From Hemileia vastatrix (lineage: Eukaryota > Basidiomycota > Pucciniomycetes > Pucciniales > Zaghouaniaceae), in assembly GCA_030280995.1 (NCBI GenBank), contig JASXTE010000001.1, positions 20,712,106 through 20,776,105 of the forward strand: a stretch of DNA of 64,000 nt. The letters run 5' to 3'. The notes beneath the pieces are model-generated. The model ran no database searches, was not told the origin of the DNA, and saw only the letters and a list, made by a program, of their open reading frames with translations. Within the stretch, counting starts at the first letter, position 1, and the number at the start of each line of letters is the position of its first letter. A program made the translations under genes and the position numbers. Below are positions 1 through 64,000 of the stretch, one piece after another.

Positions 1-260
1 AATAATGAAATCAAAGTTTTCCTAGCTTGTGGACAAAGGTGTACATTTTTGACAACAATTATACAATCCAAACCCATTACTTTCATTTTTCCAGTGCTGA
101 TGATGAAAGAAGGCATGCCGTTAGTTACGACCTTGACTGGGATATGTGGGAAGATTGGTTTGTAGTTAAAAAGTAAACTTATATCACTGGTAATGTGATG
201 AGTGGCACCACTATCAGGGATTGCATCACTTTTGGAAGCCATGGATCCAGCACACTATTC
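1..260 (-). pseudogene. Ty1/copia protease remnant, cut by window edge
   Basis: Minus-strand translation carries an aspartic-protease active site in the form DSGATHH (codons about 195-218), the signature of Ty1/copia polyproteins, where the protease separates Gag from integrase. The frame stays open from about 240 down to base 1, so the rest of pol lies outside the window. Upstream on the same strand is a Gag-like stretch with a zinc knuckle, the order expected for a copia Gag-Pol. A stop between the zinc knuckle and the protease shows the copy is dead. The family call rests on the active-site context; integrase is not visible here. Confidence 0.72.
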
Positions 261-359
261 AATGCTTTGCAGATCTATATGATCAATAGCCATAGCAAGT
301 GCTTCCATAGCACTAGAATCAACCTCCACAATATCTTCACCCATTTAACTCAATTTAGC

Positions 360-1430
360 GTGGACCTTTCCTCTAGAATCAGGTGAAGATCTAGAAGGTT
401 GGCCCAAAGTCGTGATTTTCTGTTGTAAATCATAATACATCTTCAGGGCAGGGTTGTAGAAAGGAGAGTGTATAAAATAGGGGCAATCATTTTGCATATG
501 TTTTTTGGAATCACAATCAAAACTCCTGCATTGAGCATTGGAAGGTCTATAAGAGTTGACATCTTGTTGACAAGGTATCTTTCATTTCATTAAATTGATG
601 CTAACATTTGAAATTTCAGGAGATTCATGTGCCTTTTTAACCAGAGCTAAGTTTATTTCAGCTGTCAGCATCTCAGTGAGAAAATTGTCAGATGCCATAG
701 TGAGACTGTCCTGGCGCAACTCAATAGCACAACTTATATTGGTTGACAGATCTGATGATGAGAGAGGAAGCAGGATGTGCGCCATGATGGCTTTCACAGA
801 GGAATTGGTGAAGTTGAAACTGGAATGTATGATTGCATCAATTGTTTCCTGAACATTTTCCAAGTGTTTTGTCACAGATACAAAAGGTTTAAATGGGATC
901 AATATTAAAGATTTAAAAAGGAAAAGGAAAGAAGTATGATTCAACCTATTTAATTTTTTATATAAGGTCAGATAGGCGGTTCAACATGAACAATCTGTAT
1001 CAATGATTTGTTGAAGTGATGTTTAAATAGTATTGACAACAACAATACATGCCATGCAGTAACCAATGTTGCCTTCAGAAATGGGTTGATCATTTATAGC
1101 CTATGAAGTGGTGCAGATAAATTCTATCATGACAGAAAAAAATTTTCAATCCCAATCATGCCAATTGGAGCAATTGGATCAGAGCTTTTCCATGCTCGTA
1201 GATATTTTGGAGACGCCTTCCAAAGCTTTACAGAGGCATTCAAGGTTCTCAAGGAATAAAGGAGGAATAGGGGTATTTGTGGAGGGTTCTAGCATTTTGG
1301 GAAATAGTTTGGGCTTAATAGAGGATAAAGGAAGTGATGTATCACCAAGAAGAGGGGTGGTAGTAGGTCGAGGTGTTGGGGAAGGTATGGGTTGTTTAGA
1401 TCAAGTATGGTGAAGGTTGTTGGAAGTGAA
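360..1430 (-). pseudogene. Ty1/copia Gag remnant
   Basis: The longest open piece (582-944, 120 residues) resembles the helical Gag C-terminal part of copia elements. Just downstream on the minus strand, about 483-530, is a zinc-knuckle-like run with spacing C-x4-C-x4-H-x4-C. Further upstream (about 1108-1430) the minus frame is proline and serine rich and then reads like the NW..W motif that opens many copia Gag domains. Several stops break the frame. Gag would coat element RNA in cytoplasmic particles. The plus-strand readings at 595-852 and 1108-1413 are shadows. Confidence 0.55.
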
Positions 1431-1486
1431 AGGAGATGGAGCAAATTGGTGTATTGATCAGATTAGATGTGAAAAAAAAATTATAT

Positions 1487-1504
1487 CACTACCCCGGTGT
1501 AGTG
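1487..1504. other. Short palindrome upstream of copia remnant
   Basis: CACTAC and GTAGTG flank a six-base GC-rich centre, giving a perfect 6-bp stem. It lies on the 5' side of the copia Gag remnant and may belong to its leader, but I see no primer-binding site or LTR end to anchor that. Confidence 0.35.
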
Positions 1505-1959
1505 GCACAAGATTTTAACTTCAGGAAACCTGCTGGACGGGATTTGAATCTTGCAAGTATACACCTACTTCTTCAATGATGAGCCCTAGAAAGGGACCAT
1601 AACCTGTAGTTTTGCATAAGTAAAAAACTCTGAGAAGAATTGGAGTTATTTAGATGCACAATCTACAGACTATATACACATGTCACATGGTAGCTAAGTA
1701 CATTTACTTATACATAAATAACAGAGACAACTAAAGACATAGGTTAAAAGATGACACACTTGCCAGCTCCAAGGACAACTTGCTCAATAATTGGTAAATC
1801 ATGAGTCAAGTTTGTAAGGTTTTAAATGAAATTGATATGATTAAAGCCATCTTGGTTTTGAAAAAACCAATTATAATTGAGGGACAATAAAATTTGGCAG
1901 TAATAAATTTAAATTGATGCCAACGGGGAAGAACATTAAAGTTAATGAGAGTCATATAA
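1505..1959. other. No gene seen
   Basis: AT-rich sequence without a credible coding frame. It might contain the 5' LTR of the copia remnant, but no second LTR copy is in the window to compare. Confidence 0.4.
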
Positions 1960-2660
1960 AGTTGGGGCAGTGGCCCAGAATTGAAAGATGATCAAGAGGA
2001 AAAATTTCAGATTATAAATAGAATTTCTGATTGATTTTAAAGCATTATTTTGAAAATGGGGCAAGCAATAACAGGACAGCCAGATGAGGTGCAAGTCAAA
2101 GAAAGATTCTTGAAAAGAATAAATTTGAGGATTGGGCCAGTGACAATAGACCAGCCAGATGATGCACAAATAAAATTGTGTCTTGATAAGCAATAAAGCA
2201 GAGATTTAAGACTTTTAATCTATTGGATTTCATGTTAAATAATTTAGTTAAGATAAATAAGGTTGAAAAAATGGGCCAATGAAATAATAAATGTAATATA
2301 ATAAAATAATGTAACAATAAGATTAATGAGGGGACAAAAGCCCAATAGAATTATGATGATGAGCTAGAGGCAATGGTCTGACCGCAAAGTAGACTTGATA
2401 ATGATTCTGGGACAATGGCTGGTGTTAATATGGTCCCAGTACAAAAGGCTGGTGTAAACATGGTGTTTACGGGACAAAGGCTGCTCTAAATGTGGTGCTG
2501 GGATGACAGCCCATCTTGGATAGTGCAGGGAAACTATGGCCCAACTTAAATGATGATTCCGGGACATAGGCTTGTGTTAAATGATTTGGCCAAAATACGG
2601 CCCAACTTAAATGATGATTCTAGGAAAAAAGCCAGACTTGGATGGTTTAGCAGAGCAGGC
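1960..2660. repeat. Degenerate tandem repeat, ~30-40 bp units
   Basis: Imperfect units recur with a core GGGACA, then GGC or GCC, then TTAAATGATG. The clearest lie at about 2408, 2471, 2527, 2563 and 2595. One unit forms a 6-bp stem (TGGGAC at 2408 with GTCCCA at 2433). Further upstream the same GGCCA/GCCAGATGA words recur more loosely. No protein frame runs through it. The short minus-strand reading at 2364-2567 is repeat sequence. Confidence 0.5.
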
Positions 2661-2682
2661 AAAGGTTCAACGGATCTCAGGG

Positions 2683-2910
2683 CTGATGATAGTTAGGAGA
2701 AAACAAAGATAAATATATATTTCATGTTAGTAAATAATAAATAGTGTAGCATGAAATAACATTAAGAATCAGAACATAGCATTACCTGATGATATTTAGG
2801 AGAAAACAAAGATAAATATATATTTCATGTTAGTAAATAATAAATAGTGTAACATGAAATAATATTAAGAATCAGAACATAGCATTACCTGATGATAGTT
2901 AGTAGCAAAC
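2683..2910 (+). repeat. 103-bp direct tandem repeat, two full units and part of a third
   Basis: CTGATGATA starts units at 2683, 2786 and 2889, an exact period of 103. The first two units differ at only a few bases; the third stops after about 25 bases. The near identity points to a recent duplication. Confidence 0.85.
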
Positions 2911-3905
2911 AAAGATAGCTAAAATAATGAGTGTCACAATTTATTTATACTCTCAAATATTGTCAGTATAGGTTTAATCATTAATATAGGTTTCAATAAA
3001 TTTAATGTAACTCTTTTCATAGAAATATATATTTGTATGTAGCTGAGTGAGTGTAACATAATGACATTTTTTAGATTTTGTGTTTACAATATAATAATAA
3101 TAATAGACAAGATGTCCAAAGGAGACAACTAAGGAAATAGCTTAAAAGCTGACAGGATGGACAAATGTTTTGGTTACCATTTGTGCATCTCAAAATTCTC
3201 AGCTTTCACTGGAATCACCACCACCACCTACCTATCATATTTTTCTCATTAATTCTTTTGGTCTCTCTCTATCATTGTTTAAGTTTTTTCTTTTTTTTTC
3301 TTCTACATTTTCAGACTTATGATTGTCCTTATCATCTCAAGGAAGAAACCTACACCTTTCATGAGCCTTTTATTTTCAGGAATGGCACTTGCAGGTGCCA
3401 CTGTAGGTACCATAAGTCACCATATGAATGTTCCCCATATGACAATCCACTGACTCATTTCTGAATACAACAAAAATGAAATTTTTAAAATATTCCTAAA
3501 TCCAATTAACATAACAGATCCTGGTAATGAGCACAAAATTTTTCAAGTCATTAATGGAAATCAAAGAGAAACCTTGAAGGATATAAAAAAAAGCCTTACC
3601 TTCACCATGTCATTGGGAGCTGTTTTCTGCTGTGCCTTATGGTGGTGGATCCACCCTTTGGTGAAATAAATTTTTCTTTTATTTATTTATTTATTTTGAA
3701 AAAAATGATAGTATGAAAGCAGGGATTTCTTTCAATGAATTTTTTATCTTCATAGTATTATTTGTTTTGGAGGCATAAGCAAAAAAAATGACATGCTAAA
3801 AGTTGAAATACAAAATATAAAAAAAATAGCAATTTTAATGAAAAACTTAAATGATATTTGAATTTTACACAGTATTTTAATATTTTTCTGGAGTCTGAAG
3901 TATCC
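2911..3905. other. No gene seen; AT-rich
   Basis: The 99-residue reading at 3165-3464 is a phenylalanine- and histidine-rich translation of pyrimidine-rich DNA with no recognisable domain. A small palindrome built on GGCAC and GGTGCC lies at 3383-3398; its half-sites resemble the terminal palindromes at 8252, 9658 and 10215. Confidence 0.4.
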
Positions 3906-3958
3906 TTATTTTGGGACAAATTCCAAAATAAAAAGTGGCTAAATTTTTTTTAGCCACT
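3906..3958. repeat. Two adjacent hairpins
   Basis: TTATTTTGG (3906-3914) pairs with CCAAAATAA (3923-3931). Two bases on, AGTGGCTAAA (3934-3943) pairs perfectly over 10 bp with TTTAGCCACT (3949-3958) across a T-only loop. They may be an element end or a transcription-end structure; the flanks do not decide. Confidence 0.6.
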
Positions 3959-3989
3959 GTACAGCTATTTGGTTAAACATTTTACTCCC

Positions 3990-4153
3990 CTCTAACTTGG
4001 CTTATTGGGAATCAATTTTCCTTCCTACCTCTCTACCCCTCACTCCATCTCAACCTTTATTTGATCTAAAAATGGATCTTCTCCCTAATTCTCCTCTCCT
4101 GTGCTCTTGTTCTTACCCTCTTACTTCCTCACAGGAGCTTCTTATGAAATTTT
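3990..4153 (+). pseudogene. Ty3/gypsy pol, pre-RT segment (5' half of a split element)
   Basis: The frame ending at 4153 reads like the segment just before reverse transcriptase in gypsy Pol (a PLT..E..L..F pattern). The reading resumes at 8883, after the transposon at 4154-8882, with the LLDTGFI..SSS.. motif that normally follows directly. The match across the gap is the evidence that the two pieces were one gene. Confidence 0.5.
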
Positions 4154-4569
4154 AGGGGGTGTCAAAAATTACCATATACACCGCTTATTCACACCCCAAA
4201 TAATTTACCAAGAAATTTAAATTTTAAGTACACCTGTAAATAACTGTTGTACTTCAACAGTTTGTTTGTCTCTTAACACCCATCTGTTGGGAACATACAA
4301 GCCTTTCAAGAACTTCATCCCCTTAAATTGATTAGTCTGCATTAGGTACACAAATGAACATATTTAAATCTTTTTCTTCACCTAATTCTTATAGTCTCAT
4401 TTATACATTCATAGTACACCATGCATCAAGTCTTAAGGCCCCCCTAACATAATTCTCCAACCCTTAATTATTCCAACCCTTATCTTTCCCCCAAACACTA
4501 ACATGAGTCCTTCACTTTGTCAATAGCTTCAAACAACAACTAATACTCTGGTTCTTGATCTTATGGTTG

Positions 4570-5690
4570 AGTCTGATACAGATTCAATTTATATTAGTAC
4601 CCTGTTAGAGAGCTGTTACCTTACTTTCCAAACACCTTCTATTTACCATAAAACATGATATCTACTTTAAAATATTTCTGAAACTCCTGAACCTATCTTT
4701 TGAAAAATATTCTAAACTACTTATCATGGTTTTAAATTGCTACATTTTTTTGATTCATCAGCATTCCATTTTACACAACAACTCTCATTTCCCATAGAAA
4801 TCTCTGTTGCACTTTCCCAATTTGGCTCAAATGGGAATGGTGATGCCATAACGTTTCTTGAGAACATCTTCAGTTTAATTCATGGAGAAGTTGATCTATA
4901 CACCAAAAAAACCATAAAAGCTATCTGTTTTCTTCAATAAAAATTCCTCACATGGCTTACTAAAAAGGTTATACTTGAAAAATCTCAGTTCATTCAAAAT
5001 AAAGGATTCCTTGGTTGTAATGCTTTTTTTGATAGCACAACAATCCCTTTGAACCATAATCCTGAAAAGGATGGAAATAATTATTTTCATTGGTAAAAGA
5101 GGTCAGCTCTTACCTATATCTTACATTTGTTTACATCTATTACTAATTCTCTCTTACATTTGCTTTTTTCAAATACACTATCACTCTCCAACTGGTTTGT
5201 GATATAGAAATGATATTTATTGCTTTTCATGCTGGCTTTCCTGGTGCTCACCATGAATCTTCAGTTTTTCAAAAAATCATAATTTATAAACAACCAAATA
5301 ATTACTTTGATGAAAATCAATATTTTCTTTCAAAATATACTTACACTAGTGCTACATATGTGATATCAGCATTTCATGGTGCTTGTGATCAAAATAGAGA
5401 AGAATCCCAATTTAACACTCATCTTTCCAAGTCCTGAGTAAGTATTGAGACTGAAATTGGAATTTTGAAAGGTAAATTTGTTTCACTAAGGGAAATGAGG
5501 AATCCTCCAAAGAAACAGAAAGTAATGAAAGTTACAATTGATTGGATAATTTTATGCTTGATAATACATTATTTTCTTGCAAAATTAAAGGATTAATGGA
5601 TCAATATTTATGAGGATTAAACTCATGAACCTCCCCCCAAATATTGAATCATCTACCAGCTCTTCATCTCAACCTGGTGGAATGAATGAT
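4570..5690 (+). pseudogene. PIF/Harbinger transposase (DDE_Tnp_4 type), broken
   Basis: Would cut and paste the element in the nucleus. Reading along the plus strand: a helical part with VALSQFGSNGNG (in 4737-4940), the first catalytic Asp in a FFDSTTIPLN context (about 5020-5045), then HAGFPGAHHESSVF (5220-5270), where the second catalytic residue normally found after the PG..H motif is Glu instead of Asp. The third acidic position lies in the EIGILKGKF block (about 5455-5480), followed by a WII..C hydrophobic helix. Stops near 5092 and frame changes between 5090 and 5200 break it; a lost intron may explain part. The minus reading at 4896-5090 is a shadow. Confidence 0.75.
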
Positions 5691-5699
5691 AAGATTCTT

Positions 5700-6990
5700 C
5701 CTATCAATCTTTCTTATTTTGAAGACAGAGCTTAACTTTCTACTATTACTCAAATTCTTTCTTGATTTATTCTTTTATATCATTATGTTAGGGCCAAGGG
5801 ATTTTACATGATTTTTCACCAAAATGTTGTAAATACCTGAAGATTTTGAGGCACAAGATAAAGACAAAATCTTATCATAAAAAAGGTGGTGGTTAGGGGG
5901 TTATTTACACTACTTGTAAAAGAGCTGCTACTCAATATATATTTGTAATCAGTATGTAATTTATTTATGTTTTATACTTTATAATACTTATTTAATCTTC
6001 AGGTCTCTAAAGAAATCTAAAAATAGAAAATTAAAAAGTATGGGAGGCTTTAGGATTCATCTTTTCTTATTAATCATTTTTATTTAAGTTTTTTCCTCAA
6101 AGTACTCTCATAACTCTTTGAAACTGGCCACTGAACTGAATCTTCCTTGCTATGATGATATTGATTCTTTTGGAGGTAACTTGAATTAGACTTCTGGGGG
6201 ATTCTCTAATTTCTCACACAAAGATTTTGATTTCAGTGATCTAAGAATGGGTGCTTAGTGGCTAACACCATAAAGATGGACATTTTGATGAAGATTCATG
6301 GAAGGAAGACACACCTAGACAACATGGGGTTGATTTTGTCATTCCTGAGCTCAAGTATACAGTGGTGTTTGAGAATTGTGATGGTTTATGGGTGGTTATT
6401 TGGTCTGCTAAAAAACTATATCATTAAACCATACCTGTAAAAGATCTTGTTAGCTTTACAAGGCTAGGTTTTTAACTCAAATTAGTAAAAGACTATCAAA
6501 ATCTATTAAAAAAATAAAAATGCTTATAGCTAATTTTATAAAATCTAATTATATAAAAATAAATGAAAACTAAAAGTTAGAATACTTACACAATAGCTTT
6601 CTTCAAAGAATTTTGGAAAATAATTTATATTTAGAACTTAATTATTATTATTGAAAGTCATGTATATAATTAGAAAAATATATTTAACTTCATATGATAC
6701 AAGCCAATGCCCAAGTTATCTTTTTACTTTGAGAAATTTTACAACTGGGAAACTTGAATATATATAAATTGTTTATCCACCATGAAAGAAAAAAAATTAA
6801 AAGATAAAAAGCTTTGACTAATCCAACACCTTTGTGAAGAAATATTGTTTGATTTTTTCAAATTTTTCCAAAAAAAATATTCTTATTCAAGAACTTTTTG
6901 AATTCGGCATATATGAAATAATCACCAAAAATAAATGAAATTAAATTAATGCAATAAATCAAGAATGTTTTTCAATTTCTGTCATTAATT
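5700..6990. other. Transposon interior, no gene seen
   Basis: AT-rich sequence between the transposase and the Myb-like gene. The 60-residue reading at 6258-6440 has no recognisable domain. Confidence 0.4.
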
Positions 6991-6999
6991 TTTACACAT

Positions 7000-8213
7000 T
7001 CAGACATTCTAACATCAAGTTTTGCTTGTCAGTTTCTCTTCACTTTTTTGCTTTTGATTTAATTTGTCATTTTGAACTGTAATTTTTCATTTTCCAATTG
7101 AAGCTGTTGATTACAGAATTTCTGATCTTCCTCCATTTGAAAATTTTAATTCTCCATTTCCATATTTAAATGATATTTCTCCATTCTCAAGGAATTTTTA
7201 TCCATTTTAAGTAAGTGAAAGAATTTTTTTTCATACAGGTCATAAACTTGCTTTTCAGACTTCTCTTGAGACTCAATTTTCATAAATTCTATCCAAGATT
7301 CTTCTTTTATCATAAAAGTTTTTGCTTAAAAATCAAGGAAAAGTCAAAAAAATAATCAACAAATCAAATAAGCCTTACTTTATTCAAGTTTTTCCACAAT
7401 TTCTGCATAGGCAGATAACACACATTTTGAACTGGATTTATGGTTTGTAAAAGATGTTGAAGTTCTTTGTTAAAATCTTTTTGGTTTTTTTATGGGAAAA
7501 TCTTGTACGCAGCTCTCCACATCCTTATATTTTTGAAACATATATTGATTGGCTTCACCTTGAGTCTGTTTCATGATTGGTGTATATTTTATTAGGTGGC
7601 AAAAAAAACGATAGTGAAAAGTGAAGAGAAATTTTTCAGACAAGTAATTTAAGCTCACAAAAAATGCATCATCTTACTAAAGATCAGAATTTTTTGGAGA
7701 ATCCTCTTAATTTTGTTTCTTGAGTATTTGTTCAGTTGAAATTTCCAAATTGTTGTAAATTTAAGAGCCCAATAGTTTAGAATTCTAAATACACAGAGGT
7801 TTTACACCGGCTCTTTTCCAAAAGTTATTATCCATCTTTTGATAAATTGGGAACATTGTATAGAGTTTTTGAGAAAATGAAGTGACTTTATTTTGGAGAT
7901 CTTCTTCTGATACTCTATAGCCAGTAGAATAAAAAGACATTTTTTCCTTCTTGGATTTTTCTTGATAATTTTTGTCTCTCTCCCTCATTTTCTTGGTCAT
8001 TAAGTACATTTTACCTTTTGTTTTATCTATTAGTTCAGTTTTCATTTTCTGAAAACCACCAATTTTAGAGGAAGGAAGGCATCCAGCACATGTAGACTTT
8101 TCACAGCCAAAGCAGGAATTCTAATATGATTTTTTTTAACCAATCAATCAAAATATAAAGGTCACTCTTGGTTAGCTGAGTAAACCTTTGAGAAATATAT
8201 CTTGGGTGATACA
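7000..8213 (-). pseudogene. Myb/SANT-like transposon protein with coiled coil, copy 1
   Basis: The likely start is the ATG at 8213, read leftwards. The N-terminal region aligns with the copies at 25139 and 60696: an I-D/N-W-L-K helix, an SCFG block, a K.RF/RD..Y..K.K.K helix, then STG and a Y..MD segment before 7785. The frame shifts in an A/T run near 8137. Downstream on the minus strand (7330-7000) an E/K/N-rich coiled coil matches the C-terminal half of copy 3. Such proteins bind transposon ends and help the DDE transposase in PIF/Harbinger elements; that role is inferred. A MITE sits just upstream. Confidence 0.6.
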
Positions 8214-8251
8214 TAATAGAATTATAACTAGGGACACAAGAAAAAAATGTG

Positions 8252-8428
8252 GGCATCTGATAACAGGTGCCAATCCCTATCATTGATTTAATTCAGTTCT
8301 AGTTCAGCTTTAATTCTTCTAGGAAGACTAAAAACTGAGCACTGAGCCTGCTAGCTCACATGGAATCAAATCTGAGTTATCCTTGAGTCACATGTGGATT
8401 GAGGGATTGGCACCTTCTTTCAGGTGTC
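8252..8428. mobile_element. 177-bp MITE with palindromic ends
   Basis: The left end is GGCATCTGATAACAGGTGCC, the right end GGCACCTTCTTTCAGGTGTC. Each is itself a short palindrome, and both are followed inward by AATCCCT and then by TGATT/GATTC words in inverted order. A similar unit starts at 9658. No coding capacity. No clear target duplication. Confidence 0.55.
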
Positions 8429-8882
8429 AAGTGTTTTTTTGCAGTGGGAGACAAAAATATTAGTGCATGATAAAATTTGATGGATAAGAAAGTGAAATCC
8501 TAAAAAAGATTTGGATGAGATAAGAAAAACTTAAGTAGAAGAAGGAATAAAAAATGAGCTTGATAAGCTTTTAATAAAATAAAAAAAATAATAGAACTTA
8601 TAGTGATAAAGAATATATAAATTTGAGTGAGAAATATTAATGAAGAAAAAAAGAAACAGGATGACATGGGGTTGAGAGAAAAGGGATCTGATGTGCAGTG
8701 GTTTGGAGGAATGTGTGTATTGCTTGGCTGAATTATGGCTGGGAAGATGGTGAAAGAATAGGAAGGATTTGACCTGATTTTTGACATGTATAACCCCAAG
8801 TCAGCCATTTATGAAGGTATCTAGGAAGGGAATTTTGAGACTGAAGTCCTTCAGGCATATATGCTAATTTATGATACCTCCT
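8429..8882. other. Right end of Harbinger-like element, no gene
   Basis: A/T-rich. The hydrophobic minus reading at 8500-8808 reflects composition. The CCCCAAGT..CAGCCAT words near 8790 recur at 61094-61120 in the related element, which supports this as the shared right end. Confidence 0.45.
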
Positions 8883-11800
8883 ATTATATTGATGATCTTC
8901 TTGACACGGGATTTATTTGTATTTCTTCTTCTTCTTTAGCAACTCCCATATTTTCTGTATCTTAGTCTTCCAAAGACCTGAATCCATGTGTAGACTACCA
9001 ACTAATTAAAAAAATTCACTATTAAAAATTGCTTTCCATAACACTCTATCCCACAACTATTCATAATTTTACATTTCAAGAAAGTTTTTTAACCACTGGA
9101 GCTGAAATATTTATTCAATCCCCTGAAAATATCTTCAGGAGATGAATGAAAGACTTCCTTCAAAGCACCATGGGTTTGGTACAAGTGTTTGGTGATTCTG
9201 CTTTGCCTTTTTAACATACAATTGGCCTTTCAAAAAATTTTAAAATATGTTATTAGAGAAGTTTTAGATGTATGTTTTTCTGTATATATGTACAATAGAA
9301 TTATTTTCTCTAAAAATGAAACAGATCACATGAAACATCTTCAACACATTTTTGAAATGTTGAAATTTAAGAATCTGTTTGTCTCCCCCATTAAATTCTC
9401 TTTCTCTAAAAGTAGTTACAATTTTTTGGTCTTCTTACTTCTGATGATGGACTTCAAGTGGAAAAAGAAAAAAAATATAAATAATTGGTCCTTAGCTACT
9501 AATCTTTTTTAAACCTGTCAGTTTTTGGGATTCACAGATTTTTATCAGAAATTTATACCCAAGTTTTCAACCCTTTCTTTACCATTAACCAATGTATAAG
9601 TTAATTTCTGCTTTAAAATATCAGAAGGAGACTTTCACTCACCTTAAAAAATCAAGTGGCACCTGCTATAAGGTGCCTATCCCTATATTCAGTTTTAATT
9701 TAAGAGTAAAATTGATTTGGTATTGCTTGAGCTAGTGTTCTCATTGTTCAGTGTACAGTCTTTCCAGAAGGATTACAGCTGAGCTGAAATTGGGTTGAAT
9801 CAAAGATAGGGATTGGTGTAAGGATTTCAAGGCTAGGAAAATTGACAAAGGCAGAAAGATCATTATAGAGGGAACATAACCGAGTGAAGTAAAGGCCACT
9901 CAGGACCAATAAATGATGAAATTGATGATTAAAAACAAAATAACAAGTATTACTAAATAGTAAAACGGAACAGGTACAACTTGTGGTAAACTACTATGAT
10001 TAACATTGAGATTATCTATAGATTAGGATGATAATTCTGAGTTGACAGCTACAAAATGATCAGATGATGATGTACCGGAGATATAATATTGGTAAATAAA
10101 TTGGGGAAACAATATATGATTAGACATCAATGTGGCACATTATCAAAGTAAATGGAATGTTAGAGTAGAGGACCTTTGAAGCACAGAATACAGAAACTAC
10201 AAATATCAACAATTGGCACCTGCTATCAGGTGCCCATATTTTTTTTCTGGTGACTCATTATTAAATCCTGTGACACATGGAACTTAATAGACCCATAGCT
10301 TTTCAGGTAGATCTCTCTGGGTATACCTTAGCTGAAGTGCTAACCCAACCCTACAAGGATGGATTCTTGGCTCCTGTTGTGTTTCATTCCAGAAAGCTAA
10401 CAGATACTGAAAAAAATAACAAATTCATGATATGGAACTCTTGGCCATTATGAAAAGATTCAGCCTTTGTTTTTCATGGCTTATGGGAATGGAAAAACCC
10501 ATTATTGGTTTTTCTGATAATTTTAATTTATGCTTTTTTATAGCAAATCAAATGCTTACAGCCTTAAACAAGTTCTGGGTGACCTTCCTAAGTTCTTTCC
10601 ATTATAAATTAGTTCACAAAAAGAATAAACTAAATATGCTTGATTCCCCTTTCTCAAGGCCAGGTTATTATTCAAAGCAGAAATCCTATGAAATTGTTTT
10701 TACAACCATATCATTCTTGAACAGGCATGAAAGTATCATTAGTTAATAACTTTCATACTAGACCCAATAGTTCATCCTTTACAGAGCTAGTTAAAAGTCA
10801 TAATCATTTGTCAATGGATGAATCTGATAACTGTTTTATTCCCTTTAGGGTTAATAAATGTTGTTTTATAGATTATTTTTTTCCCTAAGAACTTGTCACC
10901 AACATCACTCTATAAATATAAAAAATCTCCCTTGGATGGAAAATTTGGGGCTAATTTTATGGTAAAATTAATTAGTAGAACTTACTCTTGGCCCACCATT
11001 TTTGCTGATGTTTTTTATTACAACAAATCATGTAGTTCCTGTAAAAGGAATATTATGGATAGATAAGGGAATAAAAAACTTTTAAATACTTTTCCCATCC
11101 CAGATTGTAATAGATTTTATTATAAAATTACCAAAATTCAAAGAATTTGAAAAAGCCTGGTAACAAGGGACAATTTTTCAAAATATTCTCACTTTATTCC
11201 CTGGAATGAGTCACTTTCATCATTAAAAATAACTGAAATATTTCTAGATAAGTTTTTTAGGTACCATGTTTTACTAGAAAATTTTTTAGTGATTGAGGGC
11301 CCACCTTTGTTTTTAAATTTACAAAGAATTTTCACAAGAGATTAAATATAAGTTATACCCATTTCACTGTCTCTCATATTAAAAAAATGGACATACTGAA
11401 ATAAATAATCAGCTTCTAAAATCTTACTTAATGATTAATGTATCCTATCAGCTAGATGATTGGTTCTCTTGTTTATATTTAGTTGAGATTTCTTACAATA
11501 ATGCTTGTTAAACTTCCACCAAAATATTATATTCTTTGTCCTCCAGGTTTCTCAACTTAGATTAGAGTCTCTAGATTCCCCAGTCTCTTTTTGCTTGGTG
11601 GATGTTTATTTTAAACATCTGAAGGTTATTTATAAGGAGTTGATTAATTCCTTAGCTATTTCAAAAATAATGTAAGCCCACTCCTATAACAATAAATCCC
11701 ACACCCTTATTAAATTTAAGCCAGGATATCAAGATCATGTTTTGAAAAAATACATTAAAGTTAAGGCCCATTGGTAAAATTATCTTCTAAAATAATAGGA

Positions 11801-12100
11801 CTATTTTCTGTTTGAAAAAAGATTTGTAAATTAGCTTTTAAACTGTATACATCACAGGAATAATCTATGCTTAATCCAGTTTCTAATGTAATTTTTTTTA
11901 TATAACTGTCTCTGAATACTGAACCAATCATAGATACTCACTTAATTAGTTCCATAGTTTCCCCTCATCTTACTGAAAGCCCAGAAATTTTTTCAAATGC
12001 TGCTGATATATTACATATTCTGGACTATATTAAAGTATCTTTATATCATTAATATCTAGTTAAATCACACAAAAATTAAGATGAATTTATATGGATACCA
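8883..12100 (+). pseudogene. Ty3/gypsy Pol relic: RT, RNase H, integrase
   Basis: Heavily mutated frames in normal pol order. RT: DLLDTGF block (8893), then fingers and palm at 9189-9480, where the catalytic YxDD has decayed to YMYN. A FLGFTDFY..FIPKFS connection lies near 9525-9570. RNase H starts near 10300 (DLSGYTLAEVLTQ, normally D-A-S-G-Y) and runs through 10432-10746. Integrase follows: an HG..G block, SCSSCKRN zinc cysteines near 11030-11050, and KYSHFIPWNESL near 11200-11230. Many stops and frameshifts; no LTR recognised. A palindrome-bounded insert at 9658-10234 separates RT from RNase H. Confidence 0.7.
9658..10234. mobile_element. Palindrome-bounded insertion in gypsy pol
   Basis: Starts with GGCACCTGCTATAAGGTGCC and ends with GGCACCTGCTATCAGGTGCC, the second a perfect 8-bp-stem palindrome. 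Pol-like reading stops at 9657 and resumes at about 10237, so the interval behaves as an insert. Bases 9658-9832 alone resemble the 177-bp MITE at 8252 (inward AATCCCT/AGGGATTGGTG words), so this may be a 175-bp MITE beside another copy, or one 577-bp element. No gene inside. Confidence 0.5.
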
Positions 12101-13859
12101 CTTTCTTAAATTCTCTCAATTTTTAATATGTTTGTTTTCTCTTTCCACATAAGCAAACCACATTTTCTGTAACAAGTTACATTTAAAGCATTAAAAACAT
12201 GAATCATATTTTTTAAATCTATATCATTTCAAAAAAATATTTAAAAAAGATGGATCAGAAGCTGTGCATCTTAAAGTGTCTGAAGATGAGTAAATCAAAT
12301 TATATGAGTGTGGAATAAAATTTTTCAACAATTATATTTTTGATTTTGGGGTAATATTAGTTTTCAATTACATCTTCAGTGATCAATATTTCAATTTCTT
12401 ACTCTTTTTTAAGAATTTCCTAGGTAGGGCTAGTGAGCTCAAAAAGGCTCAAAAAGCTTCAATAAATCTTTACCTAAATATATTTAGAATTTTTAAGTGA
12501 TTTTGAAAAGATTCCAGGATAAACTTATTAGTATCAGAATAGTTTTTAATATTTTAAAAAAACCTTAGATATCTATTACATTTTTTAGTTTCTTTTCTAA
12601 TTTTAATAGGATCTTTGTAGCTAGTATGAGGGAATTATTTTAGGAGGAAATAAAGTTTTAGCCTTCTTTTTGGAGTTATTCAAAGAAAAATATAGGTTCA
12701 GAAGGATATTTTCATAGTTTATTTATTATTAAGTATAACTTTCAATATATTTTGAGGTGTATTTGAGCTTGGAGCTAGTACTAGTGAGCTAATATCCATT
12801 CTAAACTGCCATTTGGGAGGACTTTCTAACAAGTCTTTCTTAATGTTTTGTGGTGACTCAAACCTATTTTACAAACCAATCACTTTAAGTAAAAGGATTC
12901 CAGTTCAGATTTCTATTATTCACTGGTAAAAGTTAAGCAACTCATAAAGATTCAGGAGGGTTTCTTGTAATTCTACCAAATATTTTTGTACCTGGTTTTA
13001 AGTAAAGCATAAAGAAAATTCTCAAGTTATCACCTCCAAGATAGACACAAAACATTATAAACTTACCATTTTCAAAAATTGAAGTCACTTAAACTTTCTG
13101 GTAAAAATCATGGTAATGTGAATGAAAATGACCACTAATTGTCTTCACTGAGGAAACTGAAGTACATAAACCTGATGAAGCTTGTAGTATTGAGAATCAT
13201 GCACAATTACTTTTAATGTGTTTTCTGCATCAATTGTGACAAAAATGTGTTTTAAATATACTCTAACACAATTAAATAGAAACATTTAATATAAAGAAAC
13301 TACATTAAATAAAATAATTAAGCTTATACATATTTAAATTGTATTATTCTAATTTTAGATCCCATGCCATGTTATTAGACTCCAATAAAAATTGCAAAAT
13401 ATGGAAGTTCAAAAGGTGTATTCCCTGAGATTAAACTAAAATCCTTAGTGAGTAATATTATTAAAATGGTGTTTCACTCTCTTTTATTGTCTGTCAGAAA
13501 ATTTTAGAAAGCCAAAAAATTTAGAAGATGAATTCTTCTTAGTGGCATGTTCTCTTTGTGTACAGTGGGTAGAAATATGTATACACTACTTTCTTTTTGG
13601 CTAATAATACTTACTAAAATGTCCTAAAATATTTGTATATGATAAATTTAGAGGCCTAGATGCATAATATCATAAAAAAACATGAAAATAAACAGTACTC
13701 TTTTATAATATTAAAATTTGTAGAAAATTTGGAATGTAACCTTAAAAAAAGTTGTTGCAGGAAATTGAGACTAGGACCATGGTAAAGAGGATGAAATAAA
13801 GTCATTTTCAAAAAAGAAATTATCAAAAAATATTTATTTTTTAGCAAAAATAAGTGACA
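12101..13859. other. No gene seen; AT-rich
   Basis: Only short unremarkable frames on both strands. Possibly the 3' part of the gypsy relic, but no LTR pair was found. Confidence 0.4.
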
Positions 13860-15510
13860 TTCCTTGGACCTTTTTTGCTATATTTATGGGTAAAAGAACT
13901 TTGTGGCACATTTCTGGCCATTTTTGGGGACTTTTTTGAACAATTTTGAAAACTTTTTTTGATAATTTTCTGGAAAAGTTTTGTAACTTTTTTGGGGACT
14001 TATTTTGAATATTTCTTTCAGGTATCTTGAGAAGAGCTCTCTGGGTATGTTTTAAAATTTTTTTATTAATTTTCTAATTTAGATTAATTTTATATTAATT
14101 TTATAGATAAAAATGACTGAAAATCTAGAGTTGGTAAGCCAGATTCATAAGGTAAGATAAGAAGGTAATGTATAGAATATAACATTATGTAGGTAAAAAA
14201 AGTATGGGGTCTAATATAGGTTAAGAAGTTTTATTTTTATTTCATAAATCAACATTTAAAAAGTCATATATAATACTCCACTTACTTAAATTAATGGGCA
14301 TCAGGATGTGTGTTGTATAATGGTGATGATGATTATATTTTTATTCTTCAAGAGGCTCATGTATACACTTGTGTTTTATTTCATTGACTTTGATCATATA
14401 TGATTTACATTCACATTTTTACTTGAGATATTATTGCTATAGGTTATTAAATTATCTTATATGAAATTATTACATGTTAGTCTATAGAATGAACTTCAAA
14501 TTTGGGAATCTAGGCCTCTACTTCAAAAAATAAAAGGGGAAAGTATTTTCGTTTTTTTTCCAAAGTATTTTTTTTTGAATATAAATTTTTTTGACATAGA
14601 AAGTTATGGTGATCTGCACCCAGAAATAAATCTGAGAATAAAGATTTTTTGGAAACTAATAAAAGAAAGTCATAACTCAAAGACAAAAAACAAATTCATA
14701 AATTTAATTTATAAAAAGATAGGAAGTATCATTAAGATATGAGGATCTAGATTATTAGATATCAGAAGTTTACTTGGCCAAAAAAATGTTGAACAGTTTA
14801 AAAATCTTAAAAAGAAGATAAAAGAATTTTTGGAAGACTTTCATGTTGATATTAAAGAATAAATCCAGAAAGAAATGTATAAATTAAAAAAAATTAACTC
14901 AGTAAAAAAATAAACTCTTTAACATCAGAATTTGATTTATTTACATTAACACAGGAAAGTAAAAAATCTTGATTCATTGATTTTTTAGAATCAAGTTGCT
15001 TCATTTTTAATTATTTTCCTTTTAACTGAATTTAATCATTTTCCAATTGAAATTGATTATTTTTAAATTTTTTATTGTATTCTGTTTGAATTCTAACATT
15101 ATCACTCTCTAAATCTAAAAAATATCTCTCAATTTACAAAAATATTTCTTCCTTTGATTGAGAATGAAGCCACTTTTTCCTCTAAATTTTTTTGACATTC
15201 TGAAGTTTTTGCTTGAGACTCTAGCTTCATGATTTTAATGTGAGCTTTTTCTTTTTCTGAAACAACTTTAACTTTGAAGAATAAGAGAAATAAAATTTAA
15301 AAAATTCTATATTAAATACATAAAAATAACCTTTTTTGTTTTTATTAAAAATATTTTCATCAGCAGAAAAATCATCCTTTGACATAGATTAAGCTGTTTC
15401 AAAGCTAGCAGAAGCCTTTTTCTTGAGCCTGTCGCTAATAGGGGTTGATTCTTTATCTTCTACACTTTCATTGTCAGTTACTTCCTTATGTCACCATAAG
15501 ACCTACACAC
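13860..15510 (-). mobile_element. Partial copy of a Myb-bearing TIR element
   Basis: Bases 13950-14540 and 15370-15490 align with 59330-59810 and 59940-60070, interior parts of the TIR element at 45052-61194. Shared features include T-rich runs with repeated CTTTTTTGG words, a block starting near GGGGTCTAATATAGG, and the coding block below. Neither terminus is recognisable and the N-terminal Myb part is missing, so this is a truncated relic. Confidence 0.6.
14880..15490 (-). pseudogene. Myb/SANT-like transposon protein, C-terminal part only (copy 2)
   Basis: The minus strand reads an acidic segment (EVADNE-like) and RLKK.ASASF, matching the segment at 60070-59940 in copy 4. It is followed by an E/K-rich coiled-coil region (about 15280-14990) as in copy 3. 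Stops interrupt it and the DNA-binding N-terminus is absent. Confidence 0.5.
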
Positions 15511-16307
15511 AAGGTCAAGGGTGTTCCTGGAAGTGAGATGAGGAGAGTAGTTTAGGAACTTCTTCAAAGCATAGAGGAAATGTTTGAGGAAGTGATTTGA
15601 AGATGACTTGAAGGAAGAGCTACTGATTCAAGATATGTTCGATAAGAATTCTAATATAATTTAAAGGTAATATTAATATTATTAAGATCTCACAACGGGT
15701 TGGAAACTCAATAATCAAAGATTTAGGATTTAGAAATGATTACTGAGAAAAAAAGGAAAGATACAATAATAATGATTTAACCTGAAGCTTTTACCACTAT
15801 TAACTATATATACGTTTTATAATTAAATTCTAAAGAATGTCGAACCAAAACCCAACCCCTTTTATACCCTTTACTCCTCCTTGCATTGACCTCATACCCA
15901 TCCATTATTCTGCACACCACAGACCATTAAAAATACACCCGTTACACCTGGACTCTCCTCACTAACATCCGTCAACCCTTTAATCCTCCACTAACCATTC
16001 TGTCCATGCTCACTACCCCATTTAATAATCCAAAGATGCTTAATAAACCTTTTAGCAGACTATTACATTGACTATTGTGCTGTGTGTCGCTTATTGAGGA
16101 AAAGAATAACACACACTATTGAGAGATTGACTAATTTATATTTAGAGTTTAGACTAGCGCAGTTGAATAGTGAGTACACAAAGGAAAGTTGCAGTTGCTA
16201 TGTAGAATTGCTTTCTGTGCTTTGAGTATGGATTTAGACCTCTGTATTATTGATTTAATGAGCTGCTTTTGCCTCGAGTGTCACGTGGCGCATGACAGAT
16301 GCCTGGG
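15511..16307 (+). other. Mostly non-coding; one 42-codon ORF
   Basis: An ATG at 15837 opens 42 codons to a stop at 15963, rich in Pro and His, about 30 bases after a TATATATA run (near 15806). It could be a truncated Gag start. Nothing in it is recognisable, and it has no RNA or homology support within the window. Confidence 0.25.
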
Positions 16308-16315
16308 TATAAAAA
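16308..16315 (+). promoter_or_regulatory. TATA box upstream of split Zn2Cys6-pattern gene
   Basis: TATAAAAA in a locally GC-rich stretch, 80 bases before the ATG at 16395 and followed by a pyrimidine-rich leader. The spacing suits a fungal core promoter. Confidence 0.5.
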
Positions 16316-16394
16316 CGGGAGCTCCGTCGAGCGTGAGACATACTTCCCACACTACTTTCCCTCCCTTCTTACTTTAATTAATTTATAATTTATT

Positions 16395-16463
16395 ATGTTG
16401 AATTGTCCTACCCAAACTCCCACGCCTCCACACCCCAAAGCGGATGGTGGAATCATTACCCGG
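16395..16463 (+). pseudogene. Zn2Cys6-pattern gene, 5' exon (split by LTR element)
   Basis: ATG at 16395 opens 23 codons (Pro/Thr rich) in the same frame that resumes at 22032 once the 4-bp duplication is counted once. The reading frame is therefore exactly preserved across the 5.6 kb insertion. The start is supported by the TATA box 80 bases upstream. See the 3' part at 22028-22897. Confidence 0.55.
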
Positions 16464-17406
16464 TGTGGTGATCCAAACCTGGGTAGGCCTTTGGAGTGCA
16501 TATTTTGGGGTATTTGGTATGTAGGATGTTATTGGGTTTATGGTGTTATTAGTGGATTTTTTCATATTTAGGAGATAGTTAGTAGTGTTTATGGAGGCTT
16601 AAGCTAGGGTCACTTATTATGTCTCAGCTTAATGTCCTTTCTTTTCACTTTATTTTGGTATCCCTTATGGGTGGTTACCTTGTTTTATAGGGTAGTTATG
16701 GTGTTATTATTGGTATTTATCGGATGTTTATTGCTTAGTGGTTCTTATGTAGGCTTGAGTTAGGGTCACTTATTATGTCTCAGCTTATTGTCCTTTATTT
16801 TCTTTTCATTTTGGTATGTCTTATGTGTGTTTATCTTGTTTATTAGTGAAGTTATGGGTTTTTAGGGTTTTTAGGGTTTTTATGGGTTGTATGGGTGTTT
16901 TAGGGCCTAGAAGCGGCCCGCCCGCCCCCAAGCGGCCTGCCTGCCCCTAAGCGGAGCCGCCTCCAAGCGTCCTGGCCGCCTGGGCGCTGGGGAAGCGCCA
17001 AAATGCACTTTTATGCATGAAAAAGGCTGGGAAAGCTGGATTTTGGACAGGGAATTGGTCAGGGTGGTCTGTGCACTGGCTGTATGATGCGTGTGTGGGA
17101 AGATTTTTAGAAGAGCATCTTATCTCTTTACTCACCGCCTCTCTGTTCCTCACTGTCTCATTGGCTTGTGTTTTGTTTGAATATATTACTGTTCAATTCA
17201 ACTCTTTCTAGTAGTCTTTCTGGGACTATTATCTTCACTTTAAAGGGGTCAAGAGTGTTTAATTAGAGGGTCTAGCAAACATATCTCCAATTTGCTGCAA
17301 CAGGTTAATCTCACTTATTTTTCTAAAGTGACAGGGGATTTTCTCTCTGGTTTTTCTCCAACTCCCTTGGTCAAGGCCTATAGCTAGTACTATAGGATTG
17401 TCTACA
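16464..17406 (+). repeat. 5' LTR of Gag-only element
   Basis: Begins TGTGGTGATC and ends GATTGTCTACA. It holds an internal duplication of about 157 bp (TTAGGGTCACTTATTATG words near 16605 and 16762), a run of T-rich units ending AGGG near 16856-16885, and a GC-rich island at 16905-17005 made of degenerate AAGCGGCC-GCC units. The 60-70-residue readings here are LTR sequence, present in both copies. Confidence 0.9.
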
Positions 17407-17410
17407 TTTC

Positions 17411-17427
17411 TGGCGCCCAACGTGGGG
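17411..17427 (+). promoter_or_regulatory. Primer-binding site
   Basis: TGGCGCCCAACGTGGGG starts four bases after the 5' LTR, the standard place for tRNA-primed minus-strand DNA synthesis. The element at 45106-58166 has the same site with a single base difference (57044-57060, minus strand). I did not assign the tRNA. Confidence 0.85.
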
Positions 17428-17643
17428 TCGAATCTGTTGGCTTTTTGGAATCTCTGTTGATCTAGGCTTCTCTCTTTGGTGGATCTCCTTTGGTGGATTT
17501 TGAATTTGGTGCTATATCTCTTTGTGGTTGGTCTAGGGGTCTTCTTTTCTGTTGTTTTTGGTCCCTCCTAGGTCTCTAAGGCTACTGGGGGGACTTTGGC
17601 TCTCTTTGGTGGAGATTGGAGGCTGTAACTTGGAATTGCTAGG

Positions 17644-19026
17644 ATGGTTAGGATTCAGTCTTGGGATGGTTCAAGGTTTTTGGGAGAGGATGCAAAGGGG
17701 TTTTTGGCTTGGTTTGAGGTTGCTGCTGAGATTGATGGGGCCTCACTGTTGGACATGGTCAGGCAAGTAATCTTTTTCATTGGTAATAGGGAGGTGGAGA
17801 AGGAAGTTTCTGGTATGGAAGGATATAGGAGTCAGGACTGGGGGAAGTTGAAGATTGAAATGGTTAAAAGGTGGCCCACTTCTTTCTCAATGGTGGATCT
17901 TCATGGGATTGCTAGGAAGTGGGAATTGAAAGGTGGTGTAACTTCTCTTTCTCAGTATGGGGACTTTACGGAGGAGTTTGGGGAGGCTCTGGATTATCTG
18001 GTATATAATGATATATTACCACATGAAGATGGGGCCAAGTATGTATTTTGTAGTGCTGTGGGTAGGAATGAAAAGGTGGAGGTTATGGAGATTCTTTTCA
18101 AGGCTGACTTGATGAAGACTCTTCCAAATGGGGAAAATAGGATTCCTGGTATGGCTATTCTGAAGGAGGTTATTTTGGGATATTTGGATGGTATTATGAA
18201 TAGGGATGTGGAATCTGGAGAGGAAATCCTGTTGGATGGAGTGGTTCAGGAGACTGTGGTGGAAAATTCAGTTTCTGGAAAGGTGTTGGAGCCATCAAAT
18301 TTGGAAGATGGGGACTCTGATGATGTTTGTGAAACTGATTTTTCTTTTCCAAAGGATGCCATGGGATCTCAGGAATGTGCTTCACTGGATGTTTTGGAAA
18401 TTTACACACTGGAGGATCAGTGTATTTCCTCAAGTTTGGGTGAATTATGTGGGAAGGAGGACTTGTCTGGTCATGAAGAAGGATTTTGGGATATTGAGAA
18501 GGAATCTGTGGTGGATGAATGGTTTCTGTGGGATGATTATTTTTCTTTCTCAAGTTCAGATAATGGCTTATTTAAGGAGGATGTATCAGTTGAATTTTTG
18601 GATGGACAGATGGATTCTGTCTTGGATCTTTTTCTCATAGAGAAAGATTATTTTCAGGTGGTTCCCTCAAAATCTGAAGCTCTCTGCTTGGAGGAGGATT
18701 TTTATTTTGATGTTATGGATGTTATTCTGGAGGATTTTGCAGATTCTAAGCAAGATTCCTGTAGGGAAGGGGAAAGTTGTGATGTTTTGGATGTCACTGG
18801 TCTGGAGGTTGATTTTAAAGATGTGGTGGAGGTTCCAGATGTTTCACAGGATGGAGAATTTATTAATTCTGGTTATGTGAACTATGGTAGACTCAGTGTA
18901 TGGAGGAGGATGGAAGATTTGTTTGGAGGTCTGATTTTGGGATATCAGAATTGGAAGAGGAGCTTAGGGGGTTCAGGCCCTAGGGGCAAACTTATTGGTT
19001 TAAACCTTGGGATTTCAAGAATCTGA
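17644..19026 (+). CDS. gag: Gag-like protein of non-autonomous LTR element
   Basis: 460 residues, open throughout. Residues 1-165 align with the Gag of the 45-58 kb element: RI.SWDG near the start, then LDMV.Q..FFI..R.VEKEV and MEGY, D-W, KGGV, and L..LPNGE...P...I..... at the end of the shared part. Residues 170-420 are strongly acidic and show no zinc knuckle, unlike the longer Gag. It would assemble RNA particles, or join those of a helper; both are inferred. The start ATG aligns with the VRI..WDG block of the other Gag. Antisense and shifted frames inside it (18194-18553, 18206-18640) are shadows. Confidence 0.8.
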   Translation: MVRIQSWDGSRFLGEDAKGFLAWFEVAAEIDGASLLDMVRQVIFFIGNREVEKEVSGMEGYRSQDWGKLKIEMVKRWPTSFSMVDLHGIARKWELKGGVTSLSQYGDFTEEFGEALDYLVYNDILPHEDGAKYVFCSAVGRNEKVEVMEILFKADLMKTLPNGENRIPGMAILKEVILGYLDGIMNRDVESGEEILLDGVVQETVVENSVSGKVLEPSNLEDGDSDDVCETDFSFPKDAMGSQECASLDVLEIYTLEDQCISSSLGELCGKEDLSGHEEGFWDIEKESVVDEWFLWDDYFSFSSSDNGLFKEDVSVEFLDGQMDSVLDLFLIEKDYFQVVPSKSEALCLEEDFYFDVMDVILEDFADSKQDSCREGESCDVLDVTGLEVDFKDVVEVPDVSQDGEFINSGYVNYGRLSVWRRMEDLFGGLILGYQNWKRSLGGSGPRGKLIGLNLGISRI

Positions 19027-19165
19027 TTCCTCCAAAATGAGGATAAACTACTTAATTTGTTTTGGTTTTGCTTAATTTGGCCTCTATGTATTTGGTCAGG
19101 ATTTTTTTTTGTTTTGTCCAATTCTTTTCAGTCTCTCTGGTTCAAGTCTCTATATAAAAAAGGGA

Positions 19166-19212
19166 GGCCGGGCCGCTTCAGGAAGCACCTCCGACTTCGG
19201 GCGGCCGGCCCG
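19166..19212 (+). other. GC-rich hairpin after a TATA run
   Basis: Within AT-rich DNA, GGGCCGC (from 19171) faces GCGGCCGGCCCG (19201-19212), enclosing a GAAG...CTTC inner pair. It follows TATATAAAAAAG at 19151-19162 and resembles the GC-rich island of the LTR. It could be an internal promoter or RNA structure; undecided. Confidence 0.4.
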
Positions 19213-19521
19213 TAATGAAAAAAAAAATCTTAGTATAATGAAGATGGAAGAAAAGAAAAATTCAAGTGAAGATGGATATTTTATTTAAAATAAAATGAAG
19301 ATAAAAATGAAGATTATTGGTTTTATTTCACCTCCGGAATGAGGTTAAACTGCAAAAAAAAAAAAAAAAAAAATTCTAAATTGGATTTTTTTTGGCTTAA
19401 AAGAATTTTAATGGTTTTTTAATGGTTTTGGTTTTTTATGGGAGAAGATTTGTGTTGGAAAATCCTTTTTGTTAGAAGGTACCCAGGGGTGGAGCTTCTA
19501 GATTTTGTTTTGGAAAGTGTG

Positions 19522-19562
19522 GGGGTGACTGATGGGCTGGCTTCTCTATCAACAGTTACCCC
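19522..19562 (+). repeat. Long hairpin copy 1
   Basis: GGGGTGACTG pairs with CAGTTACCCC over 10 bp (one G-U) around a loop containing GATGGGCTGG. An AGAAG...CTTCT mini-stem precedes it. Copies: 19786-19827, 20500-20540, and 49770-49810 in the 13 kb element. Confidence 0.75.
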
Positions 19563-19785
19563 AGATTGTCTGTTTCCAACCCCTTCTCTTAATTTTGTTG
19601 AATTCTAGTATTGGTTTTTTTTCTTTAACAGGTTTTTAGTCCACCATGACTTTAAACTGGAAATTATTTTGGTCTTCAAGTGCTGGACCCCTCATGTTTA
19701 TTGGTTTTGTTTAATTTTGTTGGATGTTGTGTTTTTGTTAGAAGGTACCTAGGGGGGGCTTCTAGATTTTATTTTGGCAAGTGTG

Positions 19786-19827
19786 GGAGTAACTGATGAG
19801 CTGGCTGCTTGGTAGAACAGTTACCCC
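19786..19827 (+). repeat. Long hairpin copy 2
   Basis: GGAGTAACTG and CAGTTACCCC, one mismatch. The loop has GATGAGCTG (19795-19803), exactly complementary to CAGCTCATC at 19987-19995, so a loop-loop contact is possible. Confidence 0.7.
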
Positions 19828-19943
19828 AGAATGTCTGTTTCAAGCCTTTGGTTTTTTTTCTAGTTGAATTCTAGTGTTGTTTATTTTTGTGATTCAGGTT
19901 TTTAGTCCTCTATGACTTTAAACTGAAATTTTTTTAGGTGTGA

Positions 19944-19969
19944 CCACATCAAGGTGCACTTGGATGTGG
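19944..19969 (+). repeat. CCACATC/GATGTGG hairpin
   Basis: A perfect 7-bp outer stem, extendable inward by AAG/CTT. The same stem (6 bp) and inner AAG/CTT recur in the 13 kb element at 49378-49401 on the minus strand, beside the same GCTCATCAATTGG word. Confidence 0.7.
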
Positions 19970-20499
19970 GTAAGGTATCAGGGGATCAGCTCATCAATTG
20001 GGTGGGGGATACCATTTTATTTTGTTTTATTTGTTAAAGGAGGTTAAATGTTTTGGCTTTGATGGTTTTTGGTTTGGGGATTTATGGGATATATCTTCAA
20101 GATTTTTTTGGAAAGTCCTTCAAGACTTTAAACTGATCTTTTAATTACGGGCTCAAGATTTTTTGATGTCCATCAAGACTTTAAACTGAAAATTCTGTTA
20201 GTCCTCCAAGACTTAAAACTGGCTGGTTTTTAAAGATTTATTCAAGAATTTAATTTTACTACTGTGGATCTAGTAGTCCTCCAAGACTTTAAACTGGCTG
20301 GTTTCAAGATTTTGTCAAGAAGTAGTCCGTCAAGACTTTAAACTGAACACTGTGTTAGTCCCCCAAGACTTTAAACTGAGGATTGTTGATGGTAAGTCCC
20401 CCAAGACTATAAACTGAGGAATGGGAGGCAGTGTGATGTTGAAGTTTAAAGGCAGAAGGATCCAAGGGGGAACTTCTGAATTTTGTAAAGGCAATTTTG

Positions 20500-20540
20500 G
20501 GGGTGACTGATGGGCTGGAAGCTCTATATACAGTTACCCC
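20500..20540 (+). repeat. Long hairpin copy 3
   Basis: GGGGTGACTG pairs with CAGTTACCCC over 10 bp with one G-U pair; the loop carries GATGGGCTGG as in copy 1. Confidence 0.75.
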
Positions 20541-20761
20541 AGAAAGTTAGTTACTTCTCTAAATCTTTTTCTGGTTGATCTCTGGTTCTGGGTTCTGTGA
20601 TTCAGGGTTTTTCAGTCCCCCAAGACTATAAACTGAGGATTTTTGGAGTCCCCCAAGACAATAAAATGAGGGCTGGTAGTCCTCCAAGACTTTAAACTGA
20701 GGGCTTTTAGTCCCCCAAGACTTTAAACTGAGGGTTGTGAGTCCCCCAAGACTATAAAATG

Positions 20762-21074
20762 AGGAAATTTTTATGCTGGTAGAAGGTTATAGTCGGGAAG
20801 ACTTGTCAACTGGATATCACTTTTCATTTTTGGAGGCTGGTACAGCCAGAGTTGGGATTCAGGAACAGAAGAAAGAGATTCTTTTCAAAGAGATAGGTTT
20901 AATTTAAAGGCATGGTGCAAGAGAAGTTTTAAAGAAGAAGCTTGGATTGCTGGTTCAGAAGCTCACTTAGGATGGAATAGGATCTGGTGGAAGAGAGAAA
21001 TAAGCTTTTTGTAAAGATTCTGGATAGGTGTTCAAGCATGGATTTGGCAAAGGAGGAATGGGGACATTTTTGAT
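20762..21074 (+). other. Element 3' leader to purine tract, no gene
   Basis: Purine-rich plus strand with no frame longer than a few dozen codons. Confidence 0.5.
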
Positions 21075-21085
21075 TGGAGGGAGGA
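21075..21085 (+). promoter_or_regulatory. Polypurine tract
   Basis: TGGAGGGAGGA directly abuts the 3' LTR start at 21086, the position used to prime plus-strand DNA. Confidence 0.75.
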
Positions 21086-22027
21086 TGTGGTGATCAAAAC
21101 CTGAGTAGGCCTTTGGAGTGCATATTTTGGGGCATTTGGTATGTAGGATGTTATTGGGTTTATGGTGTTATTAGTAGATTTTTTCATATTTAGGAGATAG
21201 TTAGTAGTGTTTATGGAGGCTTAAGATAGGGTCACTTATTATGTCTCAGCTTAATGTCCTTTCTTTTCTCTTCATTTTGGTATCCCTTATGGGTGGTTAC
21301 CTTGTTTTATAGGGTAGTTATGGTGTTATTATTGGTATTTATCGGATGTTTATTGCTTAGTGGTTCTTATGTAGGCTTGAGTTAGGGTCACTTCTAATGT
21401 CTCAGCTTATTTTACTTTATTTTCTTTTCATTTTGGTATGTCTTATGTGTGTTTATCTTGTTTATTAGTGAAGTTATGGGTTTTAGGGTTTTTAGGGTTT
21501 TTATGGGTTGTATGGGTGTTTTAGGGCCTAGAAGCGGCCCGCCCGCCCCCAAGCGGCCTGCCTGCCCCTAAGAGGAGCCGCCTCCAAGCGGCCTGGCCGC
21601 CTGGGCGCTGGGGAAACGCCAAAATGCACTTTTATGCATGAAAAAGGCTGGGAAAGCTGGATTTTGGGCAGGGAATTGGTCAGGGTGGTCTGTGCACTGG
21701 CTGTATGATGCGTGTGTGGGAAGATTTTTAGAAGAGAATCTTATCTCTTTACTCATCGCCTCTCTGTTCCTCACTGTCTCATTGGCTTGTGTTTTTTTGG
21801 AATATATTACTGTTCATTTCAACTCTTTCTAGTAGTCTTTCTGGGACTATTATCTTCACTTTAAAGGGGTCAAGAGTGTTTAATTAGAGGGTCTAGCAAA
21901 CAGATCTCCAATTTGCTGCAACAGGTCAATCTCACTTATTCTTCTAAAGGGAAAGGGGATTTTCTCTCTGGTTTTTCTCCAACTCCCTTGGTCAAGGCCT
22001 ATAGCTAGTACTATAGGATTGTCTACA
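21086..22027 (+). repeat. 3' LTR of Gag-only element
   Basis: 942 bp, TGTGGTGATC to GTCTACA, matching 16464-17406. It is followed by CCGG, the same four bases that precede the 5' LTR. Confidence 0.9.
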
Positions 22028-22897
22028 CCGGCAGTATTCCCAAGCCTGCAAAGCCTGCAAGTTGATGGAGTACTTCTGCATTGATAGCACAGCGACATGG
22101 GGTCCTCTCCAGAAATGCAAATTTTGCCTCTGGAGACAGGTGGCGTGTGATGCCTTGTCTAAAAATGCGGAAATTGAGAATTGATTTACGAAAACCAAAT
22201 ATTGGGTAATACCGAAAACCAAAGAGGTGGTGGAAGATATTTGGGACGTATCAATTGGGGATGATCAGTCAGTGGGAGAGACTGAGGAGGAAGTTGAAGA
22301 TACTGTGGCAACCTGGGTAACCCAGGCCACAAGTAAGAAACGAGGGGTCGAAGATGAGGTAGATGAATTAGTTGAAGAGGATGAGGATGAAGTCCCCATC
22401 TCAAGACGGATGCCAAAGAAGCGGAGGATGGTCATCAAGGATAACAAAGAGGAGAAATAAGTGGTTGTGGAAGTCACCCCAAAATTATTCTTAGAAGCCG
22501 ACCCATTATTCGAAGTAAGTCCGTTCTTCTGTTATTTTAAAAATTTTGTTACTGATGATCTTGTTTTTAGGATTCAGATGTCATCACGGAAGTTCCGATT
22601 GTGGAAGCTACGCCATTGCTGCCAGTTGAGACAAATCAACCAGTGGTTTATTTGAGGGAGGGCAATGAAGAGACTCTCAACCAGGTATGGTTGAAGAAAC
22701 CTTGCCAAGGTCGACAAACTCGATTCATTGAAGATTTAAGCGGTGAAGTTGATAAGATTGTCAATTCTGCCTCCTTTGACGTGGACGAAGAATTACTGGA
22801 AATTGGGGAAGTGGTACCGTTAGGAGAGGAGGGGGTTTTTGAGAAATTCAGGAAGGAAATAAGAGTGGTTTTGGAAAAAATGAAGAGATTGGTTTGA
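22028..22897 (+). pseudogene. Zn2Cys6-pattern gene, 3' part, with intron
   Basis: In frame with 16395-16463 are six cysteines spaced C-x2-C-x6-C-x12-C-x2-C-x6-C (about 22040-22150), the spacing of fungal GAL4-type zinc clusters, though without the usual basic stretch in the first half. An acidic region and a KKRR-type basic patch follow (22260-22460). A GTAAGT...TTTTTAG intron with a CTGAT branch site spans 22515-22570 and joins the frame to 22571-22897. In-frame TGA (22182) and TAA (22458) plus the LTR insertion kill the gene. A DNA-binding regulator is a guess from spacing alone. Opposite-strand readings here are shadows. Confidence 0.55.
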
Positions 22898-23834
22898 GAG
22901 AAAATAAAGGAAAGAATTTGAAATAGAAGGAAAAGGAAAAGAAAGAAAGAGGGAAGGAAAAAAAAAGTATAAAGCAATTTATGTATTTATTTATTTATTT
23001 GTTTTATTTTGTTGTTTTAATTGAAAATAGTGATATATATTTTATAAGATTTTGAGAAAAGAAAAGAAAAAAGAAAGAAAAGCTTTGAATAAAATTTTGT
23101 TTTAAATTTTGAAAGAAGGAAATTTGAATGAAAGAAGAAAAGAAAGAATGTTTAATTGAAGGAATTTTAGTTTTTAAGTTTTGAAAAGAAAAATATAAGT
23201 AAGAAAAAGAAAAAGTTTATTGAAACAATTTTGTTTGAAGTGAAAATTTAATGAAAGGAAAAATTTTTATTTGTGAAAGTTTATTTATTGAAGTTTTATA
23301 GGAATTTTGGTTATTTGAAAAGAAAGAAGAAAAAATAGTTTTGAAAAAAGAACTTGAAAGAAAGAAGTAATTTGTTTGAAGAATTTTTAAAAGAGATATT
23401 TAAAGGTTGAAGTGAAGTTTGAGAAAGATTGTCGTATTGAGTTCGTGAAAAATTTTGATAGTTCGAAGAAAAAGAAATAAGGGAAAAGAAGAAAAGTTTT
23501 GAAAAGAGAAAAGAAAATTTAAAGGAATTTATTGATTTTTAAGTTTTTAATTTAATGAATTTTAAGATTTTCTCTTTATTCTTTTATTTTATTTTATTTT
23601 TTTATTTTTTAATTTTGACTTTTAATTTAATTTATTTTTTAGTTTATTTTATTTTATTTTATTTATTTATTTTTTATTCTTTAAAGAAGGTTGGAAAAAA
23701 AAAGCTTTTGAGAAGAAAAAGAAGAAAAGAGAGAAAAAAAACAGAGTAAGGATTTTAGAAGAGAAGAAATTTTAGAAATTTTTTAAGAAAAGAAAAGAAA
23801 AGAGAAAGAAGAGAAAAAAAAATAAAAGAGAGTT
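22898..23834 (+). other. Long purine-rich tract
   Basis: More than 900 bases of G/A-rich plus strand (GAAAAG and GAAAGAA words), then T-rich at 23555-23690. No coding frame beyond low-complexity readings. Confidence 0.6.
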
Positions 23835-24047
23835 CTAAGGTTTTGGTTTTAAAGGATATTTAAGATGAAAAGATTTTAGGAGTTCAGGGGCATTAGAAAC
23901 ATTGATGGCTGGTTCCCAAGATGTTTTGTCTGAGTCATTGAGGAAGCCTTCCCATTCCACAAGGTATTGAAGTTTCCCCTTGCGCATTCTTGAAAAATAG
24001 AAAGGGGAGATGAGAGATAAATGAAGGTTACTTGAGGGAGTACACAA
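23835..24047 (-). pseudogene. Chromodomain fragment of a Ty3/gypsy integrase
   Basis: The minus frame reads LQYLVEWEGF, then WEPAINVSNAPELL and a short basic end, the chromodomain found at the integrase C-terminus of chromoviruses, where it reads histone methylation marks to guide insertion. About 70 residues remain, ending in KPKP. The rest of pol is not seen upstream, so this is an isolated scrap. Confidence 0.7.
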
Positions 24048-24410
24048 AGGGAATCACTACTGGAATCCTCATTAGAATCATTTTAGGAAGCAAAAAAAAG
24101 TACTAGACATCTAGTGCACTCTTTTTTCCTGCTGTGATAAGTATTTTTACTTTAAGATACTTAATTTGTGTCATTAAATCACCCTCTCCCTGCCAATTTT
24201 TTATGAATTTCGCATTTCACTTGAAGAAAATTACTCACATCCTTTATTCTTCAAAAATTTCTTACATTAAAATTACTAAACACTATCATCACTACTAATC
24301 ACCAAATTTAATCTATTTTCACTATTTTAAACTACTGGCCGCATATTTCAAACATTGATTATAAAAAAATTCTAAGTAACTACAATAAAAAGTTCTCTCT
24401 AAACATACAT
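24048..24410. other. No gene seen
   Basis: AT-rich, no coding frame; may be remains of the chromovirus to which the chromodomain belonged. Confidence 0.35.
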
Positions 24411-24838
24411 TGTAGAAAGACTCTTACATTTGCCTTGATGTAAGCAGATTTCAAGGGAGTTTGATAAACCTGAGCAAACTATCTCCCTTTATTAAATAAA
24501 GAGCTCAAAATTAACTAAGCTGTTATTTCTACTTGATATGAAAATGAATTTTTTACCAGTTGTTTATAAAATTTTTGAGATGTAGAATATGTAATCTTTA
24601 AATTAAAATAAAGAAATAAAACAATAAAGTTATACTGAGAAATGTTATTTAAATGATAGAATTTATATGTTTTTTTGGAAGTTTATATTTGAGTGAAAAG
24701 ATGTTAAAATTGAGTCCCTGGAGTTTAGAAACTTCTAATTATACCCTATGATTATATATTTATGATTTGTGGTGTAAAATATATAAAGTGTTATATAAAA
24801 TTGTTATTTTTATAAGGGTATTACAAATTGTAAATAAT
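24411..24838 (-). repeat. LTR relic related to the 13 kb element, left part
   Basis: Blocks match the LTR at 57066-58166: TGTAG..ACTCTTAC at the start, GTAAGCAGA, AATAAAGTTA, GAGTCCCTGGAGTT, and AAATTGTTATTTTTATAAGGG. It is interrupted at 24839 by the TIR transposon and seems to resume at 29182. Confidence 0.6.
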
Positions 24839-25138
24839 AGGGGGTATCAATGTTAAGGGATCCACAATTAAATTAATTTCAGATAAAAATAATTATACCA
24901 CAATCATCTTCCACAATTATTTAGCTAATAATTGGTTAATTAGACCTTTTATGTGTTAATTTTCACCTCTATATGACATTTTTATCCTCAATTTTTCATA
25001 ACTAGATCTTGGACAACTTTCTGAATTTTCCAGCCTCCCTACCTTGCTGAGAAGTCCCATCCTTCCATTCTATCCATTTCCAACCCCTCCCCATCTCATC
25101 TTTTTTTTCTTCTACTTTTCATCTTCAAATATCTTAAC

Positions 25139-26508
25139 ATGACTCATTGTCATAAATCTTCTCAAAGGCAGCCTTCCCCCAGATTTTCTTCAAATCCCAT
25201 TACTCCCTCTTTCCCCTGCTCAGCTGAGAAACCTATGACCATTCAACTAAAAAAAGAGGATAATCTCATACTTATCAACTGGCTGAAAATTAAAACTAAT
25301 TATTATTCTTGTTTTGGTACTGAGAATGCAACTAAAGTATGATGGCCCCCTGCATCAGAATTAAACATTTATCTTCTAATGACCAATGAACTACACAATA
25401 AGACAAATGGAAGGATTGATCTTTTACCTAAACATATTTCTGAACACTTCAAGCAATATCAACCCAAATACAAGAAGGCTAAGACTCTTTCATCTTCCAC
25501 TGGTTTTGATATTACTGATCTTGATATCAGTAAGGGCATCAAGTATATAGACAACAAAATTGATTCTTTATGTCCTTACTATAAAGAGATGGATTCCATA
25601 TTTGGAGAGAAAGCCTTGTTAATCCAGCAAACATGTTGGATGGAAAAATTGATATATTCAAACATGATGTCAAAAGAAATCTTTTTCCTTCCTATTCTAC
25701 TCAGGCCTACCCTTATTTTACTTACATCAATCATGATATCTTTTCAATAGACCCTTATGGAAATATAAACCATCTCAATCTAACTCCAGCAAGATTTTAT
25801 TTCTTGTCTAGTCATTTTATTTTTTAATTTACATCTCTTTTTTTTATTTCTAAAAAGGCTAATGAAAAAACCTAGGATCCTCAAGTAAGTAAGTCTGAAG
25901 CTATCATCAATGATGAAGAGGAAAATTTTACCTCCAAAAAAAGCAAAAAACATCAAATACTCTAAATTTCAGCAGTAAAAGAAAACAAAATAGGGAAAAA
26001 TTTTCCCAAAAATCTTCTTCTTCCATTCAATATTTTTTGAACAAAGGTGAATCTGGTAAGTGATAGCATACCTCTTAATAATCAAGTGATATTTTCTTTT
26101 CTTTTTTTAAAATTCCTTTTCACTCTAGGTAAAGTTGAAGTTGCAAGAGATACTCTTTACTTTCAAAAGCAACAATACAAGCTGTCTATAAGAAGGGATG
26201 ATAGGACACAAGACTTGGAGGAGATAAAATTCAAGATCTCTTTGAAGAGGGAAGAGAGGGAACAAGACTTGGAGGAGAAGAAATTTGAACTTTCTTTACA
26301 GAGGGATGACAGGGCGCAAGACTTGGAAAAGAAATTTGATATAAAGAAAAAGGAGAAGGCTCTTGAGAAAAATTTCCTATTGGATAAGATGAAACTCAAG
26401 TATAAACTTGAAGATGGTTCAAAAAATAAAGTTTTCTTGATAAAATGTGTTAAATCTAATAAATCTTTTGAAGAAATTGAATGCTTAATGAAAATTTTTG
26501 ATGACTAG
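25139..26508 (+). pseudogene. Myb/SANT-like transposon protein with coiled coil, copy 3
   Basis: Best-preserved of four copies. From ATG 25139: Ser/Pro-rich start, helix INWLKIK, SCFG, helix FKQYQPKYKKAK, STGF, and CPYYKEMDSIFGEKALL (to 25620). There is an in-frame TGA at 25340 and a frameshift near 25618, after which the frame runs from 25633. A linker with stops crosses 25860-26040. An intron with GTAAGT and CTCTAG ends (26056-26128) joins GES to GKVEVARD. The last 110 residues are a heptad-like coiled coil with repeated RDDR.QDLEEKKF units, as in PIF/Harbinger accessory proteins. Minus 26163-26399 is a shadow. Confidence 0.65.
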
Positions 26509-26529
26509 TTTATTCATTTCATTCATATT

Positions 26530-26864
26530 TCATTCCAAGTTTGTTTCAAGTCAAGAATTTTACACATACTATTTGAAAATTTCATAAAAAATTAAGTAAA
26601 TCAATTAAAAAAGATAATAAATCAAGTAAAGGAATCCCAAATACTATCTTCCAATGATTTCATTAGCAAAGTGAAAGAAAACATATTATAAGAATGGTAT
26701 TATGAACTTATTCATAGAATATAATTGAATGAATACTTTATACAGCACAGGGGCTCAATGGTACAATACTTATAGTTGATTGATTATCTTCAATAAGTGA
26801 TAAATAAAAAATTTAACAAAAAAATATATATTTTCAAATCCTTTAATTACTGTATCTAGAGTCC
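26530..26864. other. Intergenic gap between converging genes
   Basis: AT-rich space between the 3' ends of the two transposon genes; no frame. Confidence 0.4.
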
Positions 26865-27376
26865 CTTCAAAATGTTTTAGTAGCCATTGAACCTTCAACC
26901 CTTAATTTACTTACCTGGTTTATCAAAATTTTATTGATCTGAAAAGAACATCCAAAATGAGTAAATGTTTCACAAGATTCCAATCTAGGAGGTGCCTTAG
27001 TAGTTTGATGATTATCTCTTGATGAATTCCAAATTTCTTTGATAATCCAATTTCATAATCCAAAGTCCATGATAAATTTATGTTCCAGAAATTATAGCCC
27101 TTGGCCTTTGATTTTAGCTTGTGAAGGGATTGGTCTTCCAGTAATAGGATTGATATAACAGAAAAGACAAAAAGTAACCATATTAGAATTTATTTTTTCA
27201 ACATGGCTCTGGTTATGAAGTCCTCCATAGGTTATGATAACATTAGAATAAAAGATATAATCATTACTGATTTTAACCCATTCCATATCCATCCAATTGG
27301 CAGGTCCAGTTTTCTTGGCCAGTTTATGATTAGATTGAAATGCACAAATATATAATTTTTTCAAGAAACTGGCCAT
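26865..27376 (-). pseudogene. Unrecognised transposon-borne protein
   Basis: The frame opens at ATG 27376 and reads to 27092 (94 residues), then continues in the same frame past in-frame stops at about 27089, 27047 and 26885. Recognisable patches are KKTGPANWMDMEWVKI, YGGLHNQSHVE, FCYINPITGRPIP, a SSRD block and ESCETFTHFGC. I cannot assign a family. The coherent single frame, conserved-looking Trp/Cys/Gly patches and place inside a TIR element opposite the Myb-like gene suggest a genuine element gene. The stops show it is dead in this copy. Confidence 0.45.
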
Positions 27377-28919
27377 GAAATAATTAAGTGATCCTAATCT
27401 TTGGGTAATAAAATCCTAGATAATTATCAGATAAGGGTTTCAGAAGCCTTATTCTCTAATTATGCAAGATAAAAACATGAAATAAATTAAGTGAAATTTG
27501 GAAAAAAGGCTCAACTTTAAAGGTCAATATATCAGTGACCACTCAGCCTAATTCAGATTGTTTTGTGGGAAATGAAAGATGTACTTCAGGAGAATCTTTT
27601 TATAAAAGGAAATTTGATTTTAAGATACCTAACCCCCATTCAAACTTTGATTTTAAAGTTTTTTCAAAAACTTGAAAAGTGGTAATGGAGATGAGAACAA
27701 TAGGAGTTAAATAAGTCAACTCTTATCCAGATAAGATTCATACATATATATAAGTATGAAATTTTCATAGAAGGAAAGAGATATCATAAAGGCATTAAGA
27801 AAGGATATGAAACTTACCTTTATTGAAAAGTAGGAAAAGTAGAGTGAGAAAGATTGATTTTAAAATTTGGGGGAAATTGAGTATGGAGCAAGTGAAATGC
27901 ATAAATAATGTGTAATGTATGTGTTTTAATGACATGGAGCCAAAAAAACATGAAATATGGGAAAGGGGATATAATGAAAATGCTAAGTATGGATGAAGAT
28001 TAGGGTGATGGAGCTAAAAAAGAAAGAAAAGAGGGAGAGAAAAAAGGTTAATTTTACCATCAAGATAAAAAATAACCACATAACAAATTAGATACAAAAA
28101 AGAAAAAAAACAGTAAAAAAACCAAAAAAAATTATAATTTTCAAACAAAAAATCAAAAAAATGAATAAAATGACTTTCTGGGAGAGATGAGATGAGAAAA
28201 TAAATGAAAACAAATTGTTTGAGGAATCTTTTAGAAGAGGAGGAAAAGGATATGAGGGATGAATGAAAAAAAAGAAACAGTGAAAAATTATGCAATTTCA
28301 TGTTGAGCTGGTGAATGAAAACAAATGAGAAATCCAAAAAAGAGACATTCACTTTGAATTCAAAAAAAATGAATATGCAAAAAACAAAAACATAAAACCA
28401 AGTAAATATAGCACACAAGTTGAAAATTTGGAGAATATTTAAATAGAATTAAAAAGGTTGTGTTTTAAAATATTTGAGGGTGATTGGAATAATGACAAAG
28501 CATATTCTGGTGTATAGAATGTTTTGTGATTCAAGGGAGGGGAGAGCTGGTTCAGGTTTGGTATCCTCTTCTTCATAAAGATCATTTAAAAGAAATATAA
28601 GCTAAAGTGTCTTCTAAACCTGAGTCAGAATTGGAGTCAGAAGCTAAATTTAAAGTGATAGCATTCATAGCTGAGTGAAGTTTCTTCATAGTAGAGAGAT
28701 TATTCATTATTGTTGGTAGAAAAGGTTGATGGTAGAAGGTTTAGGTGATGAGTGGGAATCAGGAAGTGGGAATTTGCCACCAAATGAGCAGGTGGGGTGT
28801 GTTGATAGAAAAATTTTTTATGTGTTTTCCACCAAACAAAAAGTAGCATAGAGTGAAGAGAGATGTAAGGATTGAATTCACAATTATATGTCATGTAACA
28901 TGCTGACAAATCAATCATG
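27377..28919. other. Transposon interior, no firm gene
   Basis: A-rich plus strand. The phenylalanine-rich minus frame at 28014-28418 and the frame at 28700-28918 have no domain I recognise and follow base composition. The unrecognised gene may have upstream exons here. Confidence 0.35.
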
Positions 28920-29181
28920 GATGTGATGAGTTTGAGTCAAGAATTAGGAATGGAAATTGGAGTATAAGAGGTGGGATAATGCATTATTGTGAAATCCTTA
29001 TCCACTAGCCCTGAGGCTAGTGGGTAAGAATATTCCCCAATCACTTATTTCTGATTTCAGAAAAAAAATTCCTGATCCCCAATTGCAGATCCCTGAACAT
29101 TGATACCTCCTAATGTCTGATCCTGGCAAAAAAAATTCCTTATCCCTAATTGTGGAACCCTGAACATTGATACCCTCTATT

Positions 29182-29400
29182 AAAGATATAAGAAAAATAG
29201 TAAAAACTCCTCAAAAATCTCCACCAATTCTTGAGACTCCTTAATTTCATTTCCGTGCATTATTAAACCTATAGATACGCTTCTTGACTGTTAATTAAAT
29301 ATTTCATCTTGACACAATTATTAGACCAATATTTTCCATAAAACCAACAGTTTTCTTTATAATAAAATCATTATAAATTAAGATTGCCCTTCCAATCTCC
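29182..29400 (-). repeat. LTR relic, right part
   Basis: ATATAAGAAAAATAGTAAAAA and TTCTTGAG words match about 57893-57950 of the 13 kb element's LTR. It continues the relic at 24411-24838 with part of the middle missing. Confidence 0.45.
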
Positions 29401-29744
29401 GTAATAAGAAAACCAAAATCAATATAAAGCATCTTTAAGTGCCATAAGAAATTTAAAACTGCCACAACATGACAAATAATATACTACTAAAACAAAAAAG
29501 CTTGTTGTTTCTTTCCCTCTCACACCCCCAAAAAATGCATATTTCAGTCATGTGACTGATTATATCAAATCATTGGATATGCATTTGGGTCCCCACCCTG
29601 TTCTGATTCCACTATTCTTTTTCCTTTCTTGCTTGCCCTTTTTCCAACTTGACTTTTTTCCATTTTCTCTCTCTGCATCTCTCATTATATTTCTGTCTCT
29701 TCTATTCCCATCAATTTCTTTCCTTTTTATTTTTTTATTTTTTT

Positions 29745-30115
29745 TATTTTTTTCATTTTTTTCATTTTTTTCATTTTTTTCATTTTTTTCATTTTTTTCA
29801 TTTTTTTCATTTTTTTCATTTTTTTCATTTTTTTCATTTTTTTCATTTTTTTCATTTTTTTCATTTTTTTCATTTTTTTCATTTTTTTCATTTTTTTCAT
29901 TTTTTTCATTTTTTTCATTTTTTTCATTTTTTTCATTTTTTTCATTTTTTTCATTTTTTCATTTTTTTCATTTTTTTCATTTTTTTCATTTTTTTCATTT
30001 TTTTCATTTTTTTCATTTTTTTCATTTTTTTCATTTTTTTCATTTTTTTCATTTTTTTCATTTTTTTCATTTTTTTCATTTTTTTCATTTTTTTCATTTT
30101 TTTTCATTTTTTTAT
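29745..30115 (+). repeat. 9-bp minisatellite (CATTTTTTT)n, about 40 units
   Basis: CA recurs every 9 bases from 29754 to 29952 (22 intervals), then one 8-base step, then 15 more 9-base steps to 30095 and a 10-base step. All three plus frames and one minus frame stay open through it, giving spurious Phe-rich or Lys-rich readings up to 288 codons. Confidence 0.95.
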
Positions 30116-31389
30116 TCTTATTTTTTAGTCACCAGTTCACCTCTTTCTCTGCCTCTTTCTACTGGGTTTTTTCTCAGCCTCTCTCTGGGTCTCATCTTTC
30201 TCTTTCTCTTGCTGTTTCTCCTACTTCTTTTTCTCTCACTATTTTTCCTCTTTCTCCATCCCTCACCTGTTCTCCTCTCTGTAAGTATTTATTTATTTAT
30301 TTGTTTTTTTCATTTATTTGGAGAGATGGTGATCTACAAGTATAACCCTTCTTTAAAATTCAAATATTTAAATCATACTTTGGCTGGTATGTCTCTTCAT
30401 CAGATTAAATATCTCTAATACTCAAAGATTAGTGAAAACTCCACTTATCAATGGATAAATCAATATAAAACTTCTCAGGATGTATTTTTCAGATCCTTTA
30501 CTTATTTTATACACATTCAAATTGGTATACATCTTGCAGCAACACAGCACCTTTCTCAGTTTAGGGGAGCAAAAGAAAGGGATTGATGTTGAGAGCTCTC
30601 ACTGAGATCACAACAAAGGGGTTTTCAAAAGCACAAAACATTAGACTCTCAATGCTCAGTTTTTTTAGTATGATATCAAAAGTTCCATGGCAATATGGAA
30701 ATAGATGGAAGGTGTATACAGGATATAAATTTACAGTCCAGTATGTATTTTCAATTATTGCAGGATGTTTTGTAAGAATAGTATAGTTTTGGGGCATAGA
30801 AACTAGCAACAATATAGGTTTCACCTTTTGATAAGTGTGACAGCACATAGGCTTGGTCCAGTTGAACCTGTTGAAGAAGACTAAAATGTTGCAAGCTCTA
30901 GTTGAAGCACAGTTCTAGAGATAATATCAAATAAAGAATATTTAACAAGGAGCATACATTCATTACTCAAGGTGGTAACAGCAAGTAAAAAGCTAGATAA
31001 GATAAAAGGCCATTACTAGGTGCTGAAGGAATATATGAAATATAGATTGTTTCACAACAGCCACACATTCTATAGTAAGTACCAGAGGACGTACAGTATT
31101 TAATATATAATAAAGGGTCTCTGAGAGCATAGGGGATGTATGGTTCTGTTACTAGCTAGGGCACTAATAGTAGGACTTTTATGAAACATTAGATGCTATA
31201 GACTGATACAGGTAATGTACCTAGAGCACTGAGACACACAGGGGGAAAAAGTGTGAACTAGAAATCAAGTTCAGTTTTTGGTCACAGGACACACTTCTGG
31301 GTCTGTTCTATGAAGTAGCCCTGGTTGTGCTCACAGTTTTTTTATTTTTCTGACATTGGCAACCTTCCTTCTGGTGCCTTTCCCCCCTC
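30116..31389. other. No gene seen; CT-rich start
   Basis: Pyrimidine-rich to about 30290, then AT-rich. The 67- and 95-residue readings around 30561-30848 overlap on opposite strands and show no domain. Confidence 0.4.
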
Positions 31390-32918
31390 TTCTCTCATCC
31401 ATGGAAAGTTTTTTCTATTTTAGTTTTTCTATACTCCCTTCTACTCTTCCTGACTTCACTAATATCCTAATCTCACTACTTCACTCTCCCCTCATGATGC
31501 CTCTGTCTTTGTTCCTCTAGCTTCACCACCCTTCATCAATCTTACCTCTTTCTCTCACTTCTTTTTTGCTCTACATCATCCTTCTCTTTATCTTGAAAGA
31601 TTCTTATCTCTACTCTGCATATTCATAAGTCCACCTTTGGTAAGAAAATTTAAAGCAAAAAACATTTACATCAAAAGTGATAGCAAGGCATATTCCTAAA
31701 AAACCATAGACTAAGATACCATAAGCTACATTATTATTGGAAATGTAAAATTGCACAAATAGTTCTGGTTCATGATATTTGAGCATTCCCCAGTATACTT
31801 TGTTAAACAAATTAAGTGCAGAAAAAACTGAACTATTTCATGCTCACTTCAAAATCATTCAAAAAAAACACTATTCCCTTTGATGTTTGACATAAGAAAG
31901 GCTGTTTTCTATAACAAAACATGAGATAATCAATGTATGTTAAGAAACCAAATGTTTCCTGCATTTATGATTTACATGTTCAATGACAGATAGGGGCAAC
32001 TTGCATCCACCAAGCTTCTCACTGAAAAATAATAAACAATTAAATTTCACATCATTTTTTTCCCTCCATGTAATAGTCCAAAGTCAAAATCGACTAACAC
32101 ACCATAAGCTAAATGATTATTGGACATGTGAGATTGTACAAATAGTTCTGGTTTATGAGATTTGAACATCCCCCAGTATACTTTGTTTAACAAATGGAGT
32201 GCAGCAAAAACTGAACTATGTCATGCTCACATCAAAATTGTTCAACAAAAAAACACTATTCCCTTAGGTTTTTGGAAAACAAAAGGCTTTTTTCTATAAC
32301 TAAACATGAGATAATCAATTTATGTTAAAAAACCCATCTGTTGCTGAATTCATGACTTACAAGCTCAATAATAGATAGGGGAAACTTGCTTCAACCAAGA
32401 AGCTCACTGAAACATTATCAAAAATTAAATTTCACATCATTTTTGTCCCCCCATCTAATAGTCAAAAGACAAAATAGATTAACACACCATAAGCTACATG
32501 ATTATTGGACATGTAAAATTGCACAAATAGTTCTGGTTCATGAGATTTGAAAATTCCCTAGTATAATTTTCTAAAAAAATGGAGTGCAGAAAAAACTGAA
32601 CTATGTTATTCTCACTTCAAAATCATTCAACAAAAAAACACTATTCCCTTAGATGTTTGACAAAAGTAAGGTTTTTTTCTATGACAAAACATAAGATAAT
32701 CAATGTATGTTAAGAAACTAATATTTTTTTTAAATTTATGATTTACATTTTAAATGACAGATAGGGGCAACTTGCATCAACCAAGCTTCTCACTGAAAAA
32801 TAATAAACAATTAAATGGTACATCATTTTTGTCCCCCCATGTAATAGTCAAAAGTCAAAATTTATGAGGGAAAATGTACATTTCTCATGCCCAACATATC
32901 TATGCAATATGCAACATG
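31390..32918 (+). repeat. Dispersed repeat, left part, with a 384-bp unit in three copies
   Basis: The word ACCATAAGCTA starts units at 31718, 32101 and 32486 (periods 383 and 385); the third ends near 32870. Each holds TAGTTCTGGTT, GAACTAT, CACTATTCCC and GATAGGGG blocks. An inverted relative at 62640-63440 has one unit. The pyrimidine-rich start (31390-31630) also matches there, inverted. Short frames inside are not conserved between units. Confidence 0.8.
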
Positions 32919-32923
32919 ATATT

Positions 32924-34182
32924 TTCCAGCCAGGATATCTCAGGAGCCCAGTAAATTGTATGATAAACTACTGGAATCATTTAAGGGAATAATACTATGA
33001 ATTTTATTTAGTTACAATAAAATATCTTATTGAATAAAATTACATAAATATTTTATAAGTAAAATAATTATAATATTAATTTTATTATTAAGAAAATTTT
33101 TATTACATAAAAGATATTATATTCTATAACATCATGGTGCATTTTTTATGTATTTAATATTTCTAAATTAATAAATTAATTATTTAAATTTATATTATAA
33201 GTGTAATGATAAATTTAACTTTTAATGTAATTACAATTTAAATAATAAAATTTATATAGACTAAATACAATTTATCATATAATATTATCCATAAATATTG
33301 GGCACTTCCTTGAACCTTAAGGGTGTCACTAAAATTACTAAACAAATTAAAATACTTATTTAATATAATAAATTTAAATTCTCACTCTAAATAAGTTGTT
33401 TTATTTAATTAATTAATTGTTTCAATTAAATTAACAATTAAATTACTTGAAATAGTTAAAACAATTAATTAAATTTTCTTCATACTGAATTAAAAATTAT
33501 TATATAAATTAATGTGTGAAAAAAATTCTTTTTGTATTAATTAAATCCTTTCCATCTATTTGTACGACCTGTTTTGGGTTTTCTTTCTCACAGTTATCAG
33601 TTTTCACACTCACATAGTTACTCATTTTCTTAATTGTTTTGATTTGGAATTTTATGGTGGGAAAATAGTTCCTTATTCACGGGTTTTAATTTACTTTTTC
33701 ATTTCTCCCCTTATTTTTATATGTTTTAAGTAAATTAAATTATTTGTTTGTTTCACATTACTATACTCTTTGTAAATACAATTGAAATGCCCCAGATGGT
33801 TCTCTTGCCTATAAAAGGGCTTTAGAATCCTCTCTGGTTAAAATCACTTAAATTACATACATTATTTTTATTTTTATTAGCATTAAAAATCTAATATCAA
33901 TACTCAATAATTAATCTAAGGTTTCTTTAAGTTTATTAATAATAAAAATTATTTTCTGCGCAGAGAAAAGATTACTTAAATCAAAATTTCTTACCAATAA
34001 ACTAAACCTCACTGTTGTGTTACTCCTCATAAACTTTCATTGTATCTCTCTTATTTTGATTTAATTATTTTATTAGTTTTATTATTTTCATTTATACCTT
34101 TTTTTGTCTTCCCTTTAGTCCTTCCTTCTCCTCCATTACATTTCTTCCTTTCCTTCTCCTTCTTCTAGACAACCCTCCGACA
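32924..34182 (+). repeat. 5' LTR, chromovirus-like element
   Basis: 1,259 bp. The expected TG start has become TT (TTCCAGCC against TGTCATCC in the 3' LTR); it ends ACAACCCTCCGACA. Very AT-rich, with a TATA box at 33810. Confidence 0.85.
33810..33816 (+). promoter_or_regulatory. LTR TATA box
   Basis: TATAAAA followed by GGGCTTT. The 3' LTR has TTTAAAA at the matching place (near 42329), so only this copy keeps the motif. Confidence 0.55.
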
Positions 34183-34184
34183 AT

Positions 34185-34197
34185 TGGAGGCCTATCA
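34185..34197 (+). promoter_or_regulatory. Possible primer-binding site
   Basis: TTGGAGGCCTATC starts two bases after the 5' LTR. It begins TTGG rather than TGG and is unlike the site of the other two LTR elements, so the call is positional only. Confidence 0.35.
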
Positions 34198-34857
34198 AAA
34201 CAACAAAGACACTTTGGACAGACAACGTAATGCACAGACCAACTAGCACAAAACCAATTTTTTTTGTCCCGACTGTGTTTCGAACTTGGGTTTGATTGTT
34301 TTGGTTTATAGTATAGTAAAGTATATATATTTTAAAGTGATCTCTTGATCACTATAGTAAGTAAATCTTTGCATCTCTCAAATATATTATTAAATTTTTA
34401 TTGCAATAACAGTGCCTTGGCTATTTTGCTAAGTCACTGAGTTAAAATGATCATATTTTTTTAAAATTTTTTTCCTAGTTGACCATAATAGAGTTATACC
34501 CTAAGTCCAAGAGGATAATTAAATTTTTTTAAATAAATTATTAATTTTATTTTTCATTTAAATTTTTGATTTATTGGCTGACCATAATAGTACTCAGTGC
34601 TTAGTCCCAATATTACCAATCTATTTTGGTATTAATTATTTTTGGTTGACTTATTAAACCTTTTTGATTGGTCCCATAAAAATTATTGTTATTTCTTAAT
34701 AAAATAATTTGTAATTGCATATTTTATGTATTACATTTTTATTGATTAATTGATTTTTGAATAAATTTTAAAATTAAAACAAAATCATTTGATTATTTTT
34801 ATTTTGAAAATATTAATTTAAGCCATTAAATCCATTTGATTTTTTGTTCACAGTTTT
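34198..34857 (+). other. Retroelement leader, no gene
   Basis: AT-rich leader between the LTR and the first Gag frame. Confidence 0.5.
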
Positions 34858-36930
34858 TATGCTCAGTAGTTTGGCAAACAGCATGGATAATCTTCATAGT
34901 GATGAAATTGATTTGGATGTTGATAATGAATATGTAGGTTCTTCAAAATTAACTTAGAAGAATTCTTCAGCTAACAAAAAACATTCATACTCCTCAGGAC
35001 ATAGAAATTCCAGGAGAAGTGGCAAACCCCCCTCACCAAACTACTCTGAAAGAAGTAAAGCCTCAGATAAATCAGGAAAATCCTCTAAAGGGTATAAAAA
35101 TAAAAAAGATCTCTCTGACGCAACAAATAAACAATCTTTCTAGCCATATAAAAGAACTGAAGGCAGAAATCATTAAGTACAAGGCAAGAGTAGACACACT
35201 CTGGAAACAGATGCAGGAGCTCTTAAGTCACAAGCAGGTTCAACCTCCTCCTTTCCCAGCCTCTTAGACTCAGCCTCATCCCCATCAGGCACCTAGCTCT
35301 TTCACTCAAAGTCAAAACACTCTACAAGTGGAACAGTGGAAATGGGACTACCTGATGAGCCATTAAAAACATAATGTTCAGCAGCCAGCAGCTAAACACC
35401 TTGGCCAATCCAGGACACAAACCTACCATCAATCTCCTCAAGCCCATCCTTATCAGGTAGGAAAAAGAGAGAAGGCACAGGGGAAATTTTGTCCCTTTCC
35501 ATGGTAAGTAATTTGTTTGATAAAAATGTTGGTATGTATAATGATAAATCTTCCCCCACAGGTAATCTTGTGGATAATGGTGAAGGAACTTTCAAACCCA
35601 TAAAGAGAAAACTTCCTTTAATGAGTAGCCCTAATGATGTAATTAGTAAATTATCATTTGATGAGCCTTTACATTTAACTTCTACTTCTTTAATCAATTC
35701 TTCTCCTGCAATTTAAAATGATTCTGTTTCCCCTGAAGTCTATACCTTTCTTGAGAAAACTTCTGGTGATATATTGAAAGATACACTTGATTTTAATGTT
35801 GTAAAAGACAAAAATTTGAGAGATGTATTAGTACATGAGAGTGACAAATTAAATAAGTTACACTTTCAATGTAAAGTGAGTTCTTGTGTACAGGATACAG
35901 ATTATTTTAAAATCAACAAAACTTTGAATATTGTTCTTAGTCAAAAAAAACAAATAAGAAGTGATGATAGAGCTATCTCAGATAAAAATATTAATCTTCA
36001 TAAAACTTTTAGTGAGTTAATGCCCCTAATTGAAGAGAATTATTCATTGAAAAGTGAAATTAAGTCTCTACACAATGAGTTGAAAAAGCTGAAGAATTAT
36101 TTCTAAGCTCTGAGTACCAAATACACAGTTTTTGAGGACAGAAATGTTTTATCCCTTGCAAAAAAAAAATGACCAGATGTCTGAAATTCCAAGGATAAGA
36201 AGTTCTTTGTTGAATCTACAGGAAAAAGTCTCAGCCTTAACTGTCAATCATTATGGTGTAGATGAAAATGCTGCCCGTAAGCTGCATAAAAATAAAGGAA
36301 AGGGGCCTGAACAAAGCAGCTCTTTTCTTCCCCATATTTCAGCCATTAAACAAACTGACAATGAGTCTGTAAAATCTTTTTCTACAAGCAAAAAATATTT
36401 TGATGGTCATGAACAGGATGTTTCTGTAAATAATGAAATTTCTGAACACCTGGATAAACTATAAGAATTATTGATGTTAAATAATTCTAATCAAAAGATG
36501 GACCATCCCAGTAGCCAGAAAAATTGTCCAAAACTGGATCAGTATCCCACTTTTGATGGTGACTCTTCATCTGACTGGCAACACTTTGTTCAGAGAATGG
36601 ATAATCTGAAAAACTCTTATAAATTTCTAGATGAATAAATTGTTTCTAAGTTAATTTCTTTATTTTCAAATGTAGCTTTAATGTGGTATGTATCTGTCTT
36701 ATTGGAAAATCAACATTATTCTAAGAAAGAGTGGAAAACATTAATTGAAAATCAATTTGGTGGTTCCAAGTTCAGACTTTCCCAGCAGAGATTATATGAG
36801 ACTGCTAAATATGTGTCCTCCTCTCCTGAAAAACCTTTTTTTTCCTTATGAAAATTACAAAACTTTTTTAGAGCTATGGATCCTAAAATGGATTATGATA
36901 TTTGGAGAGATAAAATTCTCTGAAAGATTT
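34858..36930 (+). pseudogene. gag: Gag of chromovirus-like element
   Basis: Begins near ATG 34861 with an acidic, then Ser/Lys-rich stretch. A coiled coil follows (35019-35267, THE..LKAEI-type heptads), then frames 35489-35716, 35774-36106 and 36132-36464. The capsid-like core is 36474-36900, with PTFDGDSSSDWQHF, a KLISLFS..ALMWY block and YETAKYVSSSPEKPF. Stops at 36465 and 36636 and frame changes near 36107 and 36915 break it. The WY and P.FDG motifs identify the retrotransposon Gag family. It would package element RNA in cytoplasmic particles. Confidence 0.7.
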
Positions 36931-39900
36931 GATTGTGGCAAGGACTGAGCATGTGAGAGAGAATTCTTCTTTTATTAATATCTGTAGTGAAGTTCTACTA
37001 AATAATAGATATGAACCAAGGAATTATTGTTCAAAATCTTATAATGACCAGCAAAAGCCTTCCACAAAACTTCAAGACAAATCTGGTACACCTTCTGCTC
37101 CAGTTGCACCAAATAAATATGCAACTAGCACTTGTTTTGAATGTAACAAACCATGGCAAAAAGGACATATTTGTGACAAGAAAGTTTATCTTGTTGAAAA
37201 AAATGAGGAATATGAAAATACTCAAGCAGATCTTTTTGATTCCTCCAGTGACTGTAATAGAAATATCTCTAATGACCATGAGTATTCTCAGGAAGTTCTG
37301 GTTTTATAAAAGGATATCCAATATTTAGATAATTGGTCTAAAAATTATGATATTGAATTATCTTCTGTAGAAAATGCTGAAGTAATTAGAGATATTAATG
37401 ACATTTCCATTTTAGTATCACCTTTAAGAGCACCAGTTATCATAAATGGTAAAAATTTTGAAGTTATTCTTGACTCTGGTGCTTGAGGAAGTGTAGTGTC
37501 TGAGAAAGCACTGGCTTCTGTGGATAAGGATTATCAATGCAAATTATTACCTATCACATCTGAAAAATGGAAAGGTTATGGTTCTGTTTTATGCCCCATT
37601 GGCAAATACAAGACCACTGTGTTTTTTAAATATAATGGTGGTTTTGTCAGAGCTATTTGTGAATTTGTTGTTATGAAAAATGATAATTTAAGCAATTGGT
37701 TTATCATGGGAAATGATATTTTAACCATGTTTTGCATTAAATTGGATCCTGAAAACAATTGTTTTACCTTGGGCATGAATGGGAAAATAAAATTTAAATT
37801 TTCTTCTTCAAAAAAGCATTCTGCACCTATATTAAAATCTTGTAATTCTTTGATCCAACGTAAAGGCAGAAAAACAGAGGAAATGGATGTCTTATTTTTG
37901 GAAATTGATACAGCTTCAGTTGGTGATCAATTGACTGATAATCAAAAAGATTCAATAGTAGCATTAATTACATCTTTCCCAATGGCTTTTGCTCATGGTT
38001 CCCATGTGTTAAGATTGGTTAAATATGAAATGAAAATTTATTTATCCTTCAATTTGGATGAAATACCTCCTAGCCTAAAGAAAAAACCTTATCCTGCTTC
38101 TCCCACAAAGAGAAAAGATATTGAAGATAATATCTCAACTTTATTAGGTATGAGTATTATTGAAAAAGGAGTTTTTACACCCAAATATTGTGTCATCTCT
38201 CCAGTTTTGATCTCCTATGAGAAAGATAAAGCTAGACTTTGTGGAGATTATAGAGCTTTGAATACTTATACTTTGGATGATATTTACCCCTTACCCAGAA
38301 TTAGCTCTATATGTGCTACCTTGCAAGGTGCAAAGTTCATAAGCTGTCTGGATGGGAATAAGGGTTATTATCAAATACCTGCTGAAAAGTCTTCCCAAAA
38401 TGTTTTTCTAATTGCAAACAATGTGAGAATTTACAAATATTTTAGGATGCCTTTTGTTCCTAAAAATGCCCCTTCAATATTCCAAAAAGTAATGGATAAC
38501 ACATTTCATCAGGAAATAATTGAAGGATGGTAAATGGTTTATATTGATGACATCATAGTTTTTTCTAAAAATTTTGATGAACACATCCAACACATAGGAA
38601 GAGTATTTCAGAAAATGGATGAAATTAATATGACTATATCCTTGAAAAAGTGTAAATTTGGGTTTCAATCCTTGAAAGTCCTAGGTAATGTAGTTTCTGG
38701 CTTACAGATCTGTGTAGACCAAGGAAAAGTTGCTGCTATCCAAAATGTGTCAGTACCAACTTCTGTAAGGGAAATACAGAGTTTTTTGCAAATGTGTGGC
38801 TACCATAGACAATATATAAAAAATTATCAAGTCATAGCCTTACCACTTACCAAAGTAACAAGAAAAGATGTGGCTTATATATGGAATAAGGATACTCAAA
38901 GAGCTTTTGATATATTAAAGAAATGTTTGATGTCAGCTCCATTCCTTTCCCTTCAAGATTTTAATAAGCCTTCTGTTCTTGATACAGATGCAAGTTTTAT
39001 TGGTCTTGAAGCTTCTCTACACCATAAACAAATTATTAATGAAAATGTTTCAGAAGTAGTAATCTGTTATATTTCAAGAACCTTGAGAAAGAGTGAATTG
39101 AAGTATGGTGTCACTCAAGTAGAGTGCATAGCAGCTGTATGGGCTTTATAAAAGCTTCATTATTATCTATATTACCAAAAGTTTGAATTAGTTACTGATT
39201 GAAGTGCTGTGAAATCTCTTTTGAACTTGAAAACACCAAATAGACATATGCTTAGGTGGAAACTTGCTGTTCAAGAATACAGAGGTAGAATGACTATTAT
39301 TCACATGGCTGGAAATGTTCATTCAAATGTAGATATGTTGTCTAGATTACCTCTTCCAAATGACGTATCCAATCCAGCTTATGTACCTGAAGATGATACA
39401 GTACATATACATGGTATATACATTGTTGATATTGAAGAGGAACTATTAAAATTAATTCTGGATTCATATGATAAAGATTCTGATTTAAATAAATTAGTTA
39501 CAATTTTGAATGATCCAAAGAATTCTTCTATTCAAGCATTGATAAAAACTCTTTCTACAAAGTACCAAAATGCTTTGAGTAAGGGAAATTTTTCAATTGA
39601 AGATGGTTATATTTATTATAGGAGAAAACTGACCAATTTCATAGTTGTTCCTCCTTCTTTGAAATAAACCATCTTAAAACTTTGTCATGATGACATATTA
39701 GCAGGACATTTTGACCTTTAGAAAACCATAATCAGAATTAAAAACACTTCTTGGTGGGCTAATGTGTCTGAAGACACAAAATTATATGTTGAATCTTGTG
39801 ATTCTTGTCAAAAATCTAAAAGACTGACAGGTAAAAGAGCAGGATTGTTACAATATATTGGAGAACCTGATGCTCCTGGGCAAATCATTAACATAGATTT

Positions 39901-40975
39901 TGTTACTGGTCTTCATATAGCAGGTAAAGACAGTTATAACTATTTCTGGGTAAAAGTGGATAGATTCAAAAAAATTTGCAAATTTATTCCCACCCAAAAA
40001 GATGTATCCACAAAAGAATTAGATTTCTTATGGTGGTCGTACATGTTTAATATTATTAGATTTCCAAAAGCCATTATCTCTGATAGAGACCCAAAATTTA
40101 CATCTGAATTTTGGACATCTTTAATGTATATTTGTGGCTGTGAGTTAAAATTGTCTACATCTCACCATCCTCACACTGATGGTCTAGCTGAAAGAATGAT
40201 TTAAACTCTGGAAGATATTATTAGAAGGTATTGTGCCTTTGGATTAGATTATAAAAACAATGACAGATTTATTCATGACTGGGTCACTCTATTTCCAGGT
40301 CTTGAATTTGCATATAATAGCACTGTTCATTCTGTCACTGAGAAAAAGCCTTTTGAGCTTTGGTTAGGTTATGTCCCAAAAACTCCTGCTCAAATTCTCA
40401 ATAATAAATTACTTAAATTGGAATTAAACCCTGGTGTAAAATGTTTTATGCAAATGCAACAGCTATGCAGAAAACATGCTCAAAGCTGTATTGATAAGGC
40501 ATTTGAATATGAAAAGAAAAGATGGGATAAATCCCATAAAGAATACAAGTTTAACAAAGGCAATGAAGTGTTAATATCTACTCTCCATTTTAATCTACAG
40601 GGAAACAATAAATTAAAAGATCCTTTTGTAGGAAAATTTGTTGTTGAAAGAATGGTTGGAGATAATGCAGTAGAAGTCTTATTGTATTCTTCATATGATA
40701 GAAAACATCCTGTTTTCCCCATTTCCTTGCTTAAAGGTTATACTTCCAACAGTGACTTATTTCCCAAAAGAAGGGGAAGACCTAAGAAAAACCCTCAGAA
40801 AGTCACAGAAACTGCAGAAATTGATAAAATTCTCAATGATAGAATTATCACTTATGAAAGAGGTATTGAATATTTATTGAGATACAAGAACAAATCATCT
40901 GAACCTGATGCATGGATTCCTGGAAAAGAAATTTCAAATCTTCCTACTCTGTTAAAAAAATATAAAAAAAAATAA
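36929..40975 (+). pseudogene. pol: Pol polyprotein: zinc knuckle, PR, RT, RNase H, IN, chromodomain
   Basis: One frame from 36929 to 40975 with about eight stops. A CFECNKPWQKGHIC knuckle (37132-37175) ends Gag. Protease has an intact DSGA (37472-37483) with TGA as the next codon. RT spans 38050-38800 with intact YIDD (38540-38551). RNase H follows with DTDASF (about 38981). Integrase shows its zinc cysteines CDSCQKSK (39799), first Asp in NIDFVTGL, second in ISDRDPKF and Glu in LAERMI, followed by a stop (40202). A chromodomain (IEYLLRYKNK...DAWIPGKEI) closes the protein. Short frames on either strand inside it are shadows. Confidence 0.85.
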
Positions 40976-41002
40976 ATCTTAGCATTTTTATAATTGCTTT
41001 TT

Positions 41003-41015
41003 TAGAGAGAAGGAG
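41003..41015 (+). promoter_or_regulatory. Polypurine tract
   Basis: AGAGAGAAGGAG lies against the 3' LTR start (TG at 41016). Confidence 0.7.
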
Positions 41016-42722
41016 TGTCATCCAGGCTATCTCAGGAGCCCAGTAAATTGTATAATAAATTACTTGAATCATTTAAGGGACTAATACTATGCATTTTATG
41101 TAGTTACAATAAAATATCTTATTGAATAAAATTATATAAATAATTTATAAGTAAAATAATTATTATATTTATTTTATTATTAAGAAAATTTTTATTACAT
41201 AAAAGATATTAAATTGTATTACATCATGGCACATTTTTTATGTATTTAATATTTCTAAATTAATAAATTAATTATTTAAATTTATATTATAAGTGTAATA
41301 ATAAATTTAACTTATAATGTAATTACAATTTAAATAATAAAATTTATATAGACTAAATACAATTTATCATATAATATTATCCATAAATATTGAGCGCTTC
41401 CTTGACCCTTAAGTGTGTCACTAAATATACTAAATAAATTAAAATACTTATTAGGGGGTATCAATGTTTAGGGATCTGCAATTAAATTAATTGTGGAAAA
41501 TAATCTGCATACCCCAATTATCTTCCACAATTATTTTTGCTAATAATTGGGTTATTACACACTTTACGTGTCAATGTTCACCTCTTATCCAACATTTTTT
41601 TACTCAATTTTTCATAACCACATCTTGGACAACTTTCTGCCATAACCACATCTTTGACTACTCTCTGGATATGTCTCATGGATGTGATGAGTTTGGGATC
41701 AGGAATTAGGAATGGAAATTGGGGTATAAGAGGCAGAATAATGCATTATCATGGATTCCTTATCCACTAGCCCCAGGGCTAGTGGATAATAATCTTCTGC
41801 AATTAATAATGCCTGATCCAGGGAAAAAAAATTTCTGATCCCTAATTGTGGATCCCTGAACATTGATACCCCCTACTTAATATAATAAATTTAAATTCTC
41901 ACTCTAAATAAGTTATTTTATTAAATTAATTAATTGTTTCAATTAAATTGATAATTAAATTGCTTGAAATAGTTAAAACAATTAATTAAAATTTATTCAT
42001 CCTGAATTAAAAATTATTATATAAATTAATGTTTGAAAATAATTCTTTTTGTTCTAATTAAACCCTTCCCATCTATTTGTACTACCTGTTTTGGATTTTC
42101 TTTCTCACAGTTATCAGTTTTCAAACTCACGTAGTTACTCATTTTCTTAATTGTTTTGTTTTGGGATTTTATGGTGGGAAAGTTGTTCCTTATTCAGGGG
42201 TTTTAAGTTACTTTTTCATTTCTCCCCTTATTTTTATATGCTTCAAGTAAATTAAATTATTTGTTTGCTTCACATTACTATACTCTTTGTAAATACAATT
42301 GAGATGCCCCAGATGGTCCTCTTGCCTTTAAAAGGGCTTTAGAATCCTCTCTGGTTAACATCACTTACATTACATACATTTTACATACTAACAATACATT
42401 ATTTTTATTTTTATTAGCATTACAAACCTAAAATTAATACCCAAGAATTAATCTAAGGTTTCTTTAAAGTTATTAATAATAAAAATTGTTTGCCACACAC
42501 AGAAAACATTACTTACTTAAATTAATATTTTTAACCAATAAACTAAACCTCACTGTTTTGTTACTCCTCATAGACTGTTGTTGTATCTCTCTTTTTTGAT
42601 TCAATTCTTTTATTAGTTTTATTATTTTCATTTCTTCCTTTTGTTGTCCTCCCTTTAGTTCTTCCTTCTTCTCCATTCCATTTCTTCCTTTCTTTCTCCT
42701 TCTTCTAGACAACCTGCCAACA
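41016..42722 (+). repeat. 3' LTR, chromovirus-like element, with MITE inside
   Basis: TGTCATCC to CCAACA. After the 422-bp insert and one 3-bp duplication are set aside it is about 1,282 bp and aligns along its length with 32924-34182. Confidence 0.85.
41453..41874. mobile_element. 422-bp MITE derived from the 4.3 kb TIR element
   Basis: Ends AGGGGGTATCAATGTTTAGG and, inverted, AGGGGGTATCAATGTTCAGG. Its two halves match the outer parts of 24839-29178. Flanks ATT (41450-41452) and ACT (41875-41877), compared with the uninterrupted 5' LTR (ACTT-ATT-TAATATA), show a 3-bp duplication with one later change. The 72-residue reading inside is not a gene. Confidence 0.85.
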
Positions 42723-43960
42723 ATATTGAATATCCAACTTTAGCCCTCTAAGTGTATTCATAAAAATGTATCAACTCAAGGTAAACCAATCAATATCAAA
42801 AATTATCATTAAGTATAAGGAAGATTGAATAAAAAAATTATAAAATTCTGTAAATCATTATCTTCATCAACTACATCAATTTTGAAAAAAATCAAAAATG
42901 TCAAAAAAATCATAAAAATCAAAAAAAAAATCATAATAACCATATAAAATTAAAGAAATAATAAAAATCATTAAAATAAATAAAAATAAATAAAAATAAA
43001 AAAATCAAAAAAAAATCAAGATAATCAAAAAAAATCATAAAAACCATAAAAACCATAAAAATTTTAAAAAATCAATAAAATCAAAACAAAAATATCAAAA
43101 AAAATAAAAAAAAATGAAAAAAGTCACAAAAAACATAAAAAAACATAAAAAATAAAAACAAAAATTAAAAAAATAAAAAATAAAATAAAAAAAATCACAA
43201 AAAACATAAAAAAACATAAAAAATTAAAAAAATAAAAACAAAAAATTAAAAAATTAAAAATAAAATTAAAAAAAATTAAAGAAAAATTAAAAAAATCAAA
43301 AAAAATGAAAATCATAAAAATTATAAAAATTATAAAAGCATTAGGGGGTATCATAGTTAGAAATTTGTAATTATTTAAAAGGTATTTCACTACACAAAAA
43401 GAAAGCCATAAACTTGATATTAATTCCAAGCAAAAAGGTGTATTTGGGGTACAATATTCCATATATTAAAAAATAATCATGGTTGATTTGGTGGAAAAAA
43501 GAGGTATTTTGAAATGGCAGATTTCTAACTTTGATACCCCCTATTAAAAATAATAAAATTAAAACAATAAAAACAAGCAAAAAAATCAAAAATTAATTAA
43601 AATTTATAAAATTTACAAAGAAATAAAAAATATCAAAAAAATTAAACAAATCTTATAAAAAAATATCATAAAGATTAATAAACATTTTAAAAATCTTAAA
43701 AATCATAAAAATAAATTTTTTTTAAAAAAAATCAAAAGAATCAAAAGAATCAAAAAATGATAATAATCAAAAAATTTAAAAAAATCAAACATCAAACAAA
43801 CATAAAAATCAAATAATTTCAAAAATTATATAAATAAAAAAACAAAAAATCTCAAAAATATTTTAAAAATCATAAATTTTCAAAAAATTAGAAAAATACT
43901 TAAATATAAAAATAAAAACCTTATGAATCTTATAGTTCTTGAGATTCATAAAAATCTTAT
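42723..43960. repeat. Dispersed repeat, right part; A-rich simple sequence
   Basis: The first 120 bases match 62580-62710 inverted (GAATATCCAACT, CTCTAAGTGTATTCA, GTATCAACT). Then comes an AAAAATCATAAAAATC-type tract whose reverse strand yields a Phe/Ile-rich reading (43124-43462) of no meaning. Confidence 0.7.
43343..43542. mobile_element. 200-bp MITE
   Basis: Termini AGGGGGTATCATAGTTAGAA and, inverted, AGGGGGTATCAAAGTTAGAA, about 25 bp long with few differences. ATT flanks both sides (43340-43342, 43543-43545), a perfect 3-bp target duplication. Confidence 0.85.
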
Positions 43961-45046
43961 AAATTATAAATATCTTGAAAGCTATATGGCTACCTCATCT
44001 TATTTTGTTTTGTGTTTTTAAGCAAAGTATAAGTTTGTAAAAATTTCAAAATCTTTAATCTTGATTCTTTGTGTTTTCTGAAATTATTTCAGTTGGTATT
44101 CATATAAAAGGAGAGTTTAAAAGTTTTTGTATGAATATTAGCGAGTCTGAAACCTTGGAACCAAACTCACCACAGATTGAACACACATTGAGATATTGAC
44201 AAAGGAACCATAAAATCAGGGATGAACACCACTCAGCAGAAAAGTTTCATGTGGGTGTTCAATTAGAGTTCAGTCTGAGTTCAGGTTGGGAACTTGCTAG
44301 CAAGTTCATCCCCTATATTGTGTAGTACATGCTGCATCATAAAGATAGTCTACATGCTCATTTTTTGAGGAGCCTGTATTATTACTAAAGGTCATTATAT
44401 GGCTTTAATCAGAATATATCACAATTTTTTTTTAGTTTTATGTGTAAGTATGATGCACAATGATTCTTAAGAGTCTTATTTACTATTTATTAAGGTCTCA
44501 TGAATAAGTGCATTCTTATTTATTAGATTTTCATAAGAATTTCTTACATGCCATTTTTCTTAATTTGAAACTCATTCATCTATGTCTATAACTATCAAAT
44601 AAGATTTGTATGTGGACTTCACTTAATTTTTAATAAAAGCATATTTGGAATATCAAGTGACTAAAATTTTTTAAATATCAAAATATGAAATTATGATAAC
44701 CCCAAGAAAAAAAATTCTTTTTAAAAAGTTTTAAGTAGTACAATCCATTCCACCTTTGTTATCCTGTGTAAAATTGAAAATTTGATGATGTTGACTTGGT
44801 GAAAAAATTTATGTATGATAGCATTTCTTTACCCATGAGAAATGTCATATGTTTTATATTTAGTTTTCTTACTATATTTAGTGCATGTTTTAAGTTTTTA
44901 TTGCTTTTAAATATATCTTTTGAGATTTAGATTTATTTTTATAGGAATTATAAATTTTCATTTCATTGAATATGTAAAATTAGTTTTTTTTTGTATTATT
45001 TGATTTTTTTCTAAAATCCACATTTTTCCATTTATTTAAATAGAGC
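43961..45046. other. No gene seen
   Basis: AT-rich; no coding frame or repeat partner noticed. Confidence 0.4.
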
Positions 45047-45105
45047 TAATAAGGGGTCTCAAATATTACCAAATATACCACATTAATACACCACAAAAAA
45101 GGCAT

Positions 45106-46161
45106 TGTATGTAGACTCTTACAGTCACCTTTCTGTAAGCAGAATCTGAAGGAGTTGGATATTCAGAGAAAACCCTGTCCCTCTAAATGAATTTGTGAGT
45201 TTTTTAGATCAATAAGCTTAAAAGTCTACTTGATAATAATAAACAATGAAACCCTTTCTAATTAATGCTTGTTAGGATGATGGAGCGGTTCTTCTGTGCA
45301 AATCAACTGAAATGCAACAATAAAGTTACACCAGATAAAATATTTTAAAAGAAAGTAGTTTTAATGTTTTTAGATTTTAATAATTTCTGAGAACAGATAC
45401 TACAAATGAGTCCCTGGAGTTGAGAACTTTCTAATGATACGCTATATGTTAATGTTTAAGAGTTTTTGAGTAAAATATTTAAAGTGTTATGTGAAATTGT
45501 TATTTTATAAGGGTATTATAAATGATTAGTTATTTTGTTGACAAAAGAAAAATATGAATAATGGTTGTTATTATCTATCCTCCCTATTTTCCCCCAAATA
45601 ACTTCGAGTCTACAGCCTTATATGCATATTAACCAGTCATGTGCCCTTTTTCCCTCTGGAGTGCGGCCAGAGCTCATCCAGAGCTTGTCCGGATCTCTGG
45701 ACTCAATTTGAACCTTAAATCTATAATGAGAAATCTAGAAAATTACAAATGATAGAGCTACTTCTCCTTAACGTTCCTAACTTTTTTTTGTAGTCTGCGC
45801 AGCTCTATTTACCCTATAACCTTTCATCAAAGTTAAGTAATTTTTTGAAAAACGTAAATAATTTAAAAAATCTTTAAAAATCATTAAAAATATAATAAAA
45901 ATAGTGAAAATTCAGGGAAAATTCCCAAAGTTTCTGGAGCTTCTCCTCTTTCATTAGGTTTAATTTTTGCAGCCGTAAAAAATCTTATGACCCATGAAAT
46001 TAATAAATCTGACCAAACATTCATATCTTGACTTTTTCAACTTCATTTTTTGTTTATTAATAAAATATTTAAAATTAATCCGGCTTCTCCGATCACCGTC
46101 CTATTCCCAGAAAATATTCTAAATAGACTTTTAGAGCCGTACTATGATTTGGAATGCCACA
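45106..46161 (-). repeat. 3' LTR of 13 kb element
   Basis: 1,056 bp. On the minus strand it runs TGTGGCATTCC to CTACATACA. Two 11-bp units at 45668-45689 against six in the 5' LTR account for most of the length difference. Confidence 0.88.
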
Positions 46162-46171
46162 TCCTCTCTCC
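46162..46171 (-). promoter_or_regulatory. Polypurine tract
   Basis: Minus strand GGAGAGAGGA lies directly against the 3' LTR, showing that the internal region truly ends here. Confidence 0.75.
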
Positions 46172-46320
46172 AAGGAAGAATGTCCTCATTCTTTGAATTT
46201 TGCATGTTCAATCAATATATAATCCTACTTTTATCTTCTCCATATTCTTCTCTTCTTTATTTCTTCAACATCCCACTCCAACTAAATAATCTTATTTCTA
46301 CTTTTATAAGTACCATCATC

Positions 46321-46985
46321 AGTATGAAAGATCTTTCCATACCAAGCAACCTCTGCAAGAAATATGAAGTCACTTGCTTGATGTCCTTTCCAAATCCTCC
46401 TGGAAGAACTGCTTGTGATCTCTGTTGCTCCAAAAAGGTTAAATGCATCCGGCCAACTTCTAAACCATCTTTCAATCCTATTTCTGGCCCATCTACTGCT
46501 CCAGCTTCTAACTTATCTAATAAAATATTAGCAAAAGTACCTTTATTCTGGAAAAGGATCAAGGCTAAAACTAAACCACCATCTCCAACTTCATCTCTAA
46601 TCCCTCCTTCTCAAGATCCTTCACCCATACTTCCAGTTTCTTCTTTTTCTTTTTTCCAGACTTTATTTCCTGGGTCCCAAAGTAAGCCTTTTTTAATAAT
46701 TATTTTTTTATTCCATGCTAATCCCAATAATGGCTTTCTCATCCTTTAGCTATTAACATCACCAACTCTGATGATGTAGGTTGAGTCCAAATGGACTATA
46801 TAAATCATTATCCTAAATTTCATAGATATTTTTTTCTTGACTTTACTGATGATATAAAGAGAAATATTTTATCCTATTTCCAAGACACTCCCGCCAATAA
46901 TCATGAAGATTTAATGAAGAGAAGATTGTTGATGCAGAGTTTTGATGATGATGTAGAAAAATTTCAGCAAAATTATTTATTTTAA
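46321..46985 (+). pseudogene. Antisense Zn2Cys6-pattern gene, copy A
   Basis: Exon 1 from ATG 46321 (the earlier in-frame ATG at 46144 lies in the LTR). Cysteines follow the pattern S-x2-C-x6-C-x12-C-x2-C-x6-C: the first expected Cys is Ser (AGC, one base from TGC), with KKVKC at the end. A Ser/Pro/Lys-rich linker follows. A GTAAGC...CTTTAG intron (46682-46749) splits a codon after its first base. Exon 2 has one TGA (46782), then DYINHYPKFHRYF and ILSYFQDTPANNHEDLMKRR, aligning with copy B. Five of six cysteines and a matched intron support a real former gene. The minus reading 46257-46562 is a shadow. Confidence 0.6.
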
Positions 46986-47607
46986 TCTTATAGTTTAGTG
47001 CTTTAGTAAGAATGAATCCTGATCTTTTCTTCATATTAAATCGTTTTAAATCAATTTTTTCATAAATTTTCATTTTGAAATAAAATCTATTTTTCTCATG
47101 ATGCTTCCAACTACTGAGAGCATGGTTTGAATCCCTTCAGACTCCCCTATACCAGTCTCTACTCATATGCATTAAGAAAGTAGGCTCCACACCTACTGAG
47201 CTGAATACTTGATTCCATTCTCATCAAATGAGCAAAATACTCCTGATTCCATTCTCTTTGATTGAGCCAAATACTTGATCCAATTCTCGCCATAAGGTCC
47301 TCCAAGCTTCATACCATTTAGCCTATTCAAGGCACACTACTTTTCCAACTTCCATATCCACCTTCAAAAATTTTATCATCAAAAAATTCAAATAGACCAC
47401 CTTTTAATAATTCATCTTTTAAATAATAATAATCACCATATTTTCACTATGTTTAGCACCATAATTTCATCATCCATAACCTCCACAATATTAACCACTA
47501 CATTTTCCAAATCAAAAATATGCCCTTTTAAAATTTTGAGTACCATTTATAAATTAAATAATTTGTTGATTGTTAATTGAATAGCCTTCATAAAAAATTT
47601 TACATTA
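46986..47607. other. Spacer, no gene
   Basis: Mixed composition with TTGATTCCATTCTC/CTTGATCCAATTCTCG-type repeats near 47210-47290; no frame. Confidence 0.4.
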
Positions 47608-47882
47608 CCAGTTTAGATGTCTTGGTGGACAGTGATAAATTAAAATGAGTGCATAGAGTTGCATAGAATATTCCAGTTTAAGGTCATGGGGGACCCATCT
47701 TGTAAATCTCTTTTAAATTGTCCAAATAACGATTGAATTGCCAGTTTAATGTCATGGAGGACAAAGAATGAGTGATTTTCCAGTTTAGGGTCATAGTGGA
47801 TCAAAGAATGATAAAATTGCCAGTTTAAGGTCATGGTGGACCAAAGAATGATAAACTTGCCATTTTAAGGTCATGGTGGACC
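47608..47882 (-). repeat. Six covarying hairpins, minus strand
   Basis: Read on the minus strand: arm, 6-base loop, arm, then TTAAACTGG. Positions and arms: 47608-47631 TGTC/GACA; 47673-47695 GGTC/GACC; 47741-47763 TGTC/GACA; 47780-47802 GATC/GACC (one mismatch); 47820-47842 and 47860-47882 GGTC/GACC. Loops CACCAA, CCCCAT, CTCCAT, CACCAT. Same family as the 19029-20761 array but with different, still complementary arms. Minus readings at 47640-47834 and 47791-48102 are not genes. Confidence 0.85.
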
Positions 47883-48003
47883 AAACTTTTGATTGATTCC
47901 AACATCCTTTTCTATTCAGAGTCCATATCTTTCCACCAGTTCCTTTTCTCCCAATTTTTAGGCCATTATCCAGTGTTTCCATACAATTTTTAATCCTATC
48001 AAG

Positions 48004-49034
48004 ATGACTCCATCCAACTATGTTTCTTCTCCTGATCAAGCTTGAAATTACTGCTGTTTCACCCATCAAGAATGTGTTTATACCTTTAACCCTAAGAAAC
48101 ACACCTATAAAAGAGCTTGTTCTGCCTGCTTCATTAAGAAAAGAAAATGCTCCAGCTTGAAATATGGTTCCTTGCCAATTCCTGCTACCTCTTTTGCCTC
48201 CTTCTGTAGTCCCATTCCAAAACCATCAACACCTCCTATTCCTTCTACTTTCAACAATCCAACACCATTTAACCCCTCTGCCTATCTAAACTTCTCTCCT
48301 GAATAAAACACACCAGGTCCAGCTGCTCCTTCTCTTCAGTCTAGGCTTGCTTCTAATCCTCACAGGACTCCAATCGCTCCAAGAGCCATGAGAAAAACTC
48401 CTTCAATTAAACCATCCTTGGATCTTTCCTCTTCAACTTCTATCCAATCTCCTAGCCCCATAATAATAAACAAGCCCAAAAGATCTAGAACCAACAGCCT
48501 TCCTTCTTCTCCTATCTCCAAAAAATCCCCTAAAAGACCCAGATCCAATACCAAACCTCCTTCAAAAATTATCAACCCCTTCACATCTCTAAAAACACCA
48601 ATTCCTATGCCCAGTAAGCCTTTTAGACTTAATCTCAACAGTTTTGATAGCGGTTAGTATCCCTTTTATCTTGATTAGATCATAATTATAAAGTTGACTC
48701 TTGCTCCATAATTCCAGTGTCCAATGCTTCAACCATTCATTCATCAGCATATGAGCTTCCTTTACCTGATCATAGTTATCCCCAGGTCACTATTCATCTA
48801 GTTGTAAGTCACCTTTCACCTAATTTCAATAATATTTTAACTTATTTTCACCATTATCCTCCTTCTGATCAAACTGAGGTATGGTTCAGAGAGCAAATTT
48901 TGAGGGATCAACTAAAAATAGCCAACTGGCTTTGAATTTCACAATACCAACAAATTGATTCAGCTACCAGGATAATCAACGATTCAGCTCCAAATTCTTC
49001 TGATAGAGCTCCTTCCAAAAATAATTCTTCTTAA
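48004..49034 (+). pseudogene. Antisense Zn2Cys6-pattern gene, copy B
   Basis: ATG 48004. The first cysteine of the cluster is now TGA (48043-48045). The rest reads x2-C-x6-C-x14-C-x2-C-x6-C with KKRKC at the end. A long Ser/Pro/Lys linker with KPKRSR and KKSPKRPRS basic patches follows, with a TAA at 48304. A GTTAGT...TTCCAG intron (48653-48717) splits a codon after base one, as in copy A. Exon 2 aligns with copy A (ILTYFHHYPP...) and has a TGA at 48934 before the final TAA at 49032. Zinc-cluster spacing and nuclear-type basic patches suggest a DNA-binding protein; this is inference. The minus frame 48360-48638 is a shadow. Confidence 0.62.
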
Positions 49035-49340
49035 ATTTGATTTATTCCAGTTAACTAGCTGTCCTGAATGAAATATAAAGCAAAACATAAAAAAATATAC
49101 ACTAAAAACTACTCTAGTTATAATTTTAATTTATTATTATTATTATTTATTTATTTTTTTTTTTATTTTATAAATGATGAAAATAAAAAAAAGTTATAAA
49201 AGATTGTTATGAAATAAAAAAATTCTATAATTTAATTTAATTTTTTTTTCTTTTAAGTATAAAGTTTTAAAAGAATGATGATAAACGAATTTGAAATATA
49301 AAAATTTATGAAATGTAAAATGAAATTGAAAAGATGCCCC
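49035..49340. other. AT-rich spacer, no gene
   Basis: T- and A-rich low-complexity DNA. Confidence 0.5.
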
Positions 49341-49401
49341 CCAGCCAATTGATGAGCCGTACCCTTGAAATCATACCCACATCCAAGTGCAACTTGATGT
49401 G
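49341..49401 (-). repeat. Structured block: CACATC/GATGTG hairpin and GCTCATCAATT word
   Basis: CACATC (49378) pairs with GATGTG (49396), the same hairpin as 19944-19969. AATTGATGAGC at 49347-49357 is an exact complement of GCTCATCAATT at 49795-49805 in the next hairpin. Confidence 0.7.
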
Positions 49402-49680
49402 TTTACACAATTTTGAGAAATTGAAAATACAAAATTAATAAATGAAAGTTCAGAAAAATATAATTTTATGATAGTGATCACTGGGTGGGCTCCCTCCAAT
49501 TAGTAAAAATGATTAGAGATCACCAGTGAGCATCACCCTTAACAATTTTTTTTTTTAAAAATTAAAATGAAAGAAAAACATATTTCATTATATAAAAATC
49601 TAACATAAAAGAAATAACAAAAAACCAAAATAAAAAAGAATCTAGAATCCAGCAGTGGGAGCATTTTCTCTTCGTACGTT

Positions 49681-49703
49681 CCAGTTTATAGTCTTAGCAG
49701 ACT
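49681..49703 (-). repeat. Covarying hairpin unit (AGTC/GACT)
   Basis: Minus strand AGTC, loop TGCTAA, GACT, then ATAAACTGG. Same arms as most units of the Gag-only element, unlike its neighbours at 47.6-47.9 kb. Confidence 0.75.
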
Positions 49704-49769
49704 TCCTATAGATCAAAAACAAAGCCAGGATTCAACTAGAAACAGGGAAAAATTGGTAACAAACATTGT

Positions 49770-49810
49770 GGGGTAATTGTTTATAGAGCAGCCAGCTCAT
49801 CAATTACCCC
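49770..49810 (-). repeat. Long hairpin, perfect 10-bp stem
   Basis: GGGGTAATTG and CAATTACCCC pair perfectly. Compared with copies at 19522 and 20500 (GGGGTGACTG/CAGTTACCCC), two stem pairs changed on one or both sides while pairing was kept. Confidence 0.8.
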
Positions 49811-50019
49811 CAAACTTGCCAATATTTAATTCAGAAGGATCCCCTGTGAAAACTTCTACCAATAAAAAATTTATCATTCCAACATATATCTTCTCCATAA
49901 TTTTTTTTTGCTTTTAAGAGTTTTAAGAATTTTCAAACAAATGTCTTCATAAATTTTGTAAGATTTTGTTAACGGTTTCGTCTCCCATACCATAGTAAAA
50001 CAAAAGTAATATTTTTAAT

Positions 50020-50190
50020 AAGAAAGTAGTTTATCATCATTCTGGAGTTAACCTTCAAACAATTGTAGAAATAGTTTACCCTCATTTCAGAGTTAACCTT
50101 CAGACAATTGTAGAAATAGTTTACCCTCATTTTGGAGTTAACCTTCAGACAATTGTAGAAATAGTTTACCCTCATTTCAGAGTTAAATTT
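50020..50190 (-). repeat. Four 45-46-bp tandem units at pol 3' end
   Basis: AGTTTA words at 50027, 50073, 50118 and 50163. Each unit holds a weak hairpin (CTC/GAG) and a GGGTAAAC-like tail akin to the hairpin family. The minus reading (49969-50196) is a repetitive peptide and not a separate gene. Confidence 0.65.
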
Positions 50191-51855
50191 CAGCACTCCT
50201 GGTGCCCCTAGGATAGAACCGTTTAACTTGATCGTTCACTAACCTCTTCTTTAAAACTACTCCATACAATTCTTTCAAAACATATGAACTGCCAGACACC
50301 TGTTCTCTGACTTTATAAGGTCCATTCCACCTATCTTCAAAAATCTTCCCCCACTGGCTTTCCAAACTCCTATTATACACCAAAACCATATCTCCAGTCT
50401 TCAAAGATTTCCTGAGACTGTGTGCTAATCTTTCATCCCATTACCTTACTGACTGATTTCTGATTTTAATCATTCTAGAATATGCCTTATCTAAGTATTC
50501 TTCTTTCTTTTCTAGCTGCATCATTCTTGCACATAATAACTCTTCAGTAGTCTTGACCATGTCCCAATCAACTCCAAGATATGATTCAGCTTCCAAATCC
50601 AGCAGTAAAACTGCTTTCTGTCCAAAAACAAGTCCATAGGGTGAAAATCCAGTTGTCCTTTTGGCAGTAATTCAATCAGCAAATAAAACTAAAGGTAAAT
50701 AATGCCTCCACTTTTCAGCACCCGACCCACACATTTTGACTAAAGCATCCTTAATAACTTGATGCCCTCTTTCAACCATACCTTAAGCTTCAGGATAATA
50801 AGGGGTTTCTACTCTAACCTTTGACCCAACTTTTGATATAGCTTCTCTAAACTCTGTCCCAAACTCAGGACCTCCATCTACCGTTACCAATTTCATAACT
50901 CCATATTGATACACCCAATTTTTCAAAATAAATTCTGCCACATTTTTGGAAGTCAAATTAGTAAGAGGCGCTGCCTCTACCCAACTAGATAAATAATCTC
51001 TGGCTACAATTAAATATTTATATCTCCCCTCTTTTATATGAACAGCATCCAAACTAACCCTACCAAAAAGAGTGTTTTCACCAGTTGCATGTCCAGGTTC
51101 TTTTGGCCTTAGATAACTCCTTCTTTGACATTCTTCACATGACTGAACCCATTTCTTAACAGCCATCTTCATACCAGGCCACCAAAATCTATCAGTAATT
51201 TGTCTATATGTCTCGCCCATTGCCCTATGACTGAGATCTTCATGCAGTGCTTTCATAACCAACTCTTGCCCTTTCTTTTGAGAAACTACTACTTGAGGAT
51301 TTGGATACCTCCTTTTCATTAATCCTTGTCCAGATATATAAAATGCTGGGGTCTTTCTTTTGATAGCCATCCAGTCATCATCATCACATTCCACTGGCCT
51401 TTCCAGAGTCAACAAATATTTTAACAAAACATAATAAAACCCAGTCTGTCCCCAGACTTCATCTTTAAAATACAATAAAATAACATCCAAGGGCACTTCC
51501 CTATCACCTATATCACCTGCACTTGCATGAGCCATAAGCTTCTTTGATTGAGTTTGATTGATAAACGAATAAAAATTTTCATCTTTAAATTTTGAAACTT
51601 CAAAATTCTTTTGTACTGAATTTTTATCAACCTCTTTACCACCCTTTTTAGTATCTCCTTCTTCATCAACATCTTCCAAACTCTGCTTTACCAAATTTTC
51701 TAAACTTCCAACATATACACCATTAAACAATCTATTACCATCCCATACTACCACATCATTCTTGTTCACATATACACTTTCATCTTCTTCCACCTCTTTT
51801 TTAACAAATTTATTCACACCAATTTCTTCAATTTTATCAACATAAAAATAATTTT

Positions 51856-51935
51856 CCAGTTTATCCTCTTGGTGGAGGTCTTCATCACAATCATCTATAC
51901 ACAATAGTCCTTCCAGTTTAACCTCATGGGGGAGG
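51856..51935 (-). repeat. Two hairpin units inside pol
   Basis: 51856-51878 (CCTC, loop CACCAA, GAGG, ATAAACTGG) and 51913-51935 (CCTC, loop CCCCAT, GAGG, TTAAACTGG). Both lie in the reading frame between RNase H and integrase. Confidence 0.8.
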
Positions 51936-53913
51936 TATGGAAAGTCTTCAGCTCCTTTAGTGCTGGCTTTGGTCATAGGTATATCTTCATTGAAATTCTC
52001 TGAGTATCAATCATCTTCAGTGGGTGGTCTTCTTGACAAACCATCTGGAATAGTAAAAGTTTTGCCAGGCTTATGAATTAAGTCAAAAGAAAAATGTTGA
52101 ATGAATGCTACCCATCTAGTCATAGGTGCATTTGGTAAACTTAGGGAATTAATCATTTGAATTAAAGATTTTTCATCCACTTGCAATTTGAAGTTTTGGC
52201 CCCACAAAACATTTTGAAGTTTCTTTAAAATTTTTGCCACTCCACACAGTTCCAATTTCAGCTGAGAATATCTTGATTTGACTTTGGTGAATACCACAGA
52301 TTCATACCTAACTGGCCTAATGTAACCAGCTTTATCCATCTGAGACAAAACTGCCCCATCAGCAACCTGACTTGAGTCAACTGCTAAATAAATCCTACCA
52401 GAATCTTTTCCATAATATAACTTGTGCAGGACTAAATCCTTCCCAACAACCTTCTTCAATCTCTCAAACTCCCTTTCAAAACTTTCATCCCACTCCCAGT
52501 CTGCATCCTTTCTTGTCAACCTTCTCAATGGAGCTGCCAATGAAGAAAAGTCCTTGATAAATATTTGAACATAAACACATACACCTAAAAATCCCCTAAC
52601 TCTGGCCGTATTCTTGGGTCTTGGCCAGGACTGAATTTTATTCACTTTCTTTTTGGAAATAATCCTACCCTTTCTACACACCACATGACCTAAAATCTCT
52701 AAAGCTGGCACACAAAATGAAAATTTTGAACCCAAAATAGTTAAACCAGATTCTTCAATTATAAACAAGATCCTCTCTAAAGTGATTGCATACTCCCAGA
52801 TGAATTTTTGTATCCCTGGGTTCTCCTCCATCACTTCATTATTGTAATCTGTTGAAGGTCCTTTAATTCCTCCATTGTCAATAAAGATTCCAGCATATTG
52901 AGGAATTTCATCTTGAAGAATCCAAGCCATCTGAGCTTGATAAAAGGCAACTGAATTTGTTGCTCCTTGAGGTAATCTTATCAATTGAAATTGTCCTAGT
53001 GGTGTATCAAAAGTAGTGAGAGGCTTAGAGTCTGGATGCAACTCTCTCTCATCATATCCCCCCATAATATCTCCTAAACCATAACACACTCTCCCAGCAA
53101 ACGCTTCCACAAACTCCTCAGCACTAGGTGGTATACCAGCATCCTTTATTGTAACCCTATTAAATTCCCTGAAATCATGAACTACTATAAGTTTGCCATT
53201 TGGTTTCTTGATACAAAATACCGGACTAGAATAACTTGATGATGATTTCTCATACAGTCCAGTGCAAATCTGTTCTCTGACAACTTTGATATAAGCTTCT
53301 TTTAATGAAGCTTGAATTGGGATTGGTTTTTGCTGCCACGCTTCATGACATACTACAGGAATCTTGTAAGGCTCCCCATAGGAATGCTTCAACACACCCC
53401 TCTCCTCTTCTACAAAAGAAATGGCCTTCTCTCACTTGACCATCACATCCAACAAAAACTTCTTCTCTTCTCCAGACAACCAACCATCAGGTCCAAAATT
53501 AACAAAACCTAATCTATCAAAAGTGATTCTTGATGTTTCAGAAAATTCAGGCAGATTCTTCACCAAGGGACATTCATAAGGATCTCTTGATAGCCTTGGT
53601 CTTTTCAAAGGTGGATTTAATTCAGCGGGTAGTGGTTCATTAATCGGTCAGATTGTATTTGCTACCTTCTTATATTTTACTGCCTCCACATCTACATAAA
53701 CTTGAGGTAAAATATTTATTTTTGTATCTCCATTAAAATTTTCATCAAAGGAATTCACTTCATTGTCAGAATCAGAATCAATATAAGTAGAAAAATATTT
53801 TATTTCATTTTTAAATTTAACTCTTTTCTCTTTTCCCTTGTCTAGCTTATCAACAATTTTTCTAACACTTTCAATTCCCTTATCCATCATAAAATCACCA
53901 GTAAAAAAAGTTG

Positions 53914-54041
53914 GCAGTTTATCCTCTTTCTGGAGGACCAGAATCAAATTATCACAAGAATTATTTTTTTGTTTTTTAATTATACTAAGATTTTTTATAG
54001 AATTTTGATGAAATAATTGCAGTTTACCCTCTTTCTGGAGG
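53914..54041 (-). repeat. Two hairpin units inside pol linker
   Basis: 53914-53936 and 54020-54041, each CCTC, loop CAGAAA, GAGG, then ATAAACTG or GTAAACTG. They encode near-identical LQKE(D/G)KL peptides. Confidence 0.8.
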
Positions 54042-54332
54042 TCAGAAAATAAACTATTCCAATTTTTATTCAACATAATATTTCCCATCTTCCCTCTTGA
54101 TCCATGCTTGAATGTGATCAAAAATCTTGACAGAGAAGTGAGACAAACCAAAAATTTGAAAACATAATAACAATTTAACATATTATTAACAGAAAATAAT
54201 TGAGAATCCACTTTAATTATCTCCAATTGAGCTGACCTATTGCAATCCAGGATCTCATCCTGGGGAGAGATTGCAACATTATAGTGATCAGCCCCCACCA
54301 CCCCAAAAAATGAGGGTTTCCAAAATTCCCCT

Positions 54333-55514
54333 CTAGACATATTTCACCAGAAGCCGTCCTTTAATACGCCGCTTCTTGGTGCAAACACAACATTGACACA
54401 TAGTAGTCACCCCAGGCCTAGTTTCCCAACCTTCATCTCCTGGGGCTGCTAGACGCATATGAAGCCTTCTCATATTGTCCCCTGTAATCTCCAAACTAAT
54501 GCCCATACCAGCTTGATAACCAATCCAGGCCTCAAATTCCATTAAAAAAGTACCACCAAGAACAGTTTTAACCACCCCTCTGGCCACATAGAAATGAACC
54601 TTTCCAACCAATCCACCAACACACAACTTAACATGCTCTGCTGTACCCATCAGCTCAGTAGCATGCCCTCCAATATCTCTAAGATTATCACCAGTGCCAG
54701 ATTTAATAGGCAGACAAATACTGGTAGCCTTCTCAGAAGAAATAAGATAAATTTGAGACTCAGAATCTACCAGGGCCTTAACCTCTCTACCATTGAGATT
54801 AACCATCAAATAACCTAAAGGTGCAGAAAAATGAGTTTCCACCTACTCACCAAACTTGTCCACATTTTCACATATATATTCCACCTCTCCTGTGGAAACT
54901 CTTCTCCTTGTCAGATGCTTCTTCTGCTTTTCTGCAAGGGCTGGAAAAATTGTAAATAATTTGCCTAAGGATAAAGGAATTTGAATTTGATTCAATCTTC
55001 CTAAAATGGTTTCCATTGTATTCTCTTGTCCAGAAACAATGGGCCTCTCATATTGAGCCCAAGATTTTATTACCTTGGCCCTGGGAACCTCTTGGGGACC
55101 CACATTTCCATATTCAACCGCCATAATAACATCTTCACTAATAATAACCCTAGCTCCATCACCGGCTACTTTCACTAATCCAGATCCATCACTGGTCCTC
55201 CTTACCCCTTCCATAGGAGTAGCACCACTAAAACTTGGTCTTGGGAGAGATGCCAAAGGTACATCCTCCTCAGAATCTGAATCTTTATCCACAGGCATAG
55301 GCTCATCATTTAAATCCAACTTTCCAAAACTAGGAGGCCCCATATCAGCCATCCCCTTCTGCATATTATAAATTTTGTCCTTAGAGTAAGGTTTCTTTTC
55401 CAACTTTTTAATTTCTGCCTTGCCTGGTTTAGCCTTTAGTTGGCTCTGTATACTACTCTTAGCTTCAGTAGCAGCTGCTCTTCTAGCAGAATCAACATCG
55501 TATTCACCTGCCAT
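54333..55514 (-). pseudogene. Protease region of 13 kb element
   Basis: Minus frame from ATG 55514, with one in-frame TAG at about 54840. The first part is acidic and Ser/Pro-rich. The second has VNLNGREVKALVDS and then Glu (codon 54759-54761) where retropepsins need Gly in D-S/T-G, followed by ISS. It ends with several CxxC-type cysteines near 54370-54410. It is out of frame with both Gag and the downstream pol, so frameshifts or programmed shifts separate them. Plus-strand frames here (54594-54818, 55075-55371) are shadows. Confidence 0.7.
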
Positions 55515-55561
55515 ACAACTTTCCTCTGCCCTAACTACAGAGGAAACTCCAAACCACCAAA

Positions 55562-56890
55562 TTAAGTTGAGAATGTGGCCTTATTTACCTCTTTACCTTT
55601 TCCTTTATCTACATTTTCCACATCTTTACCATCATCAACTTTACCACCTTTATCCTTTTCTCCATCATCACTAGGTAACTCTTCAAACCTGGTCCTTTTC
55701 CCCAAATACATATTCCTCCTAACAAAATCCAAGGGAGCTTGACCTTCACTGGGCTTGATGAAAGATCCATCAGGGAATTTATAAACCTTTCCATCAAATT
55801 TTACTCTACCAGCATCCGAGTCCCTATCCAAAAAATAACATTGTCCAGCCTTGTGTTCCCTCCTATTACAATAAGAGCACACCCTGGACTCGCCATATCC
55901 ACCTCTAAAACCATTCCCACCATTAACATTAACATTACCATTGCAATTCCTACCACCATTACCATTGCCAGAGAACCGGTTACCATTTCCATTAAATCCA
56001 TAATTCCTCCTCTCAAAACCTCTATATTAGTAAGAAGAAGAAGTTGAAGTTGAAGCCATAGGTGGTCTATTGGCTTTTTGAGTCTCTTGAACAAATATAT
56101 TTAATTGTTTTGTTAAATCAGCCAAGTGATTGACCATCTTGTTGTCTACATTTCCCTCAACTTTAGCAACAGGCTGTCCCATCTGAGCCTTCTTGGCTTC
56201 TTGAGTTTGAATCATAATATTTTTATTTTCAGCCAATACCTCACTAACCTTGCTAACATATTGAGTACAAGATTCTTGATATTTGTCCAGTGCCATGAGT
56301 TTTAAGTAGCCTTGAATATTCTCCTTGATGATCTCCAAAGCTGGAAGATTCTGTTCACCATTAGGCAGATCCTTCATCAAATTTTTCCTAGACATTTCTT
56401 TTAAAACATCTATACTAATATCCCTACTAAAAGAAGACCAGAATAGATCCTTGGCCTGATTTTCATGGCCCAATTCTTCCACCAAAATCAGATATTCCAC
56501 CACTTCATCAAACTTTCCACATAACTTTTTGAAGTACACCATATTAGAAACACCACCTTTAGCTTGCCAATCACTGACAATCTTATTGAGATCCACCATA
56601 AGAGACCTGACACCCCATCTATCAACCATCTCTTTTGAAAACCTTATCCAATCAAACCCTTTATAACCCTCCATAGCAATGACCTCCTTTTCCACCACTC
56701 TGTCAACAATAAAAAACCTGATCTGCTTTACCATATCCAGTTTAGTAGCTCCATCCACCAAAGCAGCAGCCTCATATCTGCTCAAAAACTATTTAACTTC
56801 TTCCCAATTAAACTTAGGCCCATCCCAAGAAACAATCCTAACTGATGGTGTCATAGGAAGAGACACACCAGATCCAGCAGCAGAAGACAT
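55562..56890 (-). pseudogene. gag: Gag with zinc knuckle, 13 kb element
   Basis: Minus frame from ATG 56890 to 55562 with TAG at 56789-56791 and a stop near 56027. RIVSWDG, LDMVKQIRFFI, RVVEKEVIAMEGY, KGGVSNM and LPNGEQNLP match the 460-residue protein at 17644. A Gly/Asn-rich stretch (55890-56020) precedes a canonical C-x2-C-x4-H-x4-C knuckle, CSYCNRREHKAGQC. The C-terminus is Lys/Asp-rich. The knuckle binds RNA during packaging. This Gag has a knuckle; the shorter relative lacks one. Confidence 0.8.
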
Positions 56891-57043
56891 CCTAATAGAT
56901 TAAATTAAAGATAAAGTGTTCCAATAAGTGAGCCTCTTGCAGGCTAAGATAAATAAATCAATAAGAGTTTCAGAAAATAAGCCTCTTGCAGGCTAAAAGT
57001 CCAAGTATCAAGTAAGTTCTTTTAAAAGCTAGAGAAATTGATA

Positions 57044-57060
57044 CCCCACGTTGGGCCCCA
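57044..57060 (-). promoter_or_regulatory. Primer-binding site
   Basis: Minus strand TGGGGCCCAACGTGGGG, five bases from the 5' LTR end at 57066; one base different from the site at 17411. Confidence 0.82.
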
Positions 57061-57065
57061 AATAT

Positions 57066-58166
57066 GTAGGTAAACTCTTACAGTCGCCTTGCTGTAAGCA
57101 GAATCCGAAGGAGTTGGATAATCAGAGAAAACCCTGTACCTCTAAATGAATTTGTGAGTTTTTTAGATCAATAAGCTTAAAAGTCTACTTGATAATAATA
57201 AACAATGAAACCCTGTCTAATTAGCGCTTGTTAAAATGATTGAGCGGTTCTTCTGTGAAAATCAACTGAAATGCAACAATAAAGTTACACCAGATACAAT
57301 ATTTTAAAAGAAAGTAGTTTTAATGTTTTTAGATTTTAATAACTTCTGAGAGCAGATACTATAAATGAGTCCCTGGAGTTGAGACCTTTCTAATGATACC
57401 CTATATTTTAATGTTTAAGAGTTGTTGAGTAAAATATTTAAAGTGTTATGTGAAATTGTTATTTTATAAGGGCATTATAAATGATTAGTTATTTTGTTGA
57501 CAAAAGAAAAATATGAATAATGGCTGTTATTATCTATCCTCCCTGTGTTCCCCCAAATAACTTCAAGTCTAGAGCTTATATGCATATTAAACAGTCATGT
57601 GCCCTTTTTCTCTCTGGAGCGTCGCCAGAGCCCATCCAGAGCTCGTCCGGAGCTCGTATGGAGTTTGTCTGGAGCTTGTACGGAGCTTGTCCGGACCTCC
57701 GGACTCAATTCAGAACCTTAAATCTATAATCAAAAATCTAGAAAAATTACACATGATAGAGCTACTTCTCCTCAACATTCCTAACTAATTTTGGTAGTCT
57801 CCGCAGCTCTATTCACCCTATAGAAATTCATCAAAGTTAAGTAATTTTTCGAAAAATGTAAATAATTTAATAAATCTTTAAAAATCAATTAAAAATATAA
57901 GAAAAATAGTAAAAATTCAGGGAAAATTCTTAAAGGTTCTTGAGCTTCTTGTCTTTCATTAAATTTAATTTTATGGCCATAAAAAATTATATGACCTGTG
58001 AAATTAATAAATCTGACCAAACATTCATATCTTGACTTTTTCAACTTCATTTTTTGTTTATTAATAAAATATTTAAAATTAATCCGGCTTCTCCAATCAC
58101 CGTCCTGATTCCCAGTAAATATTCTAAATAGAATTTTAGAGCCGTACTATGATTTGGAATTCCACA
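57066..58166 (-). repeat. 5' LTR of 13 kb element
   Basis: 1,101 bp, on the minus strand TGTGGAATTCC to CCTACA. It holds six tandem 11-bp units (GGAGCTCGTCC type) at 57627-57692 and a seventh decayed one. ORFs at 57520-57788 are this repeat. Confidence 0.88.
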
Positions 58167-58170
58167 GCAT

Positions 58171-59929
58171 TAAACCTGCCTTCAAAAAATGAAATACACC
58201 TGCCCTGGACAGGCCTATTTCAACAGTGTATTTTTCCCCAAACATGTCTTATTTTGGGTCAAAAAAGTCATCAAAACACTTCCCTTCATAATCATGATTA
58301 GTCAGCACCAGGTACAAAGATTCCAACACTAAGCACAAAAGCACCAAGAGCTATATTTTTTCACCTAATCCTTAAGGGCTTATTCATATGAGTAAGGTAT
58401 ATGAGTTACCAGAACTTAATCAATCCCATAATCATACACTTACCCTTAATCTTTACCACTGTTCACTAACATAACATGCCACTTTAAGTCCACCATCAAT
58501 GAACAGTTCACCTTTATACAAATAAATTCACTCATTTCTAAGGCCTAGCTTGACTGATTTACAGTTTTTTTTTGTGTAATAACTTTTGCCAATGAAATTC
58601 CCCAGTTTCTCAGTTTCATTCGTTTTAGTTCAGCTCCCAGACTTGAAATTGCATAAAAATTCCAAGCAAATAAAATTTCTAAGATTCTGTCTAACTAAGA
58701 TATTTCATCTTCTCTTCATCTCTAAATTCCATTATTCATTGTTGGTTCTGATGCTTCTCACTTCATAACAATCAAAGTAAGTCACTTTCTCATTTTTTTA
58801 AATTTAATTGCTAATTGGAATGTCTTTTTTCTTGTCTCTTTCTTATGTTTCTTTTTTTATCATCTTTTTTGTTTTAATTGCTAATTGATCTATTCATTTT
58901 TCTCCTTTTTTTCTTGTTCTATATCATTTTTATTCTTGATTTATTGACTCTTTGGTGTTTTTTGGTCATTTTTAGGCATTTTCACTTTTTTGGCCTTTTT
59001 CATTGCTAAATTGATTAAGAATCATTTAGAAACAATTTGAAAATATTTTCTGGAAATCTCCACTTACTTTGAGGTGTTTTTACCTGTTTTGGTATTTTAT
59101 TTTTTTAAACCTTCCAGAAACATTTTCCAAGCATTTCTCAGTGAACTTTATGTGTTTTTGAGCTATTTTAGGTTTATTTGTTCACTAAATCAATTTGGAA
59201 GTGCTTGGAAGCCGTTTGGAAAAATTTTAAAAGAATTTTAAAGTGTTTTTAAGTTGTTTTGGAAGTTTTTTTTGTCACTTTTTGGCACTTTTTTGGATTT
59301 TGTTTGATAGGTTTTAGGGGACTTTCTGGAAACCTTTCTGGAAACTTTTGGAACACCTATTGGGTACTTTTGAACTCTTTTTTGGAAACTTTTGGGGCTC
59401 TTTTGTTAAACTTTTGGGACTCTTTTTTGGCAATTTTTAGGACTATTTCTTTCAGGTAGTTTGAGGAGAGCTTTTTAGATAAGTTTCATTCAATTTTGAT
59501 TAAGTATGGGGTGTAATATAGGTTGTCAAATTTTATTCTTATTTCACAAATTAACATTTTACAACTCATAAATCATACTCTAATTACCTAAATTAATGGT
59601 CCATCAGGCCCTCTGTTGTATAATGATAATAATGAGGTTCAGGTATACATTTGTGTTTGATTTCATTGACTTTGGTCACAGATAATTTCACCTCACATTT
59701 TTACTTGAATTGTCATTAATTTAGGTTTATTAATTATCTTATAAGACTTTTTTACTAGTTAATTTATGCAATGAACATAAATTTTGGCAACCTATGCCCC
59801 TACTTCAATAAAACACAGGGAAGGGTACTGCCAAAAAAATTTTTTTTGTCATAAACTATTTTAAATTAGAAATAATCTGAAGGTCTGGCTTTAGTCAAAA
59901 CAAAAATAAAAAATATAACCTTGTTTGCA
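58171..59929. other. Interior of Myb-bearing TIR element, no gene
   Basis: T-rich plus strand with loosely repeated GGAAACTTTTGG words (58930-59450), matching 13860-14030. Blocks at 59330-59810 match 13950-14540. Short readings (58586, 59259) lack domains. Confidence 0.5.
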
Positions 59930-60735
59930 TTTATTAACAATCTCTCCATAAGCAGAGAAAACAGCCTTTGATTTTGATTGAGTTGATCCAAAACTAGCAG
60001 AAGCTCTTTGCTTGAGTCTGTTTCTAGCAGGGGTTGGTTATTTATCTTTTAATCTTTCATTGTCAGCTACTTCCTTACAAATTTCTATATTTAATGAGGC
60101 TTGGGTCTGTTTTATACATGGGGAGTAAATCAGCACTACAAAAGAAAAAATATTAGCAAAAGTAGTTTAGTCTTACTACCATGGGCTCATCAAGCTCAAT
60201 TTAAGAATACCCAGATGGTTCTCCAAACTTTGGAGAGTCAAGTGAAGGATATAAAGTAAAAAATTGACTATTTTTATGAGACCCTGCAATTCTTGGACCT
60301 TGATTCATGTGCAAGGGGTTGAAATTGGGCCTTTTTCCAGAGAGTTAAGCCATTTGATCATAAAGAGGACACATAATGTTGAGTTTTTTCATAAACAGAT
60401 GTGATTCCATGATTTTCATCATCTTTGGTAACTCTAAACTCAGTTGAAGAAGAAGCCATCTTTGCTTTCTTGTATTTTGTTTGAATGTTTTTGAATCTTT
60501 CCCTCATTTTCTTTGTTGTCAAAGCCATCTTACCTTTAGCTTTTGATTTCAACTCCACTTCCATTTGATTAAAGCCACTCAATTTCGATGCTGGTTGATG
60601 ACCAACTTGAGTGGAATTCGCACAGCCAAAACAGGAATCAAAATTAGATTTAATTTTCAGCCAGTTAATTACAATCTGTAGGTCATACATTTTCAATTAA
60701 GTAAATTTTTGAGAAGTAGATTTTGGGAAAGGCAT
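59930..60735 (-). pseudogene. Myb/SANT-like transposon protein, copy 4
   Basis: Starts at a probable ATG near 60735. Visible: SQKFT, a stop, then VINWLKIKSNFDSCFG, GHQPASKLSGFNQ, a KKMRERFKNIQTKYKKAK helix, SSSTEFRVT and GI.SVYEK (60696-60358). The Y..MD segment is lost and stops follow. Downstream (60110-59940), ASLNIEICKEVADNERLKDK and RLKQRASASFG match copy 2. The coiled-coil end is missing. Proteins of this type are thought to bind the ends of PIF/Harbinger-like elements. Confidence 0.6.
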
Positions 60736-61199
60736 GATAAATCAACACTAAACAAAGAGATTAGTGAAAAAAGAAAAAATTTTTGAAGAAAAGGAGAAAC
60801 TAAAAAAGATTTTGGATGTTTATGATGCCTTGTATAAAAATAAGAAGTTGTGAGTATAGAAATTTGAGCAGGAAAATTTTCTAAAAAACAGAATAAAATT
60901 TAATATACTTACTGTGGTGTAAAGGAGAAAAATATGAGTTGGAAATGAACTGGGGGAGAAGAGTTGTGATGTGGAGTATATGGGTGAGGATTGAAGGAAG
61001 GTTATGCGCAGATGATTGGGAGGATGTGTGTACTTGTGGGCTGAGTTGTGCTTAAGAAAATTGTACAAAAGTTAGATTTTTCTGACCCAATTTTTAAGAC
61101 CCCAAGTACCATATCAGCCATGTTTCATGGTGTGTTTGTGTGGCATTTTTCAAATGAAACACACTAGACGTGTTTGGTAATGTTTGAGACCCCTTAATA

Positions 61200-62379
61200 G
61201 GGATTATCAAATTAATGAGATCCACCAATTAATTACTAGAAGATAAAAGTAAAAATAACCCTATTTTATTCCATAATTTATTTGAAAATAAATGGGTTCT
61301 TTGGTTTAAGACATCTTATAGTTTGAGTTTAAACAGACTTTGTTTTTTGTTATTTTTGTGACACTTATGATTTTGATGAGCTTAACAAATTTTACATTTT
61401 AAATCAATTAGGTGAATTTTATGGTTTAATGATTTTGATAATTTATTCTAATTCTTTAAAAGCTTTCATTTAATAATTTTAAAAGATTTTTTAATTATTA
61501 AAAAAATTGATTTTTTTATTTTTAAGATTATTTAATGATTTATTTTGAAATTATTGATTTTTATGATTTTTAGGGTTTTTATGATTATTTTGAAATTTTT
61601 ATTGTTTTAAAGAATATTTTAAATATTTGGAACTTTTTACACAGGGGAAAAAAAAGAGGACTTGTAGGAAAGTCATTTATCAAGTTTCCTGGAGTAATAT
61701 GTGGAGTAATCTTATAGGGGAGGGAATTAGTGAAAAAATTTCAAGTAAATTTTTTGAAAACTCTTGTGGCCTTCCTCTCCTTTTTCCTGCCTTTAAATCA
61801 TGACATCAAGAATAAAAAATAATAATTTATTGCTTTTTCAATGTTGAAGCATATTGTACAATTTAAAAAAGACATACTATATGTTCCATACACTATATGA
61901 AATAGTCAAAATTCATGTATAGTGAATATAAATAATGCACTCTCAATGAATATTCAATATATATTTAAATGAAATATTAAATCTGGATGTATATTTCATA
62001 TACAATAATTATTTATCATGAGTATTCAAAATGTATTTATGATTTGCAACATTAGAAGTCTATAATAATAAACATAAAAATGTATTGAAGTGGCCAAAAA
62101 TTAGATAAATTTTAATAAAACAATTAATCAGAACATTTATTATGAAATGAAATTTAAAAATTTAATCTTGGTCTATCTTGAAGAACTGAGATAAACTTCT
62201 TTACTTATATTATGCGTCAGATCTGTATATAGCACTAAAAATTTGTAAAAAAGGTGAGTTTCTGCCTACCCGGAATTATAACCAGGTTACAACAAGGTTA
62301 GTAAGAAGTACAAAATAATGACTTGCCTACCAGTTGTCTTTTTCCCTGCTGTGTTAGGTTTTCAAGATTTATACTATTT
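61200..62379. other. No gene seen; AT-rich
   Basis: ATGATTTTTAGGGTTTTTATGATT-like simple sequence near 61550, otherwise unremarkable. Confidence 0.4.
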
Positions 62380-63440
62380 ATAAGATTTATTAAATTTTTA
62401 TAAAATGATATTTATTATTATATTATATCTTGATTTTTATGATTTTTATCAATTTGTAACTTTCATAATTTTTTATTTTATTAAATTTTTTGAAAATTAT
62501 GATTATTTTTCATTTTTTTCATTTTTTTATTTTTTCAAATTTTATGTATTTGATGAAGATAATTTTTTCAGAATTTTATAATTTTTTTATTAAATTTTCT
62601 TTATACTTATTGAAAAATTGTTTTTGATATTGATTGGTTTTTTTCAAGTTGATACATTTTTTGAATACACTTAGAGAGCTACAGTTGGATATTCAATATC
62701 ATGTTGCATATTGCATAGATATGTTAGAAAGGAGAAATGTACATTTGCCCTCATAAATTTTGACTTTTAACTATTAAATGGGGAAACAAAAATGATATAA
62801 TATTTAGTTTTAGATAATTATTTAGTGAGTGGCTTGGTTGATGCAAGTTTCCCCTATTTTTCATTGAACATGTAACTCGTAAATGCAGAAAACAATGGGT
62901 TTCTTAACATATGTTGATTATCTCATGTTTTGTTATAGAAAACAACCTTTCTTTTGCCAAACATCTAAGGGAATAGTGTTTTTTTGAATGATTTTGAATT
63001 GAGCATGACATAGTTCAGTTTTTGCTGCACCTCATTTGTTAAGCAAAGTATACTGAGGAATGTTCAAATCTCAAGAACCAGAACTATTTGTGCAATTTTG
63101 CATATCCAATAATTATGAAGCTTATGGTGTGTTAGTCTGATTTGTTTAGGGATATTCCTTGCTATTATTTTTGATGTAAATGTTTTTTGATTTTCATTTT
63201 ATTACCAAAGGTGGATTGAGGAATGTGCAGAGGAGAGGTGAGAATCTTTCAAGATAATGAGAAGGATGATGTAGAGCGAAAATTCAGTGACAGGAAGAGG
63301 CAAGATATATTATGGGGGGTGATGCAAGAGGAAGAAAGACAGAGGCAGTGTGAGAGAAGAGAGAAGGAGTTAGTGTAGGATATTAAGGAAGTCAGGAAGA
63401 GAAGAAGGGAGTATAGAAAAACTAAAGCAGAGGCTTATGA
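62380..63440 (-). repeat. Inverted copy of the 31-43 kb dispersed repeat, empty site
   Basis: Reverse-complemented, it matches 42723-43300 (62380-62690), the flank at 32870-32918, one 384-bp unit (about 62750-63140) and the 31390-31710 block (63160-63430). The sequence that spans the retrotransposon site is uninterrupted at 62687-62713. Confidence 0.8.
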
Positions 63441-64000
63441 TGGAGAAGGAATAAAAACTAGACATAATTATATGTTTGAAATGGGGATGTTGATGATTTC
63501 ACAAAGATGAGAAAAGCATCTAATCAAGAGGGTGAATACAAGAGTTCATGATAAAAACAAAAAATAAAAGAACAAATCACTCATGAAGATTTAGGAGAAG
63601 GAGGATATATGAACAAGGGGAAGGAGGAGTAACAAGGTGAGAAATTAACCTCAAAAAACAAAAGAATCAAGGGCTCTAAAATGGTTACTTCTAGAGTCAT
63701 TCCCTTGGCCCAAAAAGTGGCATTCCATGTTTTGTCACAGAAATTCACCAATAAATGTAATAGTGTCCCAAAACTGAACTGGATTTGTAGTTCACTTTTT
63801 CTCCCCTTTGATAAATAGTTTACTGTTTTTTTACTCAAAAAAGTGCTTAAACTTGTTCAAGGGATCCAATAGGATTGGAAAACTTGTGTGAAGGGTGCTG
63901 ATAATAAATGATATATAAAGAGATTAAACTCTTTTATAAAAGGGACACTTACCTCATTTTTTGCTTACACATGTATATTCAGTAATTAGTTATTGGAATA
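63441..64000. other. No gene seen
   Basis: The 85-residue minus reading at 63581-63838 shows no domain. Composition is ordinary for this window. Confidence 0.4.

Follow-up and report, generated by a model that had tools for sequence, protein, structure and literature searches.

Within a 64,000-nucleotide window of the Hemileia vastatrix genome (contig JASXTE010000001.1), we observed a complete Gag-only LTR element, E1, which spans 5,564 bp on the plus strand (16464-22027) with a 4-bp target duplication. The 5' LTR (TG...CA, 16464-17406) adjoins the target duplication CCGG at 16460-16463, the 3' LTR (21086-22027) is followed by CCGG at 22028-22031, and the LTR pair shares 97.2% identity over 943 bp. 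A primer binding site, TGGCGCCCAACGTGGGG (17411-17427), which we take to be of the tRNA-Lys(CUU) type, and a polypurine tract, GGAGGGAGGA (21076-21085), were read from the sequence, both on the plus strand. The ORF scan identified a Gag-like ORF of 460 amino acids (17644-19026, plus strand) without pol. No ORF of at least 80 amino acids was detected 3' of gag in the 3' region of E1, and no antisense ORF of at least 110 codons between gag and the 3' LTR. With LTRs, target duplication, primer binding site, polypurine tract and gag ORF all present and pol absent, E1 is indeed the Gag-only element that a preceding sequence-only reading of this DNA had described. The TR-GAG type is a class of non-autonomous Gag-only LTR elements; E1 resembles TR-GAG and LARD elements in having LTRs, primer binding site, polypurine tract and gag ORF without pol, and differs from them by additionally carrying a field of hairpins.

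The identity of the ORF as gag rests on its similarity to the gag of E2, a second element of the window (67.8% over 183 bp). No zinc knuckle was seen by eye in the E1 ORF, no match was obtained against Pfam, and a protein search with E1 Gag returned 5594 candidates, none at E <= 0.001. One further copy of the gene, in locus L016, was 95.1% identical without indels and contained 2 stops. The dN/dS ratio between the two copies was 0.82, close to neutral, and by this comparison E1 gag shows little apparent constraint.

Hairpin units of E1

E1 carries 16 units of 22 nt, all on the sense strand, each composed of a 4-bp arm, a 6-nt loop, the complementary arm and then NTAAACTG. Every one of the 16 units listed in the sequence-only reading was located at the start given for it, and the CCTC/GAGG arms that it reported for the first two were correct. 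Unit 1 (19029-19050) begins 2 nt past the gag stop codon; unit 2 (19331-19352, CCTC/GAGG) and units 3 (19638-19659) and 4 (19904-19925), both AGTC/GACT, were found by model R1 and a hairpin scan. Units 5 to 11 lie at 20114-20416 (starts 20114, 20167, 20200, 20275, 20324, 20357 and 20395) and units 12 to 16 at 20614-20761 (starts 20614, 20647, 20678, 20709 and 20740). The arms are perfectly Watson-Crick over 4 bp in 14 of the 16 units and pair over 3 bp at 20167 (TGTC/GACT) and 20647 (AGTC/GACA). Passing from AGTC/GACT to CCTC/GAGG alters two pairs (A-T to C-G and G-C to C-G), and not three of the four as had been claimed. Between 19000 and 20800, an N4-N6-N4 hairpin starts at 26 of 1787 positions, only 12 of which lie outside these units.

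In 38-nt windows, the 4-bp stem was part of the predicted fold for 11 of the 16 units. Over the E1 3' region, 26 windows of 150 nt folded no better than dinucleotide shuffles (sense z -1.5 to 2.4). The unit stems are weak, and the case for them stands on covariation and conservation rather than on predicted stability. An outer helix GGTTT/AAACT around the unit, present in some folds and absent from both CCTC units there, was rejected.

E1 also contains longer hairpins on the plus strand. The hairpin B1, with a 10-bp stem GGGGTRAYTG/CARTTACCCC, occurs at 19522-19562, at 19786-19827 with one pair broken, and at 20500-20540, and a block B2 at 19944-20013 holds the two hairpins CCACATC..GATGTGG and GGTATC..GATACC. 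Compensatory alternatives were observed for B1 (C-G/U-A and A-U/G-U, 12 sequences) and at three pairs for B2 (7 sequences), many sequences in both sets being closely related. The loops of B1 and B2 hold complementary letters, GATGAGC/GCTCATC, which are constant throughout; a kissing contact between these loops is possible.

Units in pol-bearing relatives and across the genome

The unit had been presented as a feature of a Gag-only element. This did not hold, since the pol-bearing E2 in the same window also carries 15 units, all on the sense strand of E2 (model R1). E2 runs on the minus strand from about 58163 to beyond 45500, with LTRs recognised by eye, and encodes gag, protease, RT-RNase H and integrase, interrupted by stops. 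A zinc knuckle in its gag was recognised by eye; Pfam does not flag the one in the related L034 ORF1 either. The RT-RNase H of E2 is nearest to rust fungi, the best named matches being Austropuccinia psidii (62% identity) and Puccinia striiformis (59%), while unnamed matches reach 69% identity across most of the query. Relatives sought with the RT-RNase H protein in genome-contig and viral-contig collections were not found.

All E2 units lie on the minus strand. Two CCTC/GAGG units (starts 54041 and 53936; 53915-54041) stand in a stop-free frame between protease and RT, and two more (starts 51935 and 51878; 51857-51935) stand in frame between RNase H and integrase. Just after pol, four ACTC units with arms of at most 3 bp start at 50183, 50138, 50093 and 50048 (50027-50183), and an AGTC/GACT unit (49682-49703) comes after the B1 hairpin of E2 (49810-49770). 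A six-unit array occupies 47609-47882, with GGTC/GACC at 47882, 47842 and 47695, GATC/GACC at 47802, and TGTC/GACA at 47763 and 47631, the last unit having one extra base ahead of the tail.

To count the unit in the genome (747.6 Mb in 791 contigs), we used four patterns, each of which gave 0 matches when reversed. AGTCNNNCAAGACTWTAAACTG with at most 1 mismatch was found 59,365 times (29,735 + 29,630) and CCTCCNNNAWGAGGNTAAACTG exactly 31,478 times (15,841 + 15,637); BGTCCNNNAWGACVNTAAACTG gave 6,791 + 6,854 matches and TGTCCNNNNWGACANTAAACTR gave 252 + 258. In addition, 44 paired units were present in 7 of 26 evenly spaced loci (238 kb without N), which extrapolates to about 138,000, the loci being drawn from two of the 791 contigs and the scan requiring clustered units. 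The number of units in this 748-Mb rust genome is of the order of 100,000. The arms are of the types AGTC/GACT, GGTC/GACC, TGTC/GACA and CCTC/GAGG, and the seven unit-bearing loci were each judged to hold this element clade. Pattern scans of viral contigs gave 6 and 1 matches, about chance level by a rough estimate.

The sequence-only reading had described the region as having no coding frame. That is true of the 3' region of E1; it fails for the pol-bearing relatives, in which units are in frame inside pol. ORF2 of the L034 element contains ten units in one frame, CTC NNN NNN GAG GNT AAA CTG, eight ahead of RT and two between RNase H and the integrase, which follows on L035. Against an ORF2 background in which CTC accounts for 5/97 Leu codons, CTG for 4/97 and third-position C for 9.3%, all ten copies (6 distinct contexts) use CTC and CTG and stand after a C-ending codon, for four different amino acids. 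Over 22 distinct contexts taken from six loci, the codon after GAG/GAC begins with G in 19 and is free at its second base (the T at its third base forms part of the tail by which units were found); the amino acid after D/E varies freely among G, V, D, A, N and H. In the pol linker, L-xx-E is written CTC/GAG in E2 and L034, and V-xx-D is written GTC/GAC in 3 of 4 copies of the more distant L039, where one of the four copies has AAC replacing GAC and two have a broken pair. These codons are demanded by the stem and not by the peptide, and the coding copies are fixed at the nucleotide rather than the peptide level.

ORF2 of the L034/L035 element terminates within a unit (...SAEVYLRNEDKL, then the stop codon). 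A closely similar protein, P0134, also ends inside a unit; its contig is filed under Xanthomonas A2111 and is probably contamination. The motif [LV]xx[DE]xKL occurs in four of the 148 remaining proteins retrieved, each time outside any recognisable RNase H-integrase linker. A pattern for that linker picked out 8 of the 150 proteins, and the motif was present in 0 of these 8. Among the relatives seen from other rusts the coding motif is missing, and in this small sample the unit looks specific to this clade.

Pairing, covariation and conservation

We examined the words TAAACT[GA] in 310 kb made up of the 26 evenly spaced loci, the window and L035 (the last chosen, not random). A fully paired N4-N6-N4 (GU allowed) precedes 80 of 225 words; over 1000 arm shuffles the number averaged 20 and never exceeded 32. 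One of the 80 is an A-T-only word outside any unit (L026, minus strand, 3818). For six scrambled tail words, 6 of 282 were paired. In a scan blind to the arms, 80 of 105 sense-strand words in element stretches were fully paired; outside these stretches or on the opposite strand the figure was 0 of 29. The stretches were, however, drawn by hand from the arm-using scan, and the split is not independent of that scan. Selection of the arms-blind units used the tail, loop letters 1, 5 and 6 and the presence of a second such word within 3 kb. This clustering rule removed 29 isolated words, 0 of which were paired.

Covariation was analyzed on 58 of the 61 distinct 22-mers, three background-like unpaired ones from L021 being left out. 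Paired cells made up 91.4% of the total versus 71.7% after shuffling, with 0 of 500 shuffles as high, and the covariation score was 0.440 versus 0.136 (again 0 of 500 as high), the best shifted version reaching 0.273. These values agree with the selection on pairing proposed from the sequence-only reading. All four Watson-Crick types occur at pair 1 (AU 16, CG 16, GC 8, UA 2, with GU/UG 3 and other 13), pair 2 is GC in 31 units and CG in 23 (other 4), and pairs 3 and 4 are nearly invariant. In the 58 units, neither the number of different pair types nor that of doubly changed pairs was above that of shuffles.

To lessen the effect of shared ancestry, units were collapsed by flanking sequence into lineage-level rows. 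For the GTC class, 18 of 24 rows had a Watson-Crick outer pair, against an expectation of 9.1 from shuffling (3 of 20,000 shuffles reached that number). The corresponding pair of the CTC class was formed in 10 of 15 rows, a value equal to that of shuffles, and showed no compensation. The pairing evidence is accordingly strong where the GTC class and the change from one class to the other are concerned, and says nothing about the CTC outer pair. Broken outer pairs are also propagated in arrays, for example GGTC/GACA, at about a quarter of the places listed for BGTCCNNNAWGACVNTAAACTG, and a hand count gave 6 G-U versus 3 A-C arm copies, which are few. Given shared ancestry, we estimate that the independent compensations may number only about four or five.

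Comparison between families indicated which parts of the unit are held. In the pooled E1-L001 and E2-L035 comparisons, two of the eight available, the arms differ at 11/179 sites (6.1%), the tail at 4/161 (2.5%), the loop at 30/138 (21.7%) and the spacer at 581/2495 (23.3%). The arms differ significantly from the spacer (p = 3.7e-9) and from the loop (p = 6.9e-5), and the loop does not differ from the spacer (p = 0.76). The remaining six comparisons go mainly in the same direction, with a similar contrast that is weaker where sites are few: E2-L021 has 7/8 arm and 6/7 tail sites identical against 0.80 in the spacer (few sites), and E2-L007 has 24/28 for the 3' arm against 0.82 (a weak contrast). 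The alignments were anchored on conserved words, which may flatter the units but would not account for the contrast within the 22-mer. The loop, said in the sequence-only reading to vary less than the arms, in fact drifts at the spacer rate; loop letters 1 (C) and 5-6 (A, A/T) seem constant, partly by construction, since they were used to pick units. Free drift of the arms, named beforehand as the finding that would speak against selection, was checked between families and the opposite was seen, the arms being held while the loop drifts. Overall, selection on a sense-RNA hairpin is well supported in the one genome examined.

A candidate packaging or assembly signal and its alternatives

We propose that the unit works in cis as a hairpin in the sense RNA of the element: its 4-6 bp stem varies in sequence, its 6-nt loop is for the most part free, and the single-stranded tail on its 3' side is conserved. 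Each element RNA carries the unit some 15-30 times, both in its untranslated regions and in the linkers of pol, places where a fixed nucleotide motif does least harm. A protein encoded by the clade, most likely Gag, would bind stem and tail many times, and this multiple binding would select, compact or package the RNA into particles. The Gag-only E1 has retained LTRs, primer binding site, polypurine tract, gag ORF and hairpin field and lacks the rest. A short stem with a fixed single strand on its 3' side and a free loop, in 15-30 copies, fits a protein that recognises both stem and tail and binds repeatedly. Sense RNA is favoured over DNA and peptide by the orientation, the coding copies and the compensation. 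Gag suggests itself, since E1 has a gag ORF and the hairpin field but no protease, RT, integrase or antisense genes. The units of E1 are similar to those of L001, where a Cys-rich antisense ORF is still present. Because of the dN/dS of 0.82 and the two stops in the L016 copy, packaging by the Gag of a partner is equally possible. As a whole, a dispersed packaging or assembly signal read by a clade protein, probably Gag, is a plausible reading to which we give somewhat less than even confidence.

The same hairpin might have another reader, a host protein or a non-structural protein of the element, acting in nuclear export, stability, translation or escape from silencing. The structural evidence would fit equally, some units are found at ORF ends (at 19029 right after the gag stop, and at the end of ORF2 in L034/L035), and the dN/dS of E1 gag suggests that its own Gag may not matter. 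However, a general host signal might be expected elsewhere too, whereas the paired units fall in 7 of 26 loci all judged to be of this clade (in a scan that required clustering), and the coding copies lie far upstream of any ORF end; we regard such a reader as possible, though somewhat less likely than the reading above. A small number of founder units with arms complementary by chance could have been duplicated neutrally, in tandem and to dispersed places, which would agree with the shared ancestry of the units, and tandem repeats are common in the 3' region of plant LTR elements, with unknown function, in the available parts of PMC11963269 and PMC7004042. Such duplication is nevertheless improbable, as spacers diverge by 23% against 6% for arms and 2.5% for the tail, and four Watson-Crick types occur at one pair.

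The pol-bearing elements have an antisense Zn2Cys6-like gene in their 3' region, for which the units could be a DNA operator. Antisense ORF A of L035 scored 23 bits against Zn_clus (E 8.6e-5, cut-off 21), the GGTC array of L035 begins at 3666, about 96 nt upstream of antisense ORF B (ATG at 3570), and the AGTC array of L001 begins at 1501, about 151 nt upstream of the ATG (1350) of a similar Cys-rich antisense ORF. Yet E1, with its 16 units, has no antisense ORF of at least 110 codons from gag to the 3' LTR; the unit tail is non-symmetric and in one orientation, units also occur inside pol, and the arms vary between unrelated sequences, a variation that sequence-specific DNA readers seldom tolerate. 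These points make an operator very improbable, and the one-strand orientation and coding copies likewise disfavour the cruciform protein site offered in the sequence-only reading. A peptide motif [LV]xx[DE]xKL, for example a protease site or linker repeat in pol with the 3' copies as duplicated relics, would explain why the coding copies share one frame and flank RT-RNase H. We consider it a shade less probable still than an operator: the extreme codon choice tracks pairing and not amino acid, the residue after D/E is free while its first base is G in 19/22, and arms and tail are also kept in the 3' arrays, which are out of frame.

Other candidates were rejected. The best Rfam match to E1, L035 and L001, MIR8024, reached 27-31 bits against a gathering threshold of 57.3 and lies on the minus strand, the others being weaker. 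The ribosomal slippery site UUUAAAC in the tail is missing from ATAAAC and GTAAAC units, most units lack the GT of a splice donor, and stems of just 4-6 bp do not correspond to a Dicer substrate.

The remark that no described element resembles this one agrees with our searches, which returned no counterpart in Rfam or in the accessible portion of the open-access literature searched. The word 'hairpin' is absent from the main text of PMC12210899, PMC8063080 (rust genome expansion) and PMC10886601 (Pucciniales TRIMs), and 'hairpin', 'stem-loop' and 'secondary structure' are absent from that of PMC11963269. A close parallel in form is that of MS2-type dispersed packaging signals, which, in the available part of PMC6281560, are many stem-loops on one RNA with a shared recognition feature; in the rust elements, the 16 units of E1 and 15 of E2 share the conserved tail. 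Nevertheless, MS2 is read in the loop and a bulged A (same source), whereas the rust unit holds stem and 3' tail and lacks a conserved apical-loop motif, its loop drifting like the spacer, and MS2 is a virus, the rust element an LTR retrotransposon.

The plant Ty3-gypsy Retand/Tat/Ogre elements, in the sections available of PMC11963269 and PMC7004042, share with the rust elements a long region between pol and the 3' LTR with family-specific repeats, and Retand shares antisense ORFs with a probable DNA-binding domain. The host there is a plant and the antisense ORF is TRP28, whereas the rust elements are fungal with a Zn_clus-like antisense ORF and add a covarying hairpin unit, also inside pol. 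The RT is nearest to rust fungi among named matches and antisense ORF A is Zn_clus-like, which argues against membership of the Retand lineage. For Ty1/Ty3, the packaging determinants covered in the available part of PMC4974528 concern the same life-cycle step as proposed here; the cis-sequences for Ty3 retrotransposition lie at the element ends, packaging needs UTRs or POL sequence, and no repeated hairpin is described in that part.

According to the same part of PMC4974528, Ty1/Ty3 packaging sites are not clearly defined and scattered sites are thought likely. For RNA viruses, capsid proteins are modelled as reading many dispersed stem-loops, and the authors extend the idea to Gag-like proteins (PMC6281560, available part). 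We tentatively suggest, as a possibility short of a probable one, that these elements may be the first clade of LTR retrotransposons in which a dispersed and degenerate code for RNA packaging or assembly is seen, with dozens of stem-plus-tail hairpins in UTRs and in the pol frame, kept by a Gag-only relative for packaging and present in one genome in a number of the order of 100,000. The unit also shows a coding frame made to carry a code at the nucleotide level. As a candidate signal it is short, repeated and countable, on an element that has lost nearly everything else, and the question of RNA selection is thereby testable with short synthetic RNAs. If true, it would point to a possible role for the 3' tandem repeats of large Ty3 elements, whose function is described as so far unknown in the accessible text of PMC11963269.

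Long hairpins and conserved blocks

We observed copies of B1, a long hairpin of the 3' region of the Gag-only LTR element E1, at window positions 19522-19562, 19786-19827 and 20500-20540, and another in the pol-bearing element E2 (49810-49770, minus strand); B1 shows compensatory pairs. Each B1 copy in the window is followed on its 3' side by a hairpin unit. The B1 loop letters are complementary to B2, a two-hairpin block of the same E1 region, and, judging from sequence, a kissing contact between the two is possible. A third conserved hairpin-like block, GATCACTGG...CCCAGTGATC, was recognised by eye in several elements (window ~49530-49465, minus strand; L001:10-70; L035 ~1980-2045).

LTRs and insertion site of E1

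The E1 LTR carries an AGTC-N7-GACT hairpin resembling the unit without its tail (window 17213-17227). Short GC-rich tandem repeats were present in the E1 and E2 LTRs (16911-16954, 21532-21601 and 57616-57699), which is unusual in an AT-rich genome (GC of 34% across evenly spaced loci). E1 seems to sit within a Cys-rich ORF of another element (16420-16463 and 22028 onward); a similar stretch was observed at L039 ~4420-3600 (minus strand).

Coding regions of pol-bearing elements

Positions 6528-6549 of L034 belong both to the gag-protease ORF1 and, in another frame, to pol ORF2; this 22-nt overlap is a possible frameshift or reinitiation site. Integrase and RNase H proteins (P0134, P0148) with 84-86% identity to E2 are encoded on a contig of 21.9 kb assigned to Xanthomonas A2111, which is probably rust contamination in a bacterial assembly.

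Minus-strand antisense ORFs were found in the 3' regions of pol-bearing elements at L035 (ORF A, 4997-5437; ORF B, 2935-3777) and at L001 (from 1350), and plus-strand ORFs run antisense inside E2 (window 46135-46746 and 48307-48654). ORF A matched the fungal Zn2Cys6 cluster above cut-off (E 8.6e-5), ORF B only weakly (E 0.95); the L001 ORF was assessed by eye. The antisense ORFs of these rust elements parallel those of the plant Retand elements.
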